The notes under the pieces were generated by a model, which was given only the letters and a program-made list of their open reading frames with translations, did not search any database and was not told where the DNA came from. Of a DNA stretch of 64,000 bases, positions 1-64,000 are shown piece by piece. Every line of letters begins with the position of its first letter. The stretch's first letter is position 1. This DNA comes from Anaerolineae bacterium (GTDB lineage Bacteria > Chloroflexota > Anaerolineae > Anaerolineales > Villigracilaceae): assembly GCA_003130845.1 (NCBI GenBank), contig QEXW01000045.1, forward strand, positions 1 through 64,000. Direction: 5' to 3'. The position numbers and the translations under genes were made by a program.

Positions 1-136
1 GGTTTTGCGGTTTTGCGGTTTTGCGGTTTTCCGGTTTGTCGGTTGTCCAGTTTTTCGGTTGTGCGGTTGTTCGGTTTTCCGGTTGTTCGGTTTTCCGGTT
101 TTGCGGTTTTCTGGTTTTCCGGTTGTTCGATCGTTC
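1..136 (+). repeat. Tandem octamer array, GGTTNTNC units
   Basis: Seventeen consecutive 8-bp units of the form GGTTNTNC, in perfect register from base 1 (for example GGTTTTGC, GGTTGTTC, GGTTTTCC), decaying at the last unit. The array enters from the left edge, so its true length is unknown. It lies 3' of the S23-type gene on the minus strand and faces an inverted array of the same octamer 12 bases further on, so a transcript across both could fold into a long hairpin. Confidence 0.9.
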
Positions 137-148
137 CGTCAGATAGAC

Positions 149-208
149 AACTGAATAACTAACTAACTGGCCAACCGGATAACTGGTCAACTGGATAACT
201 GGATAACC
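149..208 (-). repeat. Inverted octamer array, AACYGGNN units
   Basis: Seven and a half 8-bp units (AACTGAAT, AACTAACT, AACTGGCC, AACCGGAT, AACTGGTC, AACTGGAT twice, AACC). This is the reverse complement of the array at 1-136. It ends 13 bases before the stop codon of the S23-type gene, so together the two arrays may act as its 3' hairpin. Confidence 0.85.
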
Positions 209-221
209 AAATCAGCGGAGA

Positions 222-638
222 CTAATGTTCAATATGGTACTCCACCTGTCCATCACTCACGCGGCGCGCATACGAATGAGCCTGGAGATAGGCAATGAAA
301 GAGACAATTTTTCGCAACGTTTTGTATGCAATATCAAAAGCGGTTTGAAATTCTTCCTTCGAGATGTAGTTTTGGTCGAGGGCAACATACAATTGACTGC
401 GAACTTCTGCCACCGAGGCTTTGGCAATGCCGAGATAACGGATGAACTGCGCCTGGGTCTGGCTTTCAAACCCCTCGGCAATGTTGCTCATGACTGAAAC
501 CGACGCACGGCAAATCTGGTCTTTCAAACCGAAATCACGCGAAAACGGTTCACGACGGGAAAACGCATACACCAAGTTGGTCAGTTCTCTCACCAATTGC
601 CAGGATTCAATCTCTTCAAAGCGGGAGATGGTAGGCAT
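222..638 (-). CDS. Four-helix-bundle protein, S23 / 23S rRNA intervening-sequence family
   Basis: The 138-aa protein matches the small four-helix-bundle family first found in 23S rRNA intervening sequences and related to the Avd accessory proteins of diversity-generating retroelements. Visible hallmarks are the N-terminal ESWQLVRELTNLVY helix, the FGLKDQICRASVSVMSNIAEG motif split over helices 1-2, and the helix with QFIRYLGIAKASVAEVRSQL. The start was set at the ATG at 638 because AAAGGA lies 7 bases upstream; a longer frame to 662 has no such site. There is no rRNA or reverse transcriptase nearby. The gene sits between inverted octamer arrays at the 3' end of an exporter operon, as if inserted there. 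Molecular function is unknown; members are thought to bind nucleic acid or form pentamers. Confidence 0.85.
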   Translation of the reverse strand: MPTISRFEEIESWQLVRELTNLVYAFSRREPFSRDFGLKDQICRASVSVMSNIAEGFESQTQAQFIRYLGIAKASVAEVRSQLYVALDQNYISKEEFQTAFDIAYKTLRKIVSFIAYLQAHSYARRVSDGQVEYHIEH

Positions 639-660
639 GATTCGTTCCTTTCTTCTGAAC

Positions 661-716
661 AACCGGACAACTGAACAACCGGATAACCGGATAACCGACC
701 CACCGGCTAACTACTC
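661..716 (-). repeat. Octamer array upstream of the S23-type gene
   Basis: Seven 8-bp units in register (AACCGGAC, AACTGAAC, AACCGGAT twice, AACCGACC, CACCGGCT, AACTACTC), the same family as the arrays at 1-136 and 149-208. The last unit overlaps the stop codon of the HlyD-like gene. The S23-type gene is thus bracketed on both sides. Confidence 0.85.
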
Positions 717-2051
717 AAACACTACATCCGCCGGCATCCCAGGCTTCAACTTGCCAGCCGGGTCATCGAGGCGCAATTTGATGGCGAAGACGGTGGTCTT
801 ACGGCCTTCGACGGTCTGGACATTGCGCGGGGTGAATTCGGCGCGGTCGGAGATGTGAACGACGGTGGCTTGGAAGGTTTCGCCGGGGAAGGAGTCAACG
901 GTGACGCTGACGGTTTGGCCGAGGGTCACTTCGCCATAGCGGTCTTCGGGGATGTAAACGGTCAGGGTCAAGTCCGATAGGTTGGCGAGGGTGAGCGCCA
1001 CCGTGCCGGGGCTGACGACTTCGCCGGGCTGAACGTTGCGGGTCAGGATGACGCCATCGGCGGGGGCGGTGATGGTCAGTTTGGCAATTTGGGTCTCTAG
1101 CACTTTCAGGTTGGCTTCGGCTTGTTGGACAGCCGCTTTGGCTTGGGCCAGGGCGGCTTCAGCCTGTTCGACGGCACGTTGCGCGGCCAGCACTTTGGGC
1201 GCGTTCAGACCGGTTTGCAGGGCGCGCAGACGGTCGGCGGCGCGGTCGGCACGTTCTTGGGCCAGGCGCAGGTCGGCGCGGGCTTCGAGGATGTCTTGGG
1301 CGGCTTCGGTGGTCAGGGCGTCATCGTAGGCTTTTTGGGCGTCTTTTAAGGCCGATTGGGCGTCATCGAAGCGGGTTTGGGCGGAATCGCGCAGGGTTTG
1401 GTCGGCGCCGGTGGTGGAATCGAGCAGGGATTTGGCCAGGTCGTAGGCGGCGCGGGCGGCGGCCAGGTCTCGTTCGGTTTGGAGAAAATCCTGCCCGGCG
1501 GCTTGTTTTTGGTAATCTGCCAGGCGGTTTTCGGCTTTTGCCAGGGCTTGGCGCGCAGCGGCGAGTTCGGTTTCGGCAGCGGTCAATTGCTCGGCGCGGG
1601 TAAAGTACCAGGAGGGTTGGTCGAAATCGGTCGGTTTGCTCAACTTCCAATCGGCGGCGCGCAAGGCGGCTTCTTCGGTCAGGGCGGCCTGCACCACCAG
1701 GTCGTATTGGGCGCGGGCAGAGGCAACGGCGGCCTCGGCGGTGGTAACTGCCGCTTTAACGGCGGCCAAGTTGGCGGTGGCGAGAGTCCGCTGCGCTTCG
1801 AGCAGGGAGGCGTCTAGGCGCAGGAGCACATCCCCGGCGGAGACGGAATCCCCTTCTTCTACCAACACTTCCAGCACTTTTCCGGCCACTTCGGGCGCGA
1901 TGGAGGTTTGCACGGTTTCGACCGTGCCGGAGGCGGTCAGGCCGGTTTCGGCAGCGGGCTGGAATTGCGGCCACAGGAAGTAGGCGGCTGCCCCAAGGAT
2001 GGCAAGCAGGACGATGATGATGACGGGAACAGGCGGGCGGTTGTGGTTCAT
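711..2051 (-). CDS. HlyD-family periplasmic adaptor (membrane fusion protein)
   Basis: A 446-aa adaptor that should link an inner-membrane exporter to the cell exterior. Residues 8-27 form an uncleaved membrane anchor (VIIIVLLAILGAAAYFLW). Residues about 40-80 are the first half of a lipoyl/barrel-sandwich domain (SIAPEVAGKVLEVLVEEGD). A long alanine-rich coiled coil follows to about 325, with the second lipoyl half (PADGVILTRNVQPGEVV) and a beta-barrel (VDSFPGETFQATVVHISDRAEF) after it. GGAG lies 7 bases before the ATG. It follows the ABC-2 permease gene with a 51-base gap containing one octamer patch, consistent with a YbhFGSR/DevBCA-like exporter. No ATPase gene is visible; it may lie left of the window. 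Confidence 0.9.
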   Translation of the reverse strand: MNHNRPPVPVIIIVLLAILGAAAYFLWPQFQPAAETGLTASGTVETVQTSIAPEVAGKVLEVLVEEGDSVSAGDVLLRLDASLLEAQRTLATANLAAVKAAVTTAEAAVASARAQYDLVVQAALTEEAALRAADWKLSKPTDFDQPSWYFTRAEQLTAAETELAAARQALAKAENRLADYQKQAAGQDFLQTERDLAAARAAYDLAKSLLDSTTGADQTLRDSAQTRFDDAQSALKDAQKAYDDALTTEAAQDILEARADLRLAQERADRAADRLRALQTGLNAPKVLAAQRAVEQAEAALAQAKAAVQQAEANLKVLETQIAKLTITAPADGVILTRNVQPGEVVSPGTVALTLANLSDLTLTVYIPEDRYGEVTLGQTVSVTVDSFPGETFQATVVHISDRAEFTPRNVQTVEGRKTTVFAIKLRLDDPAGKLKPGMPADVVFE

Positions 2052-2058
2052 AGAAACT

Positions 2059-2087
2059 CCAGTTTTCGGTTTTTCGGTTCTCCAGTT
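2059..2087 (+). repeat. Short octamer patch between hlyD-like and permease genes
   Basis: About three and a half units of the GGTTNTCN octamer (CAGTTTTC, GGTTTTTC, GGTTCTCC, AGTT), the same 8-bp period as the arrays around the S23-type gene 1.4 kb away. It shows the repeat family is not restricted to the S23 flanks. Confidence 0.6.
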
Positions 2088-2102
2088 AAAGCCAGGAAAC
2101 CA

Positions 2103-3230
2103 TCAATCAAGACGTTTGCGGAAGCGAAGCGCGGCGGCGGTCATGATGACCAGGCCGAAGAGGGTGAGCGCCACGAAATCGGACAGGATGCTTTCCAGGC
2201 CGACGCCCTTGAGCAAGAGGACGCGGATGATGCTCAGGTAGTAGCGCAGGGGCATGGCGTAGGAAATCCATTGCAACACCTGGGGCATGGCCTCCAGCGG
2301 GAAGAAGAAGCCGGAGAGGAAGATGCTCGGCAAAAGGGTCATCCAGACGGTGAGCATGGCTTCTTGCTGGGTGTTGGCGATGGTGGAGGCAAACAAGCCA
2401 ACGCCTAGGCCGGAGAGCAGGAAAATGGCCGAGACGCCGATGATGAGGGCGAGCGAGCCGCGAATGGGGACGCCAAACCACCAGTGTCCAACGAACAGGA
2501 CGGTGAGCGTGTCGAACAGGGCCAGGATGGTGTAGGGCATGATTTTGCCGACGACCAGTTCCCACGGGCGGATGGGGGTGACGATGAGCTGCTCAATGGT
2601 GCCGCGCTCACGTTCGCGGACGACGGCCGAGGCGGTGAGGATGGCGGTGATGGCGTACAGAATCATGCCGATGACGCCGGGAATCATGAAGTGGGCGCTA
2701 ATCAGGTCGGGGTTGTACCAGACGGTGGTGCGGACTTCGACCGGCGGCTGGAGTTTGAGCGCCAGGCCAGCGCGGGCGACTTTTTGGGACAGGATGGTGG
2801 TGGCGTGGCTCTGCCCGATGAGTTGCGCCGCCGAAAGCGCGGTGGAGGCAACCGTTGGGTCGGAGCCATCGAGGATGAACATGACCTGGGCGTCGCCTGC
2901 TTTCAGGCGGTTGGCGTAATCGGGCGGGATGATGAGCGCGGCTTTGGCCTGCCCGGTTTCAATCAGCCGTTGCAGTTCGGCTTCCGACCCGGCGTCGTGG
3001 GCCAGGGCAAAGTAATCGGCAGCGCGGTATGAGTCGAGCAGGGCGCGCGATTCGGCGCTCTTGCTCTGGTCAAAGACCGCCAACGGCACGTTGCGCACGT
3101 CGTTGGTGGCGGCATAGCCGAGCAGGAACAACTGCATGATGGGAATGACCAGTATCAGCGCCAGCGTGCGCCGGTCACGGAATATCTGGATGAATTCTTT
3201 GCGGATGATGGAGGCGAGGCGTGAGTTCAT
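2103..3230 (-). CDS. ABC-2 type transporter permease
   Basis: A 375-aa inner-membrane permease of the ABC-2 family (YhhJ/YbhS-like). The N-terminal motif RKEFIQIFRDRRTLALILVIPIMQ precedes the first membrane helix (about 20-41). A large extracytoplasmic domain spans about 45-170, and five more helices follow (about 175-370). The cytoplasmic motif RERERGTIEQLIVTPIRPWELVVGK is typical of drug and sodium efflux permeases. It lies between the TetR regulator and the HlyD adaptor, all on the minus strand, so an efflux operon under TetR control is inferred. The partner ATPase is not in the window. GC content looks higher here than in the genes to the right. Confidence 0.9.
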   Translation of the reverse strand: MNSRLASIIRKEFIQIFRDRRTLALILVIPIMQLFLLGYAATNDVRNVPLAVFDQSKSAESRALLDSYRAADYFALAHDAGSEAELQRLIETGQAKAALIIPPDYANRLKAGDAQVMFILDGSDPTVASTALSAAQLIGQSHATTILSQKVARAGLALKLQPPVEVRTTVWYNPDLISAHFMIPGVIGMILYAITAILTASAVVRERERGTIEQLIVTPIRPWELVVGKIMPYTILALFDTLTVLFVGHWWFGVPIRGSLALIIGVSAIFLLSGLGVGLFASTIANTQQEAMLTVWMTLLPSIFLSGFFFPLEAMPQVLQWISYAMPLRYYLSIIRVLLLKGVGLESILSDFVALTLFGLVIMTAAALRFRKRLD

Positions 3231-3264
3231 GTTGGTTGCTCGTTATTCGATATTTGGTAGTCGT

Positions 3265-3299
3265 AATTCATCATTCTGCATTCTGACTTCTGAATTCCA
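3265..3299 (+). repeat. Heptamer word repeat at the 3' end of the TetR gene
   Basis: Five 7-bp words in register (AATTCAT, CATTCTG, CATTCTG, ACTTCTG, AATTCCA). The repeat continues into the last codons of the TetR gene, so the C-terminal residues FRSQNAE of that protein are encoded by repeat sequence. Confidence 0.5.
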
Positions 3300-3897
3300 G
3301 AATGCCGTGCATGAAAATTTCCATGAAGTCTTCCAGGCGCATGTCGCGGATGCCAGGCGGCACGGAGGCCTGGCGGGTGAGGAAGTCGGTCAGGTAAAAG
3401 GCCAGGATGTTGCCAATGAAGGCGCGAATCAGGTGCGCGGTCGGTATATCTTGCCGCACGCCGCTGCCGGGGGCAATAAAACGTTGGATGAGGGGGAATG
3501 CCATCGGGAAAATGGTCTCTAAGACCTTGGGGAAGTGCCGCCCTTCAAACTCCACGATTTCGATAAACATGAGTTTGATGAAATCAGGCCGCTGCCCCAT
3601 TTCCTGTTGCACCAGGCGCGAGGCATTGCGGATGAATTCTTCGGTGGTTTCGCCGGGCGCGGCCTGTAGCACCGGCAGAATTTGCAGGTAAGGATGTTTG
3701 TTGATAATCAGCGCCTGGAAAATTTCATCCTTACTGCCGAAATGGTTGTAGATTCCGCCCAGGGCAATGCCCACTTTTTGGGCAATTTGGCGCATGGAGG
3801 TGGCCGAGTAGCCCTGGCTCAGGAACAGGTCGTAGGCCGCATCGAGAATGGCAGCGCGGGTGCGTTCGCCTTTGCTGGCAAGTTCTTCAGGGGTCAT
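3271..3897 (-). CDS. TetR/AcrR-family transcriptional regulator
   Basis: A 208-aa repressor. The N-terminal TetR domain is clear: ERTRAAILDAAYDLFLSQGY followed by the helix-turn-helix at about 32-51 (SATSMRQIAQKVGIALGGIY) and NHFGSKDEIF. The remainder is the all-helical ligand-binding and dimerisation region. The start at 3897 follows GGAG; the open frame continues upstream to 4065, but that stretch includes the operator and reads as non-protein. It heads the exporter operon (permease, HlyD) and is divergent from the MFS gene. A perfect palindrome 18 bases upstream is probably its own operator. The inducer is unknown. The last few residues come from a heptamer repeat. Confidence 0.92.
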   Translation of the reverse strand: MTPEELASKGERTRAAILDAAYDLFLSQGYSATSMRQIAQKVGIALGGIYNHFGSKDEIFQALIINKHPYLQILPVLQAAPGETTEEFIRNASRLVQQEMGQRPDFIKLMFIEIVEFEGRHFPKVLETIFPMAFPLIQRFIAPGSGVRQDIPTAHLIRAFIGNILAFYLTDFLTRQASVPPGIRDMRLEDFMEIFMHGILEFRSQNAE

Positions 3898-3914
3898 CGC
3901 GGCTCCAAAAAATG

Positions 3915-3928
3915 AACGAACGTTCGTT
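3915..3928. promoter_or_regulatory. TetR-type operator palindrome
   Basis: A perfect 14-bp palindrome, AACGAACGTTCGTT, lies 17 bases upstream of the TetR start codon, between it and the divergent MFS gene. GAACG/CGTTC half-sites are common for TetR-family repressors, so autorepression is likely. Effects on the MFS gene are possible but it lies about 40 bp upstream of that promoter. Confidence 0.75.
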
Positions 3929-3966
3929 TTTATTTTAGTTATCTTAAGGGGATTTGTCAAGAGCCG

Positions 3967-3995
3967 GTTACAAAATGCAGGTTGTTTGCTATACT
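3967..3995 (+). promoter_or_regulatory. Predicted sigma-70-type promoter of the MFS gene
   Basis: GTTACA (3967-3972) and TATACT (3990-3995) are separated by 17 bases, giving a start site near 4002 and a leader of about 30 bases before the MFS ATG at 4033. The call rests on consensus match only. Confidence 0.45.
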
Positions 3996-4032
3996 CGGCA
4001 GGGTTTTTGGCAAACGAGAAAGTAGAGTCTGT

Positions 4033-5286
4033 ATGAACACTGTTTCCGCCTATATTCACAAGCACCTGCGCTTCAACGTGTTTGTTGGCCTGGTAGATGC
4101 CGCACTGTTTGGGGTTGGCTGGGGCTTCAGTTCGTTTGGAACGATTATCCCACTGTTCGTTAGTCAGATGACCGATTCTGCGATTCTGATTGGTTTAATC
4201 CCTGCCATTCATGCCGTTGGTTGGCAATTGCCACAACTGTTTACCGCCAACCAGGTGGCGCGCCTGCGCAGGTATAAACCGATGGTGCTGCTGATGACTA
4301 TCCATGAGCGTTTGCCGTTTATGGGGCTGGCCCTGGCAGCCTGGCTGTTGCCGGTTTGGGGGGCAAAAGTTGTTTTGCCTTTCACGTTTTTGATGCTAAT
4401 CTGGCAAGGGTTAGGGTCTGGGTTTACGGCGAATCCCTGGCAAAGCATGATTGCGAAAATTATCCCCGCTGAGGCGCGCGGGTCTTTTTTTGGCGTTCAG
4501 GCTGCAGTTGCGAATATCACTATCAGCGGTACAGCTGTGATTGCAGGCTATTTGCTGGACTTATTCGATAGTCCTTTAGACTACGTTTTATGTTTTGGCA
4601 TTGCATCCATCGGATATTGGCTTTCCATGGCTGTCCTGTCTCTAACACGTGAACCGGAAGACAATGAAAAGATTATTCCTGAGCATACAAGCCCAGTGTG
4701 GCAAGGCCTAGTGGAGATTTTGCGCCGCGATCGAAATTTTGCTGCGTTTATGCTGGTTCGCATTCTGTACCAGTTTGCAACGATGGGCTTTGCTTTTTAT
4801 ATCGTCTATGGCTTGCGCCGCTTCGATATGGGACCGGTGATTGCGGGGTACTTAACGGCAGCGTTAACCATCAGCCAAACGATTGCCAACGCCGGTATGG
4901 GCTGGCTGGGTGACCGCGTGGGACACCGAGCGATGTTAATTGTTGGAATGCTGGCGGTGGTGGTCAGTTCGCTCGTGGCATGGGTTGCACCTTCAGTCAA
5001 TTGGCTTTATCTGGTGTTTATTGCTGCGGCGCTGGCGAACGTGGCCTACTGGACGATTGGCATGGCAATTACCGTTGAATTCGGTTCGGAGGCAGAGCGT
5101 CCCCTTTATATTGGGATGTCGAACACGTTCGTTGCGCCGTTTACTATCGCAGCGCCTATTGTGGGCGGCTGGATTGCCGATTCTTTCGGGTATCAAAGCA
5201 CGTTTTTGGTCTCGGCCTTGGGAGGGATGGTTGTAACGTTGTTGATGATTTTCTTGGTAAAAGACCCGCGCAAAGCGGCAAGATAA
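4033..5286 (+). CDS. Major facilitator superfamily permease
   Basis: A 417-aa integral membrane protein with about 12 hydrophobic helices in two six-helix halves. The MFS loop 2-3 signature is degenerate, but the loop 8-9 equivalent (MGWLGDRVGHRAMLIVG) is recognisable. The ATG at 4033 is preferred over an upstream in-frame ATG at 3982, which lies before the predicted transcription start. It is divergent from the TetR gene and separated by 346 bp from the next operon, so it is probably monocistronic. The substrate cannot be inferred from sequence; drug, sugar or metabolite transport are all possible. Confidence 0.85.
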   Translation: MNTVSAYIHKHLRFNVFVGLVDAALFGVGWGFSSFGTIIPLFVSQMTDSAILIGLIPAIHAVGWQLPQLFTANQVARLRRYKPMVLLMTIHERLPFMGLALAAWLLPVWGAKVVLPFTFLMLIWQGLGSGFTANPWQSMIAKIIPAEARGSFFGVQAAVANITISGTAVIAGYLLDLFDSPLDYVLCFGIASIGYWLSMAVLSLTREPEDNEKIIPEHTSPVWQGLVEILRRDRNFAAFMLVRILYQFATMGFAFYIVYGLRRFDMGPVIAGYLTAALTISQTIANAGMGWLGDRVGHRAMLIVGMLAVVVSSLVAWVAPSVNWLYLVFIAAALANVAYWTIGMAITVEFGSEAERPLYIGMSNTFVAPFTIAAPIVGGWIADSFGYQSTFLVSALGGMVVTLLMIFLVKDPRKAAR

Positions 5287-5632
5287 TTGGCGAACAGCAA
5301 GAAGAAAAATGCTCTATACGCCTTTTGGTTTTGTGCTAACATTAACAAACCATGATGTGGAAACAGGAATCGCCCAAATGGGTATTTCAACTCTATGAGC
5401 CGGGCCGTACAATACCGGACGGTGCGGAATATGCCATTTGACAGGCAAGTTGGCGAAAAAAGGCATTGATTCCGAGCTAAAAATTTTGTATGCTGAATAC
5501 GAGCCGAAATTTGTCAGACAACCTTGCGACGTGTGCAAGCGAGAAAGGAGGCCCACTGAAAACCTTTGTGATGAATTCCATGCGTCTGCACTGTTTGCCC
5601 TGAACGACAATAAATTCCGGAGGAGTATCACT
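5287..5632 (+). other. 346-bp leader region before the BMP operon
   Basis: No known riboswitch or terminator was recognised here. It holds a possible 29-codon ORF (5352-5441, starting MMWKQESPKWVF) whose TGA overlaps a TTG at 5438. That second frame stays open, without a stop, into the lipoprotein gene and contains a CDVC motif. Either this is a frameshift-damaged small gene or chance. The lipoprotein has its own strong GGAGGAG site and signal peptide, so the upstream frame is not part of it. Confidence 0.3.
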
Positions 5633-6859
5633 ATGCAAAAAAAATTATTTCGCCTTACCTTGCTGATGATGGTTTTCGCGCTTGTGCTGGCTGCTTGTGG
5701 TCAACAGCCTGCTGCGCAAACCGGTGGAAGCACTGCCCAAGCCGATAAAATCAAGGCTTGCTTTATCTACGTCGGCCCAATTGGCGATATTGGCTGGACC
5801 AATGCCCATGACGTAGGCCGCCGCTACGTGGACGAAAAGTATGAATGGCTCGAAACAGCGTATGCTGAATCGGTGCCTGAGTCAGATTCTGAACGCTTCA
5901 TTGACCGTTTTGTGGTTGAAGAGAAATGCAAAGTTGTCTTCACCACATCCTTTGGCTTCATGGATGCTACGCTCGCCGCTGCGCAGAAATACCCCGATAA
6001 CTTCTTCTTCCACGTTTCGGGCTATAAGCGCGCCCCCAACATGGGAACGCTGATGGCCGATTTCTATCAGTTGTACTACCTGAACGGGCTGATGGCGGGC
6101 GCGCTGACCAAATCCGGTAAAGTAGGTTACGTGGCCGCGCACCCCATCCCAGAACTGATTCGGCACATCAATGCTTTCACGCGCGGTGTGCGCGAAGTGA
6201 ACCCGAACGCAACGGTGGAAGTGAACTGGATTTTCGCCTGGTATGACCCGGCCAAAGCCCGCGAAGCCGCTGAAGCGCTGATTGCCAAAGGCGTGGACGT
6301 GCTGGCCTTCACCGAGGATACCGCGACCGTTGTGCAGGTGGCCGAAGAGTACACCGCCAAAGGCCAGCCAGTCTATTCGTTTGGCCACTATAGCCCCATG
6401 GCGCAGTTCGGCCCGAAATCGCTTGTCAGCGGTCAACTGGTGGATTGGGGCGTCCTGTACGAAGACATTCTGACCAAGATTCATCTGGGCATCTACACCA
6501 CCAAGAACCTGGAAAACGTGGACTACTGGGGTCTGTTGAGCGGCTACCCGAATCTGGGCGGGCGGGCTGCGGTGGAACTGGGCGGCAAATTCGGCGAACC
6601 CATCAATCCGGTGTTCGAGGCCGACCTGAAGGCCAAAAAGGTCAATGACCCCATTTTGGGTGAAATCAGTGTGTATGACCTGGTGTTTAAGCGCATTGAG
6701 CAGATGAAAGACCCGGCGGTTTTGTTCGACCCGTTCACTGGACCGATTAACGACCAAGACGGTGCTCTCAAAGTGAAAGCGGGGCAACGACTATCATATT
6801 TCGAAGTCACTACGATTGACTGGTTCGTTGAAGGCGTCGTTGGCAAGGCAAAACCGTAA
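5633..6859 (+). CDS. BMP-family ABC transporter substrate-binding lipoprotein
   Basis: A 408-aa extracytoplasmic binding protein of the Basic Membrane Protein/PnrA family, which bind purine nucleosides and related ligands. The N-terminus is a lipoprotein signal (MQKKLFRLTL, hydrophobic core, LAAC) with the lipidated Cys at 22. The mature start has the family motif ACFIYVGPIGDIGWTNAHD, and later VFTTSFGFMDATLAAAQKYP and KVGYVAAHPIPELIRHINAF. GGAGGAG lies 7 bases before the ATG; a longer in-frame extension to 5438 is rejected for that reason. It is first in an operon with a double ATPase and two permeases, the standard nucleoside importer set. A stem-loop follows, probably lowering downstream expression relative to the binding protein. 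Confidence 0.92.
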   Translation: MQKKLFRLTLLMMVFALVLAACGQQPAAQTGGSTAQADKIKACFIYVGPIGDIGWTNAHDVGRRYVDEKYEWLETAYAESVPESDSERFIDRFVVEEKCKVVFTTSFGFMDATLAAAQKYPDNFFFHVSGYKRAPNMGTLMADFYQLYYLNGLMAGALTKSGKVGYVAAHPIPELIRHINAFTRGVREVNPNATVEVNWIFAWYDPAKAREAAEALIAKGVDVLAFTEDTATVVQVAEEYTAKGQPVYSFGHYSPMAQFGPKSLVSGQLVDWGVLYEDILTKIHLGIYTTKNLENVDYWGLLSGYPNLGGRAAVELGGKFGEPINPVFEADLKAKKVNDPILGEISVYDLVFKRIEQMKDPAVLFDPFTGPINDQDGALKVKAGQRLSYFEVTTIDWFVEGVVGKAKP

Positions 6860-6877
6860 GAGCAGTTTGCGTTTGTG

Positions 6878-6908
6878 TTGGGTGGGAGGCAATTTTGCCC
6901 CCACCCAA
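6878..6908 (+). terminator. Intercistronic stem-loop after the BMP lipoprotein gene
   Basis: TTGGGTGGG (6878-6886) pairs with CCCACCCAA (6900-6908), and the interior GGC/GCC pairs extend the stem around AATTTT. No long T run follows. It is probably a processing or attenuating hairpin that keeps binding-protein mRNA more abundant than the membrane subunit mRNA. Confidence 0.7.
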
Positions 6909-6935
6909 ATTTATATCCCAGACCTGGAGGCAGGC

Positions 6936-8492
6936 ATGACTTCTGCTGTGGCAGAAAACAACACCGCCGTTGCCCTGCGCGGAATCGTCAAACGTTTTCC
7001 TGGCGTGACGGCCAATGATGGGGCCAATCTGGAAGTGCGCCAAGGGGAAATTCACGCTTTGCTTGGCGAAAATGGGGCTGGCAAGACCTCGCTGATGAAC
7101 GTTCTGTATGGAATTTATCACCCCGATGAAGGCGAAATTTGGGTCAGAGGGCATCCGGTGAAAATTCACTCTCCGCATGATGCCATCCGATTGGGAATTG
7201 GGATGATTCATCAACAATTTCGCCTAGTACAAACCCATACCGTTACGGAGAATGTTATTTTAGGCTTGCGAGAGAGCTTCTTCTTTCCTGAGCGCGCAGC
7301 CCGACGACGTATTTTAGACTTGGCCGAGAAATACGGTCTGAAGGTGGACCCGGATGCGCGCATTTGGCAACTTTCGGCAGGGGAACAGCAACGGGTGGAA
7401 ATTCTCAAGGCGCTGTATCGTGGGGTCGAAATTTTGATTATGGATGAGCCGACCTCCATGCTGACACCCGGTGAAGCACTAGAATTGCTGCATATTCTGC
7501 GGCGCATGACTGCCGAAGGGTTGACGGTCATTTTCATCACTCACAAACTGGAAGAAGTGATGGAAGTGAGCGACCGCGTGACGGTTATGCGGGCGGGCAA
7601 GTCAATTGCTACGCTGGAAACAGCGCAAACCAACGCGCGTGAACTCGCCCAGTTGATGGTTGGACGTGATGTTCTGTTCCGTTTGGAGAAAAAAGCGGCC
7701 AGCCTTGGGGCCGAGGTGTTGAAAGTGAAGCAGTTGCATGTGATGAATGATAAAGGCCTGCCGGCTGTGGTCAATATTTCATTCGAGGTACGGGCAGGGG
7801 AAATTTTTGGGATTGCAGGCGTGTCCGGAAATGGGCAGCGTGAGTTGGTGGAAGCGATTGCAGGATTGCGACCGGTTTCGGGGGGGCAGATTTGGGTGAA
7901 TGGAGAGAACATCACCCAATCATCGCCGCGCACCCGCATCGAGCGCGGGATTGGTTTTGTCCCAGGCGAACGTTGGATGGCGCTCATCCCTGGGATGAGT
8001 GTGGCTGATAATATGATTCTGAAGAATTATGCCCGCCCACCCATTGGGCACAAGATTTTCCTGGACCAAAACGCAATTGCTTCTCACGCCGATACGCTGA
8101 TTCGGGAGTATGCCATCTCTACCCCCAGTCGCCAGACACCCATCAAACGACTTTCGGGGGGGAATATTCAACGAGCTTTGTTGGCTCGCGAGATGACCGA
8201 GAAACCCTCTCTGCTGATTGTGGCACAGCCAACCAGTGGTCTCGATGTGGGCGCTACCGAAACCATTTGGAATTTATTGCTCGAAGAACGCGCTCGCGGG
8301 GCAGCTATTTTGCTCATTTCTGATGACTTGAAAGAAGCACTGGCACTGAGTGACCGCTTGGCAGTGCTGTTTGAGGGACAAATTATGGGTCAGTTCCAGG
8401 CTGAGAATGTAGATATTGAAAAGATTGGGCTGATGATGGCCGGTGCTCTACGACAACCGATTGCAGAATACGCACTAGGAGAATCGGCATGA
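6936..8492 (+). CDS. Nucleoside-type ABC importer ATP-binding protein, two ABC domains
   Basis: A 518-aa ATPase with two fused nucleotide-binding domains (RbsA/YufO-like). Domain 1 has Walker A GENGAGKTS (about 44-52), signature LSAGEQQR and Walker B ILIMDEPTSML. Domain 2 has a degenerate P-loop (GVSGNGQRE, lysine lost) with signature LSGGNIQR and LLIVAQPTSGLD, where the usual DE is AQ. One strong and one weak site is usual for this family. The ATG at 6936 follows CTGGAGG; an earlier in-frame ATG at 6816 overlaps the lipoprotein gene. The stop overlaps the next start by ATGA, indicating translational coupling to the permease. Confidence 0.93.
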   Translation: MTSAVAENNTAVALRGIVKRFPGVTANDGANLEVRQGEIHALLGENGAGKTSLMNVLYGIYHPDEGEIWVRGHPVKIHSPHDAIRLGIGMIHQQFRLVQTHTVTENVILGLRESFFFPERAARRRILDLAEKYGLKVDPDARIWQLSAGEQQRVEILKALYRGVEILIMDEPTSMLTPGEALELLHILRRMTAEGLTVIFITHKLEEVMEVSDRVTVMRAGKSIATLETAQTNARELAQLMVGRDVLFRLEKKAASLGAEVLKVKQLHVMNDKGLPAVVNISFEVRAGEIFGIAGVSGNGQRELVEAIAGLRPVSGGQIWVNGENITQSSPRTRIERGIGFVPGERWMALIPGMSVADNMILKNYARPPIGHKIFLDQNAIASHADTLIREYAISTPSRQTPIKRLSGGNIQRALLAREMTEKPSLLIVAQPTSGLDVGATETIWNLLLEERARGAAILLISDDLKEALALSDRLAVLFEGQIMGQFQAENVDIEKIGLMMAGALRQPIAEYALGESA

Positions 8493-9562
8493 AGATGGCT
8501 CGTATCCGTATCGAAAAAAGACTCTCTTCGCCGCGCTGGTTGCCCGTCGCATCGCTCGCCGGTGGGCTGCTCCTGGCGCTATTGACCGTTGCTGTCATCT
8601 TCGCCGCCTTGGGTGTGAATCCTTTGGTGGCTTTTCAACGCATTTTTCGGGGTGGGTTCGGTAGTTTGTACGGCTTGCAGGAAACTGTCACGAAGTCCAT
8701 TCCGCTGATGTTGATTGGGGTCGGGTTGACTCTGGCTTTTCGTGGACGCATGTATAACATCGGCGCGGAAGGGCAGTTTATGATGGGTGCAATTTTTGCA
8801 ACCGGCATCGTGCGCTTGTTTCCGCAATGGCCGTTTTTTTTGCTCTTGACAACGATGTTCTTGGCAGGGTTCGTGGGTGGGGCGCTTTGGGCCGGTATTC
8901 CCGCGCTGCTGAAAACGCGCTTCCGTGTCGATGAAACCCTGACGAGTTTGATGATGGTGTATGTAGCGTATGAAGCGGTTAAGTTTCTGGTATACGGGCC
9001 GTGGCGCGGCTCGGATACACGCGGTTTTCCGATTACGGATGAGTTTCCCCTTGCTGCACAGATTCCTATCTTGACGGGGACGCGGATTCATTACCCAACT
9101 TTGCTGATTGCGCTGCTCGCGGCCGTGGTAGTCTATGTTTTGCTCACTCGCACAAAACTCGGCTATGAAATTCGTGTGAGCGGGGAAAACCCTGAAGCAG
9201 CCCGCTATGCAGGCATGGACTTTCGCAAAGTTGCTCTGGTGGTCATGCTAATAAGCGGTGGCCTGGCCGGTTTGGCCGGTATGGGCGAAGTGGCCGGGAT
9301 TCATTTCCGCTTGCGCCCACCAGAGGCCATTTCTCCGGGGTATGGGTTTACCGCCATCATCGTGGCCTGGCTAGCACGGCTTAATCCTCTGGCAGCCATT
9401 TTGACGGCTTTCTTGCTGGGTGGGTTGCTGGTGGGCGGTGATGCCATTCAAATTGCGCTGAATTTGCCTGCTGCTACCGTTCAAATTTTCAACGGTGTCA
9501 TTTTGCTCTTTGTGATTGCTTCGGAGCTGTTCAATCAGTATCGCTTTCGTTTGGAGAAGTAA
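8489..9562 (+). CDS. Nucleoside-type ABC importer permease 1
   Basis: A 357-aa membrane permease of the branched-chain amino acid/ribose/BMP type (YufP/NupB-like). About nine or ten helices are visible. Family motifs include GRMYNIGAEGQFMMGAIFATG (about 85-105) and the coupling-helix region GENPEAARYAGMDFRKVALVVMLISGGLAGLAG. It overlaps the ATPase stop by ATGA and is followed after 2 bases by permease 2, so the pair should form the heterodimeric channel. Confidence 0.93.
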   Translation: MKMARIRIEKRLSSPRWLPVASLAGGLLLALLTVAVIFAALGVNPLVAFQRIFRGGFGSLYGLQETVTKSIPLMLIGVGLTLAFRGRMYNIGAEGQFMMGAIFATGIVRLFPQWPFFLLLTTMFLAGFVGGALWAGIPALLKTRFRVDETLTSLMMVYVAYEAVKFLVYGPWRGSDTRGFPITDEFPLAAQIPILTGTRIHYPTLLIALLAAVVVYVLLTRTKLGYEIRVSGENPEAARYAGMDFRKVALVVMLISGGLAGLAGMGEVAGIHFRLRPPEAISPGYGFTAIIVAWLARLNPLAAILTAFLLGGLLVGGDAIQIALNLPAATVQIFNGVILLFVIASELFNQYRFRLEK

Positions 9563-9564
9563 CC

Positions 9565-10530
9565 ATGCCAGAACTGCTACTTGACTTGGTTCAAACTTTT
9601 TTGACAATTTTAGCAACTATTCTGCTTGCCATTCCGGCAGCTATTCGGGCCGGCACGCCTTTGTTGTACGGTACACTGGGTGAGGTCTATGCTGAGCGCT
9701 CAGGGGTGTTGAATTTGGGCATGGAAGGTATGATGATTATGGGTGCTGTTTCTGGTTTTGCGGTGGCGCAGATAACCAACAACGCCGGATGGGGTCTCTT
9801 GGCGGCAGCACTGGTAGGCGGTTTGTTGGCGCTCGTCCATGCATTTGCTAGTATTACGTTGCGGGTTAATCAGGTGGTATCCGGTTTGGCGCTTACGATG
9901 TTGGGGTTAGGTATCAGCAGCCTGATGGGAAAGCAGTTTGTCGGGCAACCATTGGCGGCACGTTTGCAGCCAGTGGATATTCCTATTTTGAGCGATTTGC
10001 CTATTTTGGGTGAGTTGTTTTTCCAGTTTGATGTTATGGTGTATATCAGTATTGTTTTGGTGCCTGTGTTATGGTTTGTACTGTATAAAACTCGCTTGGG
10101 TGTTACGCTCCGCTCGGTAGGCGAAAATCCGTCAGCCGCAGATGCACTCGGTGTGAATGTGACTTTTGTACGCTACGCAGCCGTTGTTTTTGGCGGTATG
10201 CTGGCCGGGATTGGCGGGTCTTATTTGTCTATCGCGTATGCCCCCGCTTGGATAGAAGGGATGACGGCCGGCGCCGGATGGATTGTGGTGGCACTTACAA
10301 TCTTTGCTATGTGGGATCCAAGCCGCGCTCTGCTGGGGGCTTATTTGTTTGGCGGGGTGCGTGTCTTGCAGTTCCGTTTGCAACCACTTGGGATTTCTCC
10401 TAACTTGCTCAATATGCTGCCGTATGTACTCACTATCCTGGTTCTATGGCTGAGTTCCGGCCAGGCCGCGAAACGGCGCCTTGGCGCTCCCGCAGCACTG
10501 ATGACAGCCTATTCACGCGAGGAACGATGA
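9565..10530 (+). CDS. Nucleoside-type ABC importer permease 2
   Basis: A 321-aa permease paralogous to the preceding one (YufQ/NupC-like). The GVLNLGMEGMMIMGAVSGF motif (about 45-65) and SVGENPSAADALGVNVTFVRY coupling region match the second subunit of BMP-type importers. About eight or nine helices are visible. It closes the operon. GAGAAG precedes the start, within the end of permease 1. The downstream 270 bp hold only repeats and no clear plus-strand terminator. Confidence 0.93.
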   Translation: MPELLLDLVQTFLTILATILLAIPAAIRAGTPLLYGTLGEVYAERSGVLNLGMEGMMIMGAVSGFAVAQITNNAGWGLLAAALVGGLLALVHAFASITLRVNQVVSGLALTMLGLGISSLMGKQFVGQPLAARLQPVDIPILSDLPILGELFFQFDVMVYISIVLVPVLWFVLYKTRLGVTLRSVGENPSAADALGVNVTFVRYAAVVFGGMLAGIGGSYLSIAYAPAWIEGMTAGAGWIVVALTIFAMWDPSRALLGAYLFGGVRVLQFRLQPLGISPNLLNMLPYVLTILVLWLSSGQAAKRRLGAPAALMTAYSREER

Positions 10531-10592
10531 GGCAGCGGATGAGGGCAACGGATGAGGAAACGGATAAACGGATGGGGGGGGGGAGCGGATAA
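10531..10592 (+). repeat. Imperfect CGGATGAGG word repeat with a G10 tract
   Basis: Five spaced copies of CGGATRA/CGGATGGG words (GCGGATGAGG, ACGGATGAGG, ACGGATAA, ACGGATGG, GCGGATAAG). They start at the stop codon of permease 2 and include ten consecutive G at 10574-10583. The homopolymer is a likely site of sequencing or replication slippage. Confidence 0.6.
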
Positions 10593-10604
10593 GTAATAAG
10601 TAGG

Positions 10605-10759
10605 TAACTCAAGTTGTACCTTTGGTTCTTGAGGCGTTTTCGGGTTGGTTTTGTTAATCCAAAGACGATGAGACGCCAAGATTTTTTCTCTTTTTCTTCG
10701 CGTCTCTGCGACGTTGCGCTAAAACTCGTGCAAATTTTACAAGGTGGCAACTTGGGTTA
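10605..10759. mobile_element. Candidate MITE-like element, 155 bp
   Basis: Imperfect terminal inverted repeats of 18 and 19 bases face each other: 10605-10622 begins TAACTCAAGTTG, and 10741-10759 reads TAACCCAAGTTG when reverse complemented. About 16 positions match. An inner dyad GAGACGC...GCGTCTC spans a T-rich loop. There is no ORF and no convincing target-site duplication, so the mobile nature is inferred from shape only. Confidence 0.35.
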
Positions 10760-10770
10760 AGTTAAGTAAA

Positions 10771-10800
10771 ACATCCCAAAAGCGCATCCTTTTGAGATGT
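10771..10800 (-). terminator. Terminator of the L,D-transpeptidase gene
   Basis: On the minus strand ACATCTCAAAAG pairs with CTTTTGGGATGT around GATGCG, and the stem is followed by TTTTACTT. It lies 8 bases after the stop codon of the transpeptidase gene. Confidence 0.75.
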
Positions 10801-10807
10801 TCGCTCA

Positions 10808-11959
10808 CTAGAACACTCTCTGAGTAGATTTGACGACCGTACCATGCTCTGGCAGATTGCGGCGTTCTTCTCCAGCTATTAGTGAAACATATGGTGTGGT
10901 CCAACGAAAAATCCATTTGGCATCTTCCGGCTTGACGTTGACACAGCCATGTGAACGCGGTTCTCCGAACGCATTATGCCAATGCGCTCCGTGAATGGCA
11001 ACTCCCCCTTGAATATACGTACACCAGGGAACAGCAGGCGTAGAATAGCCAGAAGATTCGTTTCCGGCGGTCATGTTCTTGGAGATAATTTTCCAGTGCG
11101 TTAGGAGTGTGCCTGTAGGGGTAGCATATTTGTCGCTGACCTCGCCCGTAACCGGATCAAACACTCGCCCAGATGCAATTCGGCAGAAGAAGACCTCTCG
11201 TCCGGCTTCATAACAGGAGAGAGTTTGAAAATCCAGGTTGATGGCGATGGTTTTTTCGTTAGGGTCTATATCTGGACTAATCATCGAAACATCTTCTTCG
11301 GTCAGCACTCTAAAGGCAGCGGCATCAGCCCAGTAGAATTCACCATAGGCGCCATATCCGTAGCCACGTCCGTTGGCATCTTCGTTCCACCGGTATTCTA
11401 CAAAGCCATTTGTGGTGCGAATGCGGTCTATCCATACGACTTGACCGTAATATAGGCGCGGGGGAAAGTTGTAGGCAATATGGTCTAGCAACCACGGCGA
11501 GACGATGTTGCCTTCGTGTGCTAAATCTACGTACGGCACGGTCACTTCAGCCCAAAAGCCATTTTGACCACTAGGGATTTCGGTGATGGGGAGGTTGGGG
11601 ATGTTGCGGGTCGGTTGTACCATTGAACCATAAATGTATCCTTCAGGGGTCTGGACGTATTTTTGGTTCACGAGTCCACCAATGACGTTGCCAACCACTT
11701 CACGCTCCCAAACCACTAGGGTATCTGCCTGTAATTTGCGAATGGAGGTGTTTAGCGCAGGGTCATTGGTCGGGCGGCTACGCAGGTCAATGCCGTTATC
11801 TACTACCCGTCCAATGATGGGGCTATTCGGGAATTGTGGCAGGCGCTTGGGACGAGCCAGGGTTTCTAGGTCAGGCCAACGATAAGGATGAAATGCCAAG
11901 GCGCTTAATCCCAGTGCAGAAATTTTAAGGAAGTCTCGTCGAGAGAGTTTGCGAGTCAT
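10808..11959 (-). CDS. Tat-exported L,D-transpeptidase (YkuD domain)
   Basis: A 383-aa exported enzyme expected to cross-link peptidoglycan stems or attach proteins to them. The N-terminus carries a twin-arginine signal (SRRDFLK at 6-12, then ALGLSALAF). The C-terminal YkuD domain has the catalytic motif with IHGAHWHN and SHGCVNV, giving the active-site Cys and two His. The middle part resembles SH3-like segments (GRVVDNGIDLRSRP). The start was set at 11959 because AAAGGT lies 9 bases upstream; an ATG at 11980 also exists. It is immediately downstream of the SARP/STAND gene (33 bases), so co-transcription is possible. Confidence 0.9.
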   Translation of the reverse strand: MTRKLSRRDFLKISALGLSALAFHPYRWPDLETLARPKRLPQFPNSPIIGRVVDNGIDLRSRPTNDPALNTSIRKLQADTLVVWEREVVGNVIGGLVNQKYVQTPEGYIYGSMVQPTRNIPNLPITEIPSGQNGFWAEVTVPYVDLAHEGNIVSPWLLDHIAYNFPPRLYYGQVVWIDRIRTTNGFVEYRWNEDANGRGYGYGAYGEFYWADAAAFRVLTEEDVSMISPDIDPNEKTIAINLDFQTLSCYEAGREVFFCRIASGRVFDPVTGEVSDKYATPTGTLLTHWKIISKNMTAGNESSGYSTPAVPWCTYIQGGVAIHGAHWHNAFGEPRSHGCVNVKPEDAKWIFRWTTPYVSLIAGEERRNLPEHGTVVKSTQRVF

Positions 11960-11992
11960 GGTTTCAGTTACCTTTCTCATACTAACAGCCTA

Positions 11993-14900
11993 TCAGTTGT
12001 GCAGGATATTTTGTAAGGAGAGAATCGTTAATTTGGTGTGTATTAGGTCACTCCAGTCTGTTTCAGCAAACAAGGCATGCAGATTGTCGAGCAATTTTAA
12101 GGCCCGCTGCCGCATCACAAATTCACAGGCACGGTGTTGGGCTACATAATGCGCAAGTTGCACTGCTTGCCGAACATTCCCTTGTGCAGCGAATAAATCG
12201 GCTAAGCATAAAGTGGAATCTAGTAAAACCAAGACGCTTTCATGTTCTTGCGCTTCTCTCCAAGCAGTACGGTAGTGCATTTCGGCGGCAAGAAGGTTGT
12301 GACGGGCTCGCTCTAGGTCTCCTAGTCGGTTACGAGCGCGAGAGGTGAGCGCCCATTCCGGTTCACGTGCAAAAAGTTCTAACGCCTCCTCCAAACAAGT
12401 TTGTGCCAAGGATAGGTTGTTCAGTTGCAAGGCAGCGGTAGCGATATGTTCTAGCGAGGTCGCCACAGAGCCAATTTGTCCTGACTCTCGGCGCAAGGAC
12501 AAGGCTTGTTGAAACAGAGAAAGGGCTTGTGAAGCTTCTCCTTGGTCTAACGCGATAAGACCTAGATTGTCCAATGAGCCGGCGATGCCAAGCGCATTGC
12601 CTAATTCGTGCGAAAGTTGCATACTCTGCTGGTGTTGTTGGCGCGCTTCGTCAAATTTCCCAATCTGGCGGTTGATGAAACCGAGATAGTCTAGGCTGGC
12701 AGCCATGACGCGCCTGTCATTTAGTTCGCTGGAGATTTCAAGGCTCGATTGGTGGCAGTGCAAAGCGCTTTCATAATCACCGGTGTAGTGCAGCAGTTCT
12801 CCTAGCGAAGTCAATGCCGAGGCCAAACCGGCTGCGTCACCTGTTTCACGGTAAATGTCTAATGTTTGATTGTGTAGACGAATCGCTTCTTGCAGGCTTT
12901 GCGGCGTTTTTATGCGGTGAAAGAAAGGCAAAATTTGGGCCATGCCCCATCGGTCATCTTGTTCCTGGTAATAATTCAGCGTCTCTTGGGCAATTTGTTC
13001 AATTTCATTCATATCCCCCACCATAGGAACAACATAGAGTGCCAGACCATTGACAAACATCAGGTGCGGACGAGCATTCAGGCGGCGTAGAATCGTCAGG
13101 CTGTGTAAAAGCAATTGATGCGCACGGGTGATGTGACTCAGGCGGTTGCAAAACCAGGCATGGCACGCCAGTAAAACTCCCAAGACAATATCTTGTTCAT
13201 CAGCAACAGTCTGCCATTGTTCCACAGCGTGGGCAAAGAGTGCTTCGGCATCTTGAAACCGATTGCGTAAGTCGAAGAAACGGAAGAGGCCCTCGTAAAA
13301 CGATAAGACAATATCAGAACGGCCTTGTGCTAAAGCCCAGTTCCAACCGGCTAGTATGTTATCTAGTTCGGCATTCAGTTCGTCCAGTGCAGCGCGTTGC
13401 CCATGCCCACGCAGAGCACGGCACTGTTCGGCAGTAAAAGAGGCGTAAAAACTGGCATGATGCGCAGTGAGCGACATTTCCAGGTCGGGGTGTTGCTGAA
13501 GTTTTTGTGCGACAAACGGCTTAAGTGCTTGCTGAATATCAAACCGACCATTCTCGTCGCGATGAATGAACGACTTGTCGGCCAAATCCACCAGGGTTGC
13601 CAGATCTGCCTGGAACATAGATTGCGCAATGTCTCGCTTAAACCCCCCCCGAAAGACGGAAAGGCGCATCAGCGTTTCTTGCTCGGATTGGTTCAAGAAG
13701 TTCCAAGAATATTCAAAGGTTGCCCGTAAACTTTGATGTCGCTCAACGATGTTTCTAAAGGGAGCTTTCAAGAAATCGAGGCTGCGTTCGATTTCATCTG
13801 CAATTTCTTGGCAGGAAAGCATGCGTGTCCACGTAGCAGCAAGCTCTAATCCAAGAGGAAGTCCTCCCACCAAACGACAGATACGAGTGATGGCACGCCG
13901 CTCCGATTCTGTCAGATGCAAAACCCCGGCGGCTTTGCGAACATTTTGCAAGAAGAGCTGGATAGCAGCAAATTGACTCCAGTTGGCATCGTCAGCGTCC
14001 GGGATTGGCATTCCTTTTACATAAAACGTCCATTCTTGCAGCAAGTTGAGCCGTTCATGGGAAGTAACGAGAACCTTTAGATACGGTGCATTGTGGAGTA
14101 AGGTCTCAATGAGTTCAGAAACAACGGTTGAGCCAAGTTGTAAATGTTCTAAGTTATCCAGAATCAGCAAGAGATGGCGCGGATGCAAAAATTCCGTGAG
14201 TTGTTCTTGTTGTGAGCGGATTTCAGAGGAAGAAAAACGCACCCCAAGCGCATCGGCTATCGAAGAAACGATATATTCGGGACGCGCAACGGCTGCTAAC
14301 GGCACAAAACACACGCCGTCTGTAAACCAATTGGCCTGAATACGGCCAACTTCCAAGGCCAAGCGGGTTTTTCCCACGCCTCCAGGGCCGACAATGCTAA
14401 TCAGTCGGGTTTGGGGGTCTTTGAGTAGTTTTTCTAGCTCGGCTAGTTCGACACGGCGCCCAAAAAAGGATGTGGCATAGGGAGATTCGGGTAGGTTGAA
14501 GCGAGTAGTCAGGCTTTTTAAGTCAAAAGGCGGTGGAGAGGGCTGCTGAAACGCTTGTTTTTTTATGGTTTCCAGCATGGCCCGCATTTCCGGAGAGGGG
14601 TCCATCTGCATTTCAAGCGCCAGTACACGAGCATATTCCTGATATTGTCGCAAAGCGTCACTCATCTGCCCATTTTGCGCATATAAACCCATCAAAAAAC
14701 TATGTGCGGTTTCATTGAGGGGGTCACGTTTTGCCCATTGCGCGGCTTTTTCGATGGCCTTAGGCAAGTCGCCGCGTTTCGCATAATTCCGAGCCAGAGT
14801 TTCCAGAGCAAATAAATAGTCATGCCGCAAGGTTTCGGCCTGCGAGGTCATCCATTCTTCATACAGCGAAGCATCTTTGAGATAGAACCCGGACAAAAAA

Positions 14901-15301
14901 TCATCTTGGTATAAGGAAATTGCTTCTTCCAGTAAGAAGATGGTTTCTGGTTGGTCGTTTCGTGGGCGGCTTTGAGAAATCAACAGCCGGAAATGATTGA
15001 CATCAATCCAAATCGCTTCGCGTGCATCCGGCGAAAGTCCTACAAGGTCGCGCTCAGCCCGTATCCACCCTGGGCCAAAGGTTTGGTTGATTTCCCATAA
15101 AGTGCGCCGTAAGTATGCCAAAACGTGGTGAGTATCTTGGTCAGGCCATAGTAACGTGGCAAGGGCCTCACGCGTATAATCCATTCCATTTACAGCCAAA
15201 TAAATCAGTAAGGCCAAAGCTTTACGACGGTCGGTGACAACCGGCCGACCATCCAATTCAGCACGAGGCAAGCCAAAGAGATGCAACGTCAAACGGGGCA
15301 T
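11993..15301 (-). CDS. SARP/AfsR-like STAND transcriptional regulator with TPR domain
   Basis: A 1102-aa activator. Residues 1 to about 95 form an OmpR-type winged helix (MPRLTLHLFGLPRAELDG start), followed by the bacterial transcriptional activation domain to about 250 (LYAQNGQMSDALRQYQEYARVL). A STAND/NB-ARC ATPase core follows: Walker A GPGGVGKTR near 304 and Walker B LLLILDNLEHL. The C-terminal 450 residues are tetratricopeptide-like repeats, for example SALHCHQSSLEISSELNDRR and EARQQHQQSMQLSHELGNA. The frame extends upstream to 15382, but those residues would be encoded by the shared promoter region. It is divergent from the maltodextrin operon, whose promoter carries three direct repeats of the SARP type. 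It may therefore act as a MalT-like sugar sensor of different ancestry. Confidence 0.9.
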   Translation of the reverse strand: MPRLTLHLFGLPRAELDGRPVVTDRRKALALLIYLAVNGMDYTREALATLLWPDQDTHHVLAYLRRTLWEINQTFGPGWIRAERDLVGLSPDAREAIWIDVNHFRLLISQSRPRNDQPETIFLLEEAISLYQDDFLSGFYLKDASLYEEWMTSQAETLRHDYLFALETLARNYAKRGDLPKAIEKAAQWAKRDPLNETAHSFLMGLYAQNGQMSDALRQYQEYARVLALEMQMDPSPEMRAMLETIKKQAFQQPSPPPFDLKSLTTRFNLPESPYATSFFGRRVELAELEKLLKDPQTRLISIVGPGGVGKTRLALEVGRIQANWFTDGVCFVPLAAVARPEYIVSSIADALGVRFSSSEIRSQQEQLTEFLHPRHLLLILDNLEHLQLGSTVVSELIETLLHNAPYLKVLVTSHERLNLLQEWTFYVKGMPIPDADDANWSQFAAIQLFLQNVRKAAGVLHLTESERRAITRICRLVGGLPLGLELAATWTRMLSCQEIADEIERSLDFLKAPFRNIVERHQSLRATFEYSWNFLNQSEQETLMRLSVFRGGFKRDIAQSMFQADLATLVDLADKSFIHRDENGRFDIQQALKPFVAQKLQQHPDLEMSLTAHHASFYASFTAEQCRALRGHGQRAALDELNAELDNILAGWNWALAQGRSDIVLSFYEGLFRFFDLRNRFQDAEALFAHAVEQWQTVADEQDIVLGVLLACHAWFCNRLSHITRAHQLLLHSLTILRRLNARPHLMFVNGLALYVVPMVGDMNEIEQIAQETLNYYQEQDDRWGMAQILPFFHRIKTPQSLQEAIRLHNQTLDIYRETGDAAGLASALTSLGELLHYTGDYESALHCHQSSLEISSELNDRRVMAASLDYLGFINRQIGKFDEARQQHQQSMQLSHELGNALGIAGSLDNLGLIALDQGEASQALSLFQQALSLRRESGQIGSVATSLEHIATAALQLNNLSLAQTCLEEALELFAREPEWALTSRARNRLGDLERARHNLLAAEMHYRTAWREAQEHESVLVLLDSTLCLADLFAAQGNVRQAVQLAHYVAQHRACEFVMRQRALKLLDNLHALFAETDWSDLIHTKLTILSLQNILHN

Positions 15302-15323
15302 GGAAGAATTATACCTGCAGGGC

Positions 15324-15366
15324 GCAACGCTTAGGCAACGCTTGCGCAACGCTCTTTTTCTATAAT
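15324..15366 (+). promoter_or_regulatory. SARP-type triple direct repeat and -10 box of the maltodextrin operon
   Basis: GCAACGCT occurs at 15324, 15335 and 15346, exactly 11 bp apart, and the last copy ends 7 bases before a perfect TATAAT (15361-15366). The -35 position falls inside the repeats and has no TTGACA match. SARP activators such as ActII-ORF4, DnrI and AfsR bind heptamer direct repeats with 11-bp spacing, the last lying about 8 bp from the -10 box. A SARP-domain gene starts 23 bp away in the other direction. Confidence 0.8.
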
Positions 15367-15405
15367 GCGAGTGTTCTCTCAATTCACCCTTTCAAGGAGA
15401 AGAAG

Positions 15406-16710
15406 ATGTTCCGCAAATTGTATTTCGTTCTCTCTTTTCTTGTGGCAGTCTCATTCCTGCTTACAGCTTGTGGTGGCGGTGCCACACCCACCGTAGAACA
15501 AGCCACGACCGAGCCAGCTGCAGTGCAGCAACCAACGCAAGCGGCAACCGAAGCAACCGCCCAGCCCGCTGTCAAAGAAATCACCATCACGATTTGGCAT
15601 CAATGGGATGGAAAATACCTGGAGGCCATTCAGAAAGCCTTTGATAACTATAGCGCGAGTCATCCGGGCGTGAAAATTGACCTGTCTAAACCAGAAGATG
15701 TGAATAGCGCGCTAAAAGTTGCTATTCCGGCAGATGAGGGACCGGATATCATCGGTTGGGCCAACGATCAGATTGGTCAATCTGCGCTGGCCGGCAACAT
15801 TGTTGCTTTAGATGATTACGGTATCACTATGGAGTTTCTGCAAAGCACCTACGAACCTGCTGCGGTCAATGGCGTGGTGTGGAAAGGTAAAATCTGGGGG
15901 TTGCCGGAATCTCAGGAAGGCATTGCCCTGATTTACAACAAAGACTTGTTGACAGATGAGTTTATGCCCAAGGCTGGTGACTTGAACGACCTGTTGGCAA
16001 AAGCACAGGCCTTCCATGCAGCCAATCCAGATAAATATCTGGTTTGTAATCAGGGATTTGGTGGTTCTGATGCTTATCATGTAGCCCCTGTGTATTTTGG
16101 ATTTGGTGTTCCACAGTACATTGACGATAACGGAACAGTCTATCTGAATACACCGGAAGCGATTAAAGCGGGTGAATGGTTGGTAGAGTTTGCTAAAGTT
16201 TCTCCTGCCGAGCAAACCTATGAAATTTGCAAAGCCAGCTTGAAAGAAGGTAAGGTGGCCATGTGGTGGACTGGCCCCTGGGCGATTGCCGGCATCGAGG
16301 AAGATAAGGTGAATTATGGTATCCTGCCAATGGGTAAGCCGTTTGTTGGTATCAAGACACTCATGCTCACCCAAAACGCTGTAGACCGGGGCCAGGCGGA
16401 AGTTGCGCTGGATATTATGAAGTACTTTACCAGCGCCGAAGTCCAAAAAGAGCTGGCTCTGGTTAACAAGACCATCCCAGCGGCCAGCGCTGCGTTGCAA
16501 GACCCTGCTGTAGCTGCCTTGCCCACCCTGGCCGGTTTTGGCGCTGCCCTAAACGCTGGTGTGCCAATGGCTAACTCACCGTACGCTTCGGCACAATGGC
16601 AACCGGTTGGCGACGCGACCGTGGCGATTTGGACGGGTGCCCAAACCCCAGCCGATGCGTTGGCTGCTGCTCAGAAAGCCGCCGAAGAAGCCGTTGCACA
16701 GATGAAATAG
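15406..16710 (+). CDS. Maltose/maltodextrin-type ABC substrate-binding lipoprotein
   Basis: A 434-aa family 1 extracellular solute-binding protein. The lipoprotein signal ends LLTAC with Cys 22, followed by a Thr/Ala/Gln-rich linker. The body starts ITITIWHQWDGKYLEAIQKAF and includes KVAMWWTGPWAIAGIEEDKV and KPFVGIKTLMLTQNA, typical of MalE-like proteins. AAGGAG lies 9 bases before the ATG. Context (MalF/MalG-like permeases and a GH13 hydrolase) supports an alpha-glucan oligosaccharide ligand. No ATPase is encoded in this operon, so a shared MsmK/MalK-type subunit elsewhere is inferred. A strong hairpin follows the gene. Confidence 0.93.
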   Translation: MFRKLYFVLSFLVAVSFLLTACGGGATPTVEQATTEPAAVQQPTQAATEATAQPAVKEITITIWHQWDGKYLEAIQKAFDNYSASHPGVKIDLSKPEDVNSALKVAIPADEGPDIIGWANDQIGQSALAGNIVALDDYGITMEFLQSTYEPAAVNGVVWKGKIWGLPESQEGIALIYNKDLLTDEFMPKAGDLNDLLAKAQAFHAANPDKYLVCNQGFGGSDAYHVAPVYFGFGVPQYIDDNGTVYLNTPEAIKAGEWLVEFAKVSPAEQTYEICKASLKEGKVAMWWTGPWAIAGIEEDKVNYGILPMGKPFVGIKTLMLTQNAVDRGQAEVALDIMKYFTSAEVQKELALVNKTIPAASAALQDPAVAALPTLAGFGAALNAGVPMANSPYASAQWQPVGDATVAIWTGAQTPADALAAAQKAAEEAVAQMK

Positions 16711-16727
16711 TTTCTCTATCTCCTTAC

Positions 16728-16756
16728 GGGAAGGGTGGCTTCGTTCCACCCTTCCC
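16728..16756 (+). terminator. Intercistronic stem-loop after the sugar-binding lipoprotein gene
   Basis: A perfect 11-bp stem, GGGAAGGGTGG with CCACCCTTCCC, closes a 7-base loop and is followed only by ATCCTATATTTTTA. As in the BMP operon it lies between the binding-protein gene and the membrane subunits, so partial termination or 3' protection is likely. Confidence 0.8.
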
Positions 16757-16780
16757 ATCCTATATTTTTATGGAGGCGCC

Positions 16781-17998
16781 ATGGCCGCTCGTTCTGGCAT
16801 GCAAAAAAAACTTATCATCGGCTTTTTTCTGGCACCCACTTTGCTGGCGGTGTTGGTCTTCAATATCTACCCAATTTTGCTCAACACGTATGTTTCGTTT
16901 ACCAATCGAAACAAGGCACACCCTAATCCCGATTGCTCCGTCTTATTAACGAGCCTACTCGATCCGCTGTGCTGGTCAGGCTTTCGTGACCGCGCCCCGA
17001 AAGGGTTGGCTGAACCTTACCGTCTTGCGGAGCCTGTGTTCAAGAATTACCAAGAACTGTTGGGTAATCTGTTCACCACGCAATCGCTGCTGGCGCTATC
17101 CAAATTGTTTGTCATTTTTCTTCCCCTTTTTCTAGCTCTCTATTTCAGTACGCGCGAAAGGCGTTCTGATTTGCCTCTGGCCTCCCCTGGCTGGATTTGG
17201 CTCTACGGTCTATTGGGCAGCATTCTGGCAGCATTTTTGCTCGACCTGGCTGCGGTCTATCAAGATATTCTGCAAGCCGGTGATTTTTTGGTTGTCATCA
17301 CACGTACCTTGCTCTTTGTTGCATTGCGGGTGCCTGTTACCTTTGCGATTGGGTTTTTGCTAGCGGTCATTCTCAACAATCCCCACCTGAGCGGTCGCAC
17401 GTTTTTTCGGGTGATTCTCTTCCTGCCTTGGGCCGCTTCTTCGCTCGCCATCTTGATGGCGCGTGTGTGGGAATTTTTCTTTCGTCAACAAGGCACAATC
17501 AACCAGGTGTTGGCGTTGCTGAATGTTGAAGGCAAAGCTTGGTTGCAAGACCCATTTTGGGCATTGATGGCTATTCTAATCGCCGATGTTTGGTTTTCTT
17601 ATCCATTTTTTATGGTCACTATTCTTGGAGCCTTGCAATCCATTCCAAATGAAATTTACGAAGCCGCCGAAATGGACGGTGCTGGGTGGTGGCGCCAATT
17701 GTTCACCATTACTTTGCCTCTCATCCGCCCGGCAGTACTACCTGCAATTGTCCTCACTTCGATTACTGCGTTTCAAATGTTTGGAACGGCGTATGCCATT
17801 ACCGGCGGGGGGCCTTCGATGGGCGCCGGGCAGCCGGGTGCTACTGAGTTTGTCATGGTATATGCTTACAAACAAATTTATCAAAGCCAGAACTATGGAC
17901 GTGCCACTGCATTCGCAGTGATTCTGTTTATTCTGCTATTTGGGGCAACTCTGTACAGTATGAAGCTTAGCCGCGCGACCAAAGGAGTCACGGAATGA
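16781..17998 (+). CDS. Maltodextrin-type ABC permease, MalF-like
   Basis: A 405-aa permease. It has an N-terminal helix (LIIGFFLAPTLLAVLVFNIYPIL), an inserted segment with two or three additional helices (about 105-160), and a C-terminal binding-protein-dependent permease core with the EAA motif EAAEMDGAGWWRQLFTITLPLIRPA (about 290-315). It is longer than the common 290-310-aa MalF/UgpA relatives because of the insert near 45-165. TGGAGG lies 6 bases before the ATG. Its stop overlaps the MalG-like start by ATGA. Confidence 0.92.
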   Translation: MAARSGMQKKLIIGFFLAPTLLAVLVFNIYPILLNTYVSFTNRNKAHPNPDCSVLLTSLLDPLCWSGFRDRAPKGLAEPYRLAEPVFKNYQELLGNLFTTQSLLALSKLFVIFLPLFLALYFSTRERRSDLPLASPGWIWLYGLLGSILAAFLLDLAAVYQDILQAGDFLVVITRTLLFVALRVPVTFAIGFLLAVILNNPHLSGRTFFRVILFLPWAASSLAILMARVWEFFFRQQGTINQVLALLNVEGKAWLQDPFWALMAILIADVWFSYPFFMVTILGALQSIPNEIYEAAEMDGAGWWRQLFTITLPLIRPAVLPAIVLTSITAFQMFGTAYAITGGGPSMGAGQPGATEFVMVYAYKQIYQSQNYGRATAFAVILFILLFGATLYSMKLSRATKGVTE

Positions 17999-18840
17999 AC
18001 CGTAAACCTTCGCTTCCTAATGCTATTTTGCAGTATAGCATTCTGATTTTGGCAGCCTTGTTTGCTTTTTACCCCATTTGGTTTGCTGTGCTGGCTTCAG
18101 GCCGCTTAGGCGACCGCTTGTACACACTTAATCTACTCGGCATGTTCATCCCCACCGAATGGACGTTTGATAACTATCGCGTGATGTTGTTTGAAAAGCC
18201 CTTGCTCACTTGGCTTAAAAATAGCCTGTACGTAGCCAGCCTAACGACCATCTTTTCTCTGGTTATCTCGACTTCAGCAGCGTTTGCACTTTCACGTTTC
18301 CGCTTTTACGGACGAGAATTCATTTTGACTCTTTTGCTGGCCATCCAGACCTTTCCGGGAGTACTTTCGCTCGTGGCTGTAGCACAAGTATTGACCGCGC
18401 TAGGTTTGTATGGAAAACACGAAGGGCTGATTCTGGCTTTTACCGCTGGAACGCTCATCTTTTGCACTTGGAATCTAAAAGGCTATTTTGATACTATCCC
18501 GCTTGAACTGGAAGAAGCGGCCATGATAGATGGCTGTGGGCCTGTTCAGTCTTTTGTACTGATTGCTCTACCGCTGGCACGACCGGCGCTGGCTGTGACG
18601 GCTTTGTTTGGATTTCTGGCCGGTTGGGGAGATTTTGTTTTTTCTTCCGTGCTGGTGCCTGCTCCAGATAAGATGAAATTGGTGGTGCCGGGCTTATTCA
18701 GTTTAGCAGGGAGTCAAAGCGTTCCCTGGGGTTATTTTGCCGCAGGCGCCATTCTAATCATCTTACCGACCATCATTGTCTTTTTGTCTTTGCAAAGTTT
18801 TCTGCAATCTGGCCTGACCACAGGCGGTGTGAAGGGTTAA
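17995..18840 (+). CDS. Maltodextrin-type ABC permease, MalG-like
   Basis: A 281-aa permease with six predicted helices and the EAA coupling motif EEAAMIDGCGPVQSFVLIALPLARPALAV (about 177-205). An N-terminal helix (IWFAVLASGR) precedes the NYRVMLFEKPLLTWLKNSLYVAS segment usual for MalG/UgpE proteins. It is translationally coupled to the MalF-like gene, and the GH13 gene starts 2 bases after its stop codon. Confidence 0.93.
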   Translation: MNRKPSLPNAILQYSILILAALFAFYPIWFAVLASGRLGDRLYTLNLLGMFIPTEWTFDNYRVMLFEKPLLTWLKNSLYVASLTTIFSLVISTSAAFALSRFRFYGREFILTLLLAIQTFPGVLSLVAVAQVLTALGLYGKHEGLILAFTAGTLIFCTWNLKGYFDTIPLELEEAAMIDGCGPVQSFVLIALPLARPALAVTALFGFLAGWGDFVFSSVLVPAPDKMKLVVPGLFSLAGSQSVPWGYFAAGAILIILPTIIVFLSLQSFLQSGLTTGGVKG

Positions 18841-18841
18841 T

Positions 18842-20608
18842 ATGTCCTATCGCGATAACATCTTTGGCAACCTGTTTGAGCCTGAAACACGTCTTTCGTT
18901 ATACCAAGCCACCAGGCTGGGCGTTCGCCATCTCAACCGACGTAACCCACTCCTATGTCAACCGGAGCAACCCACAGAATTGACGGTGACAACCAGTGGG
19001 CCCGAACCGTTTGAGCGCGTCTCTTGCTGGTTTCAAACCGAAGCCGGGCACGAAAGCACCTTCGACTTAACACCCGGCACGGTGGAATGGGATAACACGT
19101 TAGGAGATTACATCCGTACCTGGCACGGAATTCTGCCTCCCCAACCGAACAACACCATGTTGCGCTATCGCGTGGGAGCGCAAATGGGCCGAACGCAAAC
19201 TTGGGTTTATGCAGACAACCAGACCACCCAAGCAGAACAAGCCACGCAATTTGCCTGTTGGGTTACCGAGGCAAAACCACCAGACTGGTCCCGCCATGCG
19301 ATTGTGTATCACATTTTTGTAGACCGCTTCTACCCTGGCGATGGAAAACCTTGGAAGACGCCCGACACACTGTCCGGTTTCTATGGGGGAACGCTACGAG
19401 GCATTACGCAAAAGTTGGATTACATCCAAAATCTTGGTTTTAACGTCATCTGGCTTTCCCCTATTTTTCCTAGCCCCAGTCATCATGGCTACGACGCTAC
19501 CGATTATTTTTCGATTGAGCCACGGCTCGGCACACTAGAAGATTTTCAAGAACTGCTGCGCGAGGCACACACACGCCAGATGCGTGTTTTGCTCGACTTT
19601 GTGGCCAACCACTGTTCCAATCAACATCCGGCTTTTTTGGCAGCCCAAACGGACTCACACAGCCCAATGTGTGATTGGTTTACTTGGCAAGATTGGCCCA
19701 AAGAGTATGCCACCTATTTCGGGGTACGGGAAATGCCCGAGTTCAACCTACGACGTGCACCTGCGCGCCAATATCTGCTCGAAAGCGCGCGCTTCTGGCT
19801 CGAAATGGGGGTAGATGGTTTTCGTCTAGACTATGCTTACGGCCCTTCACACGACTTTTGGGCCGAATTTCAGCGAACCTGTCGGCAAACCAGGCCAGAC
19901 TGCTGGACATTTGGTGAAATCATTCACACACCGGAAACGCAACGGTCATATAGCGGTACAATGGATGGCGCTCTCGACTTTTTATTATGCCGTGCTTTAC
20001 GTGAGACGTTTGGGCATAGGAATTGGTCACCGGCACGCTTTGAGGCCTTTCTCTCGCAACATGAAGTCTTTTTCCCGGCTTGGTTTTCACAGCCAGCATT
20101 TTTGGATAACCATGACATGAACCGCTTCTTGTTTATTGCACAAGAAGACCCAGCCAAGCTCAAGCTGGCCGCATTGGCACTCTTCACGTTGGCCGGCCCG
20201 CCCATCGTTTATTACGGCACAGAAGTAGGTGTCACCCAGGAACGCCCCATTCATCAAAACTCGTTTGGCATTTTCGAGGAGGCCCGCCTGCCGATGAAGT
20301 GGGGCTCAGAACAAAATACGGACTTGCGTGAAACCTTTCGCCAGCTGATTGCGCTACGCCGGGCTTATCCGTTCCTCGCCACCGCTCCGCGCCGTCTGTT
20401 ACACTTAGACGAACAAACCCTGGCCTATGCACGGCAATCTGCTGATGGACTTGTCATTGCTGCTTTCAACCTGGCTCCCACCTCGCGCCGTATGTTTCTG
20501 CCTGGTATCTCTCTGATGCACGATGCACTCCACAATGGTCGCACTTGGGCAGAACAACAGGGCTTATGGCTAGAATTACCCGCGCAATCTGGCGCCTTTC
20601 TGGTATAA
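18842..20608 (+). CDS. GH13 alpha-glycosidase, neopullulanase/cyclomaltodextrinase-like
   Basis: A 588-aa cytoplasmic enzyme (no signal peptide) expected to split imported maltodextrins. An N-terminal beta domain (about 1-145) precedes the (beta/alpha)8 barrel. The four GH13 regions are visible: LDFVANH (near 251), GFRLDYAYG with the nucleophile Asp near 329, TFGEI with the acid Glu near 357, and FLDNHDMNRF near 420. The start AIVYHIFVDRFYPGDG of the barrel is typical. A short C-terminal beta domain ends the protein. AAGGG precedes the ATG. It may be an oligo-1,6-glucosidase or pullulanase variant; exact linkage specificity is not readable. Confidence 0.92.
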   Translation: MSYRDNIFGNLFEPETRLSLYQATRLGVRHLNRRNPLLCQPEQPTELTVTTSGPEPFERVSCWFQTEAGHESTFDLTPGTVEWDNTLGDYIRTWHGILPPQPNNTMLRYRVGAQMGRTQTWVYADNQTTQAEQATQFACWVTEAKPPDWSRHAIVYHIFVDRFYPGDGKPWKTPDTLSGFYGGTLRGITQKLDYIQNLGFNVIWLSPIFPSPSHHGYDATDYFSIEPRLGTLEDFQELLREAHTRQMRVLLDFVANHCSNQHPAFLAAQTDSHSPMCDWFTWQDWPKEYATYFGVREMPEFNLRRAPARQYLLESARFWLEMGVDGFRLDYAYGPSHDFWAEFQRTCRQTRPDCWTFGEIIHTPETQRSYSGTMDGALDFLLCRALRETFGHRNWSPARFEAFLSQHEVFFPAWFSQPAFLDNHDMNRFLFIAQEDPAKLKLAALALFTLAGPPIVYYGTEVGVTQERPIHQNSFGIFEEARLPMKWGSEQNTDLRETFRQLIALRRAYPFLATAPRRLLHLDEQTLAYARQSADGLVIAAFNLAPTSRRMFLPGISLMHDALHNGRTWAEQQGLWLELPAQSGAFLV

Positions 20609-20617
20609 CGTATCCGC

Positions 20618-21448
20618 ATGAACCCAATTTCGCTACCACATGCGCCAGGCACACTCCTGCGCTTTGAGAATTTTCCATCGCGCTTCGTCGTACCGCGCCA
20701 TGTTGACCTCTGGCTGCCTGAAACGCAGAGAAACGCGCGCTTATCCGTGCTTTACATGCACGATGGGCAAAACTTGTTGCGTCCCGAAGATGCATACGCC
20801 GGAGAAACCTGGGGCATAGATGAGGCAATCACTCGCCTGCTAAAAGACGACAAAATTCAACCTGCCATGGTGGTAGCCATTTGGAATGTGGGTGAAAATC
20901 GCTGGGGAGAATATTTTCCTCAGCAAGCAGGCGAAACGACAGAAGGACAGAAAGTTGTGCAGCAATTCGCCGACCGGATTCCAGGGCGTTTGTGTGCCGA
21001 TGCGTATTTGCGCTTTTTGGTCGAGGAACTCAAACCGTTTGTAGATGCGCACTTCCCTACGCACCCTGACGTATCGCATACTTTTACTATGGGTTCGAGC
21101 ATGGGTGGGCTGATTTCACTCTATGCCATTGCCCGCTACCCACAAGTGTTTGGGGGCGCAGGCTGCGTTTCAACGCATTGGGTTGCGGGAGAGAATTTTA
21201 TGGTTGATTACTTTGCAAACATCTTGCCCTCACCCCACAATCACAAACTCTATTTCGACTATGGCACAGAAACGCTGGATCGTGCGTATGAACCCTTTCA
21301 AACCCGCATGGATGAGCACTTACGCGCCGCGGGTTATACTTGGGGAGTGAATTGGTTAACGCTCCAATTCCAGGGGGCCTCGCACAACGAAGCCTCTTGG
21401 CGCAGCCGTGTTGATAGACCACTTGAATTTTTACTGGCGCCTCGATAA
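20618..21448 (+). CDS. Alpha/beta-hydrolase esterase, Fes/esterase D-like
   Basis: A 276-aa cytoplasmic hydrolase. The oxyanion region (VLYMHDGQNLL), the nucleophile elbow MGSSMGG with Ser near 160, and a C-terminal GASHNEASW with the putative catalytic His are in the order of the enterochelin-esterase/putative esterase family. It lies 9 bases after the GH13 gene, so it is in the maltodextrin operon. It may remove acyl groups from imported oligosaccharides. That role is inference only; siderophore hydrolysis is unlikely in this setting. Confidence 0.82.
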   Translation: MNPISLPHAPGTLLRFENFPSRFVVPRHVDLWLPETQRNARLSVLYMHDGQNLLRPEDAYAGETWGIDEAITRLLKDDKIQPAMVVAIWNVGENRWGEYFPQQAGETTEGQKVVQQFADRIPGRLCADAYLRFLVEELKPFVDAHFPTHPDVSHTFTMGSSMGGLISLYAIARYPQVFGGAGCVSTHWVAGENFMVDYFANILPSPHNHKLYFDYGTETLDRAYEPFQTRMDEHLRAAGYTWGVNWLTLQFQGASHNEASWRSRVDRPLEFLLAPR

Positions 21449-21460
21449 AACTTTCCTTTG

Positions 21461-21506
21461 CTCAAACGCTTGCTGTTTGCCGCCAACACCAGCACGTTTG
21501 CTTGAG
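21461..21506 (+). terminator. Imperfect hairpin after the maltodextrin operon
   Basis: CTCAAACG...GCTG (21461-21475) can pair with CAGC...CGTTTGCTTGAG (21490-21506) with small bulges. There is no T run, so this is a weak candidate for a 3' end. The next 115 bases, to the alaS leader promoter, contain nothing else recognisable. Confidence 0.3.
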
Positions 21507-21623
21507 TTGACGCCATCAAAATCTGGCTTGCCAGGTTGAGGCAGCTCTACGTTGTGCGCACCCAAACCACACGGTCAAAACAATCTCGCCCAAGGCGCCC
21601 CAAACGCAAAAGACAATCTGCGA

Positions 21624-21629
21624 TATAAT
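21624..21629 (+). promoter_or_regulatory. Promoter -10 box of the alaS leader transcript
   Basis: A perfect TATAAT lies 7 bases before the ATG of the leader peptide, so the transcript probably begins at or next to that ATG (leaderless). No good -35 hexamer is seen. Confidence 0.6.
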
Positions 21630-21636
21630 ACACTCA

Positions 21637-21753
21637 ATGCAACTTCAACCGCTCAACCGCGCCTCCGCTCTTTGCCCGGCAACCCGCAAACAACAACGCG
21701 GGGCCAATGCCGGGCGGTCTTTCCTCTCTTCTGCTGAGCCGGTCACGGCGTGA
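21637..21753 (+). CDS. Putative alaS leader peptide, 38 aa, alanine-rich
   Basis: A 38-codon ORF with seven Ala codons (residues 9, 11, 15, 23, 25, 33 and the last sense codon 38) ends 21 bases before an intrinsic terminator in front of alaS. It begins MQLQPLNRASALC and ends SSAEPVTA. Ala 9 and 11 lie just before, and Ala 15 inside, the 5' arm of a hairpin that can trade partners with the terminator. This suggests ribosome-mediated attenuation by Ala-tRNA supply, as in trp and his leaders. No Shine-Dalgarno is present; the transcript is probably leaderless. It is not conserved evidence, only a layout argument. Confidence 0.55.
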   Translation: MQLQPLNRASALCPATRKQQRGANAGRSFLSSAEPVTA

Positions 21754-21808
21754 TTTGCCCGTTCCTTGCCTTTATCCCGGCTCAACGCGAGACCGGGATT
21801 TTCGTTTT
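21674..21808 (+). promoter_or_regulatory. alaS attenuator with mutually exclusive hairpins
   Basis: Strand 1 GCCCGGC (21674-21680) pairs with strand 2 GCCGGGC (21709-21715), extended by CCCGC/GCGGG. Strand 3 ATCCCGG (21774-21780) pairs with strand 4 CCGGGAT (21793-21799), followed by TTTTCGTTTTT: an intrinsic terminator. GCCGGG of strand 2 can instead pair with CCCGGC (21776-21781), and TGAGCCGG (21735-21742) can pair with CCGGCTCA (21777-21784). Either alternative pairing breaks the terminator. The leader ORF runs through strands 1 and 2 and stops at 21753. This is the 1:2, 2:3, 3:4 architecture of classical attenuation. Confidence 0.65.
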
Positions 21809-21867
21809 TCAACAATCTTATCTTCCTCTTGATATAATTCCACCATACTCACCCTCTGGGAGTCAGC

Positions 21868-24648
21868 ATGAACAAAAAATTCTCCGGTAACGAAATCCGC
21901 CAAACTTTCATTGATTTTTTCGTACAGCGTGGACATACCTTCGTCCCCTCGATGTCGCTCGTACCAGGTGGCGATGCCACTCTGTTGTTTACCAACTCTG
22001 GCATGGTACAGTTCAAAGATGTTTTTCTTGGCACCGAAAAACGTGATTACAGCCGCGCCGCCAACTCGCAAAAATGTATGCGCGTGGCGGGCAAGCACAA
22101 CGACTTGGATGACGTAGGCCGCGATGATACACATCACACTTTCTTTGAAATGCTGGGCAACTGGTCCTTTGGTGATTATTACAAAGAAGAAGCCATTGCC
22201 TGGTCCTGGGAATTGCTGACCGAAGTCTGGGGATTGCCCAAAGACCGGTTATATGCCACTTGTTTCAAAGATGACAAGGGTAATATCCCTCAAGATGACG
22301 AAGCCGCCGAAATTTGGAAAAAACAACCGGGTTTCGACCCGTCCCACGTTCTGTTTTTTGGACGCAAAGAAAACTTTTGGCAAATGGCCGAAGTTGGGCC
22401 CTGCGGCCCCTGCTCTGAAATTCATATTGACCTGGGTGAGGAACGAGACAATCTACGCGGGCAGCCACACCGCTGCGGCGTAAACGGTGAATGCACGCGC
22501 TTCCTCGAACTGTGGAACAACGTTTTCATTCAATACAACTTGTTCGAGGATGGCCGCCTGGAGCCGCTGCCCGCCAAACATGTAGATACCGGCATGGGAT
22601 TCGAGCGCATTGTCTCCGTGTTACAAGGCGTAGACTCGAACTACAAAACTGACCTATTCCAAGGCGCACTCGACGTACTCGCTGAACTGACCGGCAAAAC
22701 CCGCCAGGAAATGTACGCCGATTTCACCCCCTATCGCGTCATCTGCGACCATGCCCGCTCGGCTGCTTTTCTAATTGGGGATGGTGTGGTGCCAGGCAAC
22801 GCCGGACGCAACTACGTTACGCGCATGATTATCCGCCGCGCAGCGCGCTTCGGCTCTAAAATTGGCTTGCACCAACCTTTCCTGGCCAAAGTGGCCGATG
22901 CGTTTATTCGCCAATATGGTGATTTTTACACCGAGCTCACCAAACACCGCGAAGCCATTCTTGATAGCATCACCCGCGAGGAAATCCGCTTTGCCCACAC
23001 TGTCGAAAGCGGCACCGCTTTCTTACAAGGCATGTTAGATGAACTCAAAAGCCAAGGCAAAACCATCTTGGATGGCCGCAAAGCCTTTGACTTGTATGCC
23101 ACCTATGGCCTGCCGCTCGAAATCAGCCGGGATATTGCCCGCGAACAAGGGCTAGATGTGGATGAAGCCGGTTTCCGCGCAGCGCGGGAGGAACATAGCC
23201 TGGCCTCGGGGGGTGGTAAAGCCATGGGCGCTTTGGGAGGCGAAGATGCCGAGTTCTTCGCTGCCATCTTAAAAGATTTGCAGCAAGCCGGCCAACTTGG
23301 CCCCAAGGGAGTCGAATATGACCCCTATAACAGCACCCAAGTCAATACGCACATCCTGGCGATGGTCGTTGAAGGGCGCAGCGTCACCGAAGCGCAAATT
23401 GGTGACAAAGTAGAAATCATATTACCCAAAACCGGTTTTTATGTGGAAGCCGGTGGTCAGGTGGCCGATACCGGCACGATTCGTGGAGAAGGATTCGAGA
23501 TAGAAGTCAGCGATGTGCGCCGACCGGCGGCAGGACTCATCTCACATATTGGTGAAGTCACAAGCGGGCGCCCGCGCGTTGGAGCGAGAGTCATCGCCCA
23601 AGTGGACGAAATCCGCCGGCACGACATCATGCGCAATCACACGGCGACACATTTGTTACACGCTGCTCTGCATCGCGTGCTCGGTGAGCATGCCCGCCAA
23701 GCCGGCTCGCTGGTAGCGCCTGACCGCTTGCGTTTCGACTTCACACACCCCGAAGCCATGACGGCAGAAGAAATCGAGCAGGTGGAGCGACTGGTGAACG
23801 AAGCCATTGCAGCCGATTATGTCGTTCAGCCCCGCATCAAGTCGCGTGAAGAAGCAATTGCCGAAGGCGCAATGGCACTCTTTGGTGAGAAATATGGTGA
23901 AGTGGTACGCACCATTACCATCGAACCAGAACCTGTACCCTCCGAAATTCTCGGCCCAGACGCCCAACCAGAAACTGCGCCCTCCAGATATTCCTATGAA
24001 CTCTGCGGGGGAACACACCTAGAGCGCACGTCTGATGTAGGCATGTTCCTGATTGTGAGCGAAGGTTCTGCTGCAGCCGGCATCCGACGCATCGAAGCGG
24101 TGACCGGTCGCGGAGCGTACGAATTGGTCAGCAAACGCTTCAAGATGTCGAAACAGGCCGCAGCCGCGCTCAAATGCAGCCTAGAGGAACTGCCGAACAA
24201 AGCTCAAAATGTGATGGACGAATTGACCACCATCAAAAAACAGCTCGCCGCCGCCCGTGCAGATTTGGCGCTGACCCACTTCGAGCGCGAACTAGCTGCT
24301 GTTCAACCACTCCCCAATGGCGTCAACCTGCTGGCGACCAAAATGCCCGGCATGGATAAAGATGCGCTCACCCGTCTCGCCGATGCTTTCCGTAGCCGCT
24401 TCCCGCAAAACGGCATTTGTGTCATTGCCTCGAACGGCGAATCAATCACGGTCATGGCTGCCGTGACACAGGATTTAATCAAACAAGGCATCAAAGCCGG
24501 CGAACTAGCAGGGTTCCTCTCGCGCCAATTAGGGGCTGGCGGTGGCGGTGCGCCCCACCTGGCCTTTGGTGGTGGCAAAGACGAAACCCAGCTAGACACT
24601 GCACTCGCCAGCGTGCCGGCCTGGATTGAAGAACGCCTGAAGTCTTAA
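21868..24648 (+). CDS. alaS: Alanyl-tRNA synthetase
   Basis: A 926-aa class II synthetase that charges tRNA-Ala. The catalytic domain starts FSGNEIRQTFIDFFVQRGHT and includes motif 2 (RAANSQKCMRVAGKHNDLDD). The editing domain has the zinc site HTATHLLH (near 591) and CGGTHLERT (near 712). The C-terminal C-Ala/DHHA1 domain ends GGGGAPHLAFGGGKD. Length is slightly above the usual 870-880 because of insertions in the linker. GGGAG lies 6 bases before the ATG. It is preceded by a leader-peptide attenuator and followed by a 14-bp-arm inverted repeat. Confidence 0.97.
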   Translation: MNKKFSGNEIRQTFIDFFVQRGHTFVPSMSLVPGGDATLLFTNSGMVQFKDVFLGTEKRDYSRAANSQKCMRVAGKHNDLDDVGRDDTHHTFFEMLGNWSFGDYYKEEAIAWSWELLTEVWGLPKDRLYATCFKDDKGNIPQDDEAAEIWKKQPGFDPSHVLFFGRKENFWQMAEVGPCGPCSEIHIDLGEERDNLRGQPHRCGVNGECTRFLELWNNVFIQYNLFEDGRLEPLPAKHVDTGMGFERIVSVLQGVDSNYKTDLFQGALDVLAELTGKTRQEMYADFTPYRVICDHARSAAFLIGDGVVPGNAGRNYVTRMIIRRAARFGSKIGLHQPFLAKVADAFIRQYGDFYTELTKHREAILDSITREEIRFAHTVESGTAFLQGMLDELKSQGKTILDGRKAFDLYATYGLPLEISRDIAREQGLDVDEAGFRAAREEHSLASGGGKAMGALGGEDAEFFAAILKDLQQAGQLGPKGVEYDPYNSTQVNTHILAMVVEGRSVTEAQIGDKVEIILPKTGFYVEAGGQVADTGTIRGEGFEIEVSDVRRPAAGLISHIGEVTSGRPRVGARVIAQVDEIRRHDIMRNHTATHLLHAALHRVLGEHARQAGSLVAPDRLRFDFTHPEAMTAEEIEQVERLVNEAIAADYVVQPRIKSREEAIAEGAMALFGEKYGEVVRTITIEPEPVPSEILGPDAQPETAPSRYSYELCGGTHLERTSDVGMFLIVSEGSAAAGIRRIEAVTGRGAYELVSKRFKMSKQAAAALKCSLEELPNKAQNVMDELTTIKKQLAAARADLALTHFERELAAVQPLPNGVNLLATKMPGMDKDALTRLADAFRSRFPQNGICVIASNGESITVMAAVTQDLIKQGIKAGELAGFLSRQLGAGGGGAPHLAFGGGKDETQLDTALASVPAWIEERLKS

Positions 24649-24653
24649 AGCCT

Positions 24654-24707
24654 CAGTTATCGGTCATTCGTGCATAAAAGCCACTTTGCACAGATGACCG
24701 ATAACTG
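24654..24707. repeat. Inverted repeat after alaS, CAGTTATCGGTCAT arms
   Basis: Perfect 14-bp arms, CAGTTATCGGTCAT (24654-24667) and ATGACCGATAACTG (24694-24707), enclose 26 bases with an inner GTGC/GCAC pair. It lacks a T run, so it may be a repeat element rather than a terminator. The arm resembles another inverted repeat at 41658-41696. Confidence 0.75.
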
Positions 24708-24713
24708 CACCTT

Positions 24714-26207
24714 ATGAAAACCACCCTGGTACAACTCGAGCCACACGATAACCTAATCTCCATTCGCGACCGGATGGACTGGGCCAAAACGCCACGTGTG
24801 TTGTTGGTGTGGCCATCCAAGGGCCGAGTAGGCATCCGTCCGCTGGATTTGGCTCTTTTGCGTCGGCATGCCGCTGGGCAAGGCGCCCAATTAGGCTTGG
24901 TCACACGCGAAGGTGCCATGCGGGCCGCCGCCAAAGAATTGGGGATTGCCTGCTTTTCGAGCGTCAAAGAAGCCCAAAAACAACCCTGGCCAAATGAAGA
25001 CCTGCGCACCATACGCCCGGCGCGGCGGTTTGCCCGCTTTGACTTGCGTATGGCACGGCAGACTTTACCGCACCCTGACCTTTTCGCAACATGGCGCAAG
25101 CCTCTCTTACGGGTGGGGGTTTTTACGTTGGGCGTACTTTCTCTCTTGATGCTAGTGCTTGTCTTAATCCCCTCTGCCGAAATCCATCTGACGCCGCCCG
25201 AACAAACCCAAAGCGTTTTGATTTCCATCAATCCTGACCCAGATGTGCGCGTTGCCCAAATCTCAGGCGCAGTGCCGGTACAAACATTGACGGTGGTGCT
25301 AACAGCAAACGGAACAGCGCTTGGCACCGGGCAGTTAACCGTCCCAGACCAGAGCGCGCGGGGCATCGTGCGTCTGACCAACCGCTCTCGTGCGCCGGTC
25401 ACCATCCCTGCCCAAACCGTTTTGCTCACCCGTTCCGACCCGCCGATAGCGTTTATCACACTAGAAGCGGTTGAACTCCCTGCCGGCAAAAAATCGTCCA
25501 TCGAAGTTCCCATTCAAGCGGTGGAGCCTGGCAGCCGCAGCAACGTGCCGGCTGGCGCAGTGAGCGCATTTGAAGGCACGCTTGGATTACTGGTGGAAGT
25601 GACCAATCCCGCGCCTGTCACCGGTGGTTCAGATAAAACCGTTCCCACCCCCACTGAAATTGATTTCACCTTTTTGCGCGCGCGTTTGCTGGCCAACCTA
25701 GAACGCGAAGCCCGCGCTCACTTTCAGGCCCAATTGACAGAAAAAGACGTGCTTTTGCCTTCTAGTCTAAAACTGGAACGCATCTTCAATGAAGCCGCTT
25801 TCCCTGCACCCGGCCAGCCTGGAGAAAAGCTTTCACTCACGTTCAATGCAGAATTTCGCATGTCCTACGTGCGTGCTTCTGACCTGCAACAAGTTGCCTT
25901 ACTTGTGCTAGATGCCTCGCTCCCCGCTGGCTCTCAGCCAATGAATGGCACGCTGACCTGGCAAACCCTTCTCCCAATGGTAGAAACCTCCTCAGGTATA
26001 CGCTGGCAAGTGCAAGCTGAACGCAAAATCCGCGCAACCCTTCAAAACGATCAGGTCATTGCGCTGGTCGCCGGCCAAACAGCACATAACGCCACCGCGC
26101 TGCTCACGCAAAGGCTAGGGCTGTCGCAACCGCCTGACATTCACATTCGACCGGCTTGGTGGCCCTGGTTGCCCTTTCTACCGATGCAAATTAAGGTGAT
26201 AGGTTGA
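24714..26207 (+). CDS. Membrane-anchored protein, baseplate-J-like
   Basis: A 497-aa protein with a cytoplasmic N-terminal region (1-125), one membrane helix (about 130-152, LRVGVFTLGVLSLLMLVLVLIP) and a large extracytoplasmic part. The latter includes segments reminiscent of the baseplate J/gp47 fold (GIVRLTNRSRAPVTIPAQTVLL, VPIQAVEPGSRSNVPAGAV). Such proteins are common in Chloroflexota near ruvX, but the function is unknown to me. The N-terminus contains a pattern (ISIRDRMDWAKTPRVLLVWP) that looks like a small alpha/beta domain. Its stop overlaps the ruvX start as TGATG, so the two are coupled. It probably forms an operon with ruvX and mltG. Confidence 0.7.
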   Translation: MKTTLVQLEPHDNLISIRDRMDWAKTPRVLLVWPSKGRVGIRPLDLALLRRHAAGQGAQLGLVTREGAMRAAAKELGIACFSSVKEAQKQPWPNEDLRTIRPARRFARFDLRMARQTLPHPDLFATWRKPLLRVGVFTLGVLSLLMLVLVLIPSAEIHLTPPEQTQSVLISINPDPDVRVAQISGAVPVQTLTVVLTANGTALGTGQLTVPDQSARGIVRLTNRSRAPVTIPAQTVLLTRSDPPIAFITLEAVELPAGKKSSIEVPIQAVEPGSRSNVPAGAVSAFEGTLGLLVEVTNPAPVTGGSDKTVPTPTEIDFTFLRARLLANLEREARAHFQAQLTEKDVLLPSSLKLERIFNEAAFPAPGQPGEKLSLTFNAEFRMSYVRASDLQQVALLVLDASLPAGSQPMNGTLTWQTLLPMVETSSGIRWQVQAERKIRATLQNDQVIALVAGQTAHNATALLTQRLGLSQPPDIHIRPAWWPWLPFLPMQIKVIG

Positions 26208-26623
26208 TGCGCGTGCTGGCAGTAGATTACGGAGAAAAAAACATTGGCTTGGCCATCAGTGATGAGACCGGCACGTTAGCGCGCCCACTTGGCGTAATGC
26301 GCCACATTTCGAAATTGGCCGATGCAACTCAGGTGGCTACACGCGCTCAAGCAGAAGGCGTTGGGTTGATAGTGGTTGGTATCTCATACGATGAACAGGG
26401 TCAACCGAACCTATCCGGACGGCGCGCCATTCGGTTTGTCGAAGCGCTCCGTGAACAAACCAACCTACCCATCACCCTATGGGACGAGAGTTTAACCACA
26501 CAAGATGCCCGCGCAGCACGTCTAGCCGCAGGCATCCGCCGAAAACGCCGCGCGGGCCATCTGGACGAATGGGCAGCCACCATCTTATTACAAGATTATC
26601 TCAATTCACAGGAGACACGATGA
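26207..26623 (+). CDS. ruvX: Putative Holliday junction resolvase / pre-16S rRNA nuclease, RuvX (YqgF)
   Basis: A 138-aa RNase H-fold nuclease. The first strand motif MRVLAVDYGEKNIGLAISDE gives the first catalytic Asp; VGLIVVGISYDEQGQ and LWDESLTTQDARAA carry the other acidic residues. Length matches the family. The ATG at 26207 overlaps the upstream TGA; an in-frame TTG three bases earlier is less likely. Its stop overlaps the mltG ATG by ATGA. Pairing of ruvX with mltG is frequent in bacteria. Confidence 0.92.
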   Translation: MRVLAVDYGEKNIGLAISDETGTLARPLGVMRHISKLADATQVATRAQAEGVGLIVVGISYDEQGQPNLSGRRAIRFVEALREQTNLPITLWDESLTTQDARAARLAAGIRRKRRAGHLDEWAATILLQDYLNSQETR

Positions 26624-27756
26624 AACCTCGTCGTACGCGGCGCCGCGCCTGGTACATTCCCCTGGGATGTGTGGTGTTCGCATTTCTACTGGTTACGCTG
26701 CTGGCAGCCACTTACCTGCTCCTCCCATATCAAGTCGCCCGCGTATATGGCCCGCCAGGAGAAAATCTACGCGGGCTGCAGCGATTTCAATATGCGGTCT
26801 TAATGCTCTGGTATGGCGAATCCCTCACCCAACCGCGCGATTCGCGTGCTGGCGAGGCTACTTTCCGCGTGAACGCCGGTGAAGGCGCAACGGCAGTGGC
26901 CAAGCGGCTGGAACAAGAAGGGTTCATCCAAAATGCAGAAGCCTTCACAGCCTACTTGGTTTACTCTGGACTCGATCGGAGCATTCAGGCCGGAGAATTT
27001 ACCCTCAGCCCGGCGCTAGCGCCTATCCAAATTGCCCAAAAATTACAAGATGCCACTCCTGCCCAAATCAAATTCGTCATTTTACCCGGCTGGCGGCTAG
27101 AAGAAGTGGCCGCGACCTTGCCTACTTCGGGGTTGAACATGACACCCGATGCGTTTCTCACCGAAGCAAGACAACCCGCTCGGCGATTCGATTTTTTACC
27201 CGCAGGCGCCACCGCCGAAGGCTTCTTGCTGCCTGGCACCTACACACTGCCCCGCCAACTGACAGCCCGCCAGTTGGTGGAGACTTTGATGAACAATTTT
27301 GCCCTGGCGCTCTCGCCCGAACTACGGGCTGCTTTTGCGCGGCAAGGCTTAAGCGTATATCAGGCAATTATCCTGGCATCTATTGTTCAACGCGAGGCCA
27401 TGCAGGCCGAAGAGCAACCTTTGATTGCCTCTGTATTTCTCAATCGGCTAGCCGCCGGCATGCGCCTAGAAACCGACCCGACCGTGCAATATGCAATTGG
27501 TCTCAATCCGGCCACCGGCTCATGGTGGAAATCACCTTTGGCGCTGATAGATTTGCAAATCGACTCACCGTACAACACGTACAAAAACGACGGCCTGCCA
27601 CCAGGGCCGATATGCAGTCCGGCACTCAGTGCAATACAGGCCGTCGCCTACCCAGCCCAAACACCATACTATTTCTTCCGCGCTCGCTGCGATGGCTCTG
27701 GCTTACACACGTTCGCGGAGACCTTTGAACAACATGTGCAAAACGCCTGTCCGTAA
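26620..27756 (+). CDS. mltG: Endolytic murein transglycosylase MltG (YceG family)
   Basis: A 378-aa membrane-anchored enzyme that cuts nascent glycan strands. It has a basic N-terminus (MKPRRTRRR), one membrane helix (about 13-36), a LysM-like subdomain (FRVNAGEGATAVAKRLEQEG) and the YceG catalytic domain. The conserved region ILASIVQREAMQAEE has the catalytic Glu near 258, followed by VFLNRLAAGMRLETDPTVQY and SPYNTYKNDGLPPGPICSPA. The ATG at 26620 is preferred because AGGAGA precedes it and it couples to ruvX; an upstream in-frame ATG at 26479 lies inside ruvX. It ends 18 bases before a convergent gene. Confidence 0.93.
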   Translation: MKPRRTRRRAWYIPLGCVVFAFLLVTLLAATYLLLPYQVARVYGPPGENLRGLQRFQYAVLMLWYGESLTQPRDSRAGEATFRVNAGEGATAVAKRLEQEGFIQNAEAFTAYLVYSGLDRSIQAGEFTLSPALAPIQIAQKLQDATPAQIKFVILPGWRLEEVAATLPTSGLNMTPDAFLTEARQPARRFDFLPAGATAEGFLLPGTYTLPRQLTARQLVETLMNNFALALSPELRAAFARQGLSVYQAIILASIVQREAMQAEEQPLIASVFLNRLAAGMRLETDPTVQYAIGLNPATGSWWKSPLALIDLQIDSPYNTYKNDGLPPGPICSPALSAIQAVAYPAQTPYYFFRARCDGSGLHTFAETFEQHVQNACP

Positions 27757-27774
27757 GGTGAGTTCCCAAAGTCC

Positions 27775-29745
27775 TCAAGTTAGCGCCACATAGTCTGTTG
27801 TGATTCGTTCAGCCTGAGCAGCACCGAGTAAGGCCAATAATTCTTCTGCGAGTTGGGCCTTGTGCCGTGCATCGTTCCGGCTCCAGGTGCGGCTTTTAAT
27901 TTCCAAGAATTGCCCCATCTCAGGCCGTTCGATGGTATCGAGGTTGATGTAGAACTCTTCGCCTTTGTATTTCACCTTCCAGCGCAAGCGGTCCTTCTCC
28001 ACCACTTTTTCTTCCACCGGCCTGAAATATTCGCGGTAAAAACGCAGGGTTTGCGCTGCCGGCGCCAGATAGCGTGACCGGGAAAGCAAAACATCCTCGC
28101 CAAATGAACCTTCTCGCGTTTGTCCAATCAGCGTCAAACGCGTGCGCACGTTAGCCACCTTGCCCTTGGCATCAATCAAATCATCTTCGCGGTAACGTAA
28201 GCGCCCTTGCGCAGGGTCATCAAAGGAAAAATAATGGTCATACTGGCGATAATGACGGGCATACAGAATTTCTAATGCGGGGGACTGTAGGGCCTTTTGG
28301 ACTCCAGCAGCATCTGCCAGCCGTACCTTCACCTGCACTTCATAGGACTCTTCCTCGCTAGAGCCGCCCAGAGCAACCAATTTGCTCAGCACCGATTGTT
28401 CGCGTGCCGCAAGAAATGCATCAATACGGCGAGCATATTCGGCAGCCTGACGCAGCAAATCGGCTTCGTTGAGAGTGAGCAATTGGCGGTCTCGCATGAG
28501 CCACTTGCCATTGACCATTACGTCCGTCACATCGGTTGATTTGGCAGCGTAGACGATTTGTGCATACGGACCGTTGGGGTCACGCTCAAAGCGCGGCGAA
28601 TTGTGCAACGGGTTCAGGTCCACCAAAATCAAATCGGCGCGCTTGCCAGGGACAAGAGAACCGGTGATTTCACCGATGTGCATAGCCTGTGCGCCGATGC
28701 GGGTTGCCATAGCCAGGGCTTGAGGAGCAGGTAGGCTGGTAGGGTCGTTCGAGACGGTTTTGGCCAGGAACGCAGCCAGACGCACTTCCTCAAACATATC
28801 TAAGTCATTATTCGAGGCTGGGCCATCGGTGCCAATCCCAACGTTCAGACCGGTGTCTAGCATCTTGCTCACCGGAGCAAAACCAGAGGCTAATTTTAGA
28901 TTCGAGGATGGATTGTGTGCCACGCCGGCGCGAGCATGTAGCAACGTGCGCATTTCACCTTCGTCAATGTGAACGCAATGGGCTGCCAGCACTTTGGCCT
29001 CGAACAAGCCCTGTTTTTTGACATAGGGTATCACCGGCATGCCGCTTTCATTCCGCATATTCTCCACTTCCTGCGCCGTCTCAGAAAGATGGATTTGTAG
29101 GGGAACATCGAATTCAGCGGCGAGTTGGGCGCAAGCCTTCAGAATTTCAGGGGTGGTGGAATACGGCGCATGGGGAGCCACCGAGGGAACAATGAGTGGA
29201 TGGCCTTTCCATTTTTTGATAAACTCCCGCGCGCGCACCAAGGCATCTTCAAAAGAGGGCGAGTCCGAAGTAGGGAATTTCAACACGGACTGCCCACACA
29301 CCCCACGCAGGCCGGCTTCGGCAGTCGCCTGAGCCACATCATCCTCAAAAAAATACATATCGGCAAAGCAGGTCACCCCACTACGAATAAACTCAGCACA
29401 GGCAATGAGCGTGCCTAGGCGACAAAACTCCGGTGAGACAAATTCACGTTCAACCGGCCACATATACCCCAACAGCCACACATCCAAGCGCAAGTCATCG
29501 GCCAAACCGCGCAAGAGCGTCATTGGCACGTGTGTGTGCGCATTCACCAAACCAGGCATCAGCACCTTGCCGCCACAATCCAGCACGTGCGGTGCAGTAT
29601 ACTCGGCTGTAATCGCCTCTTGTGGGCCAAGCGCCACGATGGAATCGCCGCGTACGGCGAGAGCGCCGTGACGATATTGAGTAAACTCTTCATCCATCGT
29701 CAAAATATGAGCATTGGTCAATACAATATCAACAGTCTGTGTCAT
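27775..29745 (-). CDS. Amidohydrolase (MTA/SAH deaminase type) fused to a CYTH domain
   Basis: A 656-aa two-domain protein. Residues 1 to about 455 match the 5-methylthioadenosine/S-adenosylhomocysteine deaminase and chlorohydrolase family: metal ligands in NAHTHVPMTLLRG, HLSETAQEVENM, AAHCVHIDEGEM and GIGTDGPASNNDLDMFEEVR. Residues about 463-650 look like a CYTH triphosphate-tunnel domain: YEVQVKVRL (an ExxxK-like start in place of ExExK), YYFSFDD-like RQYDHYFSFDD, LRYRED, RTRLTLIG, WKVKYKGEEF and GQFLEIKSRT. AAAGGAG lies 6 bases before the ATG. The fusion is unusual; the CYTH part may bind a nucleotide or polyphosphate. The substrate of the deaminase part is not proven by sequence. Confidence 0.85.
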   Translation of the reverse strand: MTQTVDIVLTNAHILTMDEEFTQYRHGALAVRGDSIVALGPQEAITAEYTAPHVLDCGGKVLMPGLVNAHTHVPMTLLRGLADDLRLDVWLLGYMWPVEREFVSPEFCRLGTLIACAEFIRSGVTCFADMYFFEDDVAQATAEAGLRGVCGQSVLKFPTSDSPSFEDALVRAREFIKKWKGHPLIVPSVAPHAPYSTTPEILKACAQLAAEFDVPLQIHLSETAQEVENMRNESGMPVIPYVKKQGLFEAKVLAAHCVHIDEGEMRTLLHARAGVAHNPSSNLKLASGFAPVSKMLDTGLNVGIGTDGPASNNDLDMFEEVRLAAFLAKTVSNDPTSLPAPQALAMATRIGAQAMHIGEITGSLVPGKRADLILVDLNPLHNSPRFERDPNGPYAQIVYAAKSTDVTDVMVNGKWLMRDRQLLTLNEADLLRQAAEYARRIDAFLAAREQSVLSKLVALGGSSEEESYEVQVKVRLADAAGVQKALQSPALEILYARHYRQYDHYFSFDDPAQGRLRYREDDLIDAKGKVANVRTRLTLIGQTREGSFGEDVLLSRSRYLAPAAQTLRFYREYFRPVEEKVVEKDRLRWKVKYKGEEFYINLDTIERPEMGQFLEIKSRTWSRNDARHKAQLAEELLALLGAAQAERITTDYVALT

Positions 29746-29822
29746 TCGGTCTCCTTTACATGATATGCCTTGCGCCTACTGTTCTGGCACGTTACGCGAA
29801 CTGGAATTGACCTATTATGTAC

Positions 29823-29852
29823 TTGTCTGACATTAAAGTCAACTGTTATACT
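29823..29852 (+). promoter_or_regulatory. Possible surE promoter
   Basis: TTGTCT (29823-29828) and TATACT (29847-29852) are 18 bases apart in the 193-bp divergent region between the deaminase-CYTH gene and surE. The leader would be about 80 bases. Only a consensus match supports it. Confidence 0.35.
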
Positions 29853-29938
29853 CTGCGGATACTCCAAATCTCAATGCGGCATACAATGCGTTCAAGATAG
29901 ACCGCCGTAGTGAGAAAATCTCACAGCAGCGAGGTTTT

Positions 29939-30700
29939 ATGCATATTTTAGTAACCAATGATGACGGTGTACAAGCGCCTGGTTTACTGGCCCTGGCACA
30001 AGAAATGCGAAAGTTGGGCCAAGTGACCGTGCTAGCCCCCGACCGTAACTGGAGCGCCTCGGGGCACGTTAAGACGATGGACCGCCCTTTGCGCGTACGT
30101 GAAGTTAAATTGGCCGATGGTACGCCGGCCTTAACCAGTGATGGCGCTCCCAGCGATTGCGTAGCACTGGCTTTACTGGGAGTGGTCAAAGAAAAAATTG
30201 ATTTGGTTGTTTCAGGGATTAACCCTAACGCGAACATCGGACATGACGTGACGTATTCAGGAACAGTGACCGCAGCAATGGAAGCGGTGATTGCCGGCGT
30301 GCCGGGGATTGCCATCTCACTCGATTCCAAACCGGGCCATGGTGAATTGGATTACGGCCCAGCCGCACGGGTAGCAGCGCGCATTGCAGCGCGGGCGATG
30401 GCAGAAAGATTGCCGCAAGGCATATTACTGAACGTTAACGTGCCGCAACGGGCCGATGAAGAGCTACGCGGCATACAAATCACTCGCCAGGGGCTGCGCG
30501 TCTATCGTGATGCGCTAGATGAACGCCGCGACCCGCGAGGCCGCCCCTATTACTGGATTGGGGGTGAATGGCCAACCGGAATTGATGAGGAAGGCACCGA
30601 TTTTGGAGCTTTGCAGGCTGGCTTCATCTCTGTCACCCCCTTGCAACTTGACCTGACAGCCTGGTCAGCCATCCATGCGCTGAGAAGCTGGAGTTGGTAA
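29939..30700 (+). CDS. surE: 5'/3'-nucleotidase SurE
   Basis: A 253-aa cytosolic nucleotidase. The N-terminal MHILVTNDDGVQAPGL motif supplies the two metal-binding Asp residues; the Ser in APDRNWSASGH and Asn in VVSGINPNANIGHDVTYSGT complete the site. Length is normal (about 250). GAGG lies 6 bases before the ATG. It is divergent from the deaminase-CYTH gene and convergent with the aminotransferase, separated by a bidirectional terminator. Confidence 0.95.
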   Translation: MHILVTNDDGVQAPGLLALAQEMRKLGQVTVLAPDRNWSASGHVKTMDRPLRVREVKLADGTPALTSDGAPSDCVALALLGVVKEKIDLVVSGINPNANIGHDVTYSGTVTAAMEAVIAGVPGIAISLDSKPGHGELDYGPAARVAARIAARAMAERLPQGILLNVNVPQRADEELRGIQITRQGLRVYRDALDERRDPRGRPYYWIGGEWPTGIDEEGTDFGALQAGFISVTPLQLDLTAWSAIHALRSWSW

Positions 30701-30730
30701 AGATTAAAGCGCCACCCCGGCTACCAACCT

Positions 30731-30766
30731 TAACCCCTCTCCCAGCCTAGCTAGAGAGAGGGGTTA
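30731..30766. terminator. Terminator hairpin between surE and the aminotransferase
   Basis: TAACCCCTCTC (30731-30741) pairs perfectly with GAGAGGGGTTA (30756-30766) around a 14-base loop, between two convergent genes. T-rich tails are weak on both sides. Confidence 0.6.
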
Positions 30767-30798
30767 GATTGAGCGAAACAAGATAAAAAAGACTGGCA

Positions 30799-31974
30799 TC
30801 AGCCGTAGCGCGCCATAAAACGTTCCATGCGCCGCAGCGCTTCTTCAATCTTTTCATAGGCGGTCGCGTACGAACAGCGCACAAAACCTTCGCCGCCTTT
30901 GCCAAAGGCACTGCCAGGCACAACCGCGACATGTTCCTCGTGCAGCAATTTTTCGGCAAAAGTTTCTTCATCCATGCCCGAAGCGCGAATATTCGGGAAG
31001 GCATAAAAAGCCCCGCGCGGCTCAAACGTTGTCAACCCAAGACGATTCAGCCCGCTCACAATCAGTTTGCGCCGACGATCGTACTCAGCCACCATCTCCT
31101 CTACATATGTATCGGATTGGAGCGCCTCAATCGCGGCATCTTGTGCTGTGGTGGGGGCAGACATGATGGTGTATTGATGAACACGCAGCATCCACTTGAG
31201 AATTTCAGCAGGGGCAGCAGCATAGCCAATGCGCCAGCCGGTCATCGCATGACTTTTAGAAAACCCCCCTAACAGCACAGTGCGCGCCTTGATTTCTTCG
31301 CCCAGGGCTGGAAAGCAGACGTGTTGAAAGCCATAAACCAACCGGTCGTAAATTTCATCCGAAACCACAATCAGGTCATGTTCGAGCGCGATTTTGGCAA
31401 TCTCCATTAGTGTCTCACGCTCGGCCACCGCACCGGTGGGGTTACTCGGATAGCCAATAAAGATGGCTTTGGTGCGCGGGGTGATATGTCGGCGCACTTC
31501 CTGCGGGTCTACCTGGAAGTTGTTCTCCATGCGGCTAGGGATTTCCACCGGCACACCGCCTGCCAAAAAAACCTCGGCCTGATAGGCCACAAAACACGGC
31601 GTGGGAATGATGACTTCGTCTCCGGGGTCAAGCAAAGCAGTAAAAGCCAGATACAGAGCTTCTGAAACGCCCACCGTCGCGATAATTTCGTTCACGGGGT
31701 CGTAGCGAACACCATAGAGACGCTGCAGGTTATCAGCAATTGCCTGACGCAGTTCCAACTTGCCAGAATTGGAGGTGTAGTGCGTTTCTCCGGCCTGCAA
31801 AGACCGAATGCCCGCCTGCAAAATGGGTTGCGGGGTGGTGAAATCTGGCTCGCCAATCCCTAAGGAGATAACATCCTTCATGGTGGCGGCAATATCGAAA
31901 AATTTACGAATGCCCGAGGGCTTGAGCGCGGCAACTCGTTTTGAAATGTATTTGGGCGTATCAACAACAACCAT
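30799..31974 (-). CDS. PLP-dependent aminotransferase, class I/II
   Basis: A 391-aa fold-type I aminotransferase of the aspartate/aromatic group. SLGIGEPDFTTPQPI begins the body; YPSNPTGAVAERETL carries the PNPTG-like motif with Asn; SDEIYDRLVYG holds the PLP-binding Asp and Tyr; GGFSKSHAMTGWRIGYAAAP contains the Schiff-base Lys; the C-terminal RCSYAT region supplies the carboxylate-binding Arg. GGAGG precedes the ATG. Amino-acid specificity cannot be read with certainty; aspartate, alanine or N-acetyl-diaminopimelate types are possible. Confidence 0.93.
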   Translation of the reverse strand: MVVVDTPKYISKRVAALKPSGIRKFFDIAATMKDVISLGIGEPDFTTPQPILQAGIRSLQAGETHYTSNSGKLELRQAIADNLQRLYGVRYDPVNEIIATVGVSEALYLAFTALLDPGDEVIIPTPCFVAYQAEVFLAGGVPVEIPSRMENNFQVDPQEVRRHITPRTKAIFIGYPSNPTGAVAERETLMEIAKIALEHDLIVVSDEIYDRLVYGFQHVCFPALGEEIKARTVLLGGFSKSHAMTGWRIGYAAAPAEILKWMLRVHQYTIMSAPTTAQDAAIEALQSDTYVEEMVAEYDRRRKLIVSGLNRLGLTTFEPRGAFYAFPNIRASGMDEETFAEKLLHEEHVAVVPGSAFGKGGEGFVRCSYATAYEKIEEALRRMERFMARYG

Positions 31975-32075
31975 TGTGCCTCCTGAATCCTGACCAATCC
32001 TGGCGCAGCCAAAAACCTAGCGCCCGGACTCGACCGTTACCTAATTGTATGGATTTGCTCTAAAAAATACAGGGC

Positions 32076-32107
32076 AGGATGTCACATTGCGCTGCAACGA
32101 ACATCCT
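32076..32107 (-). terminator. Hairpin at the 3' end of the nucleotidyltransferase gene
   Basis: AGGATGT (32076-32082) pairs with ACATCCT (32101-32107), which overlaps the stop codon. On the minus strand it is followed by GCCCTGTATTTTTTAG. The stem is 7 bp and the T run is offset, so it is a moderate candidate. Confidence 0.45.
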
Positions 32108-33116
32108 AAAGTTGAACGCTGGAGTTATCGCCAATATTGACACTGGCCGCCCGGCCTTTGATGCGGGCATGGCGTCCTACGAACGAGCCATCTAGCACCG
32201 AATCAGTGACCACGGCGCTATCATCTAAAATGCTGTTGCGCAAGACACAGCCAGAGACTTCACACTCCGCACCCACAGAAACATTTGGCCCAATGACTGA
32301 GCCTTTCACTTTGGCAGAGGGGTGAATAAACACCGGCGGAATGACTGTAATATTCGGGCGTTGGGCCGCTTCGGCAGAGTTATCGCGCCCATGTTCAAGC
32401 ATATACTGGTTAGTCTCGAGAGTTGCCTCGATAGTCCCTGTATCCAACCAAACTTCCACGCTTTGTGTTCTCATGCGCGCGCCATAATCCAGCATAATGT
32501 TGATTGCATCGGCTAAAAAATACTCTCCCTTGAGCGAAATACCACGTTTCATCTGCTCGTTAATAGCAGCCACCAAGTCTTCGCCCTTTTTAAAGTAATA
32601 GCACCCCACCAAAGCCAAATTATTTTCCATGGTTTGGGGTTTTTCAATCAGCCGCGTGATGCAACCATCTTTCACTTCGGCTACGCCAAATCGGCGGGGG
32701 TCGGGTACCGCCTTGACCCAGGCCACACCATCGCATTCCTCTTGTGCCAAAAAAGAGAAATCTGTTTCCAGCAAGGTATCTGAAAAGACCATAATGGTCG
32801 GCCCTTTCAAATGATGCCGTGCCAGCCACAGAGCATGGCTTTGCCCTTTCATTTCTTCTTGAACCACATAGTGGGCAATGATGTGGGGATAATATTTCTG
32901 GACATAGACGGGTATCTGTTCCCCCAAAAACGGACCAATGATGAAGATATATTCGGTGTTTTCGGGATTCGGCACCGTCTTGAACATGTCCATTAAGTGG
33001 TCGAAGGAGGTCCGCCCGGCTACGCTAACCAACGGTTTGGGCTTGCTCCACGTGTGGGGACGCATACGAGTCCCCCAGCCAGCCATTGGGATAATGATTT
33101 TGAGCGTCTCGGTCAC
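32106..33116 (-). CDS. Sugar-phosphate nucleotidylyltransferase with left-handed beta-helix tail
   Basis: A 336-aa enzyme that should make an NDP-sugar. The N-terminal Rossmann-like domain has KIIIPMAGWGTRMRPHTWSK with the nucleotide-binding loop and KPKPLV. VFSDTLLETD gives the metal-binding Asp region, and FGVAEVKDG and EKPQTMENN follow. From about 255 the hexapeptide repeats (VFIHPSAKVKGSVIGPNVSVG) form a left-handed helix as in GlmU and GlgC-like proteins. It starts with GTG behind CAGGAG. It lies 21 bases after the O-methyltransferase gene on the minus strand. Glucose-1-phosphate thymidylyl- or uridylyltransferase activity is likely. Confidence 0.9.
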   Translation of the reverse strand: MTETLKIIIPMAGWGTRMRPHTWSKPKPLVSVAGRTSFDHLMDMFKTVPNPENTEYIFIIGPFLGEQIPVYVQKYYPHIIAHYVVQEEMKGQSHALWLARHHLKGPTIMVFSDTLLETDFSFLAQEECDGVAWVKAVPDPRRFGVAEVKDGCITRLIEKPQTMENNLALVGCYYFKKGEDLVAAINEQMKRGISLKGEYFLADAINIMLDYGARMRTQSVEVWLDTGTIEATLETNQYMLEHGRDNSAEAAQRPNITVIPPVFIHPSAKVKGSVIGPNVSVGAECEVSGCVLRNSILDDSAVVTDSVLDGSFVGRHARIKGRAASVNIGDNSSVQL

Positions 33117-33137
33117 AAAAAAACTCCTGCGGTGAGA

Positions 33138-33728
33138 TTAACACTTTCGGCAAATCAGCAAACCTTTGCCCAGTGGGACAATCATAACATCTACGCGCGT
33201 ATCTTGATATGCACGATGCAGGTAGAGCGAAAGTTGCTGAGTTTGACTGAGAGCGCTGTTGGCAATTAACAACCCCCCTGATACCAAGTTGGGAATGATA
33301 TGCTCGTAACAATCCAAGTAAACATCTTTTTCAGCATCCATGAAGATGAAAGCCGTAGGCGGAAAACGCGAAATATGCTGGCGTACGTCACCGTGAATGA
33401 CTTTAACCATAGAGGCCAATCCCGCTACGTTGAACGTCTTCTGGGCCATTTGCACTTTCTCTTCCTGAATTTCGAAAGTAGTCAATTTATCGCCGCGCAC
33501 CATGCAGGCCAGCGCCAACCATAAGCCAGAATAGCCGCCACTTGTCCCGATGTCAAACACCATCCCCTTGGGTGCGTTGGCGCACATTAAGGCCAGAAAA
33601 CGACCGACCTCCGGCGGTACTTGGGCTAAGCGCTGATGTTTTGGCAAACTACCTAGCCGTTCGACGGCATCGCGCGCTTCTAGGTCACGCATACATTCTT
33701 GAATTGGAGCGGGAATGGCATGAAACAT
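33138..33728 (-). CDS. SAM-dependent O-methyltransferase, caffeoyl-CoA type
   Basis: A 196-aa cytosolic methyltransferase. The class I SAM-binding motif is FDIGTSGGYSGLWLA; FEIQEEKVQMAQ holds the ribose-binding acidic residue; VIHGDVRQHI and FIFMDAEKDVYLDCYE carry the metal-binding Asp residues of the catechol/caffeoyl-CoA O-methyltransferase family. GGAGG precedes the ATG. It lies between the UvrD-type helicase and the nucleotidyltransferase genes, same strand, gaps of 30 and 21 bases. The substrate is unknown. Confidence 0.88.
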   Translation of the reverse strand: MFHAIPAPIQECMRDLEARDAVERLGSLPKHQRLAQVPPEVGRFLALMCANAPKGMVFDIGTSGGYSGLWLALACMVRGDKLTTFEIQEEKVQMAQKTFNVAGLASMVKVIHGDVRQHISRFPPTAFIFMDAEKDVYLDCYEHIIPNLVSGGLLIANSALSQTQQLSLYLHRAYQDTRVDVMIVPLGKGLLICRKC

Positions 33729-33758
33729 AAATCCTCCTCTTTTTTTAGCCCATTCTGT

Positions 33759-35936
33759 TTATTGTATCACAGTCAAGTGAGCCAGACTGGCCGAAAGTCG
33801 TTTGATGCCAACGCTCTCAAAGATGACATCTACGATTTCATCTTCACCCTGCACGCGGCTATTCAGCACGATGCCATCTTGCCAAAGGGGGTGGCGAACG
33901 CGCATGCCGGCATGGAATTTTTGTTGAATCACCGGAGCAGAACGAGCAGGTGGTGGCAATTTCCACGAATCATAGCCGCTGCGCCGGTCAAAACCATTTG
34001 TGGGGCGTGGTGCACGCCCTTTGCCATGTAGGAGTTGCGCGGGAATATCATCCAAGAAACGCGATTCAACCTTTTCCTCGGCATATCCCCGTCCGGCGCG
34101 ACGCATGGCACGCACCAAATAGAGCCGCTCTTTGGCACGCGTAATGCCCACATAAAACAAACGTCGCTCTTCTTCCATTGCTTCCGGGTCATCGAAAGAG
34201 CGACTGTGCGGAACAATACCATCATCCAACCCGATGATAAACACCACCCCAAACTCAAGCCCCTTGGCAGCGTGCATGGTCAGCAACGTTGGCACATTGC
34301 CTTCCTGAATCGTATCCTGGTCACTGACCAGCGCCACATTTTCTAGGAATTCGGCCAGGGTGCGCGAGTGATACTCTTCGGCCAGGCGGCGCAATTCTTG
34401 TACGTTGTCAATTCGTTCCTGGCCTTCTTCCGTCTTGTCATCAAGATGTTCCAGATAATTGACATCCTTCAGTATGCGATCGAATAGCTCTGGAACGGTA
34501 TATGTGCCAAGCAAACCGCGCCAGGCACTCAAAAGAGCGCCAAAATCGGCCAGGGGCAAGGCGGCTCGCCCCGAAAATTTGCCCCAAAACGGCGAATCAG
34601 AGCCGCGCGCCAGGTCAAGCAGCACTTGGCCAGGGGTTGTGCCGGCTTCGCGTGCCGTTAGGTGCAGGGTGAGAATGGTTTTGTTGCCTATTCCGCGCGG
34701 TGGGAGATTGATTACCCGGTCGAGAGAAATTTCATCATCCGGGTTTTGGACCAGGCGCAAAAAGGCGATTACATCTTTCACTTCACGGCGGCCATAAAAG
34801 CGTTGTGCCCCCACCAACCGATAGGGCAAGCGCGCCTGGAGAAAGGCCTCTTCCAAAACACGGCTTTGGGCATTGGTGCGATACATAACAGCGCAGTCCC
34901 CTGGCTCGCATTGTCGGCTGGCAACCAACTGCGCAATGGTATCTACGACAAAGCTGGCTTCGCCGTAATCATCCAACGCCTCGTAAAAGACCACTTTTTC
35001 GCCTTGTCCACGCTCGGTAAACAGTTTTTTCTTGCGACGGCGTGGGGCTTTGTCAATCACCGCCATAGCCGCATCAAGAATGCTCTGCTTGGAACGATAG
35101 TTCTGCTCTAACAAAATCACTTGTGCGCCGGGGAAATCTTGCTCAAAACGCTGCACGTTACGATAATCCGCTCCACGCCACCGATACACGCTCTGGTCAG
35201 GGTCACCAACAACAAAAATGTTGTTATGTACTGAGCACAAGTGCTTAAGTAAGGCGTATTGCGCCATGTTGGTATCTTGGAACTCATCCACCAACACATG
35301 ATGAAAGCGCTGCGCATATTTTTCACGTACATCGGGATATTCGGCCAATAGGTTGGCGGTCATGAGCAACAAATCGTCAAAATCCACACCGTTCGATTGC
35401 TGTAGAAGTTCCTGATAGCGCTGATACACTCGTTTGACGACTTCATCGCGGTAGGTCACAACTGGAAATTGCTGCGGCAAGAGCAATTCATTTTTCGCGC
35501 GGCTGATGGCGGCATGGAGCGCTGCCGGACGGTACGTTTTGTCATCCAGGTTTAAGTCACGGATGGCAGCCTTAACGATTGTCTCCTGGTCATCGGCATC
35601 AAAAATGACAAACTCGCCAGAGACGGGCAATTTTTCTGCTTCACGGCGTAAAATTCGGGCGCAGACGGCATGAAACGTGCCGAGCAAAAGACCGCGCGTC
35701 ATCTCCTCACCAAGCAATTGCTTCACTCGCTGTTCCATTTCGCGCGCGGCTTTATTGGTGAAGGTGACCGCCAGCATTTGGTACGAGCGCACACCTTGAT
35801 ACCCAATCAAATAGGCAATGCGCTGGGTAAGAACGCGCGTTTTGCCAGAGCCAGGCCCGGCCAGCACCAAAATTGGGCCATCTCCGGCGGTCACAGCGGC
35901 GCGTTGCGCAGGGTTGAGTGTGGTGAGAAAATCCAT
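33759..35936 (-). CDS. UvrD/PcrA-type superfamily 1 DNA helicase
   Basis: A 725-aa 3'-5' helicase for nucleotide-excision and mismatch repair. Motifs in order: Q motif LNPAQRAAV, Walker A AGPGSGKTRV, motif Ia TFTNKAAREMEQRV, motif II DEFQDTN, motif III VVGDPDQSVYRWRGAD, motif IV QNYRS, motif V LLTMHAAKGLEFGVVFI and motif VI FYVGITRAKERLYLV. The C-terminus (MRVRHPLWQDGIVLNSRVQ) is the Tudor-like RNA polymerase-binding region of PcrA. Length is normal. No clear ribosome-binding site is seen. Probably first of a three-gene minus-strand unit. Confidence 0.95.
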   Translation of the reverse strand: MDFLTTLNPAQRAAVTAGDGPILVLAGPGSGKTRVLTQRIAYLIGYQGVRSYQMLAVTFTNKAAREMEQRVKQLLGEEMTRGLLLGTFHAVCARILRREAEKLPVSGEFVIFDADDQETIVKAAIRDLNLDDKTYRPAALHAAISRAKNELLLPQQFPVVTYRDEVVKRVYQRYQELLQQSNGVDFDDLLLMTANLLAEYPDVREKYAQRFHHVLVDEFQDTNMAQYALLKHLCSVHNNIFVVGDPDQSVYRWRGADYRNVQRFEQDFPGAQVILLEQNYRSKQSILDAAMAVIDKAPRRRKKKLFTERGQGEKVVFYEALDDYGEASFVVDTIAQLVASRQCEPGDCAVMYRTNAQSRVLEEAFLQARLPYRLVGAQRFYGRREVKDVIAFLRLVQNPDDEISLDRVINLPPRGIGNKTILTLHLTAREAGTTPGQVLLDLARGSDSPFWGKFSGRAALPLADFGALLSAWRGLLGTYTVPELFDRILKDVNYLEHLDDKTEEGQERIDNVQELRRLAEEYHSRTLAEFLENVALVSDQDTIQEGNVPTLLTMHAAKGLEFGVVFIIGLDDGIVPHSRSFDDPEAMEEERRLFYVGITRAKERLYLVRAMRRAGRGYAEEKVESRFLDDIPAQLLHGKGRAPRPTNGFDRRSGYDSWKLPPPARSAPVIQQKFHAGMRVRHPLWQDGIVLNSRVQGEDEIVDVIFESVGIKRLSASLAHLTVIQ

Positions 35937-35984
35937 TGAACGTGTTGCTTACAAGAGAGAATGTGATGTGGTATTGTAAAACAA

Positions 35985-36017
35985 AATCGGGAAACGGGCA
36001 TACGCCGATCCCCGATT
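35985..36017 (-). terminator. Terminator of the mscL gene
   Basis: On the minus strand AATCGGG pairs with CCCGATT and is followed by TTGTTTT. It lies 27 bases after the mscL stop codon and about 50 bases before the helicase start. Confidence 0.7.
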
Positions 36018-36043
36018 GCAGAGCAAGAAGAGCAACAAACAAG

Positions 36044-36439
36044 TTACAACTGCGAAGTGCAGTTTGGACAACGTGTGGCCTTGATGTGGACGGTGGAAAA
36101 ACAGAAGGGACATTCTTTGGTGGTCGGTTCTGCCGGCGCCGGGGCGGCTTCTTTCTTTTTCAAGTTGTTTGAGGCTTTCACAATCAAGAAAATCACAAAA
36201 GCAATAATCAGAAAATCAATAATAGCCTGTACAAATGCCCCCCACTTGACCGAGGCGGCGCCAATTTGAAAAGCCTGCTCGGCAAAGTTGATTCCTCCCA
36301 ACAACAGACCGATTAACGGCATCAAAATATCGTTGACCAATGAACCAACAATTTTGCCAAACGCGCCACCGATGATGACACCGACTGCCAGGTCAATCAC
36401 ATTCCCACGCATTGCAAAATCACGAAATTCCTTAAGCAT
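36044..36439 (-). CDS. mscL: Large-conductance mechanosensitive channel with C-terminal zinc ribbon
   Basis: A 131-aa channel that opens on hypo-osmotic stress. [21 protein letters not shown] and the first pore helix ([20 protein letters not shown]) are canonical; the second helix is [18 protein letters not shown]. In place of a plain charged tail, residues about 107-131 form a short zinc ribbon with CPFC and CPNC pairs. The start was set at 36439 because GAGGAAAC lies upstream; an earlier frame to 36499 overlaps the PHP gene. Zinc-ribbon tails occur on several envelope proteins; the role here is unknown. Confidence 0.93.
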
Positions 36440-36495
36440 AGGTTTCCTCCGATGAGATAATTTTGGGCTGATTGTATCGCCTGGCTGAGGGCATG

Positions 36496-37566
36496 TCAAC
36501 GCACATAGATGGGATTGCTGAAAATCCAGCCACGCAAACGCCCAAGCGCCCGCCGCCAGACCTCAACACGATACACGCCCGCTTCGGTTGTGATGTGTGT
36601 AGCAATGTCGGTATTCTTCCAGGTTCGGAGGATGTTTCCGTCCTTGAGCAGACGGCAATCGGCAGCCTGTGGCAAACGAATGGTGAAGGTCACGCCGCCT
36701 TCTGCAGATATTTCATCGCCCATGATGGCTGTTTTGTCACGCCCTTGGGCAGTGAAGCAAAATCCACGTGCGGCATGGTGTAAATCACAAGCGACAAAAC
36801 AGTGACCCGCAGCCAAAGCATCATAGATAATTTGCTTATCACTTGCCAAATTACCGCTCAAAGGGGAAGAGACAAGCAGGTGCGTATTAATCGTTTGAAA
36901 ATGAAATTCGTACGGAAAGACCACCCGGCGCAATGGGCCAGCGCTGACTTGCAATGCGTGTGCATCAGAGCCGCCAATGGCAACCACGCGTCTCCCGGCG
37001 TTGAGCAATTCATCCCATTTCTGCAGAGTGCGAGGCGGCGGTTGCAGGGCAAGAAATTGCGGAAAAAAGACATAGAACAAAATATGCAAAAACGTCTTGC
37101 TGCGCAGCTTGATTTCACTCAAACCGTTCCATAATTCTAACCCCGTGTAGCCTTGCACTTCCCATGCTTCCCACGAAATATCGGTTTCACCAATGCTCAA
37201 GCAGGCCTGGTCATGGGGATGCGCCAAAAAAGAGAGGCCTCCGATACGGCGTATATTATCTATTAAGTTTTGCGGGTCAGGCGCCAAAGTCGCCAGTTCA
37301 CGGTTAATATTCAAGGCCAAAAGGTGGTTCTTCTGAGGAACCCGTGCTTGGTCATGAATCTCTTCGCCCACCAAGAGCAGAACACGCTGCTTGCCGCTCT
37401 TAAGATACCCTTCCATGCCGCTCACCAGCACGTTATGGTCTGTCACAATCGCCACATCGAGACCCGTTTTCAAAGCAGCTTGTGCAATCTCATGATGCGA
37501 GCCACTACCGTCGGAATAAGTAGTATGCATGTGCAAGTTGACAAGCAATTCATAAAGTTCTGGCAT
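36496..37566 (-). CDS. PHP-domain metal-dependent phosphoesterase
   Basis: A 356-aa hydrolase. The N-terminal PHP signature has [14 protein letters not shown] (three metal ligands) and [14 protein letters not shown]; further histidines occur in [11 protein letters not shown] and in [11 protein letters not shown]-terminal beta domain follows (about 270-356). AGAGGAAG lies before the ATG. It is 56 bases upstream of mscL on the same strand, so co-transcription is likely. Members hydrolyse nucleotides such as 3',5'-bisphosphates or act on histidinol phosphate; which applies is not decidable here. Confidence 0.85.
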
Positions 37567-37687
37567 ACTTCCTCTGACAATCGCGCAAATAAATTGAGAA
37601 CCCGGCAGATTTTAAGAACCTGCCAGGCCAACCATCCAGATATGTTGCGTATTTTGCCCGAAGATAAGTGGAATGGCAAGGGAAGTT

Positions 37688-37784
37688 AAAAAAATAGACA
37701 CCGGTTACGGAAAGCCCCCTTTCTCTAAACCGGTGTCTATGACGTGGGCCCCAATCCACGTTTGCGGTATCATCTTTATCATAC
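37688..37784 (-). ncRNA. Structured small RNA, copy B (promoter-distal unit)
   Basis: A predicted RNA of about 97 nt on the minus strand with two helices. P2: ACGTGG (37742-37747) with CCACGT (37756-37761). P1: 13 perfect pairs between 37728-37740 and 37694-37706, containing an inner stem GAAAG/CTTTC around GGGG. A run of seven T follows P1 on the minus strand, so P1 serves as terminator. It is a second copy of the unit at 37868-37971. Differences between copies keep pairing (see that entry). Function is unknown. Confidence 0.7.
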
Positions 37785-37790
37785 TCTTCA

Positions 37791-37829
37791 AGCATAGACA
37801 GAACGCAGACAAAACTAACATTTTTGTAA
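37791..37829 (-). promoter_or_regulatory. Conserved promoter block of small RNA copy B
   Basis: This 39-bp block is identical to 37978-38016 except for two bases. On the minus strand it ends with TATGCT, a plausible -10 box, and contains a dyad ACAAAA-N7-TTTTGT upstream that could be an operator. The -35 region is weak. Confidence 0.55.
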
Positions 37830-37867
37830 ACACATTTCAAGAAGTCAGAAAAAGCCCCCGCAGGGCA

Positions 37868-37971
37868 AATTAAAAGACAAACACCGGTCGCGGAAGTCCC
37901 CCTTCCTGTGTACCGGTGCCTGTGACGTGGGCCCCAAAACCACGTTGCGCATATTTCTGGTCTTATCTTAC
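37868..37971 (-). ncRNA. Structured small RNA, copy A
   Basis: A predicted RNA of about 104 nt on the minus strand. P2: ACGTGG (37925-37930) with CCACGT (37940-37945). P1: 12 pairs between 37912-37923 and 37877-37888, containing an inner stem GGAAG/CTTCC around GGGGA. Versus copy B, P1 has a U-A to C-G double change, and two G-U wobbles that are proper pairs only on the minus-strand RNA. The inner stem swaps an A-U for a G-C pair. This pattern argues for a functional RNA transcribed on the minus strand. TTTGTCTTTTAATTT follows P1. The TSS is estimated from the -10 box. Confidence 0.72.
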
Positions 37972-37977
37972 CGGAGA

Positions 37978-38016
37978 AGCATAGACAGAACATAGACAAA
38001 ACTAACATTTTTGTAA
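37978..38016 (-). promoter_or_regulatory. Conserved promoter block of small RNA copy A
   Basis: Minus-strand block ending TATGCT (37978-37983), with the dyad ACAAAA-N7-TTTTGT and a near-perfect 11-bp direct repeat (TTTTGTCTATG, TTCTGTCTATG). It is nearly identical to the block in front of copy B. No ORF starts from either block. Confidence 0.55.
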
Positions 38017-38144
38017 GTTTCATTCAGAAATACAAAGAGCATTTCTCACTAGCCGGTAGATGGCCGATGCAACTCAGACGACCCACAAGGCACCACTCGG
38101 CAACGTGAATTTGCGCAAAATCTGACCAAATGCGCACCTGCCGC

Positions 38145-38174
38145 TTGACATTCCCTGCTTTTTCGGCGCATAAT
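38145..38174 (+). promoter_or_regulatory. Sigma-70-type promoter of the SAM hydrolase/ECF operon
   Basis: A perfect TTGACA (38145-38150) and CATAAT (38169-38174) are 18 bases apart. The start site would fall near 38181, leaving a 25-base leader before the ATG at 38206, with TTGGAG as ribosome-binding site. Confidence 0.7.
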
Positions 38175-38205
38175 TAGGAACATTTTCATCCAATTGGAGT
38201 GTTTC

Positions 38206-39006
38206 ATGGCCGTCATTTCATTGATGACCGATTTTGGACTTAAAGATGGCAACGTGGGTGTGATGAAGGGTGTCATCTGGAAAATTGCACCGCAGGCCCA
38301 AATTTCAGACTTAAGTCATCTGATTTCACCCCAAAATATCGCCGAAGCCGCGTTGATTTTGTACCGCTCAGCGCCCTATTTCCCCGATTTTTCGATTCAC
38401 CTTGTGGTAGTGGACCCTGGCGTTGGCACAGCGCGCCGCCCAATGGCTGCCCGCCTGGGTAACCAATACTATGTCGGCCCGGATAATGGCACCATTACCT
38501 TGCTATTAGAACTGGTTGAACAACAAAATCTGCCAACACACTTCATTCATCTGAACAAACCGGAATATTGGTTGCCCAACGTTTCTTATGTCTTCCACGG
38601 CCGCGACATCTTTGCGCCTGTTGCGGCGCGCCTGGCCGCTGGTACACCGCTAGAAGCACTCGGCACACCTTTCGATGACCCGGTGCGCCTGGCGCTGCCT
38701 CAACCAGAGCGAACGGCTGCTGGCTGGCGCGGGCAAGTGATTCATGTTGACCATTTTGGCAACATCGCTTCTAACATCCGTGTCGAGCACTTGGGCGAGA
38801 TGCTCCAGCACAAAGAACGGCTCACGGTTCGGGTACGGGGCGCCGAAATTCACGGCCTGGTCAACACGTTTGGCGAGCGCACGCCCGGCACCTTGGTAGC
38901 GCTCATCGGTAGCACCGGCAACCTGCTGGCTTGCCTAGTCAACGGCAATGCACAGACCCGGCTCGGTGTACAAATCGGCGATGCGTTCGAGGTTGTGTAC
39001 GAATGA
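38206..39006 (+). CDS. SAM hydrolase (SAM hydroxide adenosyltransferase, DUF62 family)
   Basis: A 266-aa enzyme that splits S-adenosylmethionine into adenosine and methionine using water. It belongs to the SAM-dependent chlorinase/fluorinase superfamily. The N-terminal motif is MAVISLMTDFGLKDGNVGVMKG. The Asp-Arg-His triad of the hydrolase branch is visible as D70 and R77 in VVDPGVGTARR and H131 in SYVFHGRDIFAP. The C-terminal domain has VIHVDHFGNIASNI. The ATG at 38206 has TTGGAG upstream; an in-frame TTG at 38194 is part of that site. Its stop overlaps the ECF ATPase start by ATGA, so the two are tightly coupled. Confidence 0.92.
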   Translation: MAVISLMTDFGLKDGNVGVMKGVIWKIAPQAQISDLSHLISPQNIAEAALILYRSAPYFPDFSIHLVVVDPGVGTARRPMAARLGNQYYVGPDNGTITLLLELVEQQNLPTHFIHLNKPEYWLPNVSYVFHGRDIFAPVAARLAAGTPLEALGTPFDDPVRLALPQPERTAAGWRGQVIHVDHFGNIASNIRVEHLGEMLQHKERLTVRVRGAEIHGLVNTFGERTPGTLVALIGSTGNLLACLVNGNAQTRLGVQIGDAFEVVYE

Positions 39007-40616
39007 GTGAAAAGCCGCTGGTCTTGGAACATGTCTCGTTCCGCTACCGCAGCCGGCAGGGTGCTGCCATTCACGATATTTCGTTTTCTGCAGAGCCGGG
39101 CGAATTGTTGCTGCTGGCAGGCGCCAGTGGATGTGGCAAAACCACCCTAATTCGCGCCATCAACGGCCTGATTCCGCGCTCTTATAAAGGCGAACTCACC
39201 GGAAAAATTCGCGTGCAAGGGCAAGAGACCACCAGTATGCCACTCGCGCGCATCTCGCAAATGGTCGGCACCGTGCTACAAGACCCAGAACGGCAGATTC
39301 TTGGCACCAAAGTCATTAACGAGGTGGCTTTTGGATTGGAAAACATGGGGCTGCCGCGCGCCGAAATCCTACGTCGCGCAGAAGCAGCGCTTGAATATCT
39401 AAATATCTCTCATTTGCGCGATAGAGAGACCTTCAATCTCTCAGGTGGAGAAAAACAAAAGGTTGCCCTGGCAGGCGTACTGGCCATGAAGCCCTCGGTT
39501 TTACTGCTCGACGAGCCGCTTGCCAGCCTAGACCCAGCCTCGGCACAAGAAGCACTGGCAATGATTCGCCGCCTGGCCGACGAAGGGCTGACGATTTTGA
39601 TGGTGGAACATCGGGTAGAAGATGTGCTGCAAATCCACCCAAGCCGGGTGATGTACATGAGCGAGGGCGAAATCCGCTACTTGGGTGACGCAGCCGGATT
39701 GGCCGAAGCGGTGGATTTCCGCGAAGTCAAACTACCGGCCCGACAAGTTGCTTTGCGCGCAGCACAAGAAACCACCCCAGAACGCGTTACCTTTCTGCCT
39801 AAAACGCAACGCGCAGCAAGCGCTCCGCTCGTGCGCTTTGAAAACGTCTCCTTTGGATACGAAACCGGACATGAAGTGCTGCACGGTATCAGCCTGGATA
39901 TCCACCCCGGAGATGTCATTGCCGTCCTGGGGCCAAACGGAGCCGGCAAAACAACGTTTGTCAAGCATGCCATCGGCTTACTAAAACCCAAAAGCGGACG
40001 CGTGTTGGTGAATGGCCAAGATACCCGCCAGGCCAGTGTGGCCGAAATTGCTGCTACGCTGGGGTATGTCTTCCAAAGCCCTAGCCACATGCTATTTGCG
40101 CCCACCGTGCGTGAAGAATTGGCCTTTGGCCCGCGCAACCTAAAGCACTCTGCAGAACAAATTGAGCAGGGCATAAAACGCGCCTTAGAGATTGTCAACT
40201 TGCGCGAGCGCGAAAACGACCCGCCACTTTCTCTCTCCTTTGGTCAACAAAAGCGCATTTCCATTGCGGCGATTTTAGCCATGCGCTCCAAAATTTTGGT
40301 GATGGACGAGCCAACCGCCGGGCAGGATTATCGCAATTACATGAACTTTATGGACGCGATTTTGCAGATGCCGGGCTTCGAAGCCATCTTGTTCATCACC
40401 CATGATGTGGACCTGGCGGTGATTTATGCCAACCGCGTTATTCTCGTTGCCGATGGCACGGTGCGCGCCGATGGGCCTCCGCAGCAGGTTTTGAAGGATT
40501 ACAACGTACTCCGCGCCTGCCGCGTGGTGCCAACTTCGCTCCTGGATTTAAACCTACAGCTTTTACCCAAAACCGGACAGTTTCTACGCGCCGAAGCCTT
40601 GGCGAAAGTGTTATAA
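39003..40616 (+). CDS. ecfA: ECF transporter energy-coupling ATPase, two fused ABC domains
   Basis: A 537-aa protein carrying the two ATPase subunits (EcfA1/A2 or CbiO type) in one chain. Domain 1: GASGCGKTTLI near 38, signature LSGGEKQKVALAG, Walker B VLLLDEPLASLD. Domain 2: GPNGAGKTTFV near 313, signature LSFGQQKRISIAA, Walker B ILVMDEPTAGQD. The start at 39003 couples to the SAM hydrolase; the frame extends upstream but lies inside that gene. With the S and T components downstream it forms a complete vitamin-type importer. Confidence 0.93.
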   Translation: MSEKPLVLEHVSFRYRSRQGAAIHDISFSAEPGELLLLAGASGCGKTTLIRAINGLIPRSYKGELTGKIRVQGQETTSMPLARISQMVGTVLQDPERQILGTKVINEVAFGLENMGLPRAEILRRAEAALEYLNISHLRDRETFNLSGGEKQKVALAGVLAMKPSVLLLDEPLASLDPASAQEALAMIRRLADEGLTILMVEHRVEDVLQIHPSRVMYMSEGEIRYLGDAAGLAEAVDFREVKLPARQVALRAAQETTPERVTFLPKTQRAASAPLVRFENVSFGYETGHEVLHGISLDIHPGDVIAVLGPNGAGKTTFVKHAIGLLKPKSGRVLVNGQDTRQASVAEIAATLGYVFQSPSHMLFAPTVREELAFGPRNLKHSAEQIEQGIKRALEIVNLRERENDPPLSLSFGQQKRISIAAILAMRSKILVMDEPTAGQDYRNYMNFMDAILQMPGFEAILFITHDVDLAVIYANRVILVADGTVRADGPPQQVLKDYNVLRACRVVPTSLLDLNLQLLPKTGQFLRAEALAKVL

Positions 40617-40697
40617 ACGACAAATCCAAACCATCCAACGTCTATCTCCGGGCGAGGAGGAACGCTCGGAAAATTATCACCATTTATGGAGGATGAG

Positions 40698-41645
40698 ATG
40701 AACAACAAACTGCTTTCCGTTCTTGGAGCGCTGGTCGTCTTATTGGCGATTTTCGCCATTATCATGTTCGGTTTCGGCACAACCGAAGCGCTCGGACCGT
40801 TCAACTTTAGCGTAGACCAGGCCACCTTGCCATTGCGTTTTGCCTTTGTGGTATTAGGCGTAGCGATTGCGTTTGTCATTTATTTTTTGACCAAAGACCA
40901 CCCAATATGGGAAGTAGGGACGCGGCATGTCGTTTATATGGCGATTGGTGCGGCGCTCTACGCGGTCTTTTCGTATCTGTTTAACGGCACGGTGTTCGTC
41001 GTGCCATCCCTGAGCCAGGTGTCTCTGCGCCCGGCCATTGCCATTCCCATGTTCTTTGGCTATGCCTTTGGGCCGGTGGTAGGATTTTTCACCGGTGCAG
41101 TAGGCAACATGTTTGGTGATGCACTAACCGGCTTCGGCCTTTCTCCACAGTGGAGCATTGGAAACGGGCTGGTAGGGTTTATCGCCGGCTTGGTAGCGCT
41201 CTTTAGCGATAAAAAGAAGAGCATGGATACCGTCCTGTATATAAGCGGCGCGCTGGCCCTGTTGGCGGTAGTGATGTTCTTCCTCAATCGAGAGCAGGCC
41301 AACATGCTGTATTACGATGTGGAAAACAACATCTTCGGCGACCAGCAAATCTCCTGGTTTGCCGGCCTGTCCATCCTGATTGGGTTCATCCTGGTGGCTA
41401 TTGTGCGCTTTGCGTTCGGCAACAATCTAGACATTGCCGCAGCCGTCACTTGGGGTATGCTGGGCAATATTCTCGGAATTGGTTTTGCCGCCATTTCCGA
41501 CATCTGGATTAACGGCTTTAGCCCGGCCGCCGCCATCGTGGGCGAATTCCTGCCCGCTGCCGGGCCTAACCTGATTTTCGCCGCCATCCTGGTTCCTCTG
41601 TTGGTAGTGGCCTACACTTCGGTGCAACAACAAACCGGACGATAG
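40698..41645 (+). CDS. ECF transporter S component
   Basis: A 315-aa substrate-binding membrane subunit with about eight or nine helices. Motifs such as LRPAIAIPMFFGYAFGPVVGFFTGAVGNMFGDAL (split over two helices) and a later GEFLPAAGPNLIFAAIL are typical of ECF S components. It is larger than the usual 180-200 aa; the extra length comes from an N-terminal helical pair and a middle insertion near DKKKSMDTVLYI. GGAGG lies before the ATG at 40698; an upstream ATG at 40686 is less well placed. A small CCGGGCG/CGCTCGG hairpin with AGGAGGAA in its loop lies at 40648-40669 between ecfA and this gene. The substrate is unknown. Confidence 0.85.
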   Translation: MNNKLLSVLGALVVLLAIFAIIMFGFGTTEALGPFNFSVDQATLPLRFAFVVLGVAIAFVIYFLTKDHPIWEVGTRHVVYMAIGAALYAVFSYLFNGTVFVVPSLSQVSLRPAIAIPMFFGYAFGPVVGFFTGAVGNMFGDALTGFGLSPQWSIGNGLVGFIAGLVALFSDKKKSMDTVLYISGALALLAVVMFFLNREQANMLYYDVENNIFGDQQISWFAGLSILIGFILVAIVRFAFGNNLDIAAAVTWGMLGNILGIGFAAISDIWINGFSPAAAIVGEFLPAAGPNLIFAAILVPLLVVAYTSVQQQTGR

Positions 41646-41657
41646 TTCAAATCAGTA

Positions 41658-41696
41658 GCCAGTTATCAGCCATCCTAACAACAGGGCTGATAACTG
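41658..41696. repeat. Inverted repeat between the ECF S and T genes
   Basis: Perfect 13-bp arms, CCAGTTATCAGCC (41658-41670) and GGCTGATAACTGG (41684-41696), with a 13-base loop. The arm shares CAGTTATC with the inverted repeat after alaS (24654-24707). No T run follows, so it may reduce rather than end transcription into ecfT. Confidence 0.75.
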
Positions 41697-41719
41697 GCCC
41701 CCAAAAATAACACCCTCCT

Positions 41720-42595
41720 ATGCTTGTCACTTGGCGGTATCGCCCTCGCAAGTCGCTGGTGCAATGGTTCGACCCACGCGCCTGGGTCATTTTCTATCTC
41801 TGCTTTCTGTTCTCCACGCTCGCCTTTTGGGATATACGGTTTTTGTTACCCTTTTTGGCCATTGCCTTGCTGTGGTTGTTCACATCAGGACTAACCTGGA
41901 ACGAGGTGCGGCGTCCTTTTCTATTCATTGGCGCGTTTGTGTTTTTCTTTGCATTTCTCACCTTTTTAACCGGACGCGGTGGGATGGAAGTTTATGAAAC
42001 CGAGCATTTGATTCGCCGCTTACAAGCACCTTTTACCATCTTGGGCTGGCGGCCAACGCTGGAAATCACTGTCGAACGCGCTTTCTTCGCCATCAGCCAG
42101 TTCGTGCGTGTGTTTAGCATCGCGGTCATGACCATTCTCATCCCGTATTCGCTCAACCCGGCTTTATACGGTGTGACATTCAAAGGCCTGGGCTTACCCG
42201 ATAAAATCGCCTATGCGATGGACCTGACGATGCGCTTTATCCCCACCTTTGCGCGTGATTTTCAATTGACGATGGACGCCCAACGCGCGCGCGGCTATGA
42301 ACTGGAGAAAATCAGCGGCGGCTTGGTAGAGCAAGTGCGCAAACTCGGTCCGCTGATTGTGCCGGTCACCATCCATGCCATTATCGGGTCAGAAGACATC
42401 ATTGACGCGATGGACTTGCGCGCCTTTGGGATTGGCCCCCGCACCTGGCTACAAGAACTACACTATCAACCCCGTGACTATGTGCTGATTGCGCTTGGTC
42501 TACTCCTCTTGGTCTGTTCCATTACGCTAGGACTGAGCGGGCTAGGAAATTTTTGGGTCCCTCAGGCGCTCATCCGCTGGGCAACGGGCGGCTAA
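41720..42595 (+). CDS. ecfT: ECF transporter transmembrane component EcfT
   Basis: A 291-aa membrane subunit (CbiQ family) that joins the S component to the ATPases. Helices occupy about 22-115, 130-150 and 245-275. The coupling helices with the conserved Ala-Arg-Gly signatures are visible as TMDAQRARGYELEKI and EDIIDAMDLRAFGIGPRTW. It follows the S-component gene after 74 bases that include the inverted repeat. No good ribosome-binding site is visible. Confidence 0.92.
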   Translation: MLVTWRYRPRKSLVQWFDPRAWVIFYLCFLFSTLAFWDIRFLLPFLAIALLWLFTSGLTWNEVRRPFLFIGAFVFFFAFLTFLTGRGGMEVYETEHLIRRLQAPFTILGWRPTLEITVERAFFAISQFVRVFSIAVMTILIPYSLNPALYGVTFKGLGLPDKIAYAMDLTMRFIPTFARDFQLTMDAQRARGYELEKISGGLVEQVRKLGPLIVPVTIHAIIGSEDIIDAMDLRAFGIGPRTWLQELHYQPRDYVLIALGLLLLVCSITLGLSGLGNFWVPQALIRWATGG

Positions 42596-42674
42596 AGCCC
42601 AAACAAGACGATTTTATGGCGCCGGTGCAACACTCTCCACCGTTGGCCTTGCTAGTGCTTGTAGCCCAGGTTTG

Positions 42675-43409
42675 ATGATGCGGTTCGGTGGTTGCGTGGC
42701 AATCATTTGCGTAGCGCTTATGTTGAGCAGTTGCGCTCTTTCGCCGGCGCAGCCAACAGTTACGGCTACCCTGGCGCACAAGGTGTCCACTCCCCCACCG
42801 CCATCCGTCACACTGACGCCATTTCAAGCGGCAACCCCTACAGCACCTAGCCGCAGCACGCCGATTGTGACGGAAACACTCGCCATTTTTCCCTCCGTCA
42901 CAGTGTTTCCATCCGCAACGCCCCTGCCGCGCAAATACGTTTTTCCAGTGCAGCCCGCCGCCGTAGCACAATATTCGGAAGGGGTAACCAGCCACGGCTA
43001 TCCGGCGATTGACATTTTCGCTCCTGCAGGAACAGAGTTTGTAGCCGTCACCCGTGGCACCATCGAATTTGTGAATTACGAAGACCGTTGGCAGCCCGAA
43101 AATGACCATCCTGCTTTTCGCAGCGGGCTGGCGGTCTCTCTTCTGGGCGAGGATGGTTGGCGGTACTACGGCTCTCACCTTTCGGCCATTGCAGAAGGGA
43201 TTGCACCCGGTGTCGTCGTGCAGGCTGGTCAAGTACTAGGATACGTGGGGAACAGCGGCAACGCACGGAATACGCCCCCGCATCTGCATTTTGGCATTTC
43301 GCGTCCCACCTATGCCGGGGATTGGGTCACCCGGCGCGGAGAGATTGACCCGTTCCCTTACTTGAACGGCTGGTTGGCTGGGGTAGACCTAACCCCACAA
43401 TGGCCATAA
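42675..43409 (+). CDS. M23 family metallopeptidase, lipoprotein
   Basis: A 244-aa cell-wall peptidase-like protein. The N-terminus is a lipoprotein signal (CVAIICVALMLSSC), followed by a Thr/Pro-rich linker to about 90. The LytM domain has the zinc motif HGYPAIDIFAPAGT, VSLLGEDGWRYYGSHLSAI and the HLHFG motif near the end (PPHLHFGISRP). All catalytic His/Asp residues are present. The start could be the ATG at 42675 or 42678. It follows ecfT after 79 bases on the same strand and ends 3 bases before the convergent kinase gene. Confidence 0.88.
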   Translation: MMRFGGCVAIICVALMLSSCALSPAQPTVTATLAHKVSTPPPPSVTLTPFQAATPTAPSRSTPIVTETLAIFPSVTVFPSATPLPRKYVFPVQPAAVAQYSEGVTSHGYPAIDIFAPAGTEFVAVTRGTIEFVNYEDRWQPENDHPAFRSGLAVSLLGEDGWRYYGSHLSAIAEGIAPGVVVQAGQVLGYVGNSGNARNTPPHLHFGISRPTYAGDWVTRRGEIDPFPYLNGWLAGVDLTPQWP

Positions 43410-43412
43410 CCG

Positions 43413-44645
43413 TCAATTTTTCCCGCTTCGCTCAACCGGCAATTGCAGATAAAACGTGCAGCCAGGAAAGTTGACCTCATCATGCCCTGGGCTTTCCACC
43501 CAAACCTTGCCTCCATGCGCGCGCGCTACACCCCGCACCAATGCCAACCCTAAGCCTGGGCCTCCCCCTTTGAAGCTGGTCTTGCCGCTGGAGTGCAACG
43601 CCACGCTTCCTACTTGATAAAACTTCTCAAAAATCAGTTCATGATGTTCCGGGTCCAGGCCGATGCCGGTATCCTGCACAGACAACTCCACCCCCGGAAT
43701 CCCCCCATCCATCATCACCGGCTGGGCGCGCAACGTCACCGTACCGCCATCGGGTGTGTACTTGATAGCATTCACCGCTAACTGATAGAGCGCCTTCTCG
43801 ATTAACACCGGGTCCGCGTGGATGATGGGGGTATTTTCTGCATACTGCAAGCGTAATTCGATATTCCGTTCCGTTGCGGCTTTGCTCAAGGTGTTCACAA
43901 CACCTTGCAAAACACGCTTGAGCAAAACCGGCACCGAAGCCACCTTCAGTGTCTCGGCATCAATGCGGGTGACATCTAACATCATGTTCACCACTTCATG
44001 CATCCGCTCAGCGCCCTTAAGAATGCCCTCCACCATTTCAATCATGGAGGGGTTGGCCTGAACTTCTGCAAAAGAGCGCAACAAATTACCATACCCTTTA
44101 ATGACCGTCAGGGGTGTACGTAACTCATGCGCCGCAACTTGAATGAACTCCAGTTTGTTGCGGTCCATCAGGCGCAAGACCTGGTTGGTCTTTTTCAGCT
44201 CGTTAATTGCCAGCAAGTCATTCGAGCGAAGCCGGTCCAGCGTGATACGGATGATGTCAATGGCCATCCCTGGGCTGCGGCTTAAAATGGTCTGAAAATC
44301 TTGCTTGCCCATTTCCAATACCGTGCATTCCGTGGTGGTGCGCACCGTTGCTGCACGCGGCGCATTTTGAATCAGCGCCATTTCCCCCACCAAATCTCCC
44401 TTGCTGCCAATCCGTAAAACGTGTTCCTCGGCGATATCAGCAATTTTCTTGGTGATGATGACATTTCCCTCTGCAATCACATAAAAAACATCTTCATACG
44501 CACCTTCCTGACAGAGAACATGACCAGCTGGATAGGTGTGTATCTGTGTCAGGTCAGCCATTTCGCGCAGTTCTTCGTCTTTCAAACCTTTGAAGGCGAG
44601 CCGCAGCAGGGAAATTTTATCGTAATCATTTGTGTGATTCATCAT
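43413..44645 (-). CDS. Soluble sensor histidine kinase with cyclic-nucleotide-binding domain
   Basis: A 410-aa protein without membrane helices. Residues about 10-130 form a cNMP-binding domain with the phosphate cassette GDLVGEMALIQNAPRAATV (Arg97 present). The HisKA segment has AAHELRTPLTVIKGYG with phospho-acceptor His173. The HATPase domain shows VNAIKYTPDGG, DTGIGLDPEHHELIFEKFYQ and GGPGLGLALVRGVARAHGG. No response regulator lies nearby. A TATACT box (minus strand, 44651-44656) ends 5-8 bases before the tandem ATG codons with no ribosome-binding site, so the message is probably leaderless. Confidence 0.92.
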   Translation of the reverse strand: MMNHTNDYDKISLLRLAFKGLKDEELREMADLTQIHTYPAGHVLCQEGAYEDVFYVIAEGNVIITKKIADIAEEHVLRIGSKGDLVGEMALIQNAPRAATVRTTTECTVLEMGKQDFQTILSRSPGMAIDIIRITLDRLRSNDLLAINELKKTNQVLRLMDRNKLEFIQVAAHELRTPLTVIKGYGNLLRSFAEVQANPSMIEMVEGILKGAERMHEVVNMMLDVTRIDAETLKVASVPVLLKRVLQGVVNTLSKAATERNIELRLQYAENTPIIHADPVLIEKALYQLAVNAIKYTPDGGTVTLRAQPVMMDGGIPGVELSVQDTGIGLDPEHHELIFEKFYQVGSVALHSSGKTSFKGGGPGLGLALVRGVARAHGGKVWVESPGHDEVNFPGCTFYLQLPVERSGKN

Positions 44646-44788
44646 GACATAGTATAACTATCTAGCGCATAGGTGACAACCTCTCGCATATGTCTAAAAC
44701 GATGATGAAATGGAATTCACTTTCCCTGACCCGACATTTGCAGGGGAACAGTCAAGAAAAACAAGGAAAACTCTCGATAGAACAAAAA

Positions 44789-44819
44789 ATTCCCTTACGG
44801 CGCAGAACCCGAAGGGAAT
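44789..44819 (-). terminator. Terminator of the feoA gene
   Basis: On the minus strand ATTCCCTT pairs with AAGGGAAT around a 15-base loop and is followed by TTTTTTG. It lies 36 bases after feoA. The remaining stretch to the kinase gene (44646-44788) shows nothing else. Confidence 0.8.
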
Positions 44820-44854
44820 CTTTCAGAAGGTATCATCTATCGTGGCAAAAGCAG

Positions 44855-45097
44855 TTATTCCGCGCGTGGCCGAACCATGATTTGGGCGGCCTCACCGCGC
44901 CCCAACGCCACCCGGGTACCGCGCACGGTGACAATCAGCGGCCCAAAGCCATAATTTTGCGCCATATCCACATGGACACCAGGGGTAAATCCGAGCGAAG
45001 CCAGGCGATTTTGCACTGCCCGCCCACCACCAAATGATAAGATCGTTGCATGTTCACCGGTTGCCAGGCGAGACATCGCGATAGGTTCAGGGGACAT
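44855..45097 (-). CDS. feoA: FeoA-domain protein
   Basis: An 80-aa SH3-like protein. The pattern GEHATILSFGGG...NRLASLGFTPGVHVDM...GFGPLIVTVRGTRVALGRGEAAQIMV is the FeoA fold, an accessory of ferrous iron uptake. No feoB is adjacent in this window, so it may work with an unlinked FeoB or as a separate regulator. GGAG lies 9 bases before the ATG. It is divergent from a DtxR/MntR-type regulator with a palindromic site between them. Confidence 0.88.
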   Translation of the reverse strand: MSPEPIAMSRLATGEHATILSFGGGRAVQNRLASLGFTPGVHVDMAQNYGFGPLIVTVRGTRVALGRGEAAQIMVRPRAE

Positions 45098-45140
45098 CGT
45101 GTGTTACTCCATCAATGATATAATGATTTCATACTCTGAT

Positions 45141-45158
45141 AGTTAGTATATGCTAACT
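45141..45158. promoter_or_regulatory. Probable DtxR/MntR-type operator
   Basis: The imperfect palindrome AGTTAGTATATGCTAACT lies between the divergent feoA and regulator genes, 39 bases before the regulator start. TTAG...CTAA dyads are the usual shape of DtxR/MntR boxes. Metal-dependent repression of one or both genes is inferred. Confidence 0.6.
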
Positions 45159-45196
45159 CATGACATTAGCGTAGTTCCAAAAAAAGGTTTTCGGCT

Positions 45197-45889
45197 ATGA
45201 CAAATGTAACCATTTCTCCGGGAGTTCTCGATATTTCAGCCATCAGTTCGACGGTACAAGATTATCTATTGTTGATTTATGTCATGGAACGCGATGGAGA
45301 GCCAATCGTCGGCTCAAGACTAGCCGAATTGCTAGGGGTAACCCCACCAACGGTCACCAATACTCTAAAACGAATGACCCGTGACGGACTGATTACCATG
45401 AGCCAGGAAGGGACACACCTCACCCCACAGGGTTGGACGGCTGCCCGCACCATCATGACCCGCCACATGTTGATGGAATGGATGATGATACAAACTTTGC
45501 CCTGGTCCAAATTGCATGGTGAAGCACATCACCTGGAACACGCCATCTCGGCGATGACGGAATCGGCACTGATGGAACAGCTTGGGCGACCCCAAACCTG
45601 CCCGCATGGCAATCCCCTACCAGGCTGCGAGCAGGCAGTGGCCCATTGGAAGCCCCTCACCGAAATTGAAGCCGGGCGGCGGGTCACCATCCGCCGCATT
45701 CATGAATTGGCCGAAGAAAATGCAGCCCTGCTTGAGTTTTTGGAAAAGCACAGGTTAATGCCCAGCGCTACTGCTACCGTGAGCGAGATACTGCCATTCA
45801 ACCAGACCATTACCCTGGATGTGGATGGACAACTCGTCACGCTAGGAAACGCGGTTGCAAAATATATCTTCGTAGAAGTTCATCCATAG
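45197..45889 (+). CDS. DtxR/MntR-family metal-dependent repressor
   Basis: A 230-aa regulator. The winged helix spans about 18-75 (VQDYLLLIYVMERDGEPIVG, then LAELLGVTPPTVTNTLKRM). The metal-binding and dimer region has MEWMMIQTLPWSKLHGEAHHLEHAIS with the expected Glu/His ligands. CPHGNPLPGCEQ follows, and the C-terminal 70 residues form a FeoA-like SH3 domain. AAGG precedes the ATG. Whether it senses iron or manganese cannot be read; the feoA neighbour favours iron. Confidence 0.9.
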   Translation: MTNVTISPGVLDISAISSTVQDYLLLIYVMERDGEPIVGSRLAELLGVTPPTVTNTLKRMTRDGLITMSQEGTHLTPQGWTAARTIMTRHMLMEWMMIQTLPWSKLHGEAHHLEHAISAMTESALMEQLGRPQTCPHGNPLPGCEQAVAHWKPLTEIEAGRRVTIRRIHELAEENAALLEFLEKHRLMPSATATVSEILPFNQTITLDVDGQLVTLGNAVAKYIFVEVHP

Positions 45890-45930
45890 TCAAATGTAGC
45901 ACTTGAGTTATCGTTTCTCGCGCAACACAA

Positions 45931-45962
45931 AAAATCCCGCTCCGTGCAAAGAGCGGGATTTT
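45931..45962. terminator. Bidirectional terminator between the DtxR-type and LCP genes
   Basis: AAAATCCCGCTC (45931-45942) pairs perfectly with GAGCGGGATTTT (45951-45962) around an 8-base loop. Runs of A and T at the ends let it work on both strands, which suits the two convergent genes. Confidence 0.88.
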
Positions 45963-45977
45963 GGTGCAAGCACCACA

Positions 45978-47432
45978 TTAGGGCATCGGGTTGCTGGCTG
46001 CCCAATCAGGGCCGAGGATAATTTCGATATCGGCAGGCGCCTCGGGGGTATAGTTGCTCTGAATTTGAATAGCAGCATTGAGGCGGAAGAGTTCCTTGAA
46101 ATAACGCAAGGCATAGGGGCGCCCGCGTCGGTCTACCACAATCGTCGTGCCAGGGAAATTCGAAGCACTATCCACAATCACAACATCAAAGCCAAGCGAG
46201 CGCAGGTAATCAGCGGTCTTTTGAGCCAGGCCAGAGGTGTATGTGCCATTGTAGACGGCAATCTTTGCACCTTCCTGTCGTGCCAAATCAAGGGCATCTG
46301 CTCCCTGGGCTAACGGGCTAATTGCCCCTTGGGCAGTAAAAATCTCATCGCGTAATTCGCGAATTTTATCGGGAATGGGTTTATACACCGCCTGGTTTTG
46401 ACCATTGACGGTTACGTTGTACGGTATCATCATTTCGTAGTTGATGATGCCGCGCTTGATGTTCTCTTCAGGCACACCGCTAGCAAGCATCCCCAAGCGC
46501 ATTATCTGGTCGAAGGTTAGATTGGTATTGATGCCATCTTGAATGATGCTGTAAATCTGAGGAGCAGAAGCCACCAGGCGCGGAAAGTTGGCCGGCTCCA
46601 GCACCCGTTGGCGAATGCCCATAATCACCTGTTGCTGGCGCTTAGCACGGTCTACGTCACCGCCTTCGGTGTAGCGATTACGCGCATACGCCAATGCTTC
46701 TACACCACCAAGCATGTGCGGGCCACGGGAGAGGAAAATTTCATCTGCCCCTGGGCCAATCGGGTCAATTACGATATTCTTCTCAACAAAAACCGGGATT
46801 TTATCCAATTCATCAATCAGGCGAACAAAAGCAGCAAATTCAATTTGGGCATAATACTGCACCGGTACGCCAATCACTTGCTCCACCGTTTTCATTGCAA
46901 GCGCCGGGCCGCCGCCAGGCAGCTTGTTGGCATCGCCCAGCATGTAAGCAGTGTTGATGCGCCCATAGCCAAAGCCGGGGATGTTCACCCACAAATCGCG
47001 GGGGATGGAGAGAATGCCGGCTGTGTTCGATTTCGGGTCGAGCGTCAGCAAAATCATCGTATCCGAGCGTGCCGGACCAGAGCGGTCAGCCGAGCCGTCG
47101 TAGCTATCCAGTCCTAATAGCAGGACATTGATGCGGCTGGCGCCGTCCCAGGCTGGTGGTAGTTCTGCATTCGGTATGACTGGTGCAGGGGGTGGTAATT
47201 CCGGGGTTGGCAGACCGGGTTCAGGGGTATTGTTATTCGTTTCCGTAAACATCGGAGCCGAATCGTTGCCACCGCAGCCGGTCAGGGCAACCCCTGGCAG
47301 CGGGGAAAGACACCAACTCGTGACGAGATTACGCACCAGCACAAACGTGCCGACAAACAGCACCAGGCTGAGAATGCCAAGCACAAGCCATTTGAGAGGA
47401 AATTTTTTATTCACAGGAATTGTATTCATCAT
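45978..47432 (-). CDS. LytR-CpsA-Psr (LCP) family cell-wall ligase with LytR_C domain
   Basis: A 484-aa membrane-anchored protein expected to move glycopolymers from lipid carriers to peptidoglycan. One helix lies at about 13-34. A Pro/Asn-rich linker precedes the LCP domain (about 90-290), with RSDTMILLTLDPKSN, SIPRDLWVNIPGFGYGRIN and YARNRYTEGGDVDRAKRQQQ, giving the conserved Arg and Asp residues. The C-terminal LytR_C domain starts IAVYNGTYTSGLAQKTADYL. It is the distal gene of a minus-strand envelope cluster and ends at a strong terminator. Confidence 0.92.
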   Translation of the reverse strand: MMNTIPVNKKFPLKWLVLGILSLVLFVGTFVLVRNLVTSWCLSPLPGVALTGCGGNDSAPMFTETNNNTPEPGLPTPELPPPAPVIPNAELPPAWDGASRINVLLLGLDSYDGSADRSGPARSDTMILLTLDPKSNTAGILSIPRDLWVNIPGFGYGRINTAYMLGDANKLPGGGPALAMKTVEQVIGVPVQYYAQIEFAAFVRLIDELDKIPVFVEKNIVIDPIGPGADEIFLSRGPHMLGGVEALAYARNRYTEGGDVDRAKRQQQVIMGIRQRVLEPANFPRLVASAPQIYSIIQDGINTNLTFDQIMRLGMLASGVPEENIKRGIINYEMMIPYNVTVNGQNQAVYKPIPDKIRELRDEIFTAQGAISPLAQGADALDLARQEGAKIAVYNGTYTSGLAQKTADYLRSLGFDVVIVDSASNFPGTTIVVDRRGRPYALRYFKELFRLNAAIQIQSNYTPEAPADIEIILGPDWAASNPMP

Positions 47433-47448
47433 AGATTAACACAGAGAA

Positions 47449-48021
47449 TTAGCCGGGTTTGAGATAGAGCATACCCAAACCGAGTTTATCCAGGCCTTGT
47501 TTGGCCCAGTGTGTAGATAAAGCAGAATCGGTTTGCATGACTGCCATGAGAGCAGGAATAGCGCGCGGGTCTCCAATTTCGGACAAAGCACGGACAGCTT
47601 CTAAGCGAGCAGCGGGGGTTCCGCTTTGCAAAAGTTCTATCAGGGCAGGAACGGCCGGTGATCCAATGGCAACAAGCGCATTGCGCACCAAATGCGCTGT
47701 CATGGAATCTGCCGAGGCTAGAACCCCAATCAGGGGAGCAATGGCCTGCAGGTGCGGATGGTGACACAACCCTAACGCTGCACATTGCCGAATTTCATCC
47801 GAGGGGTCATCCAGTGCCTGCACAAGCCGGTTGATAACCTCTTCGCTGGTGGGAAAATCTGCCAAGGCGCGCAACGCCCACCAACGAACATCCACGTTTT
47901 CAGACCGCAAAAGCGGTTCAAGTGCAGAAAGAGGCAAAACTGTCAGTCGGATAGCGGCGGCTTCAGCGCGGGCCTCATCCCCACTGGCTAAGTCATCGAG
48001 CAGGGTTTGCCAGTCAGTCAT
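47449..48021 (-). CDS. HEAT-repeat protein
   Basis: A 190-aa all-helical protein with about five HEAT/PBS-lyase-like repeats, for example DVRWWALRALADFPTSEEVIN, DEIRQCAALGLCHHPHLQAIA and PAARLEAVRALSEIGDPRAIPAL. No catalytic motif is seen. It begins directly upstream of the LCP gene (16 bases), and the Trm112-like gene ends at the base before its start codon. Such scaffolds mediate protein contacts; the partner is unknown. Confidence 0.8.
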   Translation of the reverse strand: MTDWQTLLDDLASGDEARAEAAAIRLTVLPLSALEPLLRSENVDVRWWALRALADFPTSEEVINRLVQALDDPSDEIRQCAALGLCHHPHLQAIAPLIGVLASADSMTAHLVRNALVAIGSPAVPALIELLQSGTPAARLEAVRALSEIGDPRAIPALMAVMQTDSALSTHWAKQGLDKLGLGMLYLKPG

Positions 48022-48240
48022 TTAACGCGCCGGGGGTGGAACAGGCAGGGCCTCGGGAGTAGTTGCAGCCCACTTATCGCCTTCGTCAATCAACATGACG
48101 GGGATGTCATCTACAATCGGATATTTACGCCCACAATCCTGACAAATCAGCCAAGATTCGCGCATCAGGGTGAGCAGTCCGTCTCGTTCGCGCACACAAG
48201 CCGGACAGCGCAAAATTTCAAGCAGTTCTTGAGAGACCAT
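48022..48240 (-). CDS. Trm112-family protein
   Basis: A 72-aa protein starting MVSQELLEILRCPACVRERD with a four-Cys zinc site (CPAC and CQDC) and the ending YPIVDDIPVMLIDE, typical of bacterial Trm112/YcaR proteins. Eukaryotic Trm112 activates methyltransferases; a methyltransferase-like membrane protein lies two genes upstream, but a link is only a guess. AGGAG precedes the ATG. Confidence 0.85.
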   Translation of the reverse strand: MVSQELLEILRCPACVRERDGLLTLMRESWLICQDCGRKYPIVDDIPVMLIDEGDKWAATTPEALPVPPPAR

Positions 48241-48289
48241 CGTTTCTCCTTAATTTGCAATACGGGCAACGATTGTACCATATCCAGAT

Positions 48290-50212
48290 TTATGGCTGGC
48301 ACAGGTTTCGCTTTTGCAGAAGTTTTTCGGGGTCTTCAGTCCCAGGGCCATATTCACACACAGCAGCCCAGGGTTCATAGTGGGTCTGAAATTTATCTAC
48401 AAAGTAGATTTTTCCGTCACGCATCACCATCCGGTTGATAATCACATCCGCGCCATCGGCAGCCCAATCGACCTGACGAACTTCTCCGGGCTTGAGTTCC
48501 GGGTTTACTTGAATCACCGGTGGCGGGGCTGAAGTCACGTTGATTGGCCCGGTGGTGTCGTAGGTGACGGTGCGACCATCAGACGTGGAGTAAAACTTCC
48601 AGGTGAGCGTACGCGCTGCGCCGTTGAAATAGACTTCCATCAACAGCCAATAGGGTGTATCGTTGGTAAATTTGAAATCCACCAAGGGGAAATAGACGGT
48701 GGCATCGAAACCAGCCAGAAGAGGGTCTAGGCTGCCATTGGCACGCTGCTCGTAATAACTGACCCGATAGGCGTGTGCAAACCGTTCATTGATGGGATAG
48801 CCACCAAAAAAAGCGGTGCGGAACAAAGTGGTGCTCACCTGGCAAACGCCACCACCCACCCCTTTGATGGTACGTCCACCATAGATAATCAATGCTTCGG
48901 CATAGCCATTATCCAGGCTGATGTCGCCTAGGTATTTGCCCATCGAAAAGGTTTCACCAGGCGCAACCAGCAACCCGTGAAAGTTGGCAGCCGCCGCCTG
49001 AATGTTTTGCAAGCGAGGCGCGCTGGAGCCGTAAAAGTAAGTGGTTTGTGAACTGACCAGTTGGGTAATGCCTAAGGCCGCCGCGGTGGCGTCATCTTTG
49101 ACCTGCGGCTCGGTGATAATCAAGCGCAGGTAGGCTGAATTCTGCCCGGCGGCAATGGCGGCTTCCATTTCATCCAGCGTGGCGGGTATATCCAGTTGGT
49201 AGCCAATGGTGGCAGGACGAATCAACTGCAACTGGGCGGTCGTTTCATCAAAAATGAAACGGGCGTTTTGCTCCGGGCGGTCGGTTTGGCGGGCGATGTT
49301 CTCCAGATACGGTTTTAGCATACTGCGGTCTGCCTGAATCACGTATTGGGCGTTGCCGTTCGAGTCGTAGATGCGTCCAACGCGCAACATCGGAGCCAGT
49401 TCCAACGGTTGAATCTGCCAGGGGCCAGGGTCGCCCGCGCGCACATTGGGGATAGAAAGTGTAAAGGGTGCCGAGAGTAGACGCCGAGCGACTTCTGCCT
49501 GGGCGGAGGCATCTAGCACCGCCGGGGGGTGCTCTTCTATCACGAGCGGCACCTCGCCATCACGGAACGATTGCATTTGCACCGTGAGATAGACCAAAGT
49601 AGCCTGTACGTTGAGGCGCCGACCAATCTGCCCAGGGGTAGTGCTAACTTCTAACCCATTGATAACCAGGCTGGCCTCCCGCACCGGGCGGTCAATTTGC
49701 ACGGCCAAATTTTGTAGATAGGAGTGCGCCAAGCGTTGGTCGAGCACGACAACGGGAGGGACATCGATGCCAATCTGCGAAGCGTTCCATTGTGTTTCCA
49801 ACGCTCCAAACAAGCCACCCTTGCGCCCCATCTCGAAGGCAGCTTGTGCGCTGGCCACCGGGTCGAAGACCATCCCCAAACGAGCCGGGGATTCAACCCA
49901 CACGTTTTCGCCGTCACGCAAAACGATACGGCCACTGACGGGATAGGTGAGCAGGGTCTGCAATTTTACAGCGGCATCCACTGGTTTCATTCCAGAAACA
50001 TCTACCCCGGCAACAGAAATTCCAGGAAAGATTCGTCCGGCATAGGCCACACGATAGCCAATGGTGATAAGAAACATCACCAGCAAGAAGACGGCAAAAC
50101 CGCCTAAGAGCGCTAACGCTATCTGCAAAAGCAGAGTCTCAAACTGACGGCGGTCACGCCGTGGACGTACAAAGCGAACAGGGGTGGGATTTTCAAGGGG
50201 AGGAGAATACAT
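48290..50212 (-). CDS. VanW-family protein with peptidoglycan-binding-like domains
   Basis: A 640-aa envelope protein. One membrane helix lies at about 27-52. Two or three YoaR-like putative peptidoglycan-binding domains follow (FPGISVAGVDVSGMKPVDAAVKLQ motif and a second related copy near 190-370). The VanW domain is at about 395-550 with GETFSMGKYLGDISLDNGYAEA and GVGGGVCQVSTTLFRTAFFGG. The C-terminus resembles a G5-like strand domain. The GTG at 50218 or the ATG at 50212 could start it; neither has a clear ribosome-binding site. Often linked to beta-lactam or glycopeptide tolerance, but the biochemical role is unknown. Confidence 0.88.
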   Translation of the reverse strand: MYSPPLENPTPVRFVRPRRDRRQFETLLLQIALALLGGFAVFLLVMFLITIGYRVAYAGRIFPGISVAGVDVSGMKPVDAAVKLQTLLTYPVSGRIVLRDGENVWVESPARLGMVFDPVASAQAAFEMGRKGGLFGALETQWNASQIGIDVPPVVVLDQRLAHSYLQNLAVQIDRPVREASLVINGLEVSTTPGQIGRRLNVQATLVYLTVQMQSFRDGEVPLVIEEHPPAVLDASAQAEVARRLLSAPFTLSIPNVRAGDPGPWQIQPLELAPMLRVGRIYDSNGNAQYVIQADRSMLKPYLENIARQTDRPEQNARFIFDETTAQLQLIRPATIGYQLDIPATLDEMEAAIAAGQNSAYLRLIITEPQVKDDATAAALGITQLVSSQTTYFYGSSAPRLQNIQAAAANFHGLLVAPGETFSMGKYLGDISLDNGYAEALIIYGGRTIKGVGGGVCQVSTTLFRTAFFGGYPINERFAHAYRVSYYEQRANGSLDPLLAGFDATVYFPLVDFKFTNDTPYWLLMEVYFNGAARTLTWKFYSTSDGRTVTYDTTGPINVTSAPPPVIQVNPELKPGEVRQVDWAADGADVIINRMVMRDGKIYFVDKFQTHYEPWAAVCEYGPGTEDPEKLLQKRNLCQP

Positions 50213-50249
50213 AGGCACAGATAAAAGTCATTCAGAGATGGCGTCCATT

Positions 50250-50837
50250 TTATCTTCGGCGCAAACGAGGCAAGAACATCGGTGTACGTGCTTGGTAAGC
50301 AGCATATTCGACGCCAAATTCTTTCAGGAGTTTGCGTTCTTCAAAGTGTGCACCAATCAGTAGGTATAGGGTGAAAACAATCCATACCGCCAGGCGATTC
50401 ACGGTCATCTCCGGCCAAGCCCACAGGAAGACCAACCCCGCCGTGTAGAGAGGATGGCGGACATGGGCATACAAGCCATCGGTGACGAGTTGAGCAGGCG
50501 CTTCGAGACCGGCCAATTGAGTCAATCCGGCGAACTCAAACAGGCCAGTTTGCATCACACCGGCAAGCAGGGCAAAGAAGGCTGCACCTTGCACAAGGGC
50601 AGAAAAGTAAACCCAGGGTTCCGGAATACTGTAGAGCATCTGGTCTGGGAAGGTGAAAAGCATCACTAAAATTGGCAGAAAGCTGGCAAGCGAAAACAGG
50701 TTATAGGAAAACCGATAGAGACGGTCGGCCAACGGTCCGAAAGCGCGACGCGCCGCTGCCTTGACGGTGTGCGAGGCAAGAACGGAGTGAACCACACCCC
50801 AAAGAATAGACGCGAGCACCAAATAGAGAGTTCCCAT
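50250..50837 (-). CDS. Membrane methyltransferase-like protein, NnrU/isoprenylcysteine methyltransferase type
   Basis: A 195-aa protein with five or six helices. The C-terminal pattern DGLYAHVRHPLYTAGLVFLW, then GAHFEERKLLKEFGVEYAAY, is shared by isoprenylcysteine and phospholipid methyltransferases, where the RHP and EE motifs bind SAM and substrate. The N-terminus (LVLASILWGVVHSVLASH) resembles NnrU. The ATG at 50837 is chosen over an in-frame TTG at 50843. Substrate is unknown. It lies in the same minus-strand cluster as the VanW and HerA-like genes. Confidence 0.75.
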   Translation of the reverse strand: MGTLYLVLASILWGVVHSVLASHTVKAAARRAFGPLADRLYRFSYNLFSLASFLPILVMLFTFPDQMLYSIPEPWVYFSALVQGAAFFALLAGVMQTGLFEFAGLTQLAGLEAPAQLVTDGLYAHVRHPLYTAGLVFLWAWPEMTVNRLAVWIVFTLYLLIGAHFEERKLLKEFGVEYAAYQARTPMFLPRLRRR

Positions 50838-50908
50838 AGGCAAGTACCATTCAGAAAAGACAAAATGTGCGGTGCTTAGTGCTTATCAGCTGAGGGAGTT
50901 CTGCGCAG

Positions 50909-53476
50909 TCATTGGCAGGCAGGCACCGAATACATGTGGCCGGCAGCATGCAGGATGTAGAACGGCATCCAGGCAACACCGAAATGGTTTAGAAAGATGT
51001 CGCTCTTGCGCGGACGAACCGGAATTTCTGTGATTTGATTAACCAACGCTGCCCAGCGTTCATTGGTCTGCTGTTCAATTTCAGCGCGTTGGCGTTCTAA
51101 CTCGAGCAGTTGCGTTTTGAACTGCTGGATGGCCTCGATAGATTCATCTACTTCGGCTTTGGCTTGCTGGGTAAGGCGGTTTTTGGTGACCTGCGTGGTG
51201 ATACTGCGCTTACGCGCCAAACCAAGCAAGCTGGCACCCATTTCTAGCAGGCTGCTGGCTTCTTCACGCTTGCGCTGTTCGTATTCAACCTGGTCACGTA
51301 TCAATTCGCGTTCTTCGCGGGTCAGGCGCTCTTGTATCTGCGCAATTTGTCGGTCCAAGGAGGCGGTGAGACGGGCTATCTCTTTATCGCGGGCTAGGCG
51401 GGCGGCATCGGCACAAGCCGAGCGAAATTCAGCGGCGCTGACATCGGGGCCAGCATATACCTTGAGGGCTTCGTTGGCACGCGCAACAACGGAAGCGGAG
51501 CGATACACCCAATCTACAAAGTCTTTTTGTAAGGCGTTGAGTAGTTTTGTATCACCCAACGGCGCTGGAAGCATCTCGAAGCGCGCGCCCGGTTCTGGCT
51601 GATTTTGCATTCGTTCGAGCGGCAAACCAGGGCGCAGGTAATTTTCCCAACGAATGGTGACGCTTCGCTGGCTCAGGTCATCTACCAGGGCAATCTGTTG
51701 GAGTTGCGCATCTACGCCCAATTTACGGTCTAGCACGCGGGCGTGGGCCTCGGCCAGCAAAACCGCACGATACAGCAATCCGAGCGGCTGCACATCGGCC
51801 GGTAGGGGGTGTTCGGCCACGCGCATGGCTTCGTTCATTGAGAGACTGACAGGCAGAAAATACTCGGCCACCCCGGCAGGCACTGCCGGATGGGTGAGGC
51901 TACCCGGTATATCGGCTGTCGGCGCGGTGTTAGGAAGTGGCGCCGCAGCCGATGGAGCGAGAGTGCCATTTACAGTCGTGGCAGGAATAGGCTGCAGACG
52001 AGAAAAATCAGGTGCAGCAGAAGTGGGCTGGCCGGCGACGGGCGCAAAATCCGGCCCGGTTGCACGCTCAACCCCCTCTCGTCCGGCGCCTGCCAAGCGG
52101 TTCAGGGCTGGTATTTGCGAACGGGTCAGTGGACCGGCCAAAAAATTCATCACCCACCGGGTTTGGAACAACACCGGTTGTTTTTGGTGGACGTTGTGCA
52201 GGAGAAAAACTCGTTTGCCAAGCGCAGAAATAATCTTGTTGTAGGTTGCGCGGTCTAGGTCTGGAGAGGCACCTTGCAAGCCATCGAGCAGGCGTTGTTT
52301 ATCCCATTCCGTCTGCAACTTGCCCACAAACCAGGTACCAGCATTGGAAATGCCTTTGTAATCAATATCTGCCGGGTTTTGGGTGGCCAGCACCAAGCCC
52401 ACCCCAAAGGCGCGTGCCTGCTTGAGCATGCGCAGCAACAAGGTTTTGCTGGGTGGGTTATGCTGAGGCGGTAAATAACCAAACAGTTCATCAAAGTAGA
52501 GCAATGCCCGCAAGGAGGTAGCCCCAGGCTGCGTACGCATCCAGGTTTCAAAGGCTGCTAACAGCAGGGTGACAAAGAACATCCGCTCACCTTCGCTGAG
52601 ATGCGCAATGTAAAACACGCTATGGCGCGGTTTGCCTTCAGGCGTGTAGAGCAGGTCCGGGATGTGCATGGGTTGGCCTTCGCGCCAGCTTTGAAATGCG
52701 GGGGAAGCCAAGATGTTGTTTAGCGTGAGGGCTAGGTCGGCGCGTTCTTTGGCGGGAAAGAAATTCTCTACCGGGAAAGCGCCTAGTTTGTCGAACGGTG
52801 GATTCTGAACTTGCAGAATAAGTTCGGTCAGGTCGAGGGAGTGATTTTTACTCCAAGCATGCTCGAAGATGTTGGAAAGTAGAATATGCTCACGCGAGCG
52901 GAGCGGGTCAATATCCGTATAGCCAACCAAGCCTAACAGGGCGGTGACGGTGCTAGCAATTTTCTCACGCAAAATTTCTCGATTGCCTTCCCACGCCAAG
53001 CCGGGGGCTTGTAGGCTAGAAAGAACGCTAATGGCTAGGCCCGCATCCGAGCCAGGGGTATAGACGCCAAACTGAACGGCAGTTTTTAGAGCGTGAATGT
53101 GCTGGGGCGAAAGTCCCCATTCGTGCAGTCCTGCCTTCCAGCGCTCGGCGTTTTCCTGCGCGGCTTGTTCCAATGTTTTGCCTTGTCTTCGCAAGGCATC
53201 AGCATCCAGCCAGGGGGCAAAGTCTTGGGGGGCCAGGTCCGGAAAGTGCAGGAGCAGGTTGGTCAGGTCGCCTTTAGGGTCAATTAGAATAGCCGGAATG
53301 CCCTGCAAGGCAGCCTCTTCCATAATCGCAATGCACAAGCCGGTCTTCCCCGAACCGGTCATGCCGGTCACGATGGCGTGTGTGGTCAGGTCAGCCGGGT
53401 CATAATACAGTTTCTCGCTTGTCGGCTGAGCGGCAGCCAGGTCGAAGCGGCGTCCAAGATAGAACAAGTTACCCAT
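50909..53476 (-). CDS. HerA-like DUF87 ATPase with C-terminal coiled coil
   Basis: An 855-aa ATPase related to HerA/FtsK/VirB4 translocases. Walker A is TGMTGSGKTG (38-46 region), IPAILIDPKGDLTNLLLHFP follows, and Walker B is LLYFDELFGYLPP, with LVLATQNPADIDYKG as the sensor-like motif and LNRAT-like LDRATYNKI near the end of the core. A linker rich in Pro and Ala (about 480-560) separates the core from a charged coiled coil (about 690-830, for example LIRDQVEYEQRKREEASS). The start at 53476 follows AGGAGG. No nuclease partner (NurA) is near. Cellular role is unclear. Confidence 0.82.
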   Translation of the reverse strand: MGNLFYLGRRFDLAAAQPTSEKLYYDPADLTTHAIVTGMTGSGKTGLCIAIMEEAALQGIPAILIDPKGDLTNLLLHFPDLAPQDFAPWLDADALRRQGKTLEQAAQENAERWKAGLHEWGLSPQHIHALKTAVQFGVYTPGSDAGLAISVLSSLQAPGLAWEGNREILREKIASTVTALLGLVGYTDIDPLRSREHILLSNIFEHAWSKNHSLDLTELILQVQNPPFDKLGAFPVENFFPAKERADLALTLNNILASPAFQSWREGQPMHIPDLLYTPEGKPRHSVFYIAHLSEGERMFFVTLLLAAFETWMRTQPGATSLRALLYFDELFGYLPPQHNPPSKTLLLRMLKQARAFGVGLVLATQNPADIDYKGISNAGTWFVGKLQTEWDKQRLLDGLQGASPDLDRATYNKIISALGKRVFLLHNVHQKQPVLFQTRWVMNFLAGPLTRSQIPALNRLAGAGREGVERATGPDFAPVAGQPTSAAPDFSRLQPIPATTVNGTLAPSAAAPLPNTAPTADIPGSLTHPAVPAGVAEYFLPVSLSMNEAMRVAEHPLPADVQPLGLLYRAVLLAEAHARVLDRKLGVDAQLQQIALVDDLSQRSVTIRWENYLRPGLPLERMQNQPEPGARFEMLPAPLGDTKLLNALQKDFVDWVYRSASVVARANEALKVYAGPDVSAAEFRSACADAARLARDKEIARLTASLDRQIAQIQERLTREERELIRDQVEYEQRKREEASSLLEMGASLLGLARKRSITTQVTKNRLTQQAKAEVDESIEAIQQFKTQLLELERQRAEIEQQTNERWAALVNQITEIPVRPRKSDIFLNHFGVAWMPFYILHAAGHMYSVPACQ

Positions 53477-53539
53477 AAGGCGGCCTCCTGTGAGCAGGTC
53501 GTTGAAACGATAGGGCGAATATATCACAAAAGAGGAAAA

Positions 53540-54691
53540 TTACGGCAGAGGTAAGTTGCCAGCATAACCGGTCAGTTCGACATATCCATTGCCGCTGACA
53601 GGTTGTCCCTGGCACACTCCCTCGAAGCGCACCGCCCCCTCCCAATAGGTGACAGCAGGGAAATGAACTTCTTGGTCGGACATCCACGGTTGAAGGGTAA
53701 GGGTGCAGGCCGGACGGTTGAGCCGAATTTGCCAGCCGGCCGGGTAGTCACCCCCGGTACGTGGGCTGCGCCAGCGGTGAGTAACCAGGATGTCAAAATC
53801 GGTGTGTTGCAAAGCAAGTGTTGCGCCATCTGCATCAATAAACGTGCCGCTGGAGGCAGGTGAAACATCCCCATTCGTTTCACGCAACTGAAACAGCATC
53901 AGCGCCGCCCCATCTTCAAATTGCAGAGAAAACCAATCCCATCCAATCTGACCTTCATCGAGGACGCCGGTGCTGAATTCATGGTCTTTCCAGGCCAGTC
54001 CACTGACCAGGAACGTTTCGCCCTGTACTTGAAGCGTTCCTTCGGCGCGCAAACGCGGCTGACTATAGTAATATGACGCATTGCTCGGCTGACTCCCTTT
54101 GCGGCTATAGCCGGCCTGTCCATGCAAAATAACGCCCAGTTCATCGGTCAGAGTCAAATCCAAAACCACATTGTCCTGCACGGCTTGCATGTGATAGACC
54201 TTTGGCGCAATTTCAAGCACCTGCCAATCTTCCAGCCAGACCCGGTAAGGGTCTCCCTGGGCGCCTGCCAATCCCGGACCAGGACGAGCATAGCGTTCAT
54301 AGGCATAAAAGGCGTTCGCAGCAATATCGCTCACGGCAAAATGAGCAAAATACATACTGTGGTTGTACCAGGCCGAGTCGACAGGTAACGAGATAGTCGG
54401 TGGAATCAGCCCCACCCGAAAGATAGTCAACTCGAAGCCAAAACGACGGCCTGCAGGCGTGGCGAGATTGCCGGTGTAATACCACCACTCGGTGCGAAAA
54501 TCGGGATGCGCGCCGAAATCAGCCGGAAAGGTGAGTGGGCGTGAACCATCGGCCACAGCAAAGCCTTCCACAGGCGCAGGGGCTTCCATCTGCCATTGGA
54601 GTTGAGCAGAGTGCGTTGGGGGGGCAGCGCAATTGACCAAACCCAATACCAACAAAACAAAAAAGCAACCAAATCGGATACGCCGTATCAT
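53540..54691 (-). CDS. AttH/CrtC-like secreted lipoprotein
   Basis: A 383-aa exported protein with a lipoprotein signal ([12 protein letters not shown], Cys21). The body is the lipocalin-like fold of AttH and carotenoid 1,2-hydratase families: [28 protein letters not shown] near 60-90, [32 protein letters not shown] and [20 protein letters not shown]. Homologues are called predicted secreted hydrolases. It is divergent from an ABC ATPase/FtsX permease pair, and these three genes often form one module in other bacteria. A carotenoid role is possible but not supported by neighbours. Confidence 0.85.
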
Positions 54692-54781
54692 GATTTGGAT
54701 TATACGGTCTTCCGTGCGCTGAGGTGGTTTTTCATGCTTATCACTGACATTCTTCTAACATTTGGCGGCTACAATCAACCC

Positions 54782-55462
54782 ATGACTGCTTTTCTTCGTT
54801 TTGATGGTTTGACCAAATCGTACAGTGAGGGCGGCTCGCGGCGGGTCGTCCTGCAAAACGCACACGCCGAATTTCATCCGGGCGAAATCACGGCTATCTT
54901 GGGTAAAAGTGGCAGCGGAAAAAGCACCCTGCTCAATTTGATGAGTGGAATTGATGCGCCGGATAGCGGGCAAATTTGGGTAGAAGGGCGCGACCTAACG
55001 ACACTTTCAGAACGCGAGCGTACCATCTTCCGACGGGCGCACATTGGCTTCATTTTCCAGTTTTTCAATCTCATCCCCACGCTCACGGTGGGCGAAAACG
55101 TCAGGTTACCCCTCGAATTGAACCGGGTACCACGCCCCCAAGCGACCCACAAAGCACGCGAGTTGCTGGCGGCGGTTGGATTGTCTGACCGTTGGGACAC
55201 GTTTCCAGAAAAACTCTCCGGTGGTGAACAACAACGTGTTGCCCTGGCACGTGCCCTAGTGCATGACCCACTTTTAATCCTGGCCGACGAACCAACCGGC
55301 AATCTAGATGAAGAAACCGGCGCACAGGTCTTGTCTTTGCTCACACGCCTGACACGCGAACAAAACCGTACACTCGTCTTGGTGACGCACAGCGCCGAAG
55401 CCGCTGCTCATGCCGACCGAGTACTGCGTCTAACGCACGGCCAGCTTGCATCGGAACGCTAA
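54782..55462 (+). CDS. ABC transporter ATP-binding protein, LolD/MacB type
   Basis: A 226-aa ATPase. Walker [13 protein letters not shown] (41-52), the Q-loop [22 protein letters not shown] typical of LolD/MacB relatives, signature [15 protein letters not shown] and Walker [13 protein letters not shown] are all intact. The ATG at 54782 is chosen because homologous sequence starts there; the open frame runs back into the divergent lipoprotein gene. It is followed after 2 bases by the FtsX-type permease. Together they probably use ATP to move or release an envelope substrate with the AttH-like protein. Confidence 0.93.
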
Positions 55463-55464
55463 AT

Positions 55465-58014
55465 ATGCTCTCTTTGCGTACTCTGCTGCGGCATCCCCTT
55501 CAATTTGCGTTGATGACGCTGGGCATTGCGCTGGGCGTAGCCGTGATGGTTGGGATTGACCTGGCAAATGCTAGTGCGGAACGCGCTTTCACGTTGAGCG
55601 CGAATGCCGTCACCGGGCGTGCCACACACGCTATTGTGAGCGGCAGTGCTGGGGTAGATGAGTCGCTATACGTTCGCCTGCGCAACGAGACGCGCTTTCG
55701 CAGCCTGTTAGAAAGCGCACCGGTAATCCGTGCCTTGGGCGTCAGCCCTCAATTAGGTGAGATTCCCTTCACGGTGTTGGGGATAGACCCATTCGCCGAA
55801 GCACCGTTCCGCAACTATTTGGCAAATGAGCAAAACTGGGATGTTCGCACGTTCGCGCCGCTGCTCACACGACCTGGCGCCATCTTGCTTTCTGCCCCGG
55901 TTGCTGCACGATACGGGCTACATCCCTGCCCGGCCGAGCCACACAATGCTTGTCGCTTGGACTTGACCATCGAAGGCAAGACGCATCGAGTCTTCCTCAC
56001 CGGCCTACTAGAGCCAGCCGATAGTTTTGCTCGCCGGGCATTAGAGACTCTGCTAATTACAGACATCAGCACCGCGCAAAGCCTGACCGGCCTGCGTGGC
56101 AAACTGACCCAAATTGACTTGATTTTGCCCGAAGAGGCTGACGTATCCGCCCTGCAGGCTGCCTTACCTGCGGGAGTTCTTTTAACAACTTCAGCCACAC
56201 GCAACGAGCAATTTAACACCCTAACCGCCGCTTTCCGTACAAACCTGCTGGCGCTCAGCTTATTGGCGCTGCTGGTAGGTATTTTTTTGATTTACAACAC
56301 CATGACCTTTTCGGTGGTACAGCGACGCGCGCTGTTTGGCACGTTGCGCAGTTTGGGCTATACCCGCGAACAGGTCTTTGGCATGGTGTTGGGTGAAGCC
56401 GCACTGGTAGGCACCATAGGCACCGGATTGGGTTTGGCCTTAGGCGTTTTACTAGGACAAGGCGCAGTGCAATTGGTGACTCAAACCATCAATGACCTAT
56501 TTTTCGTAGTCAATGTGCGTGGTGTACAAATTCCCCTAACCAGCTTGCTCAAGGGTGGGGTAGTTGGGTTATTTGCCAGTCTGTTAGCGGCTGCTCCACC
56601 AGCCTGGGAAGCGGCCTCGGTGCCGCCACGCCTGGCGCTCTCGCGTGCAGGGCTAGAAAGCAAAGCCAGCAATGCAGTACACCTGGCGGCGATTTTGGGT
56701 ACGCTGGCCGTTTTGCTAGGGGCCAGCATGCTGCGCATCCCAACCCGCAGCCTGGCAATCAGTTTCAGCGGAACGTTCGCCATCGTTCTGGGGCTAGCAG
56801 CGACGACGCCCTTGGTTACGGTATCGCTCATGCGTCTAATAGGTCCACCAGCAGGGATGTTGTTTGGCTTGCTGGGACGACTAGGCCCCCGCAACGTGAT
56901 TGGCTCACAAAGCCGAACCGCCATTGCGGTCGCAGCACTCATGGTTGCTGTGGCCGTAACGATTGGTGTTCAGGTCATGATTGCCAGTTTCCGCCTGACC
57001 GTCAGACTTTGGCTAGAGCAAACCCTACAAGGCGATATTTATATCGCAGCACAAAGCTTAAGCGCGGCACGCCTCGATACGCCGCTCGAACCGCAGATTG
57101 TAGAACAAGTGCAAACGCATCCCGCCGTTCAAAGCATCGCCGCAGTACGCGTGGTCACCGTTGAGACGGATTTCGGGCCAGTTGACTTGGTGGCCGCCTC
57201 CCCCGACCCCTGGCAGAACACACGCTTGTTGTTGCAGGGCAACCCCGAGACCTTTGTCAAAGAAATGAAACAAGGCGCGATTCTGCTCTCCGAGCCGCTG
57301 GCAGCACGCTTAGGCATCAACGCGCTGGATGTACCTTTTCGGATTCTCACTCCGCGCGGTTGGGCAGATTTTCCGATTGCAGGCATCTATGCCGATTACG
57401 CTTCCACGCGCGGCACCATCCGCATGGACCTAGAAACCTACCGCACACTGTGGCAGGACCCTGGAATCAATGGTCTTTCGCTCACCTTGCGCCCGGCGGC
57501 CGATGTAGATTTCGTCACCGCTGACCTGCGGACACGCCTAGCGAACCGGCAAGTACAAATCAACCCCAGCAGTGGCCTGCGTGCCGAGGCGCTTGCCATT
57601 TTTGACCGCACCTTTGCAATTACAACCGCCATGCAAGTCATCACAACCCTGGTAGCATTTATCGGTGTACTTAGCTCGTTGCTGGCCCTACAACTAGAAA
57701 AAGCGCGCGAAATGGGCATCTTGCGCGCGCTAGGGTTAACCGTAGCCCAAATGCGCCGCCTGACGTTGTGGGAAACCGGGCTGTTGGGTGCTTCGGCAGG
57801 CTTATTGGCCTTGCCAACCGGTTACATCCTGGCTTGGATTCTCATTTACGTTATCAACCAGCGCTCCTTTGGTTGGACGCTGCAAATGCAAGTCGAAGCA
57901 CAACCGTTTGCGCAAGCCTTCCTTTTGGCAATTGGGGCGTCTTTGCTAGCGGGTCTCTACCCCGCCTTGCGCTTGGGACGCCTGCAACCTGCCGCTGCCC
58001 TGCGCGGAGAGTGA
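55465..58014 (+). CDS. FtsX-family ABC transporter permease
   Basis: An 849-aa membrane protein with two FtsX-like permease blocks. The N-terminal helix (about 15-35, FALMTLGIALGVAVMVGIDLANAS) and a large extracytoplasmic MacB-type domain precede helices near 265-290, 320-345 and 365-390. A second such unit follows, with a helix near 490-510 (TAIAVAALMVAVAVTIGV), a second outer domain and three C-terminal helices. This double arrangement is that of LolCE-like or DevC-like fused permeases. The 2-base gap to its ATPase and a 3-base gap to the DUF2256 gene indicate one transcript. Confidence 0.92.
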   Translation: MLSLRTLLRHPLQFALMTLGIALGVAVMVGIDLANASAERAFTLSANAVTGRATHAIVSGSAGVDESLYVRLRNETRFRSLLESAPVIRALGVSPQLGEIPFTVLGIDPFAEAPFRNYLANEQNWDVRTFAPLLTRPGAILLSAPVAARYGLHPCPAEPHNACRLDLTIEGKTHRVFLTGLLEPADSFARRALETLLITDISTAQSLTGLRGKLTQIDLILPEEADVSALQAALPAGVLLTTSATRNEQFNTLTAAFRTNLLALSLLALLVGIFLIYNTMTFSVVQRRALFGTLRSLGYTREQVFGMVLGEAALVGTIGTGLGLALGVLLGQGAVQLVTQTINDLFFVVNVRGVQIPLTSLLKGGVVGLFASLLAAAPPAWEAASVPPRLALSRAGLESKASNAVHLAAILGTLAVLLGASMLRIPTRSLAISFSGTFAIVLGLAATTPLVTVSLMRLIGPPAGMLFGLLGRLGPRNVIGSQSRTAIAVAALMVAVAVTIGVQVMIASFRLTVRLWLEQTLQGDIYIAAQSLSAARLDTPLEPQIVEQVQTHPAVQSIAAVRVVTVETDFGPVDLVAASPDPWQNTRLLLQGNPETFVKEMKQGAILLSEPLAARLGINALDVPFRILTPRGWADFPIAGIYADYASTRGTIRMDLETYRTLWQDPGINGLSLTLRPAADVDFVTADLRTRLANRQVQINPSSGLRAEALAIFDRTFAITTAMQVITTLVAFIGVLSSLLALQLEKAREMGILRALGLTVAQMRRLTLWETGLLGASAGLLALPTGYILAWILIYVINQRSFGWTLQMQVEAQPFAQAFLLAIGASLLAGLYPALRLGRLQPAAALRGE

Positions 58015-58017
58015 CCC

Positions 58018-58185
58018 ATGCCTTCCATGCGCAAAAAAACCGACCTTCCGCAAAAAACCTGCCCGGTATGCGAGCGTCCCTTCACTTGGCGCAAGAAATG
58101 GCGCAAGGACTGGCCCAATGTAGTGTATTGCTCTGAAACATGCCGCCGTGCCGGTCGTCACAAAGGAAAACAGCATGCTAAATAA
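58018..58185 (+). CDS. DUF2256-family small zinc-binding protein
   Basis: A 55-aa protein with the family pattern [16 protein letters not shown] followed by [10 protein letters not shown]. The four Cys in CxxC and CxxxC pairs probably bind zinc. It begins 3 bases after the permease stop codon and overlaps the start of the flavoprotein gene by 11 bases. In other bacteria DUF2256 genes often sit beside photolyase-like or flavoprotein genes, which fits the neighbour here. The role is unknown. It is too short for most ORF cut-offs but its Cys spacing and coupling make it convincing. Confidence 0.88.
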
Positions 58186-59146
58186 CAAGCCCAGAGATAT
58201 TTTGATTGTAGGTGCAGGTATTGCTGGCTTGCTCGCCGCAACCGATTTGCAAGCCGCTGGCTTTCAACCGCTCATCGTGGATAAGGGGCGCGGCGTCGGC
58301 GGACGCCTGGCCACCCGCCGCATTGGAGCAGCCAGTTTTGACCATGGCGCGCAGTTTATCACAGCGCGTACACCACGTTTTGCGGCCTTGCTACAATCCT
58401 GGCGCAACCAAGGGTTACTGACAGAATGGTATCGAAGCCCAGAGGATGAACACATCCGCTGGCGTGGCGTACCCACCATCACCGCTTTGCCCAAATATCT
58501 TTCCCAAGGGTTAGCGGTGCACCTGGAACGGAAACTGATTGCCCTGCAACCAGAAAACTCTGCCTGGCGGGCTCATTTTGAGCATGGGGAAAGCATCTCC
58601 GCCCGTGCCGTCTTACTCACTGCACCGGTGCCACAATCATTGGCAGTCCTAGAAACCGGTCAAGTGACCTTAGCGCCATCCATACACACTGCCCTACAGG
58701 CCATAGAGTATGAGCCATGTCTTGCCGTAATGGCCGTTTTGAAAGGCCAATCCAACCTGGCGGCACCCGGTTTCGTGCGCCCAACAGACGGAAATATTGC
58801 CTGGCTGGCAGATAATTACATCAAAGGGGTTTCAGCAGTGCCAGCCATCACGTTACACGCTACACCTGCCTTTAGCCGCGCCCACTGGGATGACGACCGT
58901 CAGGAAACAGGCAAAAAATTGCTGCAAGAAGCCACAGCCTGGTTAGGAAGCGAGGTGGCCGAGTTTCAGGTCCATGGCTGGCGATATGCGCGTCCAATCA
59001 ACAACGATTTTCCCCCGGCCTTGATTGTCAGCCAAAAACCTATGCTGCTCTTAGCAGGCGATGCCTTTGGCGGTGCACGTGTGGAAGGTGCAGCGCTTTC
59101 TGGTTGGGCAGCAGCAGAACTCTTGGGACAACATCTAACGCGCTAA
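58175..59146 (+). CDS. Renalase-like FAD-dependent oxidoreductase
   Basis: A 323-aa flavoprotein. The dinucleotide fold [22 protein letters not shown] lies at 8-29, followed by [17 protein letters not shown] and [15 protein letters not shown], a pattern seen in bacterial renalase-like NAD(P)/FAD-dependent amine oxidases. The C-terminal FAD motif is [29 protein letters not shown] lies before the ATG at 58175, inside the DUF2256 gene. Substrate is unknown; nicotinamide-nucleotide isomers are acted on by studied bacterial renalases. Confidence 0.88.
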
Positions 59147-59215
59147 TCTCCTTTCAGCGCACAACAGCCACCCTGCATGACAAAACTGTTATCTGCAGAC
59201 CTCTTCATTCTGGAA

Positions 59216-59221
59216 TATGAT
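59216..59221 (+). promoter_or_regulatory. Probable -10 box of the fluoride operon
   Basis: TATGAT followed by AAAAT lies 11 bases before the riboswitch aptamer, so the transcript would begin just upstream of the aptamer. No strong -35 hexamer is seen. Confidence 0.4.
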
Positions 59222-59231
59222 AAAATCGTCA

Positions 59232-59309
59232 TTGGCGATGAGGCTCGCCACAACCGTCCTACAGACTGATGGCCTCTACTGAACCCGCGCTTTCAGTAGA
59301 GGCTCTTTT
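59232..59309 (+). promoter_or_regulatory. Fluoride riboswitch (crcB motif) with intrinsic terminator
   Basis: The aptamer core matches the fluoride riboswitch almost base for base: GGCGATGAGGC, CGCC, AACCG and CTGATGGCCTCTACTG. Pairings: GGCG (59234-59237) with CGCC (59246-59249) as pseudoknot, GAGGC (59240-59244) with GCCTC (59272-59276), and a small GTC/GAC stem (59256-59266). The same GCCTC strand also begins the terminator hairpin GCCTCTACTGA (59272-59282) with TCAGTAGAGGC (59293-59303), followed by TCTTTT. The two folds exclude each other, giving an ON switch: fluoride keeps the strand in the aptamer and lets transcription pass. It controls the MutS-like genes and crcB downstream. Confidence 0.96.
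59272..59309 (+). terminator. Riboswitch-controlled terminator
   Basis: An 11-bp perfect stem with a 10-base loop and a T-rich tail, sharing its 5' arm with the aptamer helix. It ends 16 bases before the first coding sequence of the operon. Confidence 0.93.
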
Positions 59310-59325
59310 ATTGTCAACAATTCCT

Positions 59326-60852
59326 ATGACCTTTACGAGCATTCTCTTCGACCAAGAATTACCCCCCGCAAACGACACGCTACCGCCCGCTTGCTTTAGC
59401 GACTTGCACCTAGACCATCTGGTGGAAAGAATCACCGCCCATAAAGACGAATACGGCCTCAAACCATTTTTCTATACACTGCCTGCCAAGCTAGAAACCA
59501 TCCTCTACCGGCAGGAGATTGTCAGAGATTTGCAACAACAACCCTGGCTGGCGCAACTCAAAGCCTTTGCCACACAAATGGCCCAGACTCGCCGCTACCT
59601 GGCGATGATTGAAAAACTAGATTTTGAGCTGCACCGCCAAGGCTGGTTTTTAGAGGCTGCTCTGGCCTATTGCCAGGCCATCAACAACCTACAGACAGCC
59701 ATCGAAACCACACAACTGCAATCGCGCGGGTTTCAAGCATTGCGAGACTACCTTCTTTCCTACACGCAGTCTGCACAGTTCCAAGCACTGGCACAAGCAG
59801 CCCAAGCGGTTAAAACGGCACTTTCCCAAGTGCGGTACACCATCACCATCCAAAGCGGACGCTTTAGCGTGCGCCGCTACGAAGGGGAAGGCGATTACAG
59901 CGTCCAAGTCGAACAGACCTTTGAGAAATTCCGTCAGGGCAAAGTCAAGAATTATTATGTCGAAGGGTACGATAGCGCGGGGATGAATCACATCCAAGCC
60001 AAAATCCTGGAATTTGTGGCTCGTTTATACCCGGAACCTTTTGCCCTGCTGGCAGGGTTTTGTCAGCGCTACGCCACCTTCGTGGATGACACCCTCTTAC
60101 GTTTCGACCGCGAAGTGCAATTTTATATCTCCTATCTAGATTACCTGACCACCATCGAACACAAGGGACTGCCCTTTTGCCTGCCCGAAATCAGCGAAGA
60201 ACGTGATGTCTTCGCTCGCGAAACGTTTGATATTGCGCTAGCCGGCAGCTTGGCGCTGAGCAGCCAGCCGGTCATCTGTAACGACTTTGAGATTAACCCC
60301 ACCGAGCGCGTCATTGTCGTTACGGGGCCAAACCAAGGCGGCAAAACCACCTTTGCCCGCACTTTCGGTCAAATCCATTACCTAGCCAACCTGGGGTTGC
60401 TTGTGCCGGGACGCACTGCGCGCCTATTTCACTTTGACCGAATATTCACACACTTTGAGCGAGAAGAAGAACTGCGCAACTTAAGCGGCAAGTTACAGGA
60501 TGACTTGCAGCGGATTCACCACATCTTGCAAACCGCTACGTCTCGTAGCGTAATTATCCTAAACGAAATCTTTTCATCCACCACCCTAGAAGACGCGCTC
60601 TTTTTAAGCCGCGAAATCATGGCTCGTTTACTGGCCTTAGATGCGCTTGAGGTGTGGGTCACCTTTCTTGATGAACTCGCCTCCTTCAATGAAAAAACCA
60701 TCAGCATGGTTAGCACCGTTTCGCCCGAAAACCCCGCCGAACGCACCTTCCGAATTATCCGCAAGCCTGCCGATGGCCTGGCCTATGCCCTCTCGCTGGC
60801 GGAAAAACACCGACTCACGTATGAACAACTCAAGCAGCGGATACAGCCATGA
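59326..60852 (+). CDS. MutS-like ATPase 1 of the fluoride operon
   Basis: A 508-aa protein related to the C-terminal half of MutS. Residues about 30-310 form the helical lever/clamp-like region. The ATPase domain has Walker A TGPNQGGKTTFART (G334-T342 region) and the MutS-like FTHFEREEELRNLSGKLQDDL. The Walker B-like VIILNEIFSSTTLEDA has Asn413 where MutS has Asp, with Glu414 kept. It lacks the mismatch-binding N-terminus, so it is not a classical MutS. The ATG at 59326 is chosen because an earlier in-frame ATG at 59269 lies inside the riboswitch. The stop overlaps the next MutS-like gene by ATGA. Role in fluoride response is unknown. Confidence 0.88.
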   Translation: MTFTSILFDQELPPANDTLPPACFSDLHLDHLVERITAHKDEYGLKPFFYTLPAKLETILYRQEIVRDLQQQPWLAQLKAFATQMAQTRRYLAMIEKLDFELHRQGWFLEAALAYCQAINNLQTAIETTQLQSRGFQALRDYLLSYTQSAQFQALAQAAQAVKTALSQVRYTITIQSGRFSVRRYEGEGDYSVQVEQTFEKFRQGKVKNYYVEGYDSAGMNHIQAKILEFVARLYPEPFALLAGFCQRYATFVDDTLLRFDREVQFYISYLDYLTTIEHKGLPFCLPEISEERDVFARETFDIALAGSLALSSQPVICNDFEINPTERVIVVTGPNQGGKTTFARTFGQIHYLANLGLLVPGRTARLFHFDRIFTHFEREEELRNLSGKLQDDLQRIHHILQTATSRSVIILNEIFSSTTLEDALFLSREIMARLLALDALEVWVTFLDELASFNEKTISMVSTVSPENPAERTFRIIRKPADGLAYALSLAEKHRLTYEQLKQRIQP

Positions 60853-62342
60853 AAGTCCTGCTCCTACACCCAGACCGTGATTTTGAGCCCAAAGCGCCCC
60901 TGCCGTCACAAAGTGAAGCGCTTATACAAGATTTAGAACTGGAAACGCTCTTACAAACCATGGCGCAAGGCGATAAATTCCTTTACCAGACCGCCCGCCA
61001 GGTCCTGCTGAATAGTCTGCACGACCCGAGCGAAATCTCCTATCGGCAAGACATTCTACGCGATTGCCTGACACATCCTGAAGTCATCCGCCAAATTTAT
61101 CAGATTCCGCTGGAAGCCATCTATCGCAAACAAAAGCACTGGATGGGTATTTTCAGCCGTACCCCTGGCGGCATTTTGAGCAGTGCCGTGCAAATGCTGG
61201 AGATGTTCGTCGAGTTGCTGCGCCGCCTAGAGCAGATTGCCCGCACCGAAGGGGAAAAATTCCACTCGGCAGGCTGGCAACGTTTCTTTGAGATGATTCG
61301 CCGTGAACTAGACGAAGCCTACTTTCTACAAGTCGAACATCACCTGCGTCAATTGCGCTTCCGCGAGGGGGTTTGGCTCAGTGCCCGTTTGGGCCAAGGC
61401 AATGAGGGCATAGACTACGTCTTATGCACACCCAACCCACCTCAGGGACATTGGGCCAGAAAAATCTTCTCACGCCGCTCGCCGGTGTATTCTTTCACAT
61501 TGCACCCACGCGATGAACACGGCGCACGCGCTCTGGGTGACCTACGCGACCGGGGTTTGAACCTAGTTGCCAACGCTGCCGCACAATCTGCGGACCATAT
61601 TGATAACTTTCTCAATGCGCTCCGGCAAGAACTGGCTTTTTACATCTGTGCTCTGAATCTGGCTGAAGCGCTGACCGCAATAGGTATGCCGTTTTGCTTT
61701 CCCGAAATGGTTTCGGCTGAGCAGCGCAAACATACCTGCACTGGGTTATACGATGCAGCCTTGGCGCTGACCGTCAAGCAGAACGTGGTCGGTAATTCAT
61801 TGAATGCCGATAAAAAAGACCTGGTCTTAATTACAGGCGCCAACCAGGGCGGAAAATCCACCTTCCTGCGCAGCATTGGCCAAGCGCAACTCATGGCACA
61901 ATCTGGATTGTTTACCGCAGCAGAGCAATTTTCGGCCAATGTCGTCAGTGGGATTTTCACCCACTATAGACGTGAAGAAGATGCTACCATGAAGAGCGGT
62001 AAACTTGATGAAGAACTCGGGCGCATGAGTGAAATCGCCAGCCATGTGCGCCCTCATGCTCTGATATTGTTTAATGAGTCGTTTGCTGCTACCAATGAGC
62101 GCGAAGGTTCGGAAATTGCGCGGCAAATTGTAGATGCTTTGCTAGAACGGCACATCAAAGTCTTTTTTGTCACACACCAGTATGAACTAGCGCGTGGCTA
62201 CCACCGACAAGAAAGCCCTCGTCATCTCTTCCTGCGCGCTGAGCGGAAGTCTGACGGCAGCCGCTCTTTCAAGCTACATCCTGCTCCGCCATTACCCACC
62301 AGTTATGGGGTGGATGTCTATCGCAAAATCTTCAACACTTGA
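60849..62342 (+). CDS. MutS-like ATPase 2 of the fluoride operon
   Basis: A 497-aa paralogue of the preceding protein. A helical region precedes the ATPase domain, which has Walker A TGANQGGKSTFLRS (from G330), the THYRREEDATMKSGKLDEEL segment and the Walker B-like LILFNESFAATNEREGSE, again with Asn (409) in place of Asp and Glu kept. The His switch is in FFVTHQYELA. Overlap with gene 1 (ATGA) suggests equal amounts and a heterodimer. It lacks the mismatch-recognition domain. CrcB follows after 44 bases. Confidence 0.88.
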   Translation: MKVLLLHPDRDFEPKAPLPSQSEALIQDLELETLLQTMAQGDKFLYQTARQVLLNSLHDPSEISYRQDILRDCLTHPEVIRQIYQIPLEAIYRKQKHWMGIFSRTPGGILSSAVQMLEMFVELLRRLEQIARTEGEKFHSAGWQRFFEMIRRELDEAYFLQVEHHLRQLRFREGVWLSARLGQGNEGIDYVLCTPNPPQGHWARKIFSRRSPVYSFTLHPRDEHGARALGDLRDRGLNLVANAAAQSADHIDNFLNALRQELAFYICALNLAEALTAIGMPFCFPEMVSAEQRKHTCTGLYDAALALTVKQNVVGNSLNADKKDLVLITGANQGGKSTFLRSIGQAQLMAQSGLFTAAEQFSANVVSGIFTHYRREEDATMKSGKLDEELGRMSEIASHVRPHALILFNESFAATNEREGSEIARQIVDALLERHIKVFFVTHQYELARGYHRQESPRHLFLRAERKSDGSRSFKLHPAPPLPTSYGVDVYRKIFNT

Positions 62343-62386
62343 TGTACAATCTTTTTTCGCACTCTTATCCTGTTTAGAAGTGACCC

Positions 62387-62761
62387 ATGACCAAATTCTT
62401 GTTAATTTCCTTGGGCGCCATCCTGGGCGCAAATGCACGTTATTGGCTAGGCGGCTGGGCGGCAGAAAAATTCGGTGCAGCCTTCCCTTATGGAACACTG
62501 ATTATCAACCTAACAGGCAGTTTTGTTTTAGGGGTGTTCATTACGCTCATCACCGACCGTTTCTTGGTGGACCCCAACTGGCGATTGTTGATTGCCATCG
62601 GCTTTTTGGGTTCATACACTACGTTTTCGACTTATACTTATGAAAGCGTTAACTTGCTGCTTAGCGGTCAGCCATGGTTAGGTTTGTTCAACTTATTCGG
62701 CAGCAGCATTTTCGGAGCGCTGGCTGCGATAGCGGGTATTCTTCTGGCGCGGGCTTTATAA
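62387..62761 (+). CDS. crcB: Fluoride exporter CrcB (Fluc channel)
   Basis: A 124-aa membrane protein with four helices that forms a dimeric fluoride channel. The signature GAILGANARYWLGGW, the second-helix LIINLTGSFVLGVF with the conserved Asn, and GFLGSYTTFSTYTYE near the pore phenylalanines are all present. Length is normal. It lies in the operon headed by the fluoride riboswitch, which confirms both assignments. Confidence 0.96.
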   Translation: MTKFLLISLGAILGANARYWLGGWAAEKFGAAFPYGTLIINLTGSFVLGVFITLITDRFLVDPNWRLLIAIGFLGSYTTFSTYTYESVNLLLSGQPWLGLFNLFGSSIFGALAAIAGILLARAL

Positions 62762-62841
62762 CGCTTTGGCAAAACCCGCTTTAGACAATCAAACTGGTTC
62801 GAGGTGCAATACACCCAGAGCAAATACCGCGGAGAACCCTT

Positions 62842-64000
62842 ATGACCCCCAAACTAAAAGAGGATGCGCAACGATTGGTAATCTACATAGGCGAAAGCGA
62901 CCGCTGGCGTGGCAAACCGCTCTACGCTGCCATCCTAGAAACGCTTAAAGCCGAAGGACTAGCTGGAGCGACTGTGATACGGGGCGTGGCCGGCTTCGGG
63001 GCGCATTCTCACATTCACACGGCCGCCATCCTGCGCCTTTCGGAAGACCTACCTCTTATCATTCACGTCATAGATACGCCGGAGAAAATTGAGCATGCGC
63101 TTGAACTGGTCAGACCAATGGTGCGCGAGGGGCTGATTACACTAGAAGATGTGCGCGTTGTGCGCTACACCCATCGCTACCTCAATCCACTTCCGGCTGA
63201 CCGGTTGGTTGAAGAAGTGATGACGCGCGAAGTGGAAACACTCTCGCCCGAAATGACTGTGGCCGCAGCCTGGCAAAAAATGCTCGAAACGCTGATTAAA
63301 GCCATGCCGGTCGTAGATAACAGCGGGCAAGTACTTGGCATGGTCACCGACGAGGACTTGCTAGAGCGTGCCGGACTACAACAGCGCCTCTCCGTAGCGG
63401 AACGGTTAGACAAGCCTCTGCTTGATGAAGAAATCGCCCGCTTGCGCCAATCACCACTGCGTGTGGCCGATGTGATGTCCAAGCCGCCCATCACCGCTCA
63501 AGCACGCGAGCCACTCGGTCTAGCAGCCATGCGCATGGCCAAGCATGGCATCAAACGTTTGCCGGTGTTGAATGACCAAGGACAACTGATGGGCGTGCTC
63601 TCGCGGGTGGACATTCTGCGCCTACTCAGCGAAAAACCCGCCATGAAAATGACCGCGCCGCTTGGCGCAACCCAAACCGTGCGCGATGTGATGACCCCCG
63701 TTATCCCGGCGGTACAACAAGATGACGAGCTGCCTGAAATCGTAGAGAAATTGCTCGAAAGCGGCACACACCGTGTCATTGTATTGGATGGATTTGGTAA
63801 AGCCATTGGTCTCATTAGCGACTCGGATGTGGTGGCACGCATTCAACCAAGTCAGCGCCGAGGGGTAATAGCCGCTTTGTTTGGTGATGCTTTGGCGCCC
63901 TCTAGCTCGGTCACTGCCGCCGAACTGATGTCGCCTGGTGTTCTCACGGCCCGGCCTGAAACCTCTCTCGTCCAGGCGGCGCGCATGATGATGAACCCCA
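62842..64000 (+). CDS. DUF190 and CBS-domain protein (partial, runs off the window)
   Basis: An open frame of 386 codons reaching the right edge without a stop. Residues 1 to about 115 are the DUF190 domain (AQRLVIYIGESDRWRGKPLY, TVIRGVAGFGAHSHIHTA), a PII-like fold often encoded next to crcB. Then come CBS domains in series: MTREVETLSPEMTV with MPVVDNSGQVLGMVT, VADVMSKPPITAQ with LPVLNDQGQLMGVLS, VRDVMTPVIPAVQ with VIVLDGFGKAIGLIS, and the start of a fourth (AAELMSPGVLTARP). GGAG precedes the ATG. It probably senses an adenine nucleotide and tunes the fluoride exporter. The C-terminus is not seen. Confidence 0.9.
   Translation, partial: MTPKLKEDAQRLVIYIGESDRWRGKPLYAAILETLKAEGLAGATVIRGVAGFGAHSHIHTAAILRLSEDLPLIIHVIDTPEKIEHALELVRPMVREGLITLEDVRVVRYTHRYLNPLPADRLVEEVMTREVETLSPEMTVAAAWQKMLETLIKAMPVVDNSGQVLGMVTDEDLLERAGLQQRLSVAERLDKPLLDEEIARLRQSPLRVADVMSKPPITAQAREPLGLAAMRMAKHGIKRLPVLNDQGQLMGVLSRVDILRLLSEKPAMKMTAPLGATQTVRDVMTPVIPAVQQDDELPEIVEKLLESGTHRVIVLDGFGKAIGLISDSDVVARIQPSQRRGVIAALFGDALAPSSSVTAAELMSPGVLTARPETSLVQAARMMMNP

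Follow-up and report, generated by a model that had tools for sequence, protein, structure and literature searches.

A conserved alanine-codon leader before alaS in a Chloroflexota family: a probable trp-type attenuator on a leaderless transcript

The stretch of DNA analysed here (the window, 64,000 nucleotides) carries alaS, encoding alanyl-tRNA synthetase (AlaRS), preceded by a promoter-like box (P1), a short ORF, a terminator hairpin and a second promoter (P2). The coordinates are collected in Table 1. The first-pass annotation had described a TATAAT seven bases before a 38-codon ORF with seven Ala codons, and inspection of the sequence confirms this, the ATG lying at 21637. The predicted peptide is MQLQPLNRASALCPATRKQQRGANAGRSFLSSAEPVTA followed by the stop codon, with Ala at codons 9, 11, 15, 23, 25, 33 and 38. 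The T run behind the hairpin reads TTTTCGTTTTT and the extended −10 element of P2 reads TGATATAAT, its TATAAT occupying 21833–21838.

Table 1 Features of the alaS leader locus (positions in the window)
Feature	Position	Strand	Basis
P1 −10 box TATAAT	21624..21629	+	sequence; TATAAT/TATACT 6–9 nt 5′ of leader ATG in 51 genomes
Leader ORF, 38 codons, 7 Ala, without Shine–Dalgarno sequence	21637..21753	+	ATG is presumed transcription start; equivalents in 50 other genomes
Regulatory Ala codons 9, 11, 15, 23, 25 (21661, 21667, 21679, 21703, 21709)	21661..21711	+	minimum-energy fold is one and the same antiterminator whichever of these codons holds the stalled ribosome
Strand 1	21656..21668	+	pairs with strand 2 (21733–21743) if ribosome-free; minimum-energy fold; equivalent CTCAAGCCG:CGGCTTGAG helix in 38 relatives
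Side hairpin 21674–21681 : 21708–21715	21674..21715	+	folding; GCCCGGC...GCCGGG kept in six leaders, three genera
Strand 2 (GCUGAGCCGGU), bearing antiterminator 5′ arm UGAGCCGG (21735–21742)	21733..21743	+	fold; equivalent strand conserved at all three codon positions in relatives
Antiterminator 3′ arm CCGGCUCA (strand 3), overlapping terminator 5′ arm	21777..21784	+	fold; also in L006, and in L015 with one G–U pair
Terminator hairpin 21774–21783 : 21789–21799, about −15 kcal/mol; U-rich tract to about 21808	21774..21799	+	fold; all 51 leaders have a terminator
Second promoter P2 (TCAACA, 18 nt, TG-A-TATAAT)	21809..21838	+	between terminator and alaS
alaS Shine–Dalgarno sequence GGGAG	21858-21862	+	sequence
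alaS, alanyl-tRNA synthetase, 926 aa	21868..24648	+	Pfam PF01411 (E 1e-186), PF07973, PF02272

Taken as a single sequence the window leader is modestly unusual in structure and the evidence is only suggestive: its fold has a z score of −2.4, with 3 of 200 shuffles equally stable, and its switch between stall and stop is equalled by 20% of shuffles, a score that is not significant. A simple terminator scan of the window did not list the leader terminator, probably because of a bulge. The leader is in fact a weak specimen of its kind. Its Ala content is 18% with no run of Ala codons, two of the seven Ala codons lie in or 3′ of strand 2, and the U tract is interrupted by CG.

It is the comparison across the family, not the single sequence, that raises the leader far above chance. 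The nearest named records are metagenome assemblies of Anaerolineales (Chloroflexota). A DNA search with the window leader detected no relative by BLAST in 60 genomes, because the leader diverges too fast; the upstream regions were therefore gathered through the AlaRS protein, giving 128 alaS loci from the same family, 123 of which have at least 300 nt upstream of alaS and form the comparison set. The leader unit precedes alaS in 51 of these 123 genomes, spread over 8 of 24 genera, and keeps one order: TATAAT, usually 7 nt, ATG, an Ala-rich ORF of 20–38 codons and a strong terminator. The −10 box is TATAAT in 50 leaders and TATACT in one, and its distance to the ATG is 7 nt in 38 leaders, 8 nt in 11, and 6 or 9 nt in one each. 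With a spacing of 7–8 nt, transcription would begin at the leader ATG or immediately beside it. All 51 units have the terminator, 17–37 nt 3′ of the leader stop codon, so that the terminated RNA would be about 125–175 nt long. In the same-family upstream regions, 50 short ORFs matching TATAAT-N6..9-ATG have at least four Ala codons and none has fewer; the reversed-sequence control gave one. Example leaders are MKQTFKPSAAAQAAAATCATCEPATA (L170), MITPVSFASAQAAAARASSS (L025) and, from the genus of the window, MQPELRFTLSASALCPAMDAGLPFPLSFEPVVA (L006). The first-pass annotation had named lack of conservation of the ORF or the pairing in relatives among the findings that would count against its proposal of a ribosome-mediated attenuator on a leaderless transcript; both are conserved and the proposal is supported by the family comparison.

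In the source genome the pattern TATAAT-N6..8-ATG was counted 113 times and its reversed form 20 times, so that leaderless genes are common there. Two more such sites on the minus strand of the window (15299–15313 and 54689–54704) open long ORFs and are likely ordinary leaderless genes. An order-wide search for the pattern with four Ala codons was set aside, as the matches outside the family looked like chance by eye, many with the GCN run out of frame. In one distant Anaerolineales record (L052, 2743–2982), alaS is preceded by an ORF rich in Ala (11 Ala), a candidate antiterminator of 7 bp (GAGCCCG:CGGGCTC) and a terminator, and no TATAAT lies from that terminator to the gene.

Selection acts differently along the leader. 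Ala makes up 405 of 1344 in-frame residues (30%) in the 51 leaders, compared with 6.2% and 5.4% in the other frames; the best column is Ala in 51 of 51, with GCC, GCT, GCG and GCA all in use. In the best-sampled genus the identity at codon positions 1/2/3 is 0.85/0.91/0.68 in the Ala region, 0.62/0.72/0.68 (no codon pattern) at the N-terminus, and 0.93/0.83/0.91 in the C-terminal strand 2 region over the stop codon, where all three positions are conserved. Selection thus preserves Ala at the level of codons and strand 2 at the level of RNA, but not the peptide itself. Five leaders stop 10–11 nt short of strand 2 yet retain its sequence, as CGGCTTGAG or TGGCTTGAG.

The folds were examined in the window and in the relatives. 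A helix between strand 1, which covers the first Ala codons, and strand 2, which spans the stop codon, is common to 38 leaders; it is 9 bp in nearly all of them and shows few changes, mostly to G–U wobbles. Its support is thus conservation and wobble changes and not many compensatory pairs, covariation being scarce because the helix is so conserved. Strand 2 of the relatives runs on into GGcUUGaGACUG, which is complementary to CAGUCcCGAaCC, the terminator 5′ arm. Strand 1 of the window also lies on Ala codons and hides UGAGCCGG in the resting fold. When a ribosome is placed at Ala 9, 11, 15, 23 or 25, the minimum-energy fold is the antiterminator UGAGCCGG:CCGGCUCA; with the ribosome at the stop codon it is the terminator.

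These folds revise the pairing scheme that had been put forward for the window. The complementarities named there are real: GCCCGGC (21674–21680) with GCCGGGC (21709–21715) as 1:2, GCCGGG (21709–21714) with CCCGGC (21776–21781) as 2:3, and ATCCCGG (21774–21780) with CCGGGAT (21793–21799), followed by the U-rich tract, as 3:4. The alternating trp-type scheme and the 3:4 terminator stand, and the named 1:2 pairing becomes a side hairpin (also found in two related genera), the strand 1 of Table 1 taking its place. The named 2:3 pairing was rejected as the main antiterminator; with the ribosome stalled at any mid-leader Ala codon, the minimum-energy fold contains 21735–21742 : 21777–21784 instead, a pairing that recurs in two other genomes (G002 and G034). 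A stall at Ala 9, 11 or 15 does free the antiterminator by folding, as had been suggested, with the strand partners changed and with Ala 23 and 25 acting likewise.

At equilibrium almost all states are dominated by the terminator, whose probability in the window is about 0.97. The equilibrium probability does not discriminate and was abandoned as a readout; with the terminator dominant, the switch must be kinetic, as in trp. We therefore used a co-transcriptional measure, the probability of the terminator 5′ arm being captured while its 3′ partner has yet to be transcribed. By this measure, folding of the 51 leaders gave sequestration of the 5′ arm of 0.60 with an Ala stall, 0.33 with no ribosome and 0.18 with the ribosome at the stop codon, compared with 0.34, 0.38 and 0.18 for dinucleotide-shuffled leaders. 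The difference between Ala stall and no ribosome is 0.267, against −0.035 (sd 0.029, maximum 0.021) over 30 shuffle sets. The Ala-stall value exceeds the no-ribosome value in 48 of 51 leaders (shuffles 40%) and the stop value in 49 of 51, although the leaders are related to one another and so do not count as 51 separate tests. When the values are averaged by genus, the Ala stall scores above the ribosome-free state in seven of the eight genera and level with it in the remaining one, a genus with a single leader. The folding model is a poor match for some leaders (L027, L035). In prediction and in conservation, the leaders thus have these attributes of the trp type: a leader with cognate codons, a terminator, mutually exclusive antiterminator and protector pairings, and stall-dependent switching by folding.

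The first-pass annotation had not named the second promoter, P2, which usually has the extended −10 element TGGTATAAT. Of the 51 genomes with a leader, 48 have such a promoter behind the terminator and ahead of alaS; of the 74 leader-less relatives, 65 have one upstream of the gene. P1 itself has an extended −10 element in 31 of 51 leaders; that of the window does not. Judging by this arrangement, only transcripts from P1 would be attenuated and P2 could supply alaS without the leader. As P2 lies 3′ of the terminator, the attenuator would top up the basal supply of alaS in an alanine-dependent way. The leader is missing in 72 of 123 genomes, including the closest relative (G009, 97% AlaRS identity). 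Since P2 is present and most of the family, G009 included, does without the leader, the leader is useful but not essential.

The promoter-like box and its spacing, the coding selection on Ala codons, the selection on strand 2 as RNA, the terminator and the switching fold are all conserved. We infer the 5′ end of the leader, its translation, stalling and the response to alanine; events would run as follows. RNA polymerase would start at P1, with the leader AUG at the 5′ end of the transcript or within a base or two of it, and a ribosome would load without a Shine–Dalgarno sequence and trail the polymerase. Where Ala-tRNA is well charged, the ribosome would reach the stop codon and mask strand 2, and the 3:4 hairpin and U tract would terminate transcription about 60 nt 5′ of alaS. 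Where charged Ala-tRNA is scarce, the ribosome would stall on an Ala codon and cover strand 1, leaving strand 2 to pair with the terminator 5′ arm and allowing readthrough into alaS. P2, 3′ of the terminator, would provide basal alaS transcription regardless. We consider it likely, with good though not complete confidence, that transcription of alaS from the upstream promoter is governed by a ribosome-mediated attenuator of the trp type whose transcript is leaderless. The alanine leader very probably raises AlaRS output when charged Ala-tRNA runs short.

Other readings of the same unit were weighed. The ORF could encode a functional small Ala-rich protein, with the hairpin merely its terminator and alaS run by P2 alone; P2 is indeed present with or without the leader, and a terminated P1 transcript would make a complete small gene. 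We regard this as quite improbable, as the N-terminal part is without coding constraint, conservation of the C-terminal part extends to third positions, the ORF varies in length between 20 and 38 codons, and in five leaders strand 2 lies beyond the stop codon and is kept as non-coding RNA. Moreover, the unit precedes alaS, and its Tyr and Pro sister units precede tyrS and the proS operon. No more credible is that the terminated RNA acts mainly in trans as a small RNA, as rnTrpL does in Sinorhizobium. Every leader does end in an efficient-looking terminator that would release such an RNA, but Ala-codon selection and stall-dependent pairing would be left unexplained; a role in trans could also coexist with attenuation.

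The low Ala density, the broken U tract, the P1 without extended −10 element and the leader-less closest relative would all fit a relict, functional in an ancestor and decaying in the source species while P2 does the work. Against this, which we think unlikely, G002, a different species of the window's genus whose DNA has otherwise diverged at the leader locus, has the same UGAGCCGG:CCGGCUCA arms, ASALCPA codons and terminator. Finally, control of alaS by a T-box or another tRNA or metabolite riboswitch would be in keeping with the eight T-box matches in the source genome, several of them before other synthetase genes. However, no T-box match (RF00230) lies upstream of alaS in the window, in its own genome or in 20 leader-less relatives, and an Rfam search of the window at a permissive threshold gave only chance matches, with no T-box or other family at alaS. 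At the sensitivity of Rfam a T-box is excluded, and we attach next to no weight to this reading.

The attenuator reading of the alaS leader also finds a place among the other amino-acid control elements of these genomes. Ten genomes of the family have 7–8 T-box matches each. Those of the source genome include matches before thrS, ileS, serS, valS, leuS and a trpB-like gene, and in relatives they also stand before pheS; no T-box was found before alaS, tyrS or proS in the source genome. Leaderless Tyr-rich leaders precede tyrS in seven of eight genomes searched, and in a pattern search of 61 genomes every in-frame leaderless short ORF of the YYY type that was examined precedes tyrS. Pro-rich leaders head an operon ending in proS (5 of 5 genomes), and a leader with HHHH precedes hisG in the source genome, its −10 box TACAAT lying 10 nt before the ATG. 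Stall-dependent antitermination is supported by folding for the hisG leader and part of the proS leaders; results for tyrS are mixed. This lineage of Chloroflexota probably uses two kinds of tRNA-sensing device in its synthetase control, with T-boxes at the genes for Ile, Val, Leu, Thr, Ser, Phe and Trp and leaderless leader-peptide attenuators at those for Ala, Tyr, Pro and His; the attenuator of alaS would be an addition ahead of a constitutive promoter.

Individual elements were recorded along the way. The T-box match before the trpB-like gene is at G000:C91:40563-40868 (G000 being the source genome), and further matches are at G000:C36:87131-87454 and G000:C5:53624-53892. In many of the family's genera a Tyr leader and terminator immediately precede tyrS, as at about 1254–1371 of L383 (G000:C47); others are L376, L377, L378, L379, L380, L387, L442, L443, L446-L449, L451-L456 and L459. 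By eye, the arms of the tyrS leaders (GCGAGGG/CCCTCGC, GCTGCGG/CCGCAGC, CTGTGGAG/CTCCACAG) differ between genera and stay complementary. The Pro leaders (PSPSP, PNPSP, PSPFP, with terminator) are L331 (G000:C151), L329, L330, L332 and L333, and the operon that they head contains proS and the gene of a LOG-like protein, joined in some copies by a MazG-like gene (named by eye from sequence). The hisG leader MKLTLALHHHHLLFPLPDQSAG with its terminator begins at about 126 of L298 (G000:C114). A possible Met-rich leader (MNARQLFKTTMPMEMRICTQWRAR) with a terminator precedes metG in one genome only (L360, G088). Elsewhere in the window, at 59225–59285, a fluoride riboswitch (RF01734) precedes a pair of genes, at 59269 and 60849, whose products are MutS-like (Pfam MutS_V in the first), and no crcB-type gene adjoins the riboswitch in the stretch read.

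In attenuators of the trp type (trpL, hisL, pheM-pheST) cognate codons lie over strand 1, the 1:2, 2:3 and 3:4 pairings are mutually exclusive and a terminator follows. The alaS leader shares all of these with them. It differs from the enterobacterial leaders, which have a 5′ UTR and a Shine–Dalgarno sequence, in starting at or next to its presumed 5′ end. T-boxes have been described for alaS in Clostridium acetobutylicum (PMC4695836) and Streptococcus pneumoniae (PMC8546594); they too control alaS by transcription antitermination in response to uncharged tRNA-Ala, as proposed for the leader, but they sense it by direct tRNA–RNA binding, and the leader locus has no T-box. Both T-boxes (PMC2494555) and leaderless genes (PMC3160421) have been reported in Chloroflexi. 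According to a 2010 survey, leader-peptide attenuation was known only in Proteobacteria, Actinobacteria and, newly, Firmicutes (PMC2965389). Our literature search found no report of it for Chloroflexota, and a leader peptide for alaS reported once, later than that survey. What looks to be new here is a probable alaS attenuator of the trp type that has a leaderless transcript and occurs in Chloroflexota, as part of an apparently lineage-wide set. With both sensors present in a single genome, the choice between T-box and leader peptide at each synthetase gene becomes testable, and the pattern of TATAAT, about 6–8 nt, ATG, a run of cognate codons and a terminator offers a rule for regulon searches in uncultured Chloroflexota.

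The one earlier report is the prediction of alaL in Streptomyces lividans TK24 (PMC8079986, 2021), so that the alaS attenuator, which the first-pass annotation had called unusual, is rare but has a precedent. In the available part of that report, alaL is a leader peptide (MNVIGRNIFATARATSSPVAAA, 6 Ala) upstream of alaS, found by RNA-seq, proposed as an attenuator and called the first of its type. An Ala-containing leader peptide before alaS is thus common to both. alaL is an RNA-seq prediction from one actinobacterium; the same part of the report gives no comparative or functional test of it, does not call it leaderless and describes no antiterminator, whereas the Chloroflexota leaders come from 51 genomes and have a second promoter 3′ of the terminator; the peptides show no evident similarity beyond their Ala content. 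leuL, trpL, ilvL and thrL of S. lividans are leaderless leader peptides (PMC8079986), as are the mycobacterial polycysteine uORFs (via PMC13236596). These actinobacterial cases resemble the alaS leaders in being short leaderless ORFs with cognate codons before biosynthesis or synthetase genes. They belong to another phylum, and several lack a clear terminator, whereas all 51 alaS leaders have one. A conserved alaS leader with no 5′ UTR suggests that attenuation of the trp type can run on leaderless initiation outside Actinobacteria, and it bears on how a ribosome can load fast enough behind the polymerase without a Shine–Dalgarno sequence.
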